Shown here one piece after another: positions 1 through 64,000 of a stretch of DNA of 64,000 nucleotides. Below the pieces are notes generated by a model that was not told the DNA's origin, did no database searches, and saw only the letters and a program-made list of their open reading frames with translations. A program made the translations under genes and the position numbers. The number at the start of each line of letters is the position of its first letter. The first letter of the stretch is position 1. This DNA is from Antedon mediterranea. Taxonomy: Eukaryota > Echinodermata > Crinoidea > Comatulida > Antedonidae. The stretch is from the NCBI RefSeq assembly GCF_964355755.1, contig NC_092671.1, positions 9,993,001 to 10,057,000 of the forward strand, given 5' to 3'.

Positions 1-1692
1 CATGATGATGTAATATCACTACCATATTTAAGCATATCACTACCATATTTGTTTTTTTTGTTGTTAATTAACAAGTGCTGCATTATTGGATATACGATCT
101 TTCGATTCAAAAGTATTATTCAAACGAGATGAATAATAATGATAATAAATTTAATCATGGATAAAATTAGTAGCACTTATTGTATCCATGCATTAATTAA
201 GACTGTAATGTACATTAAAGATGTAATGTACATTAAAGATGTATTGTCCCTTGAAACACAAAAAAATGAAGGTCAAAGTATTCTAATTTTAAATTGGCCA
301 TATCAAAGTAATAATTATTAAAGTTATTCACTTTAAGTCGAAAATTTGAGCCCAAAACAACGAGTTTATGTAATTAACAGGTAAATTAGTTTGATTACAT
401 TTTGTCTGGAAAATCGTCGCGAGCGAAAGTAAACAAAGATTTCAAACCCTGAGTGCATTACATTATATTATATATACATACAGTATGTATGCAGTATGCA
501 TGATGCTAATTAGGATTTTCACGGTTGAGAAGGTGTTTTCAAACAGGCGCGTTGCATTATGAGATATGTTTTGATCGAAAACTTTGACTGGAAGTCAAAG
601 TTTTTTTTTGAACAAAAAATGACTGTATTTCAGTTAAATGATATTTTTTTCTAATTTTGGTGAAAGTTAATAACTATTATGATACTTCAAAATGACCCAC
701 TTTTTCCGAAATCTTTTGAAAAAAAATTGGCACACTTCAACTTGTGAAGGTGCGTCCGAAAGAAACAACTACTAGATAGTGTATGCAATTTTACAGAAGA
801 AATAAGATATAAAGGAAGGAGAACTTTAAACAAGGACAATAAAAAGGAAATCACGACAGGAAGGCTAACGAACCTCTTAGAACAGTATCGTCCTTCAACA
901 AGGTAATTTATTTCCGTTAAAACCGCAGATATCCCCACTTAATTTAGCTACACCATGGCTACACCGACTGCTATCAATGGTCGCACTTTGTAATAACAGG
1001 ATTTGTTATTTTAACTGTTTACGTCGTGCTTTTTTAAACAATTAAATTTGCTGTGACGATTATTTAATAACGTGCGACGTAAAATACTGACTCTAACTTT
1101 TGGGGACTGTATGAGCCTCGGTACCCGTAGGGATCTGGTTTCATTTTATAAAGTTAACAAGTAAGAGGGCGTACTCTATATTTTACGACAACAAATTCAA
1201 CAACAACAACAACACACAAAAAAATCAACGACACGTGAGAACCGTCGACAGAGGAGAGGTAGGCTTAGCACATAGGTCTATAATATTTAGCCTAGTCTAT
1301 ATAATTTGAATAAGCGACTCGCTTAGCCCATTAATGCTTACTCTCTACCTAATAATATACTAAAATAGGCAGGCTATAATAAGTTTATAGAAAGTAGTCT
1401 AGGCCTCTAGCTAGGCTCCTTCTTAGTTAGGCCTAGTTAGTTAGTCGCTAAGCCGCCGAGCCGAGCAGATAGTCCCGGGCGGCCGGCCCCTACCTAGAGA
1501 GCTACACCTGGTATTCAGTCAGGCCTAGCTACTACTAGCCAGAAAGAGGCCGCCTACTCTAAACGGTATGTATTGTTATATGTGGACAAATGTAGCAACC
1601 TTATTTTTTTTTTTTTTTACAAAATATTTTTCACAAAAATAAGTATTTGAATTGGTTTCAATTTCTGTACAGATTTGACATACAGTAACATC
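1..1692. other. 5' flank of the D-serine dehydratase-like gene; no gene seen
   Basis: No supportable coding region. The first ~60 bases are the inner part of a MITE (tandem 'atatcactaccatattt' motifs) cut by the window edge. An 18-base direct repeat (tgtaatgtacattaaaga) lies around 204-242. From about 1261 to 1560 the composition changes to a CTAG/TAGGCCTA-rich stretch containing a short GC-rich block near 1450-1490. This stretch ends ~130 bases before the start codon, so it is probably promoter or 5' UTR; that is an inference. Confidence 0.5.
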
Positions 1693-4600
1693 ATGGCAGA
1701 GTTATCATGTTTGCCAACCCCTTCACTCGTTGTTGATCTAAACAAAGTGACACAGAATTGTGAAAGGATGTTACAAAAATGTCAAGAACTGGGTGTTAAA
1801 CTTCGACCTCATACTAAAACCCATAAAACCCTGTAAGTTCATTAATCTAATCATTTACTTTTCCATCTAATAAGAAACTTAAAGTTAAAAGAGAAAATTC
1901 TTTAAAAATTTTGTTTGTATAATTGTTGTCGTGTTTCCTTTTGTCTGTTTTGTTTTGGCATCCCTGACACAAGCATTTGCTTTCTTATTTAGAAATAAAT
2001 GTTATTAATTATGATGATGATGTGACAGACATATCTACTATCTCTTTTCCTAAATTCAATATGACATTTTCTTTAAGGCAAGCAGGTGAAATATCAACCG
2101 GAAATCGAAAACATGGACTTGTTGTGTCAACAATAGCAGAAGCCAAATACTTTATCAATGGTGGATTCACAGATATTATATTTGCCCAGCCTCCAAGCCT
2201 AAACAAGGTGGAAGTGTGTACTGCCCTCGTTGAGAGTATCTCAAAATTTCATATGCTTATCGATAATGTTCAACATTTGCAAATGCTAGAGGATACAAAG
2301 TTGGCGAATGGAAAACAGTGGTCTGTCTTTCTCGATTTAGATTGTGGTTATGGTAGAAGTAAGTTCTATATATATAACTAAACATCCAGTATTGTCATTA
2401 TGATTACGGTATTATTGATATCATACCCCAGGATTTATAGATCTCTTCTGATATTGTGTCTCTTCTGATATTTTGAATGGCCGAGCAGCCAAGGCAGGGG
2501 TGCCATTTACCGTACCTAAAGAGCCAACAATATCGGCATGTGTTCAAGGCTGACTTGCTTCTAGTTCTGGTAGTGGAACAAGCCTCTTGGATAAGGACTA
2601 TAAACCGTATGTCCAGTGTACACGGTTATAACCTGTGTGCAAAAAACCCAGATCATTATTCAAGATGAGTAGGGGGTAGTGAACTGGTTCACAAAATATC
2701 TCTGTATCAGGTGGATTACCACCTATCTAATAGGAAAGTGATTAATTTACTATTGGTAATCCTTGGCAACATTGCCTGAAGATATAACATTTAAAAAAAA
2801 AAAAGAAAAAAACCATATTAATTTCCAAATCCATATAAGCAAGAATCAGTGCTGGCTACTATACCACATTGAAGGTGAAATGTCCGCATACCATCTAACT
2901 ACACCAGTGGTCTAATATGCATATATCAAGCAGAAGTACCAAAGTTTGAGTATCATATTTTCTCATCTTTCATCTCATGTTTTATGTTCTGTCTCACTAT
3001 CAAACTTCATGTGACAAAAAAAAATGTGATGTGTCTATATATGGACATAATGATGTCAAAGCACTACCATATTTGGGCATACCACATTTGGGCATACTAC
3101 TACCATATTTGGGCACATTACACTTTTTTGTCAATCTAGTTTGATAGTGTAGACAGAGCTTTACAGTTACAGCGAAACCTTTAATAACAAATAAATTAAC
3201 TTTTGTTTTATTTTCAAGCCGGAGCCAAATGGGATAGTATTAAAACATTTGACCTTGCTCGATTAATCCACCAATCAGAATCAGTTGATCTTGCTGGTCT
3301 TTATGTACATGAAGGAAATTCATACAATCAAACATCAACTGGTGATGTCACTAAACTTTCTGATATGACTGCAACACGATTGCTTGAATTTTCAGACAAG
3401 TAGGCATTTTATAAGTATTTACTTTTTGAAAATCTGTAACTGCTTTATAGTGAATTTTCCACTCAGAAGTATAGTGGGTACTTGGGAGGTTGTAAAAGCC
3501 ACGATATTCAGATCTCCCAAGGAGATTCCTGATATTTTAAGTCATCATCCCACCTCCCACTACAGTGAAATTTCTCAAGATTTCTTTTTATTTGAAAATA
3601 TATATATCTCGATATTAAATGTATAAATTTGTTACTTAGTCTTAAGATTTTTAAAGCACTCTCTATAATAGTTCTATGTTTATTATTAAATTGTTATTGT
3701 GCCCTTCTTGTTTGGCAATGTTTTCATAAATTCTCAAAATTGGGACCACCGCATATGTTTTTTTGCTGTTTTTGTAAAGCAGTATTGTGTATAATAAATG
3801 TGTGATTTTAAATGTTGCAGGCTTGAAAAGGAAGGAATAGATTGTCCAGTCAAATCAATGGGTTCAACTCCTTCTTGTAGCCTACCGACTGAAATCATGA
3901 GTAGAATAACTGAATTTCATCCTGGAAATTATGTGTTTTATGGTGAGTTATCATTGCCTTAGTTAAATACAAAACAACATTTTGAAGGTGGGACAAACTG
4001 AATTCGGATGTTATATTAACGAACTTATTCATTGGGGCAACATTCAGATGAAAAATCTATTAAAGAGATACCTTCCTGTGAAACAAGTGAGTGGCAATAT
4101 TTTATATTAGAATATTGTAGGTTGGTTTTGCGGAAGTTGCTTATATTGTTAATTTTCTGGTGTAATTGTTTCTCTTCTTGTCTTTTTTGTATGATTTGTA
4201 TATGGATGTACTATCCGAAATAAAGAAATGAATGAATAACACTACAGACAACCCTTATTAAATTAATATTGTCTAGTCCATAATGTATTATGTTTATTAT
4301 TCATAAAGCAAAACCAAGAATAATTAAACATTCTTATCTTCTAGATTTACAACAGTACTACATTGGTTCGTGTACTCTAGATGATATAGCATGTACGGTA
4401 ATTGCAAGGGTCATAGGTCACTACCCTGATAGAGGCCATATGGTGATGGATTGTGGTTGGACTGCACTGGACAACCAAAGCCAAATGTCAAAGTGCGTTA
4501 CTGGACATGGTTGCATTGTTGGTGAGCCAAATTTGAGGTCAGTGTTAAGTCAAGTTAGAAAGTCATAAAAAATAATTTTTAATTTTTTTATCATTTTCTT

Positions 4601-5375
4601 TTACAAAAGTTTTATTAATTTTATATATAGAATTGACTCCATGACCCAAGAACTTGGAAAAATATCTGCCATCAATGGTAAACTAGATTATGAAAAATAT
4701 CCGATTGGAACAATTTTACGGATATACCCATGGCATGTAAGTGAAATAAATTTAAAGTCTTTTTGGTGGCCAACACAGTGCCACTACCTAAGCCTATGTG
4801 AGTCTTAGTAGAAAGCAAAGCGACTAAGGCAGGAGCGCCGCCGCAAACCATAGCTATACAATCGACTCAAATTCAAGTCACTCCTCATTGTTCTAGTGGT
4901 AGAACAAGTCTTCTCGGATAAGGATTTAGAACTGGAGGTCCAGTGTACACATCTGGCTCGTGTGCACTTTAAAAAACCCAGTACATCTTTCGGAAGAGTA
5001 GGCGGTTACCCCGGTGTACTGGTCCATTCAGCCTCTTTTGATGTGGACAGACGAATGGGCGCTCTTTGGTGGCAGCACTCAACATGAAGGGACCCTTAGG
5101 AGTAGAAAGAAACCTGTGCGCAACTCAGCCCAGTAGACTGCAAGTCGCAGGTTATTCCTCCATTTACATGAGTTTCCAATTCTGTAAAGATGAGTACTTC
5201 ACACTTTACTTGTTATCTATGTTTTTTGACTTGTATTTTACTTTTCAAATTTAACTATCAAATTACTATTTTTTTCTAGGCGTGTGCAACAGCATCCTTG
5301 CATGAGGTCTATCATATCCTATTAGATGGTGCCATCGTTGACCAATGGAGACCAGTCAAATGGTGGTCAGCGTAA
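1693..5375 (+). CDS. D-serine dehydratase / D-threonine aldolase family enzyme, 7 exons, complete
   Basis: Exons: 1693-1832, 2078-2358, 3219-3399, 3821-3942, 4345-4537, 4631-4736, 5280-5375. All junctions are GT-AG and phases add up to 372 aa, close to the ~375 aa of chicken D-serine dehydratase. This is a fold-type III PLP enzyme family that eliminates water from D-serine or cleaves D-3-hydroxy amino acids. Visible motifs: the N-terminal RPHTKTHKT segment (residues 38-46) with the expected PLP-binding lysine, probably K45; DCGYGRTG of the barrel; [15 protein letters not shown]; and near the C-terminus PWHACATA, whose H-x-C pair matches the zinc ligands of the eukaryotic enzyme. All expected active-site motifs are present, so it is probably functional and cytosolic (no signal peptide). 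Whether D-serine, D-threonine or 3-hydroxyaspartate is preferred cannot be read from sequence. Introns 2 and 6 carry a SINE each, and intron 2 also a MITE. Confidence 0.9.
2473..2812 (+). mobile_element. tRNA-derived SINE (family A), diverged copy with poly-A tail
   Basis: It begins with a degenerate A-box-like head (ggccgagcagccaaggc) and a B-box-like 'gttcaaggct'. The shared core GGATAAGGACTATAAACCGT follows, and the copy ends in an A-rich tail at about 2793-2812. It matches the copy at 9706 over its length and lies in intron 2 of the D-serine dehydratase-like gene. Confidence 0.7.
2985..3162. mobile_element. MITE family 1 copy (longer, with extra internal repeat)
   Basis: The left end is a diverged version of the family terminus AAGCTCTGTCTACACTATCA, and the right end 'gatagtgtagacagagctt' is intact. 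The internal 'taccatatttgggca' motif appears three times rather than once or twice. It lies in intron 2 of the D-serine dehydratase-like gene. Confidence 0.75.
4798..5165 (+). mobile_element. tRNA-derived SINE (family A) copy
   Basis: The tRNA-like head is badly decayed ('gcgactaaggcaggagcgcc', 'attcaagtcac'). The body is well preserved: 'agaacaagtcttctcggata', 'ggtccagtgtacacat', 'gtacatctttcgg', 'ggttaccccggtgtactggt'. It lies in intron 6 of the D-serine dehydratase-like gene. Confidence 0.7.
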
Positions 5376-5448
5376 CTGTTGGTCTACTACTGCATTACAA
5401 TTATATTTCTTGATTAAATTTAAATGAAATATTTTGTTGAAAATTTTA

Positions 5449-5454
5449 AATAAA
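5449..5454 (+). terminator. Candidate polyadenylation signal AATAAA
   Basis: Canonical AATAAA 74 bases after the stop codon of the D-serine dehydratase-like gene. A second AATAAA lies about 40 bases further on. Placement fits a short 3' UTR; no cleavage evidence is available. Confidence 0.5.
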
Positions 5455-6794
5455 ATTTCTCTTTCCTCTATCAACATTCCTTTATTGCTACCACAATAAA
5501 AATAATAATATTCGTCAAGTTTATCATTAATTTACTTCTTGTCTATTAATGTTATGTACAGTGCATTGAGAGCTTGCTTACATGCGCTATAGAATTACTA
5601 ATTAATTAATATATAGCATATATTGCACAGGATTCCATGGGATCTGACATATTACTATTACTTTATTGCAGTCAATTTAGATAGACAGAGCAAAGATCTT
5701 TGTGTTGGTGTTTTAATTTGTAACGATCTATGCTTAAGGATCATTATTTGCTACCCAATCTCCTCAGCCCCCCTTAAAGGTTATAGGGTTGAGATAAGGG
5801 TAATAATGTGTAACATTAATTCGTATTATTCGAGCTTCCATTTTATTTTTTAAAACCAAAGGTGAATGAAATTATGTTTCAAAATATTTGAAATTATATC
5901 TAGAATAGAATTTTTTTAAATTGTAAAATAAAGATGATATAACAAATTATAAGATGTAACTATTTTTTGATTAATTCTTTTATTGAAATGAAATGTTAAA
6001 TGACAATTTTAAATAAGTGACATAATATTATTGACTTACTATTAGTGACATAATATTGTTAGATTACTAAAATGTATTGGTCATACTTTAATCATGATGA
6101 ATAAGCAAAGTGATTTAAATAAAAAGTACTGTATAAGCATTTTTTTTTCAATTTTATTATTCATTGGTTAAATAGGTAGATTAATTCTGTGTCAGTTTTC
6201 AATTGTACGGCAGTAACATATTTAGAGACCTAGCGACGAATGACAATTCTTTATCACTTCTGGCTGCAGAATGTATGATTGAATTTCTTGCTCCTTTATC
6301 ATATAGAATCATATATGTATATTGCTATATTATCTACAATTAGATTGTTGTGCAAACGCAGTCTAGAAGTAAGTATAATAGATTAATTAATACAATGCGG
6401 ATGCATATAGTTAGTAACTGCTTTTTACTACAAGGCTGTATTATACTTGAACAATAGTGTTCATATTAATAATGAATTTTCCATCAATCGAATACAAACA
6501 AGAAAATGAAACTTAATTTATTGGACAGAGACATCAATACACGGTTGTGTTGTCTATATGTAATTCACCCTATAATAACAAAGGAACATGTCAATAGTAA
6601 TAAAAACACGATCTAGCGTCAATAATCATTAAAATTTAATAAGAAATTGAAGAACCCATATGTCTCCTAGCAACGAGATATAACTTGATATAAGTTATCG
6701 GTCAAATGCATTTTTAGTTTATTTTCTATCGAGGAAGGAATATATTAAAGTTTGCATTTAAGCTGTGGAAAGCAAATCAAAAATTAATAATATT

Positions 6795-6803
6795 TTTATA
6801 TAA
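6795..6803 (+). promoter_or_regulatory. Possible TATA box of the TRIM gene
   Basis: A 'ttatataag' motif about 100 bases upstream of the TRIM start codon, followed by non-AT-only sequence. Its distance suits a TATA promoter with a short 5' UTR. AT-rich DNA makes chance matches common. Confidence 0.35.
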
Positions 6804-6898
6804 GCGTGTTTTAAATTTTTTTATCTTGTGGGGAGAGAGCATTTAATCGACTTGTAACGATAATTAAACGTTCCTTTAAAACATAACTTTGTCGGAAA

Positions 6899-8809
6899 AT
6901 GGCAGAAGCACACGGGTATGTACAAGAATTTGAATCTGAGATTCTGCAATGCAAGCGATGTCTGTTACTGTTTGACGATGAACGAGTTCCAAAATATCTG
7001 CCATGCCTTCATACCTTCTGTAAACAATGTTTAGAGGAGATCAGTGCATGGAGTTATTGGCTCAATTGTCCAGAATGTGATGTCCGACTTCATCTACCTG
7101 ATGGCAGAATTAATGGAATCCCAGACAACTTCTTTATACAGAATATACAAGATTATTGGTCATTATATGGCAAGGCGACTACCCGCGAGGATGGATTAAT
7201 CTGTGCAGAATGTAAAAAAGGAGGGATTGCCGAACTCTGGTGTACAGAATGTCGACAAGTGATCTGCACTGGATGTGTTGACGAACATAAAATGAGTCGT
7301 TTGTGCAATCATGGAATTTATTGGTACAAGGATCTACGATTTAAGAAGCATACACTCTTCTGTAAGAACTGCCAGACTAAGGATAACAGAGAACTGGCAG
7401 TGGCCTGGTGTTGCCAGTGTATGACGTTCATCTGCAAGGCTTGTGTTGTGTCACACGAACTCGCCTCTATGATGAAGCACAATATTCAACCATTGACAAC
7501 ATTCAAACCATCGGACGGAATGCCAATGTTAAGACCTCATCTATTTTGTGACCAGCATGAGACCATGGAACTGTCACATTACTGTTTTGCTACTAAGTGT
7601 CAGACGGCACTCTGTGTGCTGTGTGCTTCCTCTGAGCATACAGATCCACCGCACAACACGTCAGAATTACAATTGGGCGCGAATGGATTGAAACATCGAT
7701 TAAAGAACTTTCTTAAAAAGTCAAGAGTAAATGAATCAAAATTAAACAAGCTGAGGGAAAACATTGAAAAAGAGAGAAAATCAATTGCAAAACAAGTAAA
7801 GGAAACAAAGCAGAATATCCAGGATTTAATGGAAAAATGCCACGAAATGCTCAATATTCGTGAAAAAGAGCTACTTGACGAAGTCGATGAAAACTTCAAA
7901 CAGTGGAATGAGAAACTGGACGAAGAAGTTAAAGAGTTTGAGCACGATCTTATACAAGTGTCATGTGGTTGTGAATTTATAGACAATGCTCTTATTCATG
8001 CCAGTAATATCGACGTTGTCTTTGCTTATAATGGTCTTGAAAACCGGATGGCAGATCTCTCCAATTGGCCTGTTTCAAATGGACCTATAACTATCGTCGA
8101 AACGGAACTTCAAGAACAGAACCGCGACGAATTCGAAGAGGTTGTCAAATCACTTGGAAATATTTATTCATTTAATGAACATGAATATCCAAGATTCACG
8201 AAAATACATGTTCATCATTGTTTGGTACATACCAAATGGGGTGTTAGTATACACACGGGAAATAAGTATGGTATGTGTAAGACTGGTGGAGCGCGGATTG
8301 AAGCGACATTACACGATCCGAGTTCCCGTCAAATTCCGTGCAAGATTGTAAGCAACTGTAACGGAACGTATGACGTCATATACACGCCTGATCATCTAGG
8401 ACCATTAAAATTGTATGTGCGTGTACACGGTAAGCCGATAGCAGAGTATCCGTTTATTGTTGAAGTTGAGCCATTTTTACTGGTACCAAAGGAAGCGTTT
8501 GTAGAAGAGGACGCAGTTGTCGAGATTCGAGTTCCAGTTTGTCTTTGCGGTTACCACATCATCAAACGATCCGATATCACGGATTGCGTAATTCGTAGTA
8601 GTACTAGTGAAACGGTATCAAACGATATTGTCAGTGTTCCGGATAAGATATCGGAATTCCTCGTCAAATTCAAACCGAAAGAAAGTGGACGTCATACTAT
8701 TGAAGTCTCTATCAACTGTAGAATAGGAGGGGTGACAACAAAAGAAACACATTTTATGGTGAATGAAGTAAACATTGATGACTTGGATTTAGACGTATAC
8801 GATAATTAA
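6899..8809 (+). CDS. Single-exon TRIM/RBCC protein with filamin repeat, probable E3 ubiquitin ligase
   Basis: An intact 636-aa frame. RING finger: C18, C21, C36, H38, C41, C44, C57, C60, a complete C3HC4 set predicted to bind two zincs and recruit an E2. Three Cys/His modules of B-box type follow (C102-H138, C155-H194, C217-H252); TRIM proteins usually have one or two. A charged coiled coil spans roughly 262-365. A filamin/ABP280-like Ig repeat (about 437-525, containing NCNGTYDVIYTP and YPFIVEV) comes next, then a final ~95-residue beta-rich segment that I do not recognise. There are no NHL repeats, unlike TRIM2/3/71, which also carry a filamin repeat. Lack of introns suggests retroposition or lineage expansion. 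Substrate is unknown. Confidence 0.9.
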   Translation: MAEAHGYVQEFESEILQCKRCLLLFDDERVPKYLPCLHTFCKQCLEEISAWSYWLNCPECDVRLHLPDGRINGIPDNFFIQNIQDYWSLYGKATTREDGLICAECKKGGIAELWCTECRQVICTGCVDEHKMSRLCNHGIYWYKDLRFKKHTLFCKNCQTKDNRELAVAWCCQCMTFICKACVVSHELASMMKHNIQPLTTFKPSDGMPMLRPHLFCDQHETMELSHYCFATKCQTALCVLCASSEHTDPPHNTSELQLGANGLKHRLKNFLKKSRVNESKLNKLRENIEKERKSIAKQVKETKQNIQDLMEKCHEMLNIREKELLDEVDENFKQWNEKLDEEVKEFEHDLIQVSCGCEFIDNALIHASNIDVVFAYNGLENRMADLSNWPVSNGPITIVETELQEQNRDEFEEVVKSLGNIYSFNEHEYPRFTKIHVHHCLVHTKWGVSIHTGNKYGMCKTGGARIEATLHDPSSRQIPCKIVSNCNGTYDVIYTPDHLGPLKLYVRVHGKPIAEYPFIVEVEPFLLVPKEAFVEEDAVVEIRVPVCLCGYHIIKRSDITDCVIRSSTSETVSNDIVSVPDKISEFLVKFKPKESGRHTIEVSINCRIGGVTTKETHFMVNEVNIDDLDLDVYDN

Positions 8810-9174
8810 TAAGTATTACACAAACTTAGATTAGACGTAATCATTACTCCCACGATCATGATATTGGTTGTTATTTTGAGAATTAGGTAAATATAAAAAT
8901 ATTTTGTGTAGATATTCGTAATAATTACAATTTTATAAGAAATTCTGACAGTAGTATTTATCCATGAATTACTGTCTAAAATCTGTTCTTTTTTAACTTC
9001 TGTTTTTTTTCTAATGTAAACTGCAATATGAATCTTAAGAAATACGTTAAAAAGAAGTTTAGAAATTCTGACGTGTCCCCTATTAAGGGGATACTTTTTG
9101 ACTAATTGATTAATATGGGTTGATTGCATTGCACCTATGAAGTTGATATATTTATTTTAGTGTCACTACGTGTG

Positions 9175-9311
9175 AAGCTCTGTCTACACTATCAAACTTT
9201 ATGTGACAAACAAAATGTGCCTATATATGGTCATAATGATGTCATATCACTACCATATTTGGGCACATCACACTTTTTTTTTCAAACTAGTTTAATAGTG
9301 TAGACAGAGTT
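9175..9311. mobile_element. MITE family 1 copy, near full length
   Basis: Starts with AAGCTCTGTCTACACTATCA and ends with its reverse complement, slightly decayed at the last bases. The interior carries 'catatatggtcataatgatg' and 'atatcactaccatatttggg'. No coding capacity. Confidence 0.85.
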
Positions 9312-9705
9312 ATGTTACATTCGTTACTATGGTCATATAACAATGTTATGTAGGCCTATAATAATCAATATATAAATCAATATAAATGTTAGGCATTTTG
9401 TTTACATTTGACATTCAGTTAGATTTGTCATAAACATTATGATAATAGAAATTATTTTTGTGATTATTATTTCAACTTTTATTATTTGTGGTTTGAATGG
9501 ACACACAATTTTTTTTTTCTTGTATTATTTCGTTTATAGTATTAATCGATGTTTGTTACTCTATAATAAAGTTAATCTGCAATTAATTAGTATACAACTA
9601 CCACAATCAATTTTGAGGTTTTATAGTCTACTTGATATTTAGCATAGTTTTAAATATAAGCTACTGTATCAAATAAAATTAAATTGAACAATACAATCAA
9701 TATAG

Positions 9706-10077
9706 AGTGAGTGAGTGGCCGAGCGGTTAAGACAGTGGAACCGTTATTAAGTAGCCATAACATCGGCAAGGGTTCGAGGCTCACTCGCTCCATGGTTCTG
9801 GTGGTAGAACGAGTCTTCTCGGATAAGGACTATAAACCGTAGGTCCAGTGTACACATAGCTCATGCGCACTTTAAAGAACCTAGTACATCTTTCGAAACG
9901 AGTAGGGGGTTACCCCGGTGTACTAGTCCACAGAATCACAGCCACTGTCACACACAGCCACTGTGCAAATTGGGACTGGACCGTTTTAGAGGTGTTTACC
10001 ACCTGTTGGTCCAGATCCTTCACTAACTGAGTTAGTGAGAAGTCGAATAAATAAAATAAAAATAAATAAATAAATAT
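9706..10077 (+). mobile_element. tRNA-derived SINE (family A), best copy
   Basis: The head is tRNA Leu/Ser-like: A box 'tggccgagcggttaag' and B box 'ggttcgaggct' about 45 bases apart, as for an RNA polymerase III internal promoter. A non-tRNA body follows, with the core GGATAAGGACTATAAACCGT and 'gggttaccccggtgtactag'. The copy ends in an (AATA)n tail at about 10045-10077. The anticodon region is not a working tRNA fold. Confidence 0.85.
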
Positions 10078-10449
10078 CAGAAAGACAAATAAAACAACAA
10101 CAAATTTTTAATAAAAGATACATCTTTCAAAGACAAAATTGCACCATTTTGAATCACAAATTCAAAATTATTATTTACATTAATTAAAATATTCATCTAT
10201 ATACTTTTTGAATATTCAATACCCTAGTTCTGATGATACAACAAAATATAGACAAAACACATGAAATCACTTTTTCTACAATGAAATGACACCGACGTAA
10301 AAGTGTAGTATCAATTATTAAAAATTGGACCAAACAATATTTCCATATCAGAGTTCCACCAAACACTGTAAAATGTTAAAAAGCCACAACAAAATAGCAT
10401 GTGTGACAAGAAATTTGACTTGACATCACTGTTACTTAGAGAATTCCCT

Positions 10450-10545
10450 GCTTGGAGAGTTAAGGTTGAAAGATTTGAACCCGGAGTCTTGGGATTGGAA
10501 GTGAAGAATATTAACCACCATGCTTTATGACCGCTACAATTTGCA
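10450..10545 (-). mobile_element. tRNA-derived SINE fragment (family B)
   Basis: Read on the minus strand it has an A-box-like 'catggtggttaatattc' and a B-box-like 'cgggttcaaatc', in the same order and spacing as the copies at 21785 and 37955. It is truncated after the tRNA-like part. Confidence 0.5.
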
Positions 10546-10582
10546 CCGATCTTTTATCAAAATGTTTATAACATACAGTAAG

Positions 10583-13500
10583 TCAAAGTGGAAGAAGATG
10601 TGTTGTATCAGAAGTATGATCATCTTGAAAATCTAAAGATGACTTAGCTCTACTCGTTAAATGCGTTGTACGAGGGCGCCTTTCATATTGTGTGTAACTC
10701 CTATCCTGTTCTCTTAAATAACCTGTTTCTCCGGCCGAACGAATAGCTTTGTTTTCTTCACGCTTAGTGCATGGAGCACTCAACGGACGTGTTAATGCAA
10801 GTTTTGGAATGTGGTCTGTGTTGGGATTGGAACATGCGATACTTATGTTGGATCTATTTTTGACGTGGACAAGCATCTGAAAGAAGTATAAATAATAGTT
10901 AATTAATTATCAAGTTATATTTTCATTTATATTATATATAATACTGTATATTATGTATCTCTAAAGCACTGTCCACACTATCAAACTTTATGTGACAAAA
11001 AAATGTGATGTGCCAATATATGGACATGATAATATATCCCTAACATATTTGGGCACATCACACTTGTCAAACTAGTAGACAGAGCTTTAAAATTACTTGT
11101 GTCTAAATCCTGTTTCTTTGGTCTTCGTGTGGACGTGCAGTGAAATACAAATCATTTTCAATCTAACATCTGGTTCTCTATACCATTGAAGCATATAAGT
11201 TCATACTTAAATTAGCCATCAAATCATAATGAGCTATGCAGTTATTATTACTGCCACAAAAATCAGTTTTATGGTTTTGATAATGTTTAATAAATCAACA
11301 AACACAAAGCATGCACATTAAATTCATGCACATTCTTGATGGCAACCGAACATTAAAACATTAATGAACCTATGGTTCAGTCTGAACATACTCAGATAGA
11401 TTCAAAGTGAATGAAATGAAAAATTAAAGACTAAACATCAATCAAACAATGATGTAAACTAAGACAAAAACCACATGCTGCAAACCGCATACTCAACATA
11501 TGTAGGGGTTTATGGTGATGGTGGAAGGAGGGTTGGTTCAAAGAGGCATGCTGAGGTTGGAATAGAGATAAAAGAGTTGAAAGATTTTATCCGAAGGAAC
11601 TGTATGTATGGAACACAAAAACAAAACACAAATTAAACAGTAATTGACTGTCATGAATAAAATAACTGACTCACCAGCAATATTTGACAGCATGCAAGAT
11701 TATCAGAGGGGGGGGGGGGGGGGAGGGCAGATGAAGGTGAAAGATGGAGGGGGCCAAGAAATTAAACTTTATTAATAAAGATTATTATAGTTTGAAAGAG
11801 AGATATTGGGTCTGGGGGAAATTGGTGTGGTTCGGTGGAAATCTGATATGATCAGAAGAATGGAACACTTCAAGATAGCTTTGATGGCATGGGAAGAGAC
11901 ATTGAGAAAGGTATACAGACATTGGGAAGGGAGATATTGGAAAAGAGGAGACACTGGGAAGGGGATAATCATGCAATTGGGTGGCAACAGATGTAAAAAG
12001 AAATGAAAACTCACCGCGCTTTGTACAGACGGAGCTAAAAGATTATATAGAATACATTTAAAAAGTGCAATGAAAAAATATTATAATTTGCAATGAAGTT
12101 TTCATATTTAAGCCAACCTGCAAAGATTAATTTATGAAAACAGACTTTGGTATAATTAATAAATCAATGTACAATATTAAATGAGACCAAACTACTCCAC
12201 ACATAATCTGTAATACATTGAATATATAGGAATAAAACATCATTCCCATTGTGTACCAGAGTGATCATAATTGATTTATTTACCTGCATAATTTCTTTAG
12301 TACTACTCAATTTCTCCATTCTCCTAACCTCCCCTTGTGATTTCTCATCAAATAGTTGGTCACATTTCTGCATGTATCTTCTCCTAAAGAGTCACAATCA
12401 CATCATCAATATGTTATTTGAGGACAATAATACATGTTTAGCCCAAGATGTTCAAAATGTCTTTAGTAAATACAGTGTACAATTGTTTCTAATGTAGTTA
12501 CAAAACAATGATGATAGTAGGTGTGTGTGTGTGTGCATGAGACAGACTAAAACACGGTCCCACAAGGTCCTTATTTGGAGAATTTATGTTTTCATAACCA
12601 TAGTTGTTATCATACAATACCTTAATTCAGAATTATCAATCATTAGATTGTTTATCTGTTGTTTGTATTTATCATCAACTTCATCTACTTTCTCTTCAAA
12701 ATTTTCTTCAAATCCAATCAACCGTCTCTTCTGCGAAAGAAAATCACAATTTAATCAAAAAGGCTACTAGAATAATTTCAAGAAAAATGCATAGTCAAAT
12801 AAAACACCCATTATGATTTATTCAATATTTCATAAATTTATTATTTTATCATCAGGTTTATTGAAAACATCAAAATGTATGCAAACAATTAATCTGCTCA
12901 GTATACACGGTTATGTTCAAATGTTTATTCTTCATCTATCATTACAAATCAAAAGTTTTCTAGTTAGACAGTGACAAACCCATCACCACTTACTGTTATT
13001 TCAAGTTCTGCCCTTGTTTCAGCTAACTTTGATTTAGCAACCACCAGATTTTCCACAGTATCTTCAAGCTCTGCCTGTACAGATTTCAGCTGTTCAAGAG
13101 CTTTCTTCAGGTTTTGTACATCATCAGATGTACTTGAAAACTTCTTTAACATGCTCTATATAAAATAAAACAACTGGTAATATAATAGGTTCAAGGGAAG
13201 ATATATAATATCAAGTGGACATGCCAATGAGATGATCTCATTGGCTCTTTCTATCATGACGTTGGCAAATATGGTAGTCATATGCCCAAATGTGGTAGTG
13301 ATATGACATCATCATGTCCATATAAGGGCGCATCACATTTATTTGTGACATAAAGTTTGATAGTGTATACAGGGCTTTAGGTAACCATTCCTTCAGCCAT
13401 CCTTTTGCCAGGGCTGTGATGTACTGTACCAAAACACCAAGAGGCTATCCTTTACTATTCCAAAAGATGCACTGAGAATAAAAACAAAATCATTCAAATT

Positions 13501-16500
13501 CTTGGATACTAACATTTTGCAATGATATAATCTGTTTTTGTATTTTAAAATATTATCTTACATCAATTTCTTTTTTGTGGTCACTGGATGAAATTTGCAT
13601 CTGCCGATGAAACTCTCTGGTCATGAGGTTTTTCTCCCTCAGTTTTTCTTCAAGTAGTTGTGTTTCTGAAAATATAATAATCAGGGTTAAAATAAATTAT
13701 TCATGAATATAGTGAGAAAGAAATCTATTCCATATAATATTATTTTTTAACCATTTTGTACAGAAATAACAGTAATAGTATATTAATTTAAAGGTACTGA
13801 CACAGAAAAATATCTTACTTAGTTCATGCATGTGTTTGTCCATTTCTTCCTGGAACAGCACCTTTAAGTCACCTTCTCGTTTCTTCCATTTATCCTCCAT
13901 ATCTTGAGCTAAGGTTGTTTTATATGCTTCAAATGCACCTTGCAAAAACTCCATCTCACCCTTTAAACGTGCTTCAATGAAAAGGACAAAAAATGAAATA
14001 TGATTAATACAATTCTGTTTTTATTTTAATACAATTCTTTTCAAAATTTATTGTGAAAAACCAACTGAAAAACATGTGTTCAATACCTTTCTCATCCATA
14101 ATCACATCAATAACATAACTAGTAGGGGGTAAAGAAAGTATATTAAACTTACAATATGCAGCATCACTACCATTCTTTTGATGCTCCAACTCTTTCTTTT
14201 GTAACTGTTTCACTAAATCTAATTCCTCCCTGTGATCATTTACAAGTACATTTATCTCATCTTTGTACCTTTCTTCCAGGTCCATAAGCTTGGCTTTTAA
14301 ATTCACAGCAGCCTATAATAAATGAAAATTAATTACAAATAAAAATCATCTTAAAACAAGAATAGCTAAATCGGTTGGCTTCACACAGTTTAGAAAATAA
14401 ACCTTTTCGGCAATGCTTGAGGTTACAATAGCTATTAATAATTAGAGATAATAATTTTCTACAACATTGATGATAACAGCATCCTTTTCGGATGAGCGGT
14501 TAAGCAGAATGAGGGTCGTGAAATAAAAAAAAAATTAATTAAAAACCAATGTTGAAAGCATATATATCATAAATGTCATACCAATTAAATGAATTCAAGT
14601 GTGATGAACGTAAATTAAAAATGTGCAAAATTCACCTTATCTCGTGTGTTTTTATGATTCATGCGCTCCTCCTCTAAATATAAGGTCAGGTCAGTGACCT
14701 GATTCTGTAGTTGAAAAATTAAAGAGTCCCTATACAAAGATAACTTGAAAGTTAATACAACTATTATAAAATGTCATTTACCAAAAAATCTAAAGCGTCC
14801 ATTTGTCATTTACTTAAATTTGTTTAGTTTTTAATTCCTAATCTTCATAATTACTGTCAAAGAACAAAATATGAAACTGAGTGAAGAAAATAAATGTTTA
14901 AAGTGGACATTTCATATTTCTACCTGTTATTCTGAGTCCATGTGGTCAGTCTATTATTCGGGACATTTTTCCCCATTTTTAAAGGTCCTTTAACAGAGTG
15001 TAAACTTGGCAACTTAGTAAAACGTGTCATTTCTTTGGCTTTGTTAAATCTTCTATGTTATTGATATTATACACATTTATGACACATTACACAGTATATA
15101 TGATACATTATCACAACATCAGTATGACATAATATAACATTACACAATCATTAAACATACATTAGTATTACACAACATCGATATAACATGCGTTTTGAAA
15201 GATAGCAGGACATCAACAAAACAAATGATGATGTATGAATGTCATAAAGAAATAAGTGAATGAATGAAAAATATAATGAAAAAGAATGAAGAAATGAATA
15301 TATACAAATTATTATTAAATAGCATTTTTTTTTATAGAATGTACAATTATGATTAAATTTTACAGTCCATTAGACATGAAAACACAACAATGAAACATAG
15401 TAATATGTCAGAATATATAATGAGGTATACAGAATGTCAATAACATAATATTGTTTATGGCAGGCATCATAAATTTATAGTCCATTAGTTTAAAAAAGGA
15501 TAAAATTGTCATGATCATAATATTATTATAATACAAGTATAGTGACAATATTTTTAAAGAATGTGCATGCAGAAGTCAAACCGTCCAATCAGCAAATAGT
15601 ATGCAAATGAAGGACAAAGAGAAATAATTTTAAAATCAGTTAGTAAATACATTTTAGTTTTTATTTTAGAATTGTTTTTTTTTAATCCGTGCACATCAAC
15701 ACCATTATAATAACGAAGGTTACTTTGAGTCAATGAGAGCCATTCACCAAGTTGCGTTACAGGCAAGTAACAACCAATCACATCCATGCAATTAAAATAT
15801 ACGCAAAATAAATGTAAATATTAGGGTAATGAGTTCAAAGGTCATGCATACATGTCATGTGGAGTGATAAACTTGCTATTCAAGTAATAGCAAGTTTATT
15901 AGTTATTATTTTATACATGATGTTATCAATATAAATTGTATGAATATGTTTAATGACGTTGTATGTGAAATTGTGTTTACAATAGTATTTAGTATAATCA
16001 TCATTATCTTGTAAAAGTATAGATTTGAAAGTTGTGTTGTGCTTACACAAACATTATTGATTATTAGGGAAATTCACTTTGTGATGATCTACGACCTAGG
16101 AACTTGTTACGTTAGGTTTCACTTCCTCACTCAATTCCTCGATACAGTTTTGATGGATTCTAGGTCCATGCGACAACCAGTCAATTAAACAATATGCGCA
16201 TGTCCTAGATCATTACAAATAAAACGCTCCCATTAATTATAACTATTATTAGAGTGATGATGACTTCATTCATTATTCTTTGTAAGTTTGTTATAATATG
16301 CAGTTAAAAAGAACTGTGGTTAAGAACTGCATAACATTATTTTAGTTTTTTTTAGTTCAATTTGCTGTGTTTTCAGTTACTATTCTTTTTGAAACAAAAA
16401 ACCCATACCTGAGTTGTGTTGTAGATTTAGTAGGAACAGAATTTGAATATTTACACTAAAGATTGTCTAGTCTAATAATTGCACTACTCCCTTTTTTAAA

Positions 16501-19008
16501 CGATGTGATTGGTTGATTTACTTGCTGTAAAAAAGTAAATAAATTGGATTTTTTTAGGTAAATAATTGGTAGAAATTCTATGGATATAATTATTTGGAAG
16601 CATTTGCCCACAACAAAATTTTTAGTAACATTTGACACTACTCAAAAAGGACAATTTTGCACTAAAAATCAGTCTGTCAGGTTGACACAATAATAAATTA
16701 CAAGATATACCACCAGACTACAAAATTATTGTATTAAAATGAAAATTGCATATTTAAAAATATTAGTAAGACCCTTATATCTATACACACTCCATATATG
16801 AAAAACTCTACACCCAGTACAATTTTAAAATAATTATTTCAGTATAAGCAAAACACAGTTATTATTTGATCCACATAACATTAGCCGGCATGTTTCTATA
16901 TCTTACCTTTCTGGATCCTGGTAGGCAGAACTGGATGCAGAGAAGAAATAAGGTTTTGAATGAGGTATTTCATCTACATAGAATCTGATCATTCATAAAT
17001 AATTAAGATAGTTATGATTTTGTTTGTAGATAGGTGTTTGTTTGTAGAGAGGTATAGAAGTTAATGATAAAAAGAATTAAAATTAAGAAAATTATAGATT
17101 ATAAGGGAATAATCCTAAAAAGGTTTCTAAAACACAAAACATATACTTGTATGCCAAAAAGATAACAGTATCTAAATACCAAAATGTACCAAATGAAGAA
17201 TTAAGATAAATTAACAATGGATTATAAAACATAGAAAATGTAGTAAGTCAGAAGAAGACACAGAATTAATATCGATATTTAATTTATTCAAATCATACTT
17301 CTTTTTGTGCTGAAATTAAAAAAAAAAACAATCTTCTGAAAATAAAAAGGTTTGTAGACATAAAAGTAATAAAAGCAGATAGAAAGTAGGAAAAAATGAA
17401 ATCTAATCAAACTGAAGAGTAATAATAAATCAGTAAAAAATAGTATAGAGAACACAAATTATATTTTTTTAGAAAAATTCAATTTATGTTTTCTTTCTGA
17501 TTCCGACAATTTCTGATTCAATTTCTATTCTTTTTGATCTAGCCAAAACCCAACAGAATATAAATATTTTTATTTTTAAACTCCAGTTTAAATTATTTAT
17601 TTATAATTCAATACACAAATAATAATTTTGGTATATTACATTTCTAATGGCAGAATTAAAGCTAAAATGTACCTTTCATTAGGCCTCCTGCTGTGTGTCT
17701 TTGGAAGGTCCATTAATCCAGTGTTGATTGTTACTGCCATTTTACTCCGACTCTTTGTTAGCCTCATCCCAGGCCCCAATGCATATTCTCGTGAGGACTG
17801 GTTGGTAGTAACAAATAATTCATACATATGATTATTATGGAACTATCTAGCCTTTCATTTTCCCGTGTAAGTTGGTTTCATGGAAAATTATCAGTAACTT
17901 CTTCGGTGGGTTATCATTAAAATGTTTTTTTTCTTTTTTTTAAAATTCATTCCACATTTGATCCTTTACTACTTTGCCATAATTACATCAATCTCATAAA
18001 CATTATTATCATCCTTATTACTATATCATCACTACCATTTATACTGTAGTATAATAATCATTAAATCAATAAACATAGTATCATTTTTATTATAACAATT
18101 GAGTAACTCAATTAGTACAGTACCTCTGTGCCTGAAGGTGTTGTCCCACTATTCTTCTTGAGTGGGAGGTGGTTCTCAAAAGCTCTCCTAGCACTCTTAT
18201 CCTTTTCGACTTCATAGAAACGATCACACCGTGCCTTACCAGTAGAGGGTGCACTTTGAGGGGGTCTATATGAAAACGCTGCCTGGTCTTTTTGATCTTC
18301 AGTACTTGGTTGTGACCTGTAAATACAATTTTGTTTTAATTTTTCATTTTGCTAATTTGTTTACCTTAATTTGCTAATTGTAAGATGAATAAAAAAAAAC
18401 CATAATAAATATAGAAAAATAAAGATGAAAAAAAAAAATTCTTACAATGCAACAGGAAAGTGACAATAGGACCTAGATATACTTACTAAAGTAATGCACT
18501 TGTCAATTGTATGACTCACTATACGACCCCCGGGAGAGGTGCGTCATGGGTGCGTCATTTACAAATAATTACTGACGCAGGGGTGCGTCAAAAAACCTAG
18601 ATGGTACGTCACATCAATGAACAAGGTGTGTCAATGTCCGTCACTTTACCACCCACCATATCATAAACAACATGGTCACAGTGCGTCAAAATGGGTGCGT
18701 CATGGTCACCTAAAGGTAAGTCACCTTTTTGACGCACGGGTGCGTCATGGTATTCAAAAGTATGACGCACATCGGACAAATGACGCACCTCTCCCGGGGG
18801 TCGTATAGTGGGTCATACAATTGACAAGTGCATTACTAAAGTAATGTAATACTTACTTTGGCCTTGGCTTTTCTTTGCCTCGTTGAATGCTAGCAAGACT
18901 TCCAATTTTGTATTTATTAGCGGCATGTCGGTCACGGTTTGTAAACTCACCACCGAGAGAAATGGCTGATCGGTTGGCGTTTGGATTGGTTACATTGAAA
19001 TTGCTCAT
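10583..19008 (-). CDS. FLACC1-like coiled-coil protein, 12 exons, complete
   Basis: Minus-strand exons in order: 19008-18857, 18316-18124, 17797-17673, 16984-16907, 14729-14636, 14312-14153, 13971-13819, 13665-13562, 13155-12994, 12730-12621, 12383-12284, 10876-10583. Phases join into 574 aa. The N-terminal third is basic and unstructured-looking, with CDRFYEV and ALGPGMRL segments. From about residue 185 to 475 it is almost continuous coiled coil. The order of segments matches vertebrate FLACC1 (flagellum-associated coiled-coil protein): FYEV, PG.RL..SR, DEIP, LQ.QV.DLT, YKTTLAQDMEDKW, DKYKQQI..L. The family is linked to sperm flagella, so a ciliary/flagellar structural role is inferred. The C-terminal exon (residues ~478-574) is low-complexity and lineage-specific. 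Exon 4 uses an acceptor with a weak pyrimidine tract but restores the frame exactly. A MITE and a fold-back element sit in introns. Confidence 0.82.
10962..11089. mobile_element. MITE family 1 copy
   Basis: Begins 'aaagcactgtccacactatc' and ends 'gtagacagagcttta', with the right inner arm shortened. It lies in the last intron of the FLACC1-like gene. Confidence 0.8.
11708..11723. repeat. G16 homopolymer
   Basis: Sixteen consecutive G on the + strand, followed by A and three more G. It lies in the last intron of the FLACC1-like gene, which is transcribed from the other strand, so the pre-mRNA carries C. The length may be imprecise in the assembly. Confidence 0.8.
13258..13379. mobile_element. 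MITE family 1 copy, left end lost
   Basis: The interior motifs ('caaatatggtagtcatatg', 'atgacatcatcatgtccata') and one terminus ('gatagtgtatacagggcttt') are present; the other terminus is not. It lies in an intron of the FLACC1-like gene. Confidence 0.75.
18483..18846. mobile_element. Fold-back element with 55-bp terminal inverted repeats and TGACGCAC motifs
   Basis: Left arm 18492-18546 and right arm 18781-18835 are inverted copies with a single mismatch. The 14-base sequence ttactaaagtaatg occurs directly repeated at both ends (18483-18496 and 18833-18846) and probably includes the target-site duplication. The interior holds about nine exact copies of TGACGCAC in either orientation plus variants. 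It has no coding capacity and lies in intron 1 of the FLACC1-like gene. No second copy was seen in the window. Confidence 0.8.
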
Positions 19009-21556
19009 GATTGATCTGTTTGTAGTTTTCAGAGCATAGGCCTATTCATTTTTGTTAAAATATGCCGAGTATGAAAATCTACATTTTTCCTCCTAAAAAA
19101 AATCATCATCAATAGTAAATACAATATTATATAGGCCTATAAGGTAGGCCCCTAGGCCCTACTAGAGCTAGGCGTAATAGCCTAATTACCTTTCCTTAAA
19201 TCGTGTATATTTGCTGTATAACTTATCTATAATTGTGGATTAAACTGAGCTAGGCCTAGGCTAGGCCTAGCCGCGCCCACCTAGGTCCTTTTAATAACAT
19301 ATTGTATTTTTAGGGCCTAGCCTAAGCCCTACATAGTAAGGCCTACGCCGCGCGTAAACAAAACTCCGCTGCTAATAGCAGAGAGAGTAGTAAGTTAGAA
19401 GAAGGGTACGGTAGGCCTCTAGGCTAGGCGCGCAGATAATAAGTAGTTAATTTGACTAAAAATTACTCACAATATATAATTTAGATTAAACTACAAGTGC
19501 TATATATCATATTACAGGTACTAATATTTAATTACAGAAAATACATGAATTAACAAGTTTTCTGTAGCTGTTAAATGCATTTACTTGCTGCTGCTGCTGA
19601 CGGTTGCCATGTAATCAATTACCGTTGTTCTTAGGCTAATATACCCAGGCTGCCAAGCAATAAACGTCTGTATTCGCGACTACGTTGTAATTTATTTTCT
19701 TTGCACTTATTTTCATTTTATTAAGTCCATTCACAAAACAAAATACAATACATTGGATATTCACTGTATTGTTATACTTTATTTGTTCATGAATAAAATA
19801 CATATTAAAAAACATTGGTCACAATACAAGGTTAGCATTGTCAACAAGAGGTATACTAAGCATAATAGCATTTTAGCTTTTATTAAAATAAAAGAAAGGT
19901 TAGAATGATGGTACTTAAAATACTACTATACTGAATAAATAGAAAGCGTATTTTGCCTTGGAAAACGGAAAACCGAAACACTGTTTTCTAAAATCATAGC
20001 CGAAAATATTTGTATTTCGAGTTAGTACTACCAGCCTAAAGTATGATCATATTTCTCAAAGCTGATTGATATATAAATGCATGTTGTAATTTAATTTAGT
20101 AAAAAAAAATGTAGATAAACAAAGTAAATAGAAAATGAAGATAACGAAATGAAAATAAACATAATGCTTCTAACATTAAGTTTAAACAAAATCTAGTCTC
20201 AACTTAGCCATTTTAATTTTAAATATAGCATGAGTTATGAACGACAAATTATCTTAAACTAAGCTGTGTTTTTAATGGCAATGGCAGAGAATATACAAGC
20301 TGGTATGCAAACTCTGTGATTTGCATATCATTCTACATAAAAGCTTGAATGTCACAGTTATGATTTAAAATTTACCTTTTTAATCAATGTGACAAACTAT
20401 TAGGTCTCAGTATTTCAACAAAACTTTATAAGAAATTATAAATATATTAGCTCATAATTATACAGGTTAAAAAAACTATGGATTGAATAATAGGAACCAT
20501 TGAATAAATTCATAAACACAATGAAACAGAATATCTTGCATAAAAAATAGCACTGTATGATTTAGCAAAAAATATCGGACATTGGGGAAGCTCAAATATC
20601 AAATTACTATCAGTAGTTAGTCGTAATAACCTGTAAAATGTACTGTTATTTAAAAAAAAGTTAACACCAAGTATATTTTTATATATCACTTAATTTTAAA
20701 ATAATATTCACAGTCTATGTTCTCAAGAAAATAGAGAACCAGACTTAGCAACTGGTGTCAGGGAAGTTGACTGTATGTATGTAATGTATAGATGGTCCCA
20801 TAAGACATTAAATAATACTAAAGTATTATAAAATCAGTGTAGTTAACCTATACAATGTTCAATGTCTAGGCCTAGTCTACGTTTAGACAAGTTTTTCTTT
20901 GTTATATTTATTTACACAATTTTTAATCTGATTGGGAGTCAATTTATTCTCATCCTGCTGGTAAAACAGGCTTAATAACAAACGATAGTCAATCCACAAT
21001 TATAATACATGTGTGAATCTAAATTCATTAAACTGGTCACATTTCATGATATATTTCTTCATTTATTACATTACATTAAAAATATTGAATTTTATGAATA
21101 TGAGGATACCAATTGGAACTATTGACACCTATTATTTCAGTTGCATATAAATACTAGTACTACTTTATTTAGAAAATACTGTTATTATTCTATGCAGTAG
21201 GATATTGAATTTTTATACATTTGGACTCTATTTTATCTCAGGACACTGGAGGTACATTGGATGGACCATTTTTACTTTCTTAAACAAGCCGTTTAGAACA
21301 TTACATTACTATACCTATACCATTCATTGGAACAATGCCTACAGACTACATCCTACAGGCATATGAACCTCATCGGCCGAATGTAATATTTTTAAGGATA
21401 TGAACCACACTGTAAATTACCTTGATAATCATTGGTGCGATATGTCATCACACTGCTACCTTAAATTGAGTTGCTGTGACTGACTATCACACACATTAAA
21501 ATGATCATCATGAAGTATAACGTCTAAACTGTATGATGAGTGAATAATAAACACAC
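19009..21556. other. Region between the FLACC1-like 5' end and the Abi 3' end
   Basis: From 19020 to 19440 the sequence is very rich in TAGGCCTA/CTAG words and is probably promoter and 5' UTR of the FLACC1-like gene. The rest is AT-rich with no frame worth calling. Part is probably Abi 3' UTR: possible minus-strand AATAAA signals (TTTATT on +) lie at 21164-21169, 21062-21067 and 19777-19782. Which one is used cannot be told. Confidence 0.45.
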
Positions 21557-24700
<3,144 letters not shown>

Positions 24701-25738
24701 TTTTCTTGATTTACATCTCCTCACACTTCCCTCGATAAAGATGCATTATGGGAGGGGCACTTCCGCCATCCTACAAGAGCGCACTCTACAGTTTAAATCA
24801 TTGGTGGTGGTGGTGGTATATATTTTTTTCCATTTCTATGTATAAAATTCTAATTGTCAGTAACATCTCCTATTCAATTCGTATGGAAAAATATCCCTTA
24901 TTTTTACGTAGCAGTGAACGAATTGTTTGAATTGGAAAAAGTATAATGACACTGAAGTTAAAAATTATGCGGGTCTATAAAAATAGTGGATTTTTCTTCC
25001 TTGATGTGCCCGGTGCACAAGACCACCAGAATCAGACGACTACATTATCGTGATAATTTGATGAATAATAAGAATAATACCGCGTATAAATAAATGGATA
25101 GGAGATGAATAATGGATGAATATCGGCCTGAATAACAAAACGTACGGTACATTACCAAAAATATTTTAATTTTTACCGTTGATTTGTTTATGAATTCAAA
25201 TTCAAACCACATGATATTGATGTCTGACTTCTTATTTGAACCGTAGGCCAACTGTACAGAGTCGTAGTCACTGCTGATACATTTATTATCTAATGTTAAA
25301 ATTATGCGATGTCAGTTACAATAATCCGAGCACGTTATATGTCATTCTATAATATAGTAATTTCTATACTGTATACACAGATAGACGATAGACAACGATA
25401 CATAGATGATTAAGAACGGGGACTCTAATTCTCTGCAGAAATGATTGAAACAATAAATTATACGGTGAAATATAATTTTCATCTGTTAGGCCTATAAGTC
25501 ACACCTCAGTGAATACTGTATTATGCGAGAGTACTCTAATTTTATTATTGATAATAATAAATGTAACATTTAAAGCATGTATCAATAGTTATAGCTTGTC
25601 TTAATTTTCTTCCACATTCAGTTTTATTCCTATAGTTTAGTTTTTTCATCATTGTTTCAGCATCATCCTCGATCGTTATCATAATCAAAAACGTCCTCGT
25701 TATCATCACAATCATGCCATTAATCATCATCATCGTCG

Positions 25739-25777
<39 letters not shown>

Positions 25778-27225
25778 ACAACAACAACAATAAAAGTATC
25801 ATACCGCAAAGTTTAAACTATTTTAATCATTCTCCCTGCGAATTAAAGATATCGTAAACAATTACCACCTCCTCACCACCCACAATAATTTAAACGATGG
25901 ATTTTGCACATAATTATGACAAATAGTCATAAAAAGGGAATAAAGCCCTTTCAGGATTTGACGTTACAGCATAAAGAATAACACAGCTAATTATAACATT
26001 ATTATAAAATAAATAAAATGAAATGAACAGAAATAAACATAAAAGATACAACTGTTTTTATATCGTGAAGCAGTTTACTTTGTTTCCATAGCAAATGTCC
26101 ACATAGTGACTTAGGAATGTTTAGTTTTATTGTTAAACAAATTAATATAAAGTCTGATGGTGAAATTGTTCGCTCGAGTTGAGAGAAGTAGGACTCCATA
26201 ATAAGCCTACAGGTACTTGTATTTACTTTACGTATAGTGTATTTGTAACAGATCGTGTTTTCACTCTAGTACAGCACATATACATATTTTGTGTTTTAAG
26301 CAGCGGACTATTTACCTCGTGGCAACGATACTGTTTGAAATAATGTAAGTAACCATTTTACGTGACGTAAAGTACTTAATTAGAGTTTCTATCTTCAACG
26401 CGTGGATTGCTTCAGTTTGTGATTTGAAAGTCGACGGCCATGAGCGAACTTACTCTGGCGGTATAAACGCGAGTGACTCTCTCTCAAACAAAATGTAGTA
26501 TACTGTGCCTTATAAGGATATTTTTAACACAGTGAAATTGCAACCAAAATGCTATAAATGGTGGCATAATCGCCATTATTGCAGACTTGGATTTGGTGAG
26601 TAGGTTTACCTCATTATTTAGCTAGGGAACGTACGATATTTTTTTTCTGCATTTAATATTCGTATTGGTCGTGACGGTAATAATAAGTGGTTTGCATTGC
26701 AAAGTGAACTTCGACTCTCTTCAGCTCAATCATCGCAACTATATTCAGTCATTGCTTAATTCTCAATGATCATTGCTATACCATCTCATTTATTTTCAGT
26801 CTTATGAAGCTATTTCTTCTGCAGCATAATGCGAAAGAAAACTCAGTATAGAATAACCATCACCTTTTTTTATCCATTTGCAAATGAAAAATATCAGATA
26901 CGAATACACTAAATACTATGTATTTAAAACGAACCCGCGAGACTGATGTCTGAATCAGGTAAAGATTACTTTTATATATTTAAATGTACTCAAGTGAAAT
27001 TATCTGAAATTTGTTCTTATAATATTGTAACTTTGAATAAGTTATGAGTGGTAAACCCTTTTATTTAAACTGACTCATAATATAATATATATCTTTTCTC
27101 TCTCCCGTGTGCGATTTTGAAAGAGTTGGTTTGCGCACGTTACCAGAGGTGCGCAAGGCGCATTGGGCGCTTGTAATTTAGAGAGAGCGGCGTTTATTCA
27201 GATATTACTTATACCGTATCCATCT
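24701..27225. other. Abi upstream region; no gene seen
   Basis: The first few hundred bases should hold the Abi promoter and 5' UTR. A run of TGG repeats lies at 24802-24817 and a TCA microsatellite at 25725-25793. No frame in this stretch shows family similarity. Confidence 0.45.
25725..25793. repeat. (TCA)n microsatellite
   Basis: An almost pure TCA run followed by CAA units. The Met-rich minus-strand frame through it is an artefact of the repeat. Confidence 0.9.
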
Positions 27226-27229
27226 GTAA

Positions 27230-28965
27230 GCTTGATTATTAATCCATAATGCGATTACTATACTGTATCTACTCATAGTGCTATTACTTTTTTGCCTATA
27301 CCTATACGTGTGATTATTTATATACTGTATCTACTCATAGTGCGATTACTTTTTTGCCTATACCTATACGTGTAATTATTTATATACTGTATCTACTCAT
27401 AGTGCGATTACTTATACTGTATCTACCCATACTGTGCGATTACTTATATACTTTATTTACTCATAGTGCGATTACTTTTTTGCCTATACCTATACGTGTG
27501 ATTATTTATATACTGTATCTACTCATAGTGCGATTACTTATACTGTATCTACCCATACTGTGCGATTACTTATATACTTTATTTACTCATAGTGCGATTA
27601 CTTTTTTGCCTATACCTATACGTGTAATTATTTATATACTGTATCTACTCATAGTGCGATTACTTATACTGTATCTACCCATACTGTGCGATTACTTATA
27701 TACTTTATTTACTCATAGTGCGATTACTTTTTTGCCTATACCTATACGTGTGATTATTTATATACTGTATCTACTCATAGTGCGATTACTTTTTTGCCCA
27801 TACCTATACGTGTGATTATTTATATACTGTATCTACTCATAGTGCGATTACTTTTTTGCCTATACCTATACGTGTGATTATTTATATACTGTATCTACTC
27901 ATAGTGCGATTACTTATACTGTATCTACCCATACTGTGCGATTACTTATATACTTTATTTACTCATAGTGCGATTACTTTTTTGCCTATACCTATACGTG
28001 TGATTATTTATATACTGTATCTACTCATAGTGCGATTACTTATACTGTATCAATTCATACTGTGCGATTACTTATATACTTTATTTACTCATAGTGCGAT
28101 TACTTATACTGCCTATACCCATACGTGCGATTACTTATATACTGTATCTACTCATAGTGCGATTACTTATACTGTATCTACCCATACTGTGCGATTACTT
28201 ATACACTTTATTTACTCATAGTGCGATTACTTATACTGCCTATACCTATACGTGTGATTACTTATATACTGTATCTACTCATAGTGCGATTAGGCCTACT
28301 TATAATTATACTGTATCTACTCATAGTGCGATTACTTATATATACTTTATTTACTCATAGTGCGATTACTTATACTGCCTACCCATACGTGTGTTTATTT
28401 ATATACTGTATCTACTCATAGTGCGATTACTTATACTGCCTATACCCATACGTGCGATTACTTATATACTGTATCTACTAATAGTGCGATTACTTATACT
28501 GCCTATACCCATACGTGCGATTACTTATATACTGTATCTACTCATAGTGCGATTACTTATATACTGTATTTACTCATAGTGCGATTACTTATACTGCCTA
28601 TACCCATACGTGCGATTACTTATATACTGTATCTACTCATAGTGCGATTACTTATACTGCCTATACCCATACGTGCGATTATATACTGTATCTACTCATA
28701 GTGCGATTACTTATATACTGTATCTACTCATAGTGCGATTACTTATATACTGTATCTACTCATAGTGCGATTACTTATACTGCCTATACCCATACGTGCG
28801 ATTACTTATATACTGTATCTACTCATAGTGCGATTACTTATTCTTTCTAACCCATAAGTGTGATTAATTAATTATTTAACTGTAAATACTCATAGTGCGA
28901 TTACTTATACTGTCTATACCCATAAGTGCGATTAATTATTACTCTATCCACCCATAGTGCGATTG
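27230..28965. repeat. 1.7-kb minisatellite array with 62/126-bp higher-order units
   Basis: Basic units of 30-34 bases share 'gcgattacttata', 'tatctactcatag' and 'cctatacccatacg'. Left of about 28000 they form higher-order blocks: the landmark 'tgcctatacctatacg' recurs at 27293, 27355, 27481, 27607, 27733, 27795, 27857 and 27983, spacings of 62 or 126. The right half is a less regular mix of two unit types, decaying after 28830. Since 126 is a multiple of three, long open frames appear that are not genes. Confidence 0.92.
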
Positions 28966-31900
28966 ATATATTGAACATACACATTAATGTATACTTCTCC
29001 GAATTCAAAAGTGTATATTCTTGACCATATCTGGTCATTTGGACGCAATATGAGATGCGCTCCGATCTTTTAATTTGTACATGACTAATCAAGCATGACG
29101 ATGCGCACCAGTACTCGGATCTGATTTCAGTTATGTATTTCCATCCAAGCACTAACATTTTACGACTTCAGTTCCTAATAAATAATATTAAAATGTATTT
29201 GCGATATATGTGGCAGTACCTTGAGAATAGACTGACATGCAACCACACGGCACTGTAAGCCTACAGTTACATTAAAATCTACCGTATGCCATCGGTGACA
29301 AAGGTAATAGTCTTACTCTCGGTTCTGAAGTATAGATTATATTAGATCAGTATATTATATAGTGCCACTTAAATTTAAGATTCTCTTGACTCATTTAACG
29401 GAGTTGCATTTTATTAACTACTGACAGTGGCGTTTTTAAAAGTATAAACATTGTTATTATACTTTCAGATTCATCAGGTAAACTTAAAATGTTCATAATT
29501 ATTTGAAGCGAAAAAATGGCATTAGGTTATGTGTCTACTACAAAAATATCTAACCTTCATACGAGTTTATCAAAGTATTCGTTTGAAAGCAAACCAAGTC
29601 GTATAAATAATTATAATTTCCACGAACTTAGATCTGAATATATGAATGTTATGCTTTATACATTGAAACATGTCAGTTGGCATCATTATAGCAAAGTGTA
29701 GTCATATGCATGTTCAATGACATTTATTTTGAATTGTACATATTTTGATCTTTGTTAACGCTTCATTTATTCACATGGCAGCCATTTGCTTTTCACTGCA
29801 GGCCTAGAATTCATGTATTTTCAAAGATATAAGTTACAAATCATGTAAAGTGATATTGGAAACAGAGTTTGTTAGGGTGTTTTAAAAAAATAGTAAATTA
29901 TTCAAGAAATTGAAACGTAAACAAACGTAATATATATATATATATCACTTTCTGTAAAAATATTAATGACTATTTAAATTTTGAAAACAAATATTTTGCA
30001 AGACAGAATAAATACGTAGGGCTATTCATGTGAGTTCTTTTTACAATTCAAAATCGTTGTATACACGACTTCGGCTACTATAAGTATAGACATAATACTT
30101 GACCGATATAATTTGTTTTTGTTTCGGTGAATTAAAAAAGCTGTCCAAGGCATTTTTTTTTTTGAGAAATCCGTTTTCCAAATTCGGTTCCTTCCGCGTC
30201 TTTCAAGACGATTATATAACAACGTCAAAATATTAAAATGTTTCTATAATATAGTTCATTTTGTCGAACTCATTTATCAATTCCTTTGTTAGAGCAGGCC
30301 TTTTAAGGAGTAATTATTATTCCATGCCGTTCGGTGATGATTCACATGACTATAATACCATTTTAATAACACTTTATTTAATGGCTTGGTTTCTATCTTT
30401 TGCAATACGAGAACACTTCCGTTGGGTCACAGCTATTCTGGGGACACCTAAAAGGATATTTTCCGTAAAACAAACGAGAGTGATTTTTTTTCGTGTTTTA
30501 AGAAATTTACGTTTTCTGTACAAATACACAGAAACTCGGCAATAAAAGTATACAATTATATGCTACAAATGAAACAAAAATAACAATCAAACATAAAAAC
30601 ATCACAGAAGAAGCACATGCAAAACATTACGTCCAACCGTATTCAGAGGACACCCTAATATGATATAAGAGGACACTTTGTTGGGCTGGTCCAGGTGTAG
30701 AGGCTTATCAATCTAAGGCAAGCCAAGATATGAGCATTGTAATTTGTATTATATTGGATAATAATAAAAGGAATCAGTATCTGTAATGTAAAACAGATCA
30801 TTGATTCATTCATACGCTATTGTTAAAAAATGTTGTATTTCCATTTTTAAATGAAGCATTCTCATTTTAAATTTAGAAAATTCAAATGTAAAATTTAGCG
30901 CATTCGTTCAATTGTTAGTCATTTTGTGCTTTCAGCGTATAATCATTATATTAACGACGTATCATAATTGCTATAGAAGCTACGTTATGTTCCCCTGTGA
31001 TTTTGCCGGCTAGAGGTGTGAAGAAAGTTCTGATATGACGTATTATTGATGTAGTTTTTAGCTATTCACAACACAAACTTCGGAATGGTGACAATGTTTA
31101 AGATTTTTGGACATTAGAAGATAAGTCTAGTGTCCACAGGTAAACAATACTACGAAAACGATTATCGTACCTGGAAATCTCGCCAATCACAATATATGGA
31201 TACACCATACTAAGTACTACTGTACTGTGTCATCGTTTGAACGTGATCTTAAATAAGTTTTTCTAGTCTAAAACTCTGTCTACATTTATGTAAAAACAAA
31301 AATGTGATGTGCCCATATAGAGACATGATGATATCACAATTATTGTCAAACTAATTTGATAGTGTAGACAGAGCTTAACAACGGTTGAGGGATAAGATAA
31401 GTTATAGCTTAAATATATTGAGCACTCGGTTTACCTGGACATAAAATCTGCGAACTGTGGGGAGGTACAAGCGAAGAAGTGAGTCCCAATTTACTCGCAT
31501 GCGCACAATCAATTAACATGACGTAACTTCCTACGCCCTATGTAACTCATCGCAAATCAAAGGCTTTGATATAGTGTATTAAAGATTTTACCAAATAAGG
31601 CATACGCCTTCACAGTTTATTCTGATGTGATAATAAATTGTTATTTTGCCTATGAATACCATTTCAATCCTTCTGGATTTTCGCTCTTCTGTAATGTAAT
31701 TTAGAAGTGAAATAGGTCTCATGTCCCCTCTGAATAAAATATTATCTTCGAAAAGCCATTAGGTCCACCTACATTTGACGATTGCAATACACTTCAAACT
31801 TTATTTTTGCAATAATTATTTTCGCTGCATATTATTAGTATTTGCCTCTGATTTTATGCTCTGTAGTAAATGAATAATTATGACATCAAACATTTCTTAA

Positions 31901-32580
31901 TTATTGTTAATGAGTCTAAAACTATGCTGTGTAGTCTGCCGATGACGCCAGACTAATATGTTTAAGATTTAAAAATGATGCTTATAAATCAACCAGTTTA
32001 GCATTTTAAACATTGAATGGTACCGTATGTGATGAAAATTGTATGAAGAATCTGTGATGAGTCTATAGAATTTTTAGATTAAGTTTTTTCATTAGCAATT
32101 ATTGTGTAGTAATAATAAATAAAATTACAATAGTTATATATCGTATTAATAGTATTATTCTATCATCAGAATTTACAGTTATATAGGCCTATAATTCCAA
32201 TATACCCCTAAACAAATAAAAAAAAAATTGTAAAATGCTGTAAATTTGAATAAGATACAAAAACGAAAATGTAAAAGAAGAAAGATGTCCAAATAAAAAA
32301 AATATATGCATATCAATATTTTTTATTCCTGTATACATAATACATAATTTTCTGGGAAATAATGTTTCATGAATGAATGAATAATATTAAGTTATTCTAA
32401 GGATATTATTTTATTAGCGTATTGAATCATGTTATGATGTTATTAATTTTAATAAAAACAATAACCATAATATTCATTACCCGTCTTTGTCGTCATAGTA
32501 ACAAAGGTAATTGTATTGAACTTTTAGTAATTGTATGTTTCTTACATGGTGTTTTACCTGCCTTTTTAAATGTCAACTCA
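28966..32580. other. Intergenic, AT-rich; no gene seen
   Basis: Apart from a MITE at 31270-31376 and a short (TA)n around 29930-29944, I see no repeats or coding signal. The frames at 29516-29701 and 30261-30545 have no recognisable domain, splice context or composition shift. Confidence 0.45.
31270..31376. mobile_element. MITE family 1 copy, internally deleted
   Basis: Left end 'aaactctgtctacatttatg' lacks the 'actatcaa' stretch. Right end 'gatagtgtagacagagctt' is intact. The interior retains 'atgtgatgtgcccatatag'. Confidence 0.75.
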
Positions 32581-32589
32581 ACGCGACAT

Positions 32590-33330
32590 CGTCGTTGTCA
32601 TCATCATTTTCTTCATCATTATCAACAAATAATGACTGTTTTCATCATAAATATTATCACGATATAATCTATCGTCGTCATCGTCAATCAATTTTATAAG
32701 ATAATCACAATTTTCATTATCACTATTCATCATCATTGTTTAAATTTCCTTAAGTATCACAATAAATTGTCACATCAGCATACCTGTCCGCGACGTTGTC
32801 ATCGTAGTTATCATCGTCATCATTATCATCGTCATAAAATAATCATTTTCTCCAATATCATAATAAATTGTCACATCAGCATAGTCGTCCGCGACGTTGT
32901 CATCATCGTCATCGTCATCGTCATCGTAATCGTCATCGTCGTCATAAAATAATCATTTTCTCCAGTATCACAATAAATTGTCACAACAGCATACGTGTCC
33001 GCGACGTTGTTATCGTCGTCATTGTCATCATCTACATCATCGTCATCATCACTCGTCGTCATTGTCATCATCATTATCACCATCATCGTCGTCATCATCA
33101 TCATCATCTCCATCATCATCTCAATCATCATCGTCATCTCCATCATTATCATCATTATCTCTATCATCATCATCATCATCTCCATCATCATCATCACTAT
33201 CATCATCTCCATCATCATCATCATCACTATCATCATCTCCATCATCATAATCATGATCATAATCATGATCATCATCATCATCTCCAATATAATAATACAT
33301 TATCGGCATATCCACCATCGTCATCATCAT
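32590..33330. repeat. TCA/GTC triplet-rich satellite with an embedded ~101/110-bp tandem repeat
   Basis: Imperfect TCA, TCG and ACC triplets run through the whole block. Within it a longer unit starting 'aataaattgtcacatcagca' and containing 'gtccgcgacgttgt' recurs at 32761, 32862 and 32972. The His-, Ser- or Met-rich frames are repeat translations. Confidence 0.85.
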
Positions 33331-36300
33331 CCGACTCTCAAATGTTGATTGTATGTTATACTTTTAAGACATTCGATCACAAATTATGTTTCTGTTTGTA
33401 ATAAAACATTAAAACAACTGTTGAACTTAATGAACGTCAGGAATGTTTGTAATACTTAGTTTGTAGATCGGTTCATAGAGGCTTTAAATTTACGCAACAA
33501 ATGACTTAAATTTTGTCAATGTCATAATAAATTATATTGTGGCAATGAATAGATTAAAGTTATAGAAAAGATCAATTTTATTCGAATGCACTGCTATCGT
33601 CAAATAAACGTATATCATAACTAATTCATTGAATTATGTACTTATCAAATAGCCGTTGCAAAAACGTTGCGATCAACTGTAGATATTAGTTAAAAATGAA
33701 TTTATGATGCATTTTGAATATATGTGTAAGTAGTATAATACATTATATTCTAATAAAAATAAAAGATGGGATACTTTTGAGGATTACTCTATATGATTAT
33801 AATCCATCCAATTAAACGGGTCTTTCGTAAATATGCCGCCTTTGATCAAAATGATGAAGGCTGACAGCAGCCCCATTACAGGTTCTTCAAGTGCTTAAAT
33901 AATAATTAGTTGAACAAGGCTAGTCATCATTTTTAAAACTGTTATTAAGACCCTTTTAATTCTGTGATTAATAAATCGTTTGCTTTTCTCTTCACGCGTA
34001 TTAACACCTAGTAAATTAGACGTTTGTTTACGTTATTAAATCATATTAGATGGCAATACTAGAACAAACGCAAGCGAGTTGACCAATCACAAGCGACAGA
34101 TTGAATAATCCATTTCTTGTGATTGGTCAAATTACTTTTGTTACGTCATTTCGTTGGGAATAACCAAGCATAAAGAAAATTATGGAATTATTAAAGCCTA
34201 AAAAATAAACAATTCCTTGGAACAACTGGCGCAATATAATGTTTACGATTGGATATACAATGTTGGTGTAGTTCGGCTTAACCATAATGATTGGTTGATA
34301 AGGTAATAACTTCAAATATCTTGATTAATGTCCAGACAGATGGACAATTAATTTAAGCTTTAATAGTGTACTCACTTCAAAGAGTAAACACACTATGTCG
34401 AATAATCAGTGTTGCATATAGGCCTGTGTACAATTCCTATTAAAGTCTGACATATCATTATTATATAGTGGAGAGATGGTGCAATAACCCGTCACTAATC
34501 AATAATAAATCGAAACATTTTTTATTTGCTTTGAAATTTTAGAATAGTACTTAATCATAGGGCATTTGCTCCAAGCCATATTGCCGAATGACCTGGATTT
34601 TAAGGTTAATCAAGAACAGTGATTAGGTATTCTATCTACTAGTCACTGTTTTAAACATGAACCTGTAGCCTACTATTTCTGCTTTGTTTAATGATCGTGA
34701 TGAAGACAAAGATACCGAGAGATGACAAGTGGATAACGTTAAGAATAATGTGAATATGATAATGTTGATATAGTCACCCATTCTCAGCTTCTATATCTCT
34801 AATGTGTTCTATATCATAAGCAATTTCTGTAATACAGTGTCACATAGGTATCACATGTTACATATAATGACATATTATGTAGAAACAGTATATAGGCAGG
34901 TAAATTAAATCAAATGATCATTTTTAGTGAAGATTATTACTGTGGTGAGATCGTAGTGAAGTTGTCGGATGCATGGACAGGAATTCTATAAAAGATGGTA
35001 TGTTTTATTACGTTGTTTCGTTAAGATTACGATGATGACTTTTCAAAAAATGTAACTTAATAGGCCTACAATAAATGATGTGGACAAATTGTGATTTCCA
35101 TATAAAAACAGCAAACATCATTAAATTAAATATGATATTTAGTTTCTTTAACCCAATTGTTGATTGTTTTCAATGACACATTATAGATTTTACCAACCCA
35201 TCAATACCGCCTTTATTTTTGATGGAAATAACATTTGAACCGAAAGAAATAAGCAAACAGTTTGGAGGTCGATTATTGATCCTTTACATTACTTCTTTAT
35301 TTTGATTATTAAGAGGGTTCATACTTACACAGCAGAAATCAATATAATTGGAGAATAATCACAAAGCTATTAACGCGCCAGACGTCACTGCTCATTGGCA
35401 TTTGTATCTCAAGTACCTTCTTAAAATTAAGCCATGTTCAATTCAATATACGAAACGGTATGAGAGTTTTAACGTTTGGCAAAATATGACAAATGGTTTT
35501 GTGTATAACACTTGGATATTTCCGAAAATGTCTGTAGTTCACAGCAGGTATGTCATAAATGCTATTATATTCAATAGTTTTGTTAGTCGGTTTATACCTT
35601 ACAAATCAGTTAAGTCTGTATTTAATCCAACGGCCAACCTGACTTACAGAACAGTCATCCAGAGTTTAATTGCACTGTATTGGAAATAGTCGAGATTATG
35701 TTTCAGTTGATCAAGATCCAAGATAGCATAATTTATTAAACTCAAATGTTGAAATCATGACTACTCTGGTATTGATGTAATTCTTATTGTCCAGTTCAAT
35801 CACATGTTTAATCTTTTGTGAAAACTGATGGTTGTCAGGAACAACGTAAGCCTACACACACGCCAAGGCGATCTAACAATATATTGCCTTGCTCACACAG
35901 AATAAAAAACGCTAATCCTACTCATCTTAGTGACTGGATCAATTTGGTATTATATTATATATATTGTATGTGTCTTAATTATAGTATGTATATTATTGTT
36001 ATTTTGCCATTGAAACTAATAAATGTTCTTGAAATGAAATTAATTTTTATTTTTACTATATTGTTTTAACTGTCTTGTTATTGTTTATATTTATATTCCA
36101 TGCAAGAATATCTTAAATTTGATTGATTTAAATTGATAAAGTATACGCCGTTTGATTCCACTCATCCTTTTAAATAATGAGTCTAAACAATTCTTTATTT
36201 CAACTCATTTTTTGGATGTCATATCAATTTATAAATCTCGTAAAGTATCTGTAAATTGGTCATGATGAAAATAAACTATTTACGATTTAAAAGAAAATCA

Positions 36301-36870
36301 TTTGCAATTCCATTTCAACGGAAGTTGATTTTTTTTCCTTATAAAAAGTTTTTAAATGCAGTAACGTTTTAAAAAAATGTCACTAAGGTTAGATGTTACT
36401 ATATATTATTTCATGTTTCTCTTTATGTTCCAGATATTAACAAGGGCACAGCTGATAGCAATAAACTTTAACGCAAGTGACTCGGATAAATTTATGATAA
36501 AATGTTGGTCATATCTCGTCTACTTAGTCCTGTTGTATCGTGTAAAGATTTCAGAAAACAGTTGAGGAGATTGCATGGATCGTAAATCGTTTCTTACCTC
36601 TATTGATTAACTCCATTAGACCTCGGTGTTTTCTTTTAGAGTTTAACAAAGGAGGGCTAACCCTGTATCAGTCGACGTCATCAAGAACTGATTGTCTACG
36701 ACATATGAATAATGATAGTCGGAAGGCCACTGGATTTAATGTTCTAAGAACAGAGAGATATCTGATGTGTTCTGAGTAATAGGCCTACAGAAGTTACTTA
36801 ACTACAAACTATAATCGAACCGTGATAGTTAAACTGTGTTCTATGTTCCGGTTATAGCTGAGAAAGAAAC
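33331..36870. other. Upstream region of the ASIC-like gene; no gene seen
   Basis: It contains the CCAAT inverted repeat at 34079-34130. The open frame at 35348-35689 is long for this DNA but begins at TTG and resembles nothing I know. The promoter of the channel gene should lie near the right end; no clear motif was seen. Confidence 0.4.
34062..34180. repeat. Dispersed repeat with perfect 15-bp inverted CCAAT arms
   Basis: Arms ttgaccaatcacaag (34079-34093) and its exact reverse complement (34116-34130) flank a 22-base spacer. A related sequence occurs at about 40052-40170, which keeps 'gagttgaccaatcacaagcg' and 'gggaaccaagcgtaag'. This suggests a small dispersed element. Confidence 0.6.
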
Positions 36871-39800
36871 ATGCGGTGTGATCGAGAAAATTTTTATTTA
36901 CCAATATACTCAACAGAAAAGACCGATTTGCATGGTCTTCCTGGGATATTTGGCGATGGAGGATGGGTCAGAAAACTAATTTGGATTACTGTGACTGCCG
37001 TAGCCTGGGTAATTGTAATTTATGAGACTGTCCTGCTTTTTACAAACTTTTTTGAATATCATCATGTTACCAAAGTAGATGTAGAATACAAGCAGACGGT
37101 AGCTTTTCCCGCCATTACTGTCTGTAACTTCAATAAGTATCGAGAATCAGCACTTACCGACTATGATATTGTTAACGTCGGAGTCCACCTTGGTAAGAAT
37201 TTAAGAATTTTTGTAATGATTTATATTTACATTGTTTCGATATATTCATACCGTACTCTATGTAACGTGGGTTTGTTGTATGTACAATTCAAACAGGGTA
37301 GAGTATAGCTCTACTTTTCCACCATGTTGAACATAAATGATTGAGTACCTATGCCTATAGATTCCTTCATAATAACCTCATCCTAACGTACATATCCCAT
37401 TGTCTTAAACTATCACTACTGTACGTAAATATACAGTTAATTAAAGTCCCGATTAATATATATATTTTTTTTGCCCATGAAATTATTACTAATAGGCCTA
37501 ACTTTACTTTTTACTATATTTAAAACTAAAAATGTGAAGACGGGTTAACATATCCCAACTAATGATAATTATCATTATTAATGTGCAATATAGGATGGTT
37601 TAGAGAAATGTCACAACGAACTTTTGTATATAAAATCTACCTACCTTTACGGACTTAATGATTTATACAGATTGGGTAAATCGTTTGCTATCAAAATAAG
37701 TTACCGCCACATTTATGACATATCTTATATCCCAGTGAACATAATCTTGTCAATGTAGTCAGTAGAGCATTCATTAATAAATGTGTACTTTTATGGAATT
37801 TAAACATGGTTACACACCACTGTTCATAAAGATACCTGATAAGGGTAACTGGCAGTTTATATAATTAGGCCTATAGATTAATAACTGCCCTTTCACAAAT
37901 CCAACAACAAATATTCAATAATTAAGAATAAACTTGAATCTTGGTAGAGGAATAGAAACAACAATCCGACACTAGATCAGGATTGAACCTAGGACCTTAG
38001 ATTTGAAGGTAAGCATTTTAACCACCGTGCTTACAGCTCCACTATTGAAATATCCTTATAAAACAGACAAGTAATATAATCTAATAAACTATGTCATCAC
38101 ACACAATTTAGAGAAAAATTTATCTCAGTAATGCTAAAATATATCTGACCGTTCAACACGGTATAGTATAGAGTCAGTGCTTTTCGAAGCTTTAAGGTAA
38201 ACCCCCCAATATATTATGATTAAGTAAGCAATTATTTCCCATCTCATTTGTTTTACAAGTCTCGTAAGGCAACACAAGTGTTAGCTCACATAAATCATAA
38301 ACTATATGCGCATGCGTGTTGTCTATATACATTAACATTTGTTTTAGCATAAAGATATCCATGTTCATTTTATCATCTATATATAATAAATAGACATTGT
38401 GTCGTTTTAATACTGTTGATTCAATATCGTATTATTGATAACAAACCAGTCTTGTATCCAGAATATACTGTATTGTGTCTCTTACTTGATTTACACTCCT
38501 TCATCCTTCCTCTCTATAGGCTTACATTATTTTTTGGACAAATCCTAGAAAACTGCAGGATACTGCTCCATTGGATTCATTTCTAAATAAACACAAACCA
38601 TGATTCATACACCATAAAAAACCATATTAATCTAACAGAAATAATGTATTATAAAACACCTTATGTTGCCGCAAACCCTGCATTTTGCAGGTGTACACGA
38701 TTTACTGCATACGTTCTGTTTTATGTCTCAATTATACGGCATAAACGACATGCGGGTTATATACTTCTGTATGCAGTGTCATGCATAATGCAAGCATTGC
38801 CATACCTAGCACATCTATCAAAATACTGACACACTATTGCGAACTTGTTATCCGGTATTAATTAGATTTTGTTTAAAATAAAACCTTTAATACTATTCAG
38901 ATAACTCAATCAAGTTTACCGACATAGAAGATATGATTCTAAAGCTCTGTTTACACTATCAAACTAGTTTGACAAAAAAAGTGTGATGTGCCGAAATATG
39001 GTAGTGATATGCTTAAATATGGTAGTGATATGACATCATCATGTCAATATATGGGCACATCACATTAATTTGATAGTGTAGACAGAGCTTAGATTTGCGA
39101 TGTGATAAAATCGTATATAATTTAGTATTCGTTTGAGTATTAGAGAAATTCTATTTACTGCGTTCAAAAAATGAATTGAAATTAATCTGACGAATAATGT
39201 GTTTCGACAGTCTGCTCTACTACCCACACAAAACGTATAGAATTAGCTGCTGCCGAGAGGTTGATGCGGCTTCATATCTTATTTTCTAGAAACCTTTATT
39301 ATTTTTACACTGCTTATTTTTTATTTTCATGGATGTTAATCCGAATGAAAAGATTTAATTGAATATATACCGTCATCATAGGCCTATAACCATTTTTATA
39401 TTAATAATATAAGTATTTGATTGTAGTTCGTTGACCGAGTTCATTGCACAGAAGCAAAAACGTTCAGTCATTATGGCGAACTCCTCCAATTTTTTTATCA
39501 GCATGTGATTTAAAATCAACCATGACTCGAGACCATAGAGATACAGCAGATGACGAATCACTCTTCCACAATGTACATGATATTAAAGTATTTTAGCATC
39601 GTATCAAACAAAGTATTTCGTTTGTCATTATGTCATACTTTTCCTGTTGTAAGATATTCCCACTTTGTAAGACATTGTAAAATACGTAAAATTGATTATA
39701 TTTATTTTTATTTATTTATTTTTTTTAATTTATTTCGGTATATAAAACATTACAAAAAGCAGAACAAGTCTGAAATTATTGTAGCACATCTTAAAAGAAA

Positions 39801-42800
39801 GTTTATATGATTTGTATTTCAGGAATTGTAGATGAAAATCGCAACTTACTATCGCCAGAACTTTATACAGATGAATTTGCTGCCACAGTTGCCGCCATTA
39901 ACTGGACGACTACTGTGGAAGATCCAGACTACAACATGACTGACTTTGTCAAAAGAACCGGACATCAAAAAGAAGATTTTATCGTTCAAGTAAGATGCTG
40001 TGTCGTTATTTAATTGTTATTCTCATTTAAACGCAACGCAACCTACGTCGCGACGTAGGTACAACGCTAGTGAGTTGACCAATCACAAGCGACAGTTCGC
40101 AAGATCCTTCGGGTTATGGTTTGTCAAATGTGTGCACTTGCGTTGCGTTCTATCCATGGGAACCAAGCGTAAGGTCCATAGACATTATCACTGCTCATGT
40201 TCAAGTTATTTCTGACATCGTTCAGTTTCTACTTAAATTCTTCTGCTAAAGTATCTCTCCTAGTCCACAAAGCAAACGCTATCAAACATTAATTTGTTTG
40301 CAAAGTCCGTATGGAGAATAATTCTCTCCAGTTTATTTTACTTGATGTTGTTATTTTGCTCACTTGTAGAATCACATGACTTGATTTTCAGTTTTGAAAT
40401 CTAAGCAAGTTTGTGCCCGGCCTAACTTTTGCAGTTTCTGCAATTTGCAGAAGTTTGTTAATTAGTTTACTAGCAAAATTTGGAAAACCATTGCCAGAGT
40501 TTTATATAGTGTAGACTTCAGGCTTGAAAACAATGTTTAAAGCTATGTCTACACTATCGAACTTTATGTTACACAAAATGTGATGTGCCCATGTATGGAC
40601 ACGATGACGTCATATCACTCACATCACACTTTTTTGTCAAATTAGTTTCATAGTGTAGACAGAGCTTTAGAATAGAAGAAATGATCCAAATGAACAAACA
40701 TTGAAGTTAATAATATTGAGGAGGGAAAACATCTTATTTACAATTTAACTTTGAGTTAACTGCTTAATAGTAATATTTCTCGTAAATTATGATTTGATAA
40801 ACGAGAATGGCAATCGATAGTTTAAAAAAATACCATGACGTGACAAGACCGTACACGTCATCAACCAATCGGGTACTTACATCTAGCACCAATGTCGCAT
40901 TTATTCAATTGATTTAAATTGTCATAACCTGATCATTTAGCCTCCAAGGCATTTAGCGATCAATATTTTGTTTAATCAATTAGCCCCCTTACCCAATTTA
41001 GAAGCTGTAATTAAACTATTTATTTTCAAATTAACTTAGTATCAATACAAACGAACAATGCCAGTGCATTGATTAAGGTGAGTAAATATACTAAATGGAA
41101 ATTTTGGAAGGAATAACAAATCGAATCCAAATCGAAACCGCGCTAAGTGGTATAGAGTATAAACTATAGTCTTTTTCTTTTTTAAATGCGCAATACCTGT
41201 TTGGTAAATTAATTAACGCATGTACTAAAATGGGTTGGTCTTTAAGTAAATATACAAACGCTTTAAAGTTGCCACAACAACCAGAAAACAACATTTTACC
41301 AAAAGACTATTCTACATCCCAGTACTGAATCTCTTGGTATTATATGAAATCCCGTAATACAGCATCATTCACATCATTCAATCTTTTTTTTCGGAATCTC
41401 TGATCCATAGAAAGTAAAAATTACATATCAATGAAATAAAAGTAAACAAGACTTATTACTACTACTCATCTCAGGATGGCATTCCACCCGGAGAGCATCT
41501 TTGACTTAAATAAGACGTTGCCTATAATCGTTGAGCGTAAAACATTTTCATTTGAATTTAGTCTACACATCTACTGTACTACTGTAGGCTAAGCCTATCT
41601 ATCTAGAGGAAGTCATGGCCCAAAACCACAATATAAATGGGAACATTTTATATATAATCAGTAATAATTATGCTACTATGCGGACTTATAACGTTATATT
41701 ATTACATAGCCTATGTAAATACGTGAACGTAATTGGTTGAAACTGAGTCACATGACTACTGCTGCAAGGATCGTATATTTCCTCGAGTACGATAATATTG
41801 ACTGAGTAATTTTCGTGGGATCGTGTCCCTGTCATTAAACATATAAAATATCTCGAGTACGATGATATTGACTGTAATTTGCGTGTGGCAACACTCGCGT
41901 TTGGCGATAAAAAACAAAAGTCATCTACTGGGACTCGAACTCACGAAGTTAGTCCAAATCATCACGAGACTACGTTTTACGCGCCACGTAACTTGCTTGA
42001 AGAAACCAATGATAATTTTCTATCGGTAAAATATAAGATTTGACATCTCCTCGGGAAATGATATTATGCTCTCGAGAATTATATTTCCCTCAGCTGGCGC
42101 TTCGGGAAATATATATTTTCTCGGGGATGTAAAATCTTATATTTTACCTCTAAGCAGGCAATATCGGTATATAATTCCGAAGGCTTCCGACAAGTATGGC
42201 ACCATTGATAACACTTGCCATCTATCGTTCTCTGCAGCAAAGCTGTCTCTTAAGTTAAACTTACCTGTTTCTTTTATTTTAAAAATATCTGTTATGTGAC
42301 AGCATTGACTTAAGATGTAGGTCAAGACATATTGGTTTCCACAATTTACGTTACCTACGCTTTTAAGGTTTTCAAGACTGAAATAAATTGTTAATAAATT
42401 ATTTGTGTGATAGGGCCAATAGAATTTATTACGATATTCAATTACCAACATGCTAAACGTAAGCTTTAAGAAAAATGTTAACATTAGATTTCGCGAGCAA
42501 TAAACTCGAAAAATTGTACATTTGTCAAATGTTCATCACATAGTCCTACATTATAAGTGTGAAAATCGATCTGTTAAAGTCGTTTTATTAATTTTTGTTT
42601 AGGAACTATGCAGTTAACATTTATGTATTCCAAGTAATTCGAAACATTTAAAATAAAAACACACGTTTGACGTAAAGAATTTGTAGAAATAGAGGAAAAA
42701 AGGATTGTTTTGATTATATCATTTGATTCTCGGTAAAACTTTGTGTCGGTGTTACGATCCGTAACACAGCGTCATATGTTCGTCACATGGAAGTTGTATC

Positions 42801-45800
42801 ATATAAGTTAAGATCAAGGTAAAAACAATGTTACATGTGACGCTGTATTTAAGAATTTCCTATAATAGTATACAAAGACTACCCACACCGTGTAGGAGAA
42901 TCTGTAACTAATTGATCGTTAAATGACAGAAGATCGTTAGTTACTTCCTCGTTTGTGACGCACAATTATTACACGCGTATCGCACGCTTATTACACGCCT
43001 GTCCCACGATTATTAAACGCGCGTGTCGCACGATTATTACATACACGTGTCCCACGATTACCGTGTTACACGCGTGTCGCACGATTATTACACGCGTGTC
43101 AACAGTTTATTCTAGAATGTTAGCCATTGAATTTGACTTTTCATTTTGATAGGGTTATTGAAGCCAATATTTTTTATCAGATTATTTGTAACATTATTTG
43201 TAATTATCTGTAGTGTGTGTGGAAAGAAGAGGATTGCGCTGAAACCGACTTTGTACATACATTTACTCACCTTGGAAATTGCTATACATTTAATAAAGCC
43301 TCGGACGATACAGAGAGAAAAATATCTATGAATGCTGGTGCAAGTAAGTAGGCCTATACACCGACGACATCATCACCACCATTAACTATCGAGTCATTCT
43401 GCGCATGCTCATATGTTTCTGAGCTTGTTCAGAATGACCAGGTGGCGGGTCGTTATTATTGCCTGTTTGGCACAATCCTCATTTTCCTCTTCACCATCAT
43501 TAATCACACAATTTGTGACGTCATCAGATACAAATCCAGGAATCTCGCATGATAATCCTCTTTTTCTTAATCATCATCATTATTATTATTATTATCATCC
43601 CATAAACCCCTCCCCCGCATTCCAAAATTTGATTTTCATGAACAGCTAATTTCTTCTCTTCTTTGCCTCATAATTTAGACTTTCAAATGAATAGCCCCAA
43701 GAGGAAAATCACAAACCTTCTCAGAAATCCTTTTTTTGAATATCGTTTCACCGTCTATCAATATTAATGGGCTGTGGGTTCCCACAAATGATCATGTATC
43801 ATTTCTTTAATTGGACACGCAAAGAGGGAGCACTTTAAATTCTGTACAAATCGCTGAGATAGTTTTGATACTATTTTGTTTGTTATAAATGAGATATCAA
43901 CGAAGGGCGCAAGAATAAACAACCAACAGTAACATTAAAGACATCCTGACGATGTTTCAATTAAATATAAACAATTCGATCAAAGAAGTGCGCTTTGTGC
44001 TTTCGTTGTTATCAAAGGTAATTTATGTCGCTTTAAACAGATATGGCACGCTATCTTGCAGATACATTAATTGAGTTTAAATCTTTCCTTCAATTTAGTA
44101 GAGTTATGCTCTATATATATATTGTCGCCTTTACGATACTAATATGCCACAGAAATATACAAATGTAAAGAAAAGTAAAAATACGACATATTAAAAGATG
44201 CACATTTTGGTTATTGCGCATCAACTGGAGGCATAAATTCTACATTGGTTATATATAGTAATGTAACATTCATTTTTGCAATAAATGTTGAGTCAATCTG
44301 AAGTCAATACTAAAAACAAAGAATACTTTTAAGCGTAAATTACCTCTCGATATATATTAAATCATATATATTATAGTACGTTGTATTTTCGTTCATTTAT
44401 TTACTACATGAAAACATTTTTGTAATATATTTGTAAATCTATATTTTAAGTTAGGGTGCCACAGATTAAAAGCTTTGCTTGCTTGTGGTTACCCTGTTTT
44501 TCACACTTTATTGTACTTAATTTTTTATTTATATTTTTATGAATGTTGTGTGAAAAATAAAAGAATCAATCAATTGCAATTACAAAATCAATAGGCCTGT
44601 AAGCAGCTTTATAATTGCGTTAAAATGTTCTGTTCTTTATATTTGGAGTTACACTCGTATTATTTGAAATTATTGACTGGATCTTTTGGTACTGTACCTT
44701 ACATCAAGTTTTTAAATATTGAGATGAAGAACATGGTTAGGCATATACTTACACGCACCAATTACTATGTGACAATAGGAAAATCCCATGGAGATGGTAG
44801 CTAGCCGCTTTTTGAAACAATTATAATTATACTCATCATTTTTAATTTAGTAACTGATCATTAGCATGACTATAAATGTCATTTGTCCACGGTCTGGTGG
44901 TCTCTCTTTTCGCGAAACTTTCTGTGTTTTCACGGTCTACTGCGACAACGTATATTTAGCTTACTTTTGTTTATTATTTCTATGCCGAAGTCTCAGTCAA
45001 TCAGGAATAGACATGGCTACACTATTTATTAATAATGCGTTTACAATATGCATAGGATAGAATATGTCGAATAGGTTTTAAGATAAAAGATGCATGAGCA
45101 CACGCAACCATCGGAAATTAGCTTAATACAAAACGTCATATCGGTACTGGAATTAGGCCTAATGAAGGAACACCCACAACCCTCGCCCACCCTAGCTATT
45201 ACTAGTATAATGTTGTTATTTTGTACAGGTAATGGATTAAGATTGGTTTTTAACGTTGAAGTTGATGAATACACACCGACAAACGACCTCGGCAGTGAAG
45301 CAATGGATGCAGGGGTGAAGATAATGCTTCACTTGCCGTCTGAACCACCTTACGTAAAAGAACTCGGCTTTGTATCAGCTGTAGGACAGCACACGTATGT
45401 TGCTATGCGACACGCGCAGGTCAGTATCATCGTCGGCCAACCGATCGACCGACCAAAACAAAAAATATTTTAGACTGTTAATTCTGTTTTTAGTATGAAG
45501 TGGTAATTTTCTGAAGCAATATTTCTAAATAGCGTCTTGAAAAATGTATAAAAGAAGTTTTTCTTGCATTTTTTTAAAATTGAAAGATGCCTAAACATCC
45601 GTGATATCATATTGGGAATATTCTTATTCTGTATATCAATTATCATTTTACAGATAACAAGCTTACCACTGCCTTACACGGAGTGTCAGAAAGAAGACAC
45701 GTCAGGGTACTTCGAGCAATACTCCCTTCAAGGATGCCGCATTGAATGTGAGACAAAGGCAGTTGAAAAATACTGTGACTGCCGCCTTGTTGAGCAGCCA

Positions 45801-47965
45801 ACTGGGGATGGTTTCCCAGTGTGCAGCCCAAATCAAACACATGTATGTGCTGAAGAAATATTACGTAAGTTACCACTAAACAGGATTCTGAGCCTTTGCA
45901 CGATTCTAAGCTATAAAGAATTCAATACAATTCTCATCTTTGCTCATGTAGGACCAGTATGATATGAGAGATCAAAATATCCTAATTCGTAATCCGAAAT
46001 GATTAGGCTTATCATATAGGTCTATTCAAATAATGATGCTGAATTGAAGACAAACTATATATTGATGGTATACAGGACAGTAATTCTTATTGGGTTATAT
46101 GTCAACCAATTAAAGCTACCAACACCGTACAAACACATTTACGATTTTCAACAGCACTTATCAGCGATTATCTGACATTCCTTCCCGTCTAAGTTTATTC
46201 CATGTTTAAGTAGAACTAAAAGTAAAACCAACATACTCGAAAAAGATAGCAAAGCTGTCGCATAAAGAATATTAGAGACTCATCTTCATAAGTAAGCATA
46301 ACATTACAGTTAAGTGTTTGACAAACCATAAGGATAATAGGCCCTACCCGCCGAAAACACATATTAATTATACTCGGTAACCCGAACTCGCTAACCCGAA
46401 CTCGCTAACCCGAACTCGCTAACCCGAACTCGGTAACCCGAACTCGGTAACCCGATGGGAAACCTTGTCCCTGTTAATACGTATTGAAAAAAGCAAACTA
46501 AAAGGTTTTGACAAGTCATGAACTTTAAATTAACACGAAAGAACAGCATTTTTGTTTAATCGTTGTCGCATTTATCGTATCGATCAATCAATGATGTATT
46601 CTCTATTTGGAGACCTCAATCACTCTTCAAAGGAAAAAAAAAATAAATGAGTTGATAAATGATCTGATAGAATAATAGTAAGGCGGCAACTTCGTCATCA
46701 ATCAACACTTGGCCAGTGTGTGAATAAGCTCGTTTGTGTTGGCCTAAGTCTTATAGTTGTTGTTATCGATCGCAAATTACTATAACATGACCATAGTAAA
46801 AACTATTCTGAATTCCAAACATTGATAGCATATCGAAGTAAGCTGTACTGTTCAACATGGAATTTAAACACTGAAACAAACAGTGATTTCAGAGGTACCG
46901 GTACGTCTTTACGATAGGTTGTATCAGGGACAGGATGAGGTCTGATGTCGTCGTTTCAAACAAACATAAGATGATACTCAAATCAATAAAAAAAATTACA
47001 TGCGGATTTTCTCAAAAATGGAGATTGATTACGTAATATTTAATTCTTAAATTCTTATTAGATAATCAGAAGTAGTTAGCCTACCAAATTTCCAGCTCAC
47101 TCTTTGTTTAAAATTGATAAATTGACAATATTTTGTTATTGTTTATTTTAGTTAGTGTAACTGAAGGTACGTTGGTAGATGATGTTTGCGTGTGCCGTTC
47201 TCCGTGTGAAGTTGAAGACTATCCCTTCAGTACGACCAATGCAAAGCTACGACCAAACTTCATGGAGCGGCTCTTCCGCGGTACATCTAACAATTTTACC
47301 GCGGACTATATAATGTAAGACATTTTATTGTTTGTAAATTATTATTACAGTCATAGTATAATCTGTAAAGTAGACTATTCTTCACCATAAATTATTTTTT
47401 GTTTTTTTTAAGGGACAACGTTGCTGTTGTATCATTATTTTACGAGGCTCTGAATTTCGAAGTAGTTGAACAGCTTCCAGAAATGAGTTTGGTCGTTTTG
47501 TTGGGTGAGGTTTTGTGTTTTGCTTAATGTCGAAAGAGTTAAAAGGCACCTACTTTTTAGGGTGTATCAATTTTACTAAATTACGTCATTATTAAGTCTC
47601 AACTCATCTGTTTGTCATGTGAATGGAAATTATGCGCGTGCGTTTAGCGCCCAACGCGCGTCTAAACTGCTATGCGGTTACGCTTATCTAAAGTTGTATC
47701 ATAAAATCACGTTTTGATTTAATTTTCAGCAAATATTGGTGGTAATCTTGGCTTGTTTACGGGTGCAAGTGCTCTGACTGCTTTTCAAGTTTTTGAATAT
47801 TGCTTCGATGAGGGAGATTTCCAATACAGAAGATCGCAGAAAAACAAGAATAAAGTAGGAAATGCCGACGTAAGCAGATTAGCAGTTAGACCAGCAGAAG
47901 TTCCAATGCGAATGGGCGATGTCCGCAGCATTATGGACTACGATACGCATGATACGCTGAGATGA
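36871..47965 (+). CDS. DEG/ENaC/ASIC-type cation channel subunit, 8 exons, complete
   Basis: Exons: 36871-37192, 39823-39989, 43214-43343, 45229-45419, 45654-45864, 47152-47314, 47413-47504, 47730-47965; 503 aa. An in-frame TGA at 36859 supports the start. Trimeric sodium channels of this superfamily open to protons, peptides or mechanical force. Cytoplasmic N-terminus with the conserved gating HG pair (H21-G22). TM1 spans about 34-57, followed by FEYHHVTKVD and FPAITVCN, typical of ASICs. The extracellular cysteine-rich domain includes GNCYTFN, GLRLVFNVEVDEY, GCRIECE, YCDCR and CVCRSPCEVEDY. TM2 spans about 418-452 with the selectivity-filter GAS triplet at 437-439 (GLFTGASALT). The cytoplasmic tail is short and basic. 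Closest by eye to ASICs, but proton gating cannot be assumed. Introns 1, 2 and 5 are long and repeat-bearing. Confidence 0.9.
37955..38035 (-). mobile_element. tRNA-derived SINE fragment (family B)
   Basis: On the minus strand: A box 'gcacggtggttaaaatgc' and B box 'aggttcaatcc', then 'tgatctagtgtcggattgtt', collinear with the copy at 21785. It lies in intron 1 of the ASIC-like gene. Confidence 0.55.
38941..39090. mobile_element. MITE family 1 copy, full length
   Basis: Both termini are preserved ('aaagctctgtttacactatc' and 'gatagtgtagacagagctt'). The interior contains two tandem 'aaatatggtagtgatatg' units. It lies in intron 1 of the ASIC-like gene. Confidence 0.88.
40539..40669. mobile_element. 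MITE family 1 copy, full length
   Basis: Termini 'aaagctatgtctacactatc' and 'catagtgtagacagagcttt'; interior 'gcccatgtatggacacgatg'. It lies in intron 2 of the ASIC-like gene. Confidence 0.85.
41925..41995 (-). mobile_element. tRNA-like SINE remnant
   Basis: On the minus strand a good B box (gagttcgagtccc) lies ~45 bases after an A-box-like 'gtggcgcgtaaaacg'. No intact cloverleaf can be drawn by eye, so it is a tRNA-derived relic rather than a tRNA gene. Confidence 0.4.
42026..42147. mobile_element. Palindromic MITE family 2
   Basis: The outer ~32 bases are near-perfect inverted copies: left 'ggtaaaatataagatttgac', right 'gtaaaatcttatattttacc'. Each is followed inward by a 'cctcggg/ccccgag' block. 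A partial copy of the left end lies at 59888-59926. It sits in intron 2 of the ASIC-like gene. Confidence 0.7.
42955..43102. repeat. CpG-rich minisatellite of ~22-bp units
   Basis: About six imperfect units built from 'cgcacgattattacac' and 'gcgtgtc', alternating cgcacg and cccacg. It lies about 110 bases before exon 3 of the ASIC-like gene. Confidence 0.8.
46378..46455. repeat. 14-bp minisatellite 'taacccgaactcgc'
   Basis: Five to six head-to-tail units alternate between 'ctcgctaacccgaa' and 'ctcggtaacccgaa'. It lies in intron 5 of the ASIC-like gene. It resembles but is not the telomeric hexamer. Confidence 0.88.
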
Positions 47966-50900
47966 CAACCAATAATGACTTCTATCTAACTAATATTATG
48001 CTTACGCCTGGTGTTTCTTAATAGCGATCTGTTCACACGTTTGGGTTATATGTCGATATGTTTAGACAATTTCCGCACGGAAACGCGTGAGCATTGTTCT
48101 GAACACGGCGCCTAATGGAAACAAGCATTTAAGTATTGATATTACTTATGTTTCTTTAAAATACCCATGTTCTGAACAGTTCCGAATCATTCAAAAACAA
48201 AAAAACAGCCAAATGTATTTATGTAGCGTAACTTGCTAGCGTATACCTAGAGTTTCTATAGCAACTACGATTAAAGCAAGAACAACTTATACTACCAGTC
48301 ATTAGGCCCACTCCCGAACAGTTATGCTGGCGTAACAATGAACTCTTAACAATGACACATTTTATCAAAAAATATATTGCAAAATAGATATTATATACTC
48401 GTATTATATTTCTATAGCTTGATTTTCCTTAGTTTAAATTATTCCTATATAGGCGTAATCAATTTGTTGCGTGAATTGCCAAGCGTATCTAGACTTCCTA
48501 TAGTAACACGCATAGAGCAAAAACGACAAAAAATTTTTAACAAAATAAAATTTAGGAAGCCAAATGACGACTATAGAGTGTTTTGGATTTGTTACGATGA
48601 CCATATTTAAATGTCTGAATGTAACGAAAGATTTCAACATTTACTAATTAATGGATTTCCAAAATGTATATAAATAAGATTGCAGTGGAACACATTATCC
48701 AATATTAATTTAACTGTAATTGTAAGCACAACCGTTACAAAATTGACAATATTTTGTTTGATCTCGCAGCTAGATAGGTTGCAAAATTATAAAGTAGAAT
48801 CAATTATCAAAAGTGATATGAGAAATTAATTTGAATAGAAGTACAATACAGTTTATTACCAAGCGTTAGTACTCAGAATCCTGATTATGCATATTTCGCA
48901 AACAATCTGATGTTATACGAATATTATAGGCCTATAACCAGAAACGTTGCAGCGTTGATCTATGCGTTTATAGTTGTACGTCGTTATTACGTTAATTAAA
49001 ATAAAATATTGCAGATATTTGACGAGTTAGGACATTATGTTTTTATATTGATATAATATATCTCATTAAATGTACGCACAAAGGCACGAAAAAACACGCA
49101 ACTTTTTAAATGAAATGTGACGCCGCCATTCTTACAGTTATAGTAATATATTACCTCAATTATACTATTCACTTTAGGGTGCATTACATGTATGTATGTG
49201 TATATTTTTTCCAGAACGGTTAGGTGATTTGAAACCTAATTTTCTTTCATAGAGTAGAAACATCTTTGCTTTAAATTAGCCGAATTTATCCTAAATTATA
49301 AATACTTTCGTGAAGGCCTTTATATAATCAGTGAGTCGAACTTATTTTTCTATTCTATGATGCAATCGTTGTGCGCGCGCATGTGCTTCCCAAAGCAAAT
49401 TAGACGTCGAGCGTGTGCAAGGCACAGTTCTAAATGTAGGCTGCGCTTGTCACAAACAAGCCTAATTTGCTGAGTAGGTACTAAGGCTAATTTGACTTGA
49501 TAAAAGTGCATGCATTTTTTCTTCTTAGAATTAACAAATTGCTTCTACGTGTCCAAGTTATGTTACTTTTGCGGATTGTTGCGAATAAAAAAACATTTAA
49601 TTTAAATGTCTGATAAATATGTTGTATTGTTTTATTTCTATCATTTAGAATTCCCATGGATAAAATAAGTTATTCCTACTTATTTCTCCATGGAATTTGT
49701 CATTGACATAATATACAGTAAATTGCAGTGTGTGTATCTGTAAATGGCCGCGTCCTGTATCTTTGTCATTTCTATACATACAATTCAGAAGAAACTTTGT
49801 TGGCTTCTCCAATGTAAAGGTTTTAATAATATCGTACTGTATTCGTGTTTATACCAGTGTTTAATCTTTACCAATAATGTTTGTGTGATGTTGTACCAAT
49901 ACTGCAATATATAGGCCTATAAATAAAATATAAATCGCTCTTGTACCTTACTGAAAGTGTGAACAGCTCAGAAGTACAGCAAGTTGGCATACTCGTTCAT
50001 CAATAACATTTACAGTGTGTTTTGTTTGGCCGGCACTCTGTGCAATCGATTATGGTGTTGCTAAGAGGCGAGCGGCGGTGGAAACGGAAGTGCGTGAATA
50101 TATTTCCTCAACAACGGAAACGCGTAGAAAACGTGCAAAGCGTAATGCGCGTTTGCAAACATTGCTAACCACACGCGCTGTTACATGGTGACCGTTGCCT
50201 ATGAACTGTAAACAAATAAAAGCTCAAACAAATTCAGTTCAGCAACGAAATGACACAAGAGTCAGAAATGACACAGGAGTCAGAAACGTCGGTGAATTTT
50301 TGATTTTATTCACTACAATATTGCACAAATATATTACTAAAATGCATCAAATATAAAATAAACCTGACCATTTCAGGTAAGCCGTGCAAAAACGTATATA
50401 AAGTAACTCTTAATGCATTAAAGGCCGTTTGTGTTCGTTCGACAGAAGTAGGCTCAAGTCCATTAAAGTATTCAGACTGATGATACTGTAAAACTATCTT
50501 ATACATTACGTTTTTCCATACTAATATCTATGTCGCCTATTCTTAAATGTACTGTTAATGTACGTAAACCATTGTACCACAGTATTCTACATGGAATATA
50601 TATTTTTAGGACATGATTTAAAACTACAAATAATGGCAACTAAACACACAAAACATTAAAGCAGCCATAAAGGCCTAGTTATTTGTAGCTTCAATTCATT
50701 TTCAATTCCCTGAGACTGAGTACTTGAACTTGCCTCCACACTAAACATACTTATATAGACAAGTTGCATTGCTATATAAATGAGAAAGGTAAGTACCGTA
50801 GTACAGTAGAATCTCACATTTGGGACAAACCTATACAGGGACACCCCTATTAAGGTTTGTTGGGACCTGAAGGTGTCCCCATAATAGGAGGGAATTACTG

Positions 50901-50988
50901 AAATTATTAGTGGATAAGTTCAAATTCTTGCTTTCTATGTTCTCCCAATTTAATCAACCAATGTTTGAAATGTTTCTTTATCATATCT
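47966..50988. other. Region between the converging ASIC-like and TTC23-family genes
   Basis: The ASIC 3' UTR is probably at the left; an AATAAA lies at 48544-48549. Two diverged direct repeats carry 'gcgtatacctagagtttcta' (near 48239) and 'gcgtatctagacttcctata' (near 48483). GC-richer, CpG-containing sequence lies at 50040-50170. A fragment of a 'gggacacccctattaagg...aggtgtccccataatagg' repeat lies at 50802-50890. No coding region is supported. The TTC23 3' UTR is probably at the right, with a possible minus-strand AATAAA at 50305-50310. Confidence 0.45.
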
Positions 50989-53900
50989 TCAGTACTCAAT
51001 TGGCTTTGTTGAAGCTGTGTTACTTCTTCCGACTGTCGTTGAAAACCTTGGCCTAGCTTTTAACTGAGCAGACTTACTTTTGTTCTCTTTTGCAGCAAGC
51101 AACGGTGATCTAAAAACACAATTTCAGTGCAAAAAATATATTTAAAGAAATTGTTTCAGTCTATGAATTCAATATGCTTTTAATTTTTCTATTCACATTT
51201 ATGGTCGAAACATGGATATACGATATTCCATAACTTGTCATTGTGTTAAACTTAAATATCAATAAGAAAAATCAATTAAAAATTGCTTTAAATTGAAAAC
51301 AGATACAAAAAGGTAATAATCGTAAAATATACAATAAAATGTCACCGCACACACAATAATTTTACACAGCAATTTATTATTATTAGTTTTAAGAATAAAA
51401 TTATTTTCATATACTCACTGCAATAACATGTCAATTGTATTTTGTATTGCTTGTGTTTTACGATGCTGACTTCCATACAAGTTTGATTTGATACCGTGGC
51501 ACTGAAATTTTATTTTAATCAATAAAAACCCTGAGTGAGCTCTTTTAACCTTTTCTTAAACAACGAATACAAAAAATTATAAACTTTTGAGGTATTTAAT
51601 CAATAGTTGATCTTAAAATCAATAGTAGTAAGTTGATGGCAAATAGTTTTTATTGAAAAGAAAGAGAAAATTATGCACAGAATATAAATAATTACCTTTT
51701 TAAAATATATTAATGCTTTATCAAGTTTTCCCTGAGCCATTAGAAGTGAAGCATATAACTTATAACTCTCACCAACTTCTTCACTAAGTTCACCATACAC
51801 TGTGTTCTTAGCCGATATAATGCATTTTAACAAATCTATGGCTTCCTATATAAAATGAATACAATTAGTGAGAAGAACATTGCATTTGTATAATGCTCTG
51901 GTCTACACAATCAAACTAGTGTGATGTGCTCAAATATGGTAGTGATATGTCCAAATATGGTAGTGATATCATCATGTCCATATATGGGCACACCCCATTT
52001 TGTTGTCACATAAAGTTTGAAAGTGTAGACAGATTTTTAGATTGGATTTCTGTTTTTTTATTATTGCTTCATAATCACTGTATAGTGCTGTCATATTGAA
52101 AGGTTTGTACAGTATTACTGCAGTATTGCTTTCCAGTTTATTATAGTCCTGCAGAATCTTAATTAACATTTGCAGGTAACAGAGCCTGTAGCCAGGAGGT
52201 TCTTTGCCCCAAAAGGAGACATACAATGTAAGAAGCACTAATGGATCAAAGCTATTTAACATGTTTTAGGCCTAATCTAGTATATTTGCCTGCTGGCTAG
52301 GTGGTAGGTAGGTTTGGCCAAATGGACATGAGCTAGACCTATTTACTAGCACTTTTGCTGGTCTCTATTTGGAAGGCCATGGAAAAGGAGGTTTCTTTCA
52401 TACCATAGGAAACCCCCTATCTAAGGGCTTGGTAACTCACCTCTGTGCGTTGTGTTCGTATGAGTAATTTGCAAAGCTCTTCTTGCACCTCAATTGACTT
52501 GGCATGATGTTCACCATGAACAACGCTATATGTACCAAGACTCTCCTCTAGGTAGCGTTCTGCAGCATCTATTAAAACAGAATACACTATCAAAGTTTGA
52601 CCAAAAAAAATGTGATGTGCCCAAATATGGTAGTGATACGGCCAAACATGGTAGTGAATGACATCCTCATGTCCATATGGGTACATCACATTTTTTTGTC
52701 ACATAAAGTTTGGTTTTGTAGACAAGGCTTTATACTCAGGAGTATAAATTGGTACCAGAAATTGTCAACTCTCTCACAACTGGTAACCAATCTTTACTAC
52801 TGTTCATGCAAAACCATGCTTACTTTCTGCCTCAGTTGTGCCGGATTTGGTATATGCCATCGCAAGCTGATAAGCTGTCTCTCCTGTCAACTCTTGTGGT
52901 CTTTTTGAACTTTGAAAAGACAAGCACATTAATGTAGTGATTTACAAATGTAAACAATAGGTAAAACGTTGAGAGTATATTTAATTACAAAAATGTGTGA
53001 TGTGGGTTTTAAAATACTTATATTGTCCTGTAACTACAATATCCGCACCTACAAAATTGTGTGGCAGCCCTGTGTCAACAATTGACAAATTAAATGTTCT
53101 GAATGCTTTGATTCGATCCCAAACTTAGACCACCTCAAGAGTGAGTTGACCTAAATGATAAATATAATAGCTGTGAATGCTATGTGTTCGATCCCGGAGT
53201 TGCCCAAATTTAGACCACCTCACAAGTGAGGCAGTCAGTGAACTGTATTAAATATATGACCTTAAAATTAACATGCAAAAATGCATTTTCTCTCAGAAGC
53301 TAAACAGAAGTGTAAATGGTGTCTATCATACCTGGAAGATGCAATAGAATGGGCCTGAAGGAAGTATTCAACAGCTCTATCATGATCAGCTTTGTCCTTC
53401 TTGCTTTGTTCTAGTCTTCCCATATCTTGGTAAACTGCTACTAAATCACTACTTTCCTTGCCCGAGTCTCCCTTGATCAGCTTTATAGCTTTTTCATAGT
53501 ATGTGAAACCAGCTGTATGTCTGCCTTGACTTGCACACAATCTGAAGAAAACAATTATAAAAATATCATTATATACTGTACTGAAAGCAACCAAAATCAT
53601 GGTCACTACTGTTTGTATTATTTATTTATACTGGGTGACCTCTTCAGTCACAGAATAGTCTCTCAGAGGGCAGTTATGATCAGTGGATGTGATGTACTAG
53701 TACACATGGGTAACTTCCTACTCATCTCGAAAGATGTAGTAGGTTCTCCACATGAGCTAGATGTGTACACTGGATCTACGGTTTATAGTCCTTATCCGAA
53801 AAGACTAAAATAGTTCTTATCCCAGAAGAAGAAGAGAGCAAAGTAATACATTAGAGGTACAACGAATAAAAACATTATATAGACTAACCTTGCCAAAGCT

Positions 53901-55302
53901 AGTTTAACTTTGATATCCAAGTCGTCTTGATTGTATAGTTTTCTTCTTTCTTCACAACTTCTCTCTGCCTTTGCTAAGTTTTGTTCACCTTGGGGGTATG
54001 TTAGGAATGTTAAGGAATCATATCAAACCATATAAGATTGAATCAAATCATGATCAAAGAGATTTTGTGAATAAACTTGCCAGGATGTAATTGTACTGGG
54101 GAGCAGAAGTACAGATATTATTGTTATAAATATTTGTGTGTAAGTTTATGAATAAACATTGAATATTACAAATGTAATTCACGCAAATCATATAGAAAAT
54201 GTATAACAAAGCAAAGGATATTTTTTTAGAATAGTGCAAGCCCTTCCCAAGGTATAGTATGTAGTAATTAAAGCCAACAAAAGCCCAGCTTTGTCATCAG
54301 TACTAGTCGTTGAATGTGCTTCTTTTAGAAGAATAGTTTTAGCTAGGCTTGCATGATGCTCTGCCTGGGGAGCTAAACCTTTTAAAAACAAAAAATAGTG
54401 TTAAAATTAGTCAACATTTTTTTGCATATACAATCGTTCATTGTTATCATCAAATTTGGCTCATCTGAATTCTAAAACCTACTTCGTGAAACTAAATAAC
54501 ATAGCCACTAATGCTTAACTTATAAACATACAAGATTATAGCTAACATACACCTTTAGATATTATAGCCTTGCCTGTGCTTGCATCATACAACACGGAGC
54601 CTTGATTACTTATATATTAATAATATTTAGCGTACTTTTACCTCTTAGTTCTAAGTAAGCCTGGCCTAGGTTAGCATAACTATGTGCTAATTGCCAGTGG
54701 CCATCTCCATACACCAGTCTTGCCAGCGCTGTACAACGAATCCATTCAGCCATTGCTAAATCAACCTGAAAAATGTATTTAATGACATAAAAGAAACAGG
54801 AGAGCTGATAATAAAAACAAAATCATTAAAATTATGGTGATAGAGATGTCATAAGGCGATATCAACGACATTGTTAAATTGACAATGTTGATAATAATCT
54901 ATTCTTAGATTTAAAGTATCTGCAAAAATCAACATTTTCTCACATTAATAATGTATTGAAAATATAATTAAAAGTTTACCTTATTTTTGGCTGTGAATTT
55001 GTTGGCATACTTTTCGGCTATATGTAATCGGTCTTCTGGAGAACCTTGCTCATATCCAGTGTCAAGAGTTATGTCCGAACCGTAATCAGACGACACAGCA
55101 GAAGCATCGTCAGACCAAACACTACTGCTGAAACAAACAAAAAAAAGTAAACTGAGCACATTCCAAACATATTTATCTCAGGTAAGTAAGAAGTTTGGGT
55201 AATTTACCTAGCATCTTTTGGTGAATCTTCCTCTTCAGTGTGAATACTGCCATTTTTTTCACCACTACTGTCTTCACTTTCAAAACTGTCTGAGAATGAC
55301 AT
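50989..55302 (-). CDS. TTC23-family tetratricopeptide repeat protein, 11 exons, complete
   Basis: Minus-strand exons: 55302-55208, 55127-54980, 54765-54642, 54378-54222, 53999-53889, 53541-53332, 52909-52824, 52568-52441, 51845-51696, 51501-51419, 51109-50989. They join without frameshift into 470 aa (human TTC23 447 aa). An acidic Ser-rich N-terminus (about 1-60) is followed by TPR-like helical pairs: RCTALARLVYGDGHWQLA, YANLGQAYLEL, NLAKAERS, YYEKAIKLI, AVEYFLQAHSIA, EVGESYKLYASL and a final LYG...T. This order matches vertebrate TTC23 and TTC23L; I cannot tell which paralogue it represents, and it may predate their split. TTC23 is reported at the ciliary EvC zone acting in Hedgehog signalling, so a ciliary scaffold role is inferred. 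The intron between exons 4 and 5 appears to be U12-type; without it the TPR alignment would break. Two MITEs and a SINE fragment lie in introns. Confidence 0.87.
51893..52038. mobile_element. MITE family 1 copy
   Basis: Termini 'gctctggtctacacaatcaa' and 'gtgtagacagatttt'; two tandem 'caaatatggtagtgatatg' units inside. It lies in an intron of the TTC23-family gene. Confidence 0.85.
52582..52731. mobile_element. MITE family 1 copy, left terminus eroded
   Basis: 'acactatcaaagtttgacca' at the left and 'tttgtagacaaggcttta' at the right. The interior has two 'ccaaatatggtagtgat'-like units. Its left edge is only 13 bases upstream of the acceptor side of TTC23 exon 8. Confidence 0.8.
53105..53232. 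repeat. Tandem pair of tRNA-B-box-like segments
   Basis: 'gattcgatcccaaactta...gaccacctcaagagtgag' is repeated about 72 bases later as 'gttcgatcccggag...gaccacctcacaagtgag'. It is probably a duplicated SINE piece. It lies in an intron of the TTC23-family gene. Confidence 0.5.
53681..53820 (-). mobile_element. tRNA-derived SINE (family A), 5'-truncated, minus orientation
   Basis: Read on the minus strand it gives 'ggataaggactataaaccgt', then 'ccagtgtacacatctagctc' and 'ctactacatctttcgagatg', collinear with the copy at 9840-9930. The tRNA-like head is missing. It lies in an intron of the TTC23-family gene. Confidence 0.75.
54000..54221 (-). other. U12-type (AT-AC) intron of the TTC23-family gene
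   Basis: On the minus strand the intron starts with ATATCCTTT (54221-54213), identical to the minor-spliceosome AT-AC donor. It ends in AC, with the branch-point consensus TTCCTTAAC 9 bases before the splice. No GT donor at this place keeps the frame. Splicing at these sites gives ILKKYPQGEQNLAKAE, which aligns without gaps to LQKFKEAAENLTKAE of human TTC23. Confidence 0.85.
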
Positions 55303-56652
55303 TCTTCCAAATTAATTATAATAAATTCTGTTGATCTGTGTGAACTAAAGAGAATAGAAAAAATACAACTGTATTAAATAATTTGCTTTTTGCTAAATTA
55401 AAACTACAGTGACTAATGAATATAATAACATTAAATAAAATCCTAATGTAGGATAGGCCTGGGCCCCCCAACTAGTAATTTTTTTTTTTTAAATAAAAAA
55501 ATGTGAAAAACATCCAACAATAAATTACAATCGGCTGGCATTTATACTTGTATTTGCTACGTATAGGTACTAACTCAGTACTGCATCCTCTACTCTACTA
55601 CTAGTTCCTACTAGTAGTACTACTAGTACTACTACTACAGTTAGCCTACTAGTACTCTACTAATAGCCATATAGCCTATAGGCTATGTCATGAAGTTTAA
55701 TATAAAATAAAGAAAGTAGCCCATCATATACAGCAGTAGGAAAGTCGGTATTTACAGGCCTAAAATAGTATTTTATATAACATAGATATTAGATATACAT
55801 CTGGGTCGGGCTGCTATGCTAGCTACGGTAAATAGTAACTAGGCCTAGGCCTAGGCTACTGGGCTTGCCCGGCCCTACCTCTCCTCTAGCCTAGTACTGT
55901 AGTAGCCTACTACTAGTAGAGAGAAGAGGCTAGCTAGCAAGGCCCAGAATGGAGATCTGATTATAGTAATTTAAGTAGGTATCTAGCTATGTTTTGTCTA
56001 TGTTTTAATTGACAGATTCAGTCATTTTAAACTACCCCCTTTTACCTTTCTGGGTTTATTTCTTACACACGATTATTTATTGTAAATGTTTATTATTAAT
56101 GAAACTCTTTCTCACACATATATCTCTCACTATTTCATATGTTTATGTTGTCATGAAAACGTTTCCAGAAAATGTATTAAAATTGATTTGAATTTGAATT
56201 TACAATCAATAATTAAATATATATAATTATGATTAACAATAGTGCTTTTAATTTGTAGTGTTATATAATTCAATCAAATATATTTTGTAATCAAATAATA
56301 CTTATTACCTAGTTTGTACGCTAACAATTTAATTTTTAAACATTTTATTTAACATAATATTTCTGGCAATTCGAATATACTAATTTGTTTACGTATAGGC
56401 CTGTGTTCCAAAAATTTAAAAAAATTAACCGATAATAAATCTTAAGCAAAAGAAATATTCAAATTGATTGGGAAGTAGTCACATGGTTTTTGGTTGAATT
56501 TATTTTGTCTTTTTATAAGTGAAAATAAAGTTATTTTTTATACGGACGTGATCAACTTTTTCAAAGACTTCATTTTTTTGGGGACAATACATCTTTTTAA
56601 AGCTGTATGCTAATTGATATGAGGGGAGAAGAGCAATATAGCCTAATTTTTA

Positions 56653-56681
56653 GGAGGTGGTGGGGGGGAGGGGGAGGAGGG
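56653..56681 (+). repeat. G-rich tract, possible quadruplex
   Basis: G runs of 2-7 separated by single A or T over 29 bases, in otherwise AT-rich DNA. Confidence 0.6.
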
Positions 56682-57046
56682 CAAGTGATAGTTGTGTGAT
56701 GGCGATGTTACAATCCGTTATGCTTGATTAAATAATGACGTAATGCTAACCGGATATAAAATAAAGAAAGATTTATAATCTGGGTTGTAATACGGGTTAG
56801 CTCAGCGACATATGATATGATATGGAAGAAGCCTGTTATATTATTAATGGTATGCCGCATGTATTCATATCATAGTCAACTGGCTGTGGATCTAAAATGG
56901 AAAAATGGGCATGGGCCGGCGGGGACCGGCGATGTAAAATAAATCTCACTCGTTTTAAACTCACTGTCGCACATTCTATTTACACTCGGTCGGAATAAAC
57001 TTTAAAAAAACACGCGCACGCCGTACGAATGAGCAATATTAGTCAT

Positions 57047-57091
57047 ATGTATACCAATAGAGATATTATACATATCTCTATGGGTATACCA
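57047..57091. repeat. Hairpin with ~18-bp arms
   Basis: 'gtataccaatagagatat' and 'atatctctatgggtatac' are inverted copies with one mismatch around a short loop. Function unknown; it may be a MITE remnant. Confidence 0.65.
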
Positions 57092-57864
57092 TTTCAGTAG
57101 GTTGAACATGGTCGACTGACTCAATGGGTGTGTGGTGCCAGTCTTGTCGACCAAAAGTCGAGAAATCTGTGTCCAAACCAGTGAGGTAAAGCTTCGGCTA
57201 TAAAAAATCATCAAATCATTAAAAACAAAGATCTTATAATCTAAAGATAGGACACTCTCGGAATTTTACGTGCAATTCATGTAACACACATGGAGCTCAT
57301 TTTATAGGGCGCCCTCTCGCTCAAACGAGTAGATTTATGGATCAGATATGTCTACTGTATTGTAACTGAATACTCAATTTTTTTCATCACAATAATAGTA
57401 TATGATCTTTGGTTTATTCCAAAGATCTTATATACTACTTTTCATCCAGCAGCAAAACAGTGCATATTAGGAAAATATATTAGTCAAATATAGTGTGTTT
57501 GTTATAAACAATTAAAAAAGAACAAGAAGTCACTTTTTAAAATCACTACTTCGACTATTTTATTGCAGTAATTTTTAGGAATATATTTATAAACAATCAT
57601 AGGCTTAAGCCTACAGTCATGACATGAAACAGATTATGATAGTCAATTCTGAGACAATTCATACTAGGACTACTGCATTATGTACCCATCATTCGCCATG
57701 ACATTCATCTGTTATTATAATTTATTTAAAACCTGAGATAGCAATTAGTTATGTTATAGTAGTCTCAGTTTAAAATTAACTCAATAACTATTGCAAAATG
57801 ATGCACGGGCCACCCAGAGGAAATATAAAAAATGTAGAAACATTGAAATAAAATCATCATATTT

Positions 57865-58070
57865 AATTTACGCCGCACTGTTACTTGGTGTGGTGGATTT
57901 GGGACATCAACTATTGTAGGGACTGCATTCCATATACAAGTCTTCTTGTGACCATCAGTATTTGAGATTCTTCGAAATGAATATTGCACAAGCGGCAATT
58001 ACGATGTAAATAGGAACTTGGTTTCCTTCTCAAATCCGCGCGTCGTGTGTTCTGGGCCCATTTTGCACAC
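57865..58070 (-). pseudogene. THAP-domain exon relic with frameshift
   Basis: Minus strand. After a good acceptor (tttacag, exon side at 58070), one frame reads KWAQNTRRADLRR...YLHRNCRLCNIHFEESQ. The next frame then continues NAVPTIVDVPNPPHQV. These are the second half of a THAP zinc finger: the C-x2-H-type 'LC..HFE' zinc pair followed by the AVPT(I/L)(V/F) motif that ends the domain. The two halves are in different frames, so at least one base has been gained or lost near 57955-57975. A possible donor (gtaaat) follows. THAP fingers bind DNA and occur in P-element-like transposases and in host genes. No first-half exon (C-x2-4-C) was seen upstream. It is most likely a dead fragment. Confidence 0.6.

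Positions 58071-64000
<5,930 letters not shown>

Follow-up and report, generated by a model that had tools for sequence, protein, structure and literature searches.

Minor introns in TTC23 and other animal genes

Human TTC23 contains one of the well-characterised model minor introns, which is retained on RNPC3 knockdown in A549 cells, and the published primers for this gene translate to the peptides ARQILA and SKELLQC (PMC12332006). Minor introns of the A-type, and their positions, have been reported to be highly conserved among animals, and studies of human cells have shown that AT-AN minor introns need CENATAC (PMC8280824). An optimum distance of 11–13 nt has been reported between the U12 branch site and the 3' splice site (PMC3584512). 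A literature search for TTC23L in combination with U12 found nothing.

Here we describe intron 4 of a TTC23-like gene in a 64-kb stretch of DNA, referred to below as the window. This intron is almost certainly a U12-dependent, minor-class intron of the A-type, and its position was probably inherited in common with that of the minor intron in human TTC23. It has the AT-AC ends and U12 motifs of the CENATAC-dependent A-type (AT-AN) introns (PMC8280824), and a CENATAC gene is present in the same genome. It also resembles the human TTC23 intron in its probable gene family and in its predicted removal by the minor spliceosome, and the human primers place the human intron to within the homologous stretch ARQILA-SKELLQC.

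The AT-AC intron of the TTC23-like gene

The features of the gene and its intron are listed in Table 1, together with two comparable introns found elsewhere in the genome. The reading frame is unbroken from ATG to TGA (55302 to 50989), and a complete, open gene of 11 exons requires the removal of an intron between exons 4 and 5. The product is a TPR protein (Pfam TPR_12, 83.9 bits). For comparison with human TTC23 a protein fragment was used which we take to be human TTC23; it serves as a lead only and was checked at the two primers alone. The window protein aligned to this fragment with a score of 297, compared with 35 +/- 6 for shuffled sequences, and the alignment was gap-free across the exon 4/5 junction. 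ARQILA and SKELLQC both occur in the fragment, one on each side of the aligned junction. When the primer peptides alone were placed on the window protein the position of the reverse primer was ambiguous, and the bracketing therefore rests on the longer alignment to the putative human fragment. The sequence-only reading had guessed that the position may be ancestral, and this guess gains support from the minor intron published for human TTC23, with its primers on either side of the homologous stretch; intron 4 probably represents the ancestral minor intron of TTC23. The genome search, which weak matches could escape, yielded no second TTC23-like gene. Neighbouring introns of the gene hold two copies of a repeat of about 120 nt (51913-52031 and 52604-52724, 84-87% alike), suggestive of a small mobile element without coding capacity.

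Table 1. Coordinates of the TTC23-like gene, the elements of its intron 4 and two further AT-AC introns of the genome (window positions unless a contig is given)
Feature	Position	Strand	Description
TTC23-like coding region	50989..55302	-	11 exons, 470 residues, nine GT-AG introns and one AT-AC
Exon 4, TTC23-like gene	54222..54378	-	157 nt, phase 2 end after ...LKK
U12-type AT-AC intron (intron 4)	54000..54221	-	222 nt, phase 2
U12-type 5' splice site ATATCCTTT	54213..54221	-	RTATCCTTT match 9/9
U12-type branch site TTCCTTAAC	54009..54017	-	match 9/9
Terminal AC of the intron	54000..54001	-	
Exon 5, TTC23-like gene	53889..53999	-	111 nt, 37 codons, starts YPQGEQNLAKAERSC
Crooked-neck-like 1 AT-AC intron (L026)	G000:C10:263910-264124	+	226 nt, phase 1
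Two-pore channel AT-AC intron (L027)	G000:C10:5476677-5476865	-	199 nt, phase 1

Read on the minus strand from 54221 to 54000, the intron has the form ATATCCTTT...TTCCTTAACATTCCTAAC, with ...CTA AAA AA upstream and A TAC CCC CAA GGT GAA downstream, and it interrupts codon 175. Splicing at the AT-AC ends joins exons 4 and 5 in frame. The two A's of TTCCTTAAC lie 11 and 10 nt from the end of the intron, the second being the branch A; this distance is near-optimal, if at the lower limit of the 11-13 nt reported. Being in phase 2, the intron agrees with a known tendency of minor introns to avoid phase 0 (PMC7367187). The donor, branch site and terminal AC proposed earlier from the letters of the window proved exact in their coordinates, and the U12 AT-AC reading is borne out by the full matches at donor and branch site, the near-optimal spacing and the lack of a good GT-AG alternative.

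The branch motif is present as a single copy in the 64-kb window, and RTATCCTTT was observed four times where 2.15 copies are expected. A chance origin of the motif pair was rejected, since of 300 dinucleotide-shuffled versions of the whole window only 3 held the pair followed by an AC at any place. The pair at 54221..54000 also coincides with a coding junction that is set by the reading frame. None of the remaining RTATCCTT sites in the window has a branch site at a plausible distance, with one partial exception, the site at 26521 (-), where a branch motif with one mismatch lies 3.5 kb off.

Other splice choices between exons 4 and 5

Every GT-AG, GC-AG, AT-AC, AT-AG and GT-AC pair between exons 4 and 5 was enumerated. 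Other pairs besides the AT-AC ends are stop-free and keep the frame, including a GT-AG pair near the junction (54207/53989), so the earlier statement that the frame is restored only by the AT-AC sites was too strong. Of the pairs close to the junction, two were scored, namely the nearest GT-AG pair and the alternative AC, and both proved weaker.

Removal of a GT-AG intron by the major spliceosome, from a donor at 54207 (CTTT/GTTATA) to an acceptor end at 53989 (CCCCCAAG/GTGA), would give the product LKKYPLLCEQNL with the frame kept and free of stops. The donor TTT/GTTATA scored -11.3 bits, against +1.2 to +8.8 for the other GT donors of the gene, on an approximate U2 donor matrix. This product lengthens the TPR repeat by one residue, and its TPR_12 fit is 8 bits lower (41.5 bits, compared with 49.5 for the AT-AC product); against the putative human fragment it scores 284 where the AT-AC product scores 297. 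It would also leave the perfect U12 motifs as a coincidence, and we consider this splice very improbable. AT-AC splicing at an earlier AC, at 54009, is likewise stop-free and in frame and would add FLT after LKK. Splicing there would, however, use up the only copy of TTCCTTAAC in the window, since this AC is where the branch motif ends, and the TPR_12 fit falls to 39.6 bits; such a splice is scarcely credible. In-frame stops, among them a TGA ten codons past exon 4, rule out retention as a coding alternative.

The AT-AC splice with its terminal AC at 54000 thus being preferred, intron 4 would be spliced by the U12 spliceosome. A U11/U12 particle would bind ATATCCTTT and TTCCTTAAC together, U6atac would then displace U11 at the donor, and a tri-snRNP containing CENATAC may assist this AT-AN class. 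The branch A would attack the donor and the exons would be joined at 54222/53999. Since retention would bring in the in-frame TGA ten codons past exon 4, full-length TTC23 is expected to depend on minor splicing. An unlikely extension of this scheme is that the minor intron, being slow or regulated, serves to control TTC23 and hence cilium-linked signalling at a point conserved across animals.

Minor-spliceosome components and similar introns in the genome

The genome searched comprises 354 Mb in 18 contigs, and snRNA matches were judged by the Rfam cut-offs. All four minor snRNAs looked for gave matches above the cut-off: U12 (125.7 bits), U11 in two copies (88.6 and 82.9 bits), U4atac (97.6 bits) and U6atac (136.6 bits). 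The U11 and, separately, the U6atac of this genome have the potential to form six base pairs with the donor, and the stretch GUAAGGAA of U12 can pair with the branch site TTCCTTAAC. A CENATAC/CCDC84 gene was found, as were U11-48K-family CHHC zinc fingers, a domain that is not specific to splicing. A weak second U6atac match (L006, G000:C7:8523554-8523655, 33.7 bits) does not reach the length of the main copy and is probably a pseudogene.

A search of the 354-Mb genome for ATATCCTTT and TTCCTTAAC spaced 170-200 bases apart gave three matches, and a control with the branch motif reversed gave one. By count alone this is only a small excess, and the weight is carried by the identity of the matches. 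These lie in TTC23, crooked-neck-like 1 and a two-pore channel, which are conserved genes, and each of them can be read as an AT-AC intron, so that in this genome the motif pair is a mark of such introns. The introns of crooked-neck-like 1 and the two-pore channel share with the TTC23-like intron identical donor and branch 9-mers, AT-AC ends and a similar length, and differ from it in phase (1 as against 2) and in belonging to unrelated genes. In both, the terminal AC lies 10 or 11 nt past the branch motif and the coding frame closes across the intron. The joined peptides are gap-free at the junction when compared with solved structures, of crooked-neck-like 1 (8c6j; human-type CRNKL1) and of two-pore channel 3 (6v1q), respectively. 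The minor snRNAs and CENATAC, together with these two additional introns with the same motifs, further strengthen the U12 AT-AC reading of intron 4. Crooked-neck-like 1 is itself a component of the spliceosome.

Overall, intron 4 is a real but ordinary and apparently conserved feature of low surprise, an added case of a known class. It contributes an apparently conserved A-type minor intron from another animal-like genome that has the minor snRNAs and CENATAC. Gene finders restricted to GT-AG introns would miss or distort exon 5 of a conserved gene, and the loss of about 37 residues estimated earlier agrees with the length of this exon, which is 37 codons exactly.

Other genes were also seen in the window. 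These include a single-frame gene for a RING/B-box/filamin (TRIM-type) protein at 6887-8806 (+), an Abl-interactor gene at 22594-23454 (-) and exons of an amiloride-sensitive sodium channel at 36862-45959 (+). Long open frames with a repeated peptide motif (CDYLYT..) are present at 27279-28698 (+), and this region looks like a tandem repeat array and not coding sequence.
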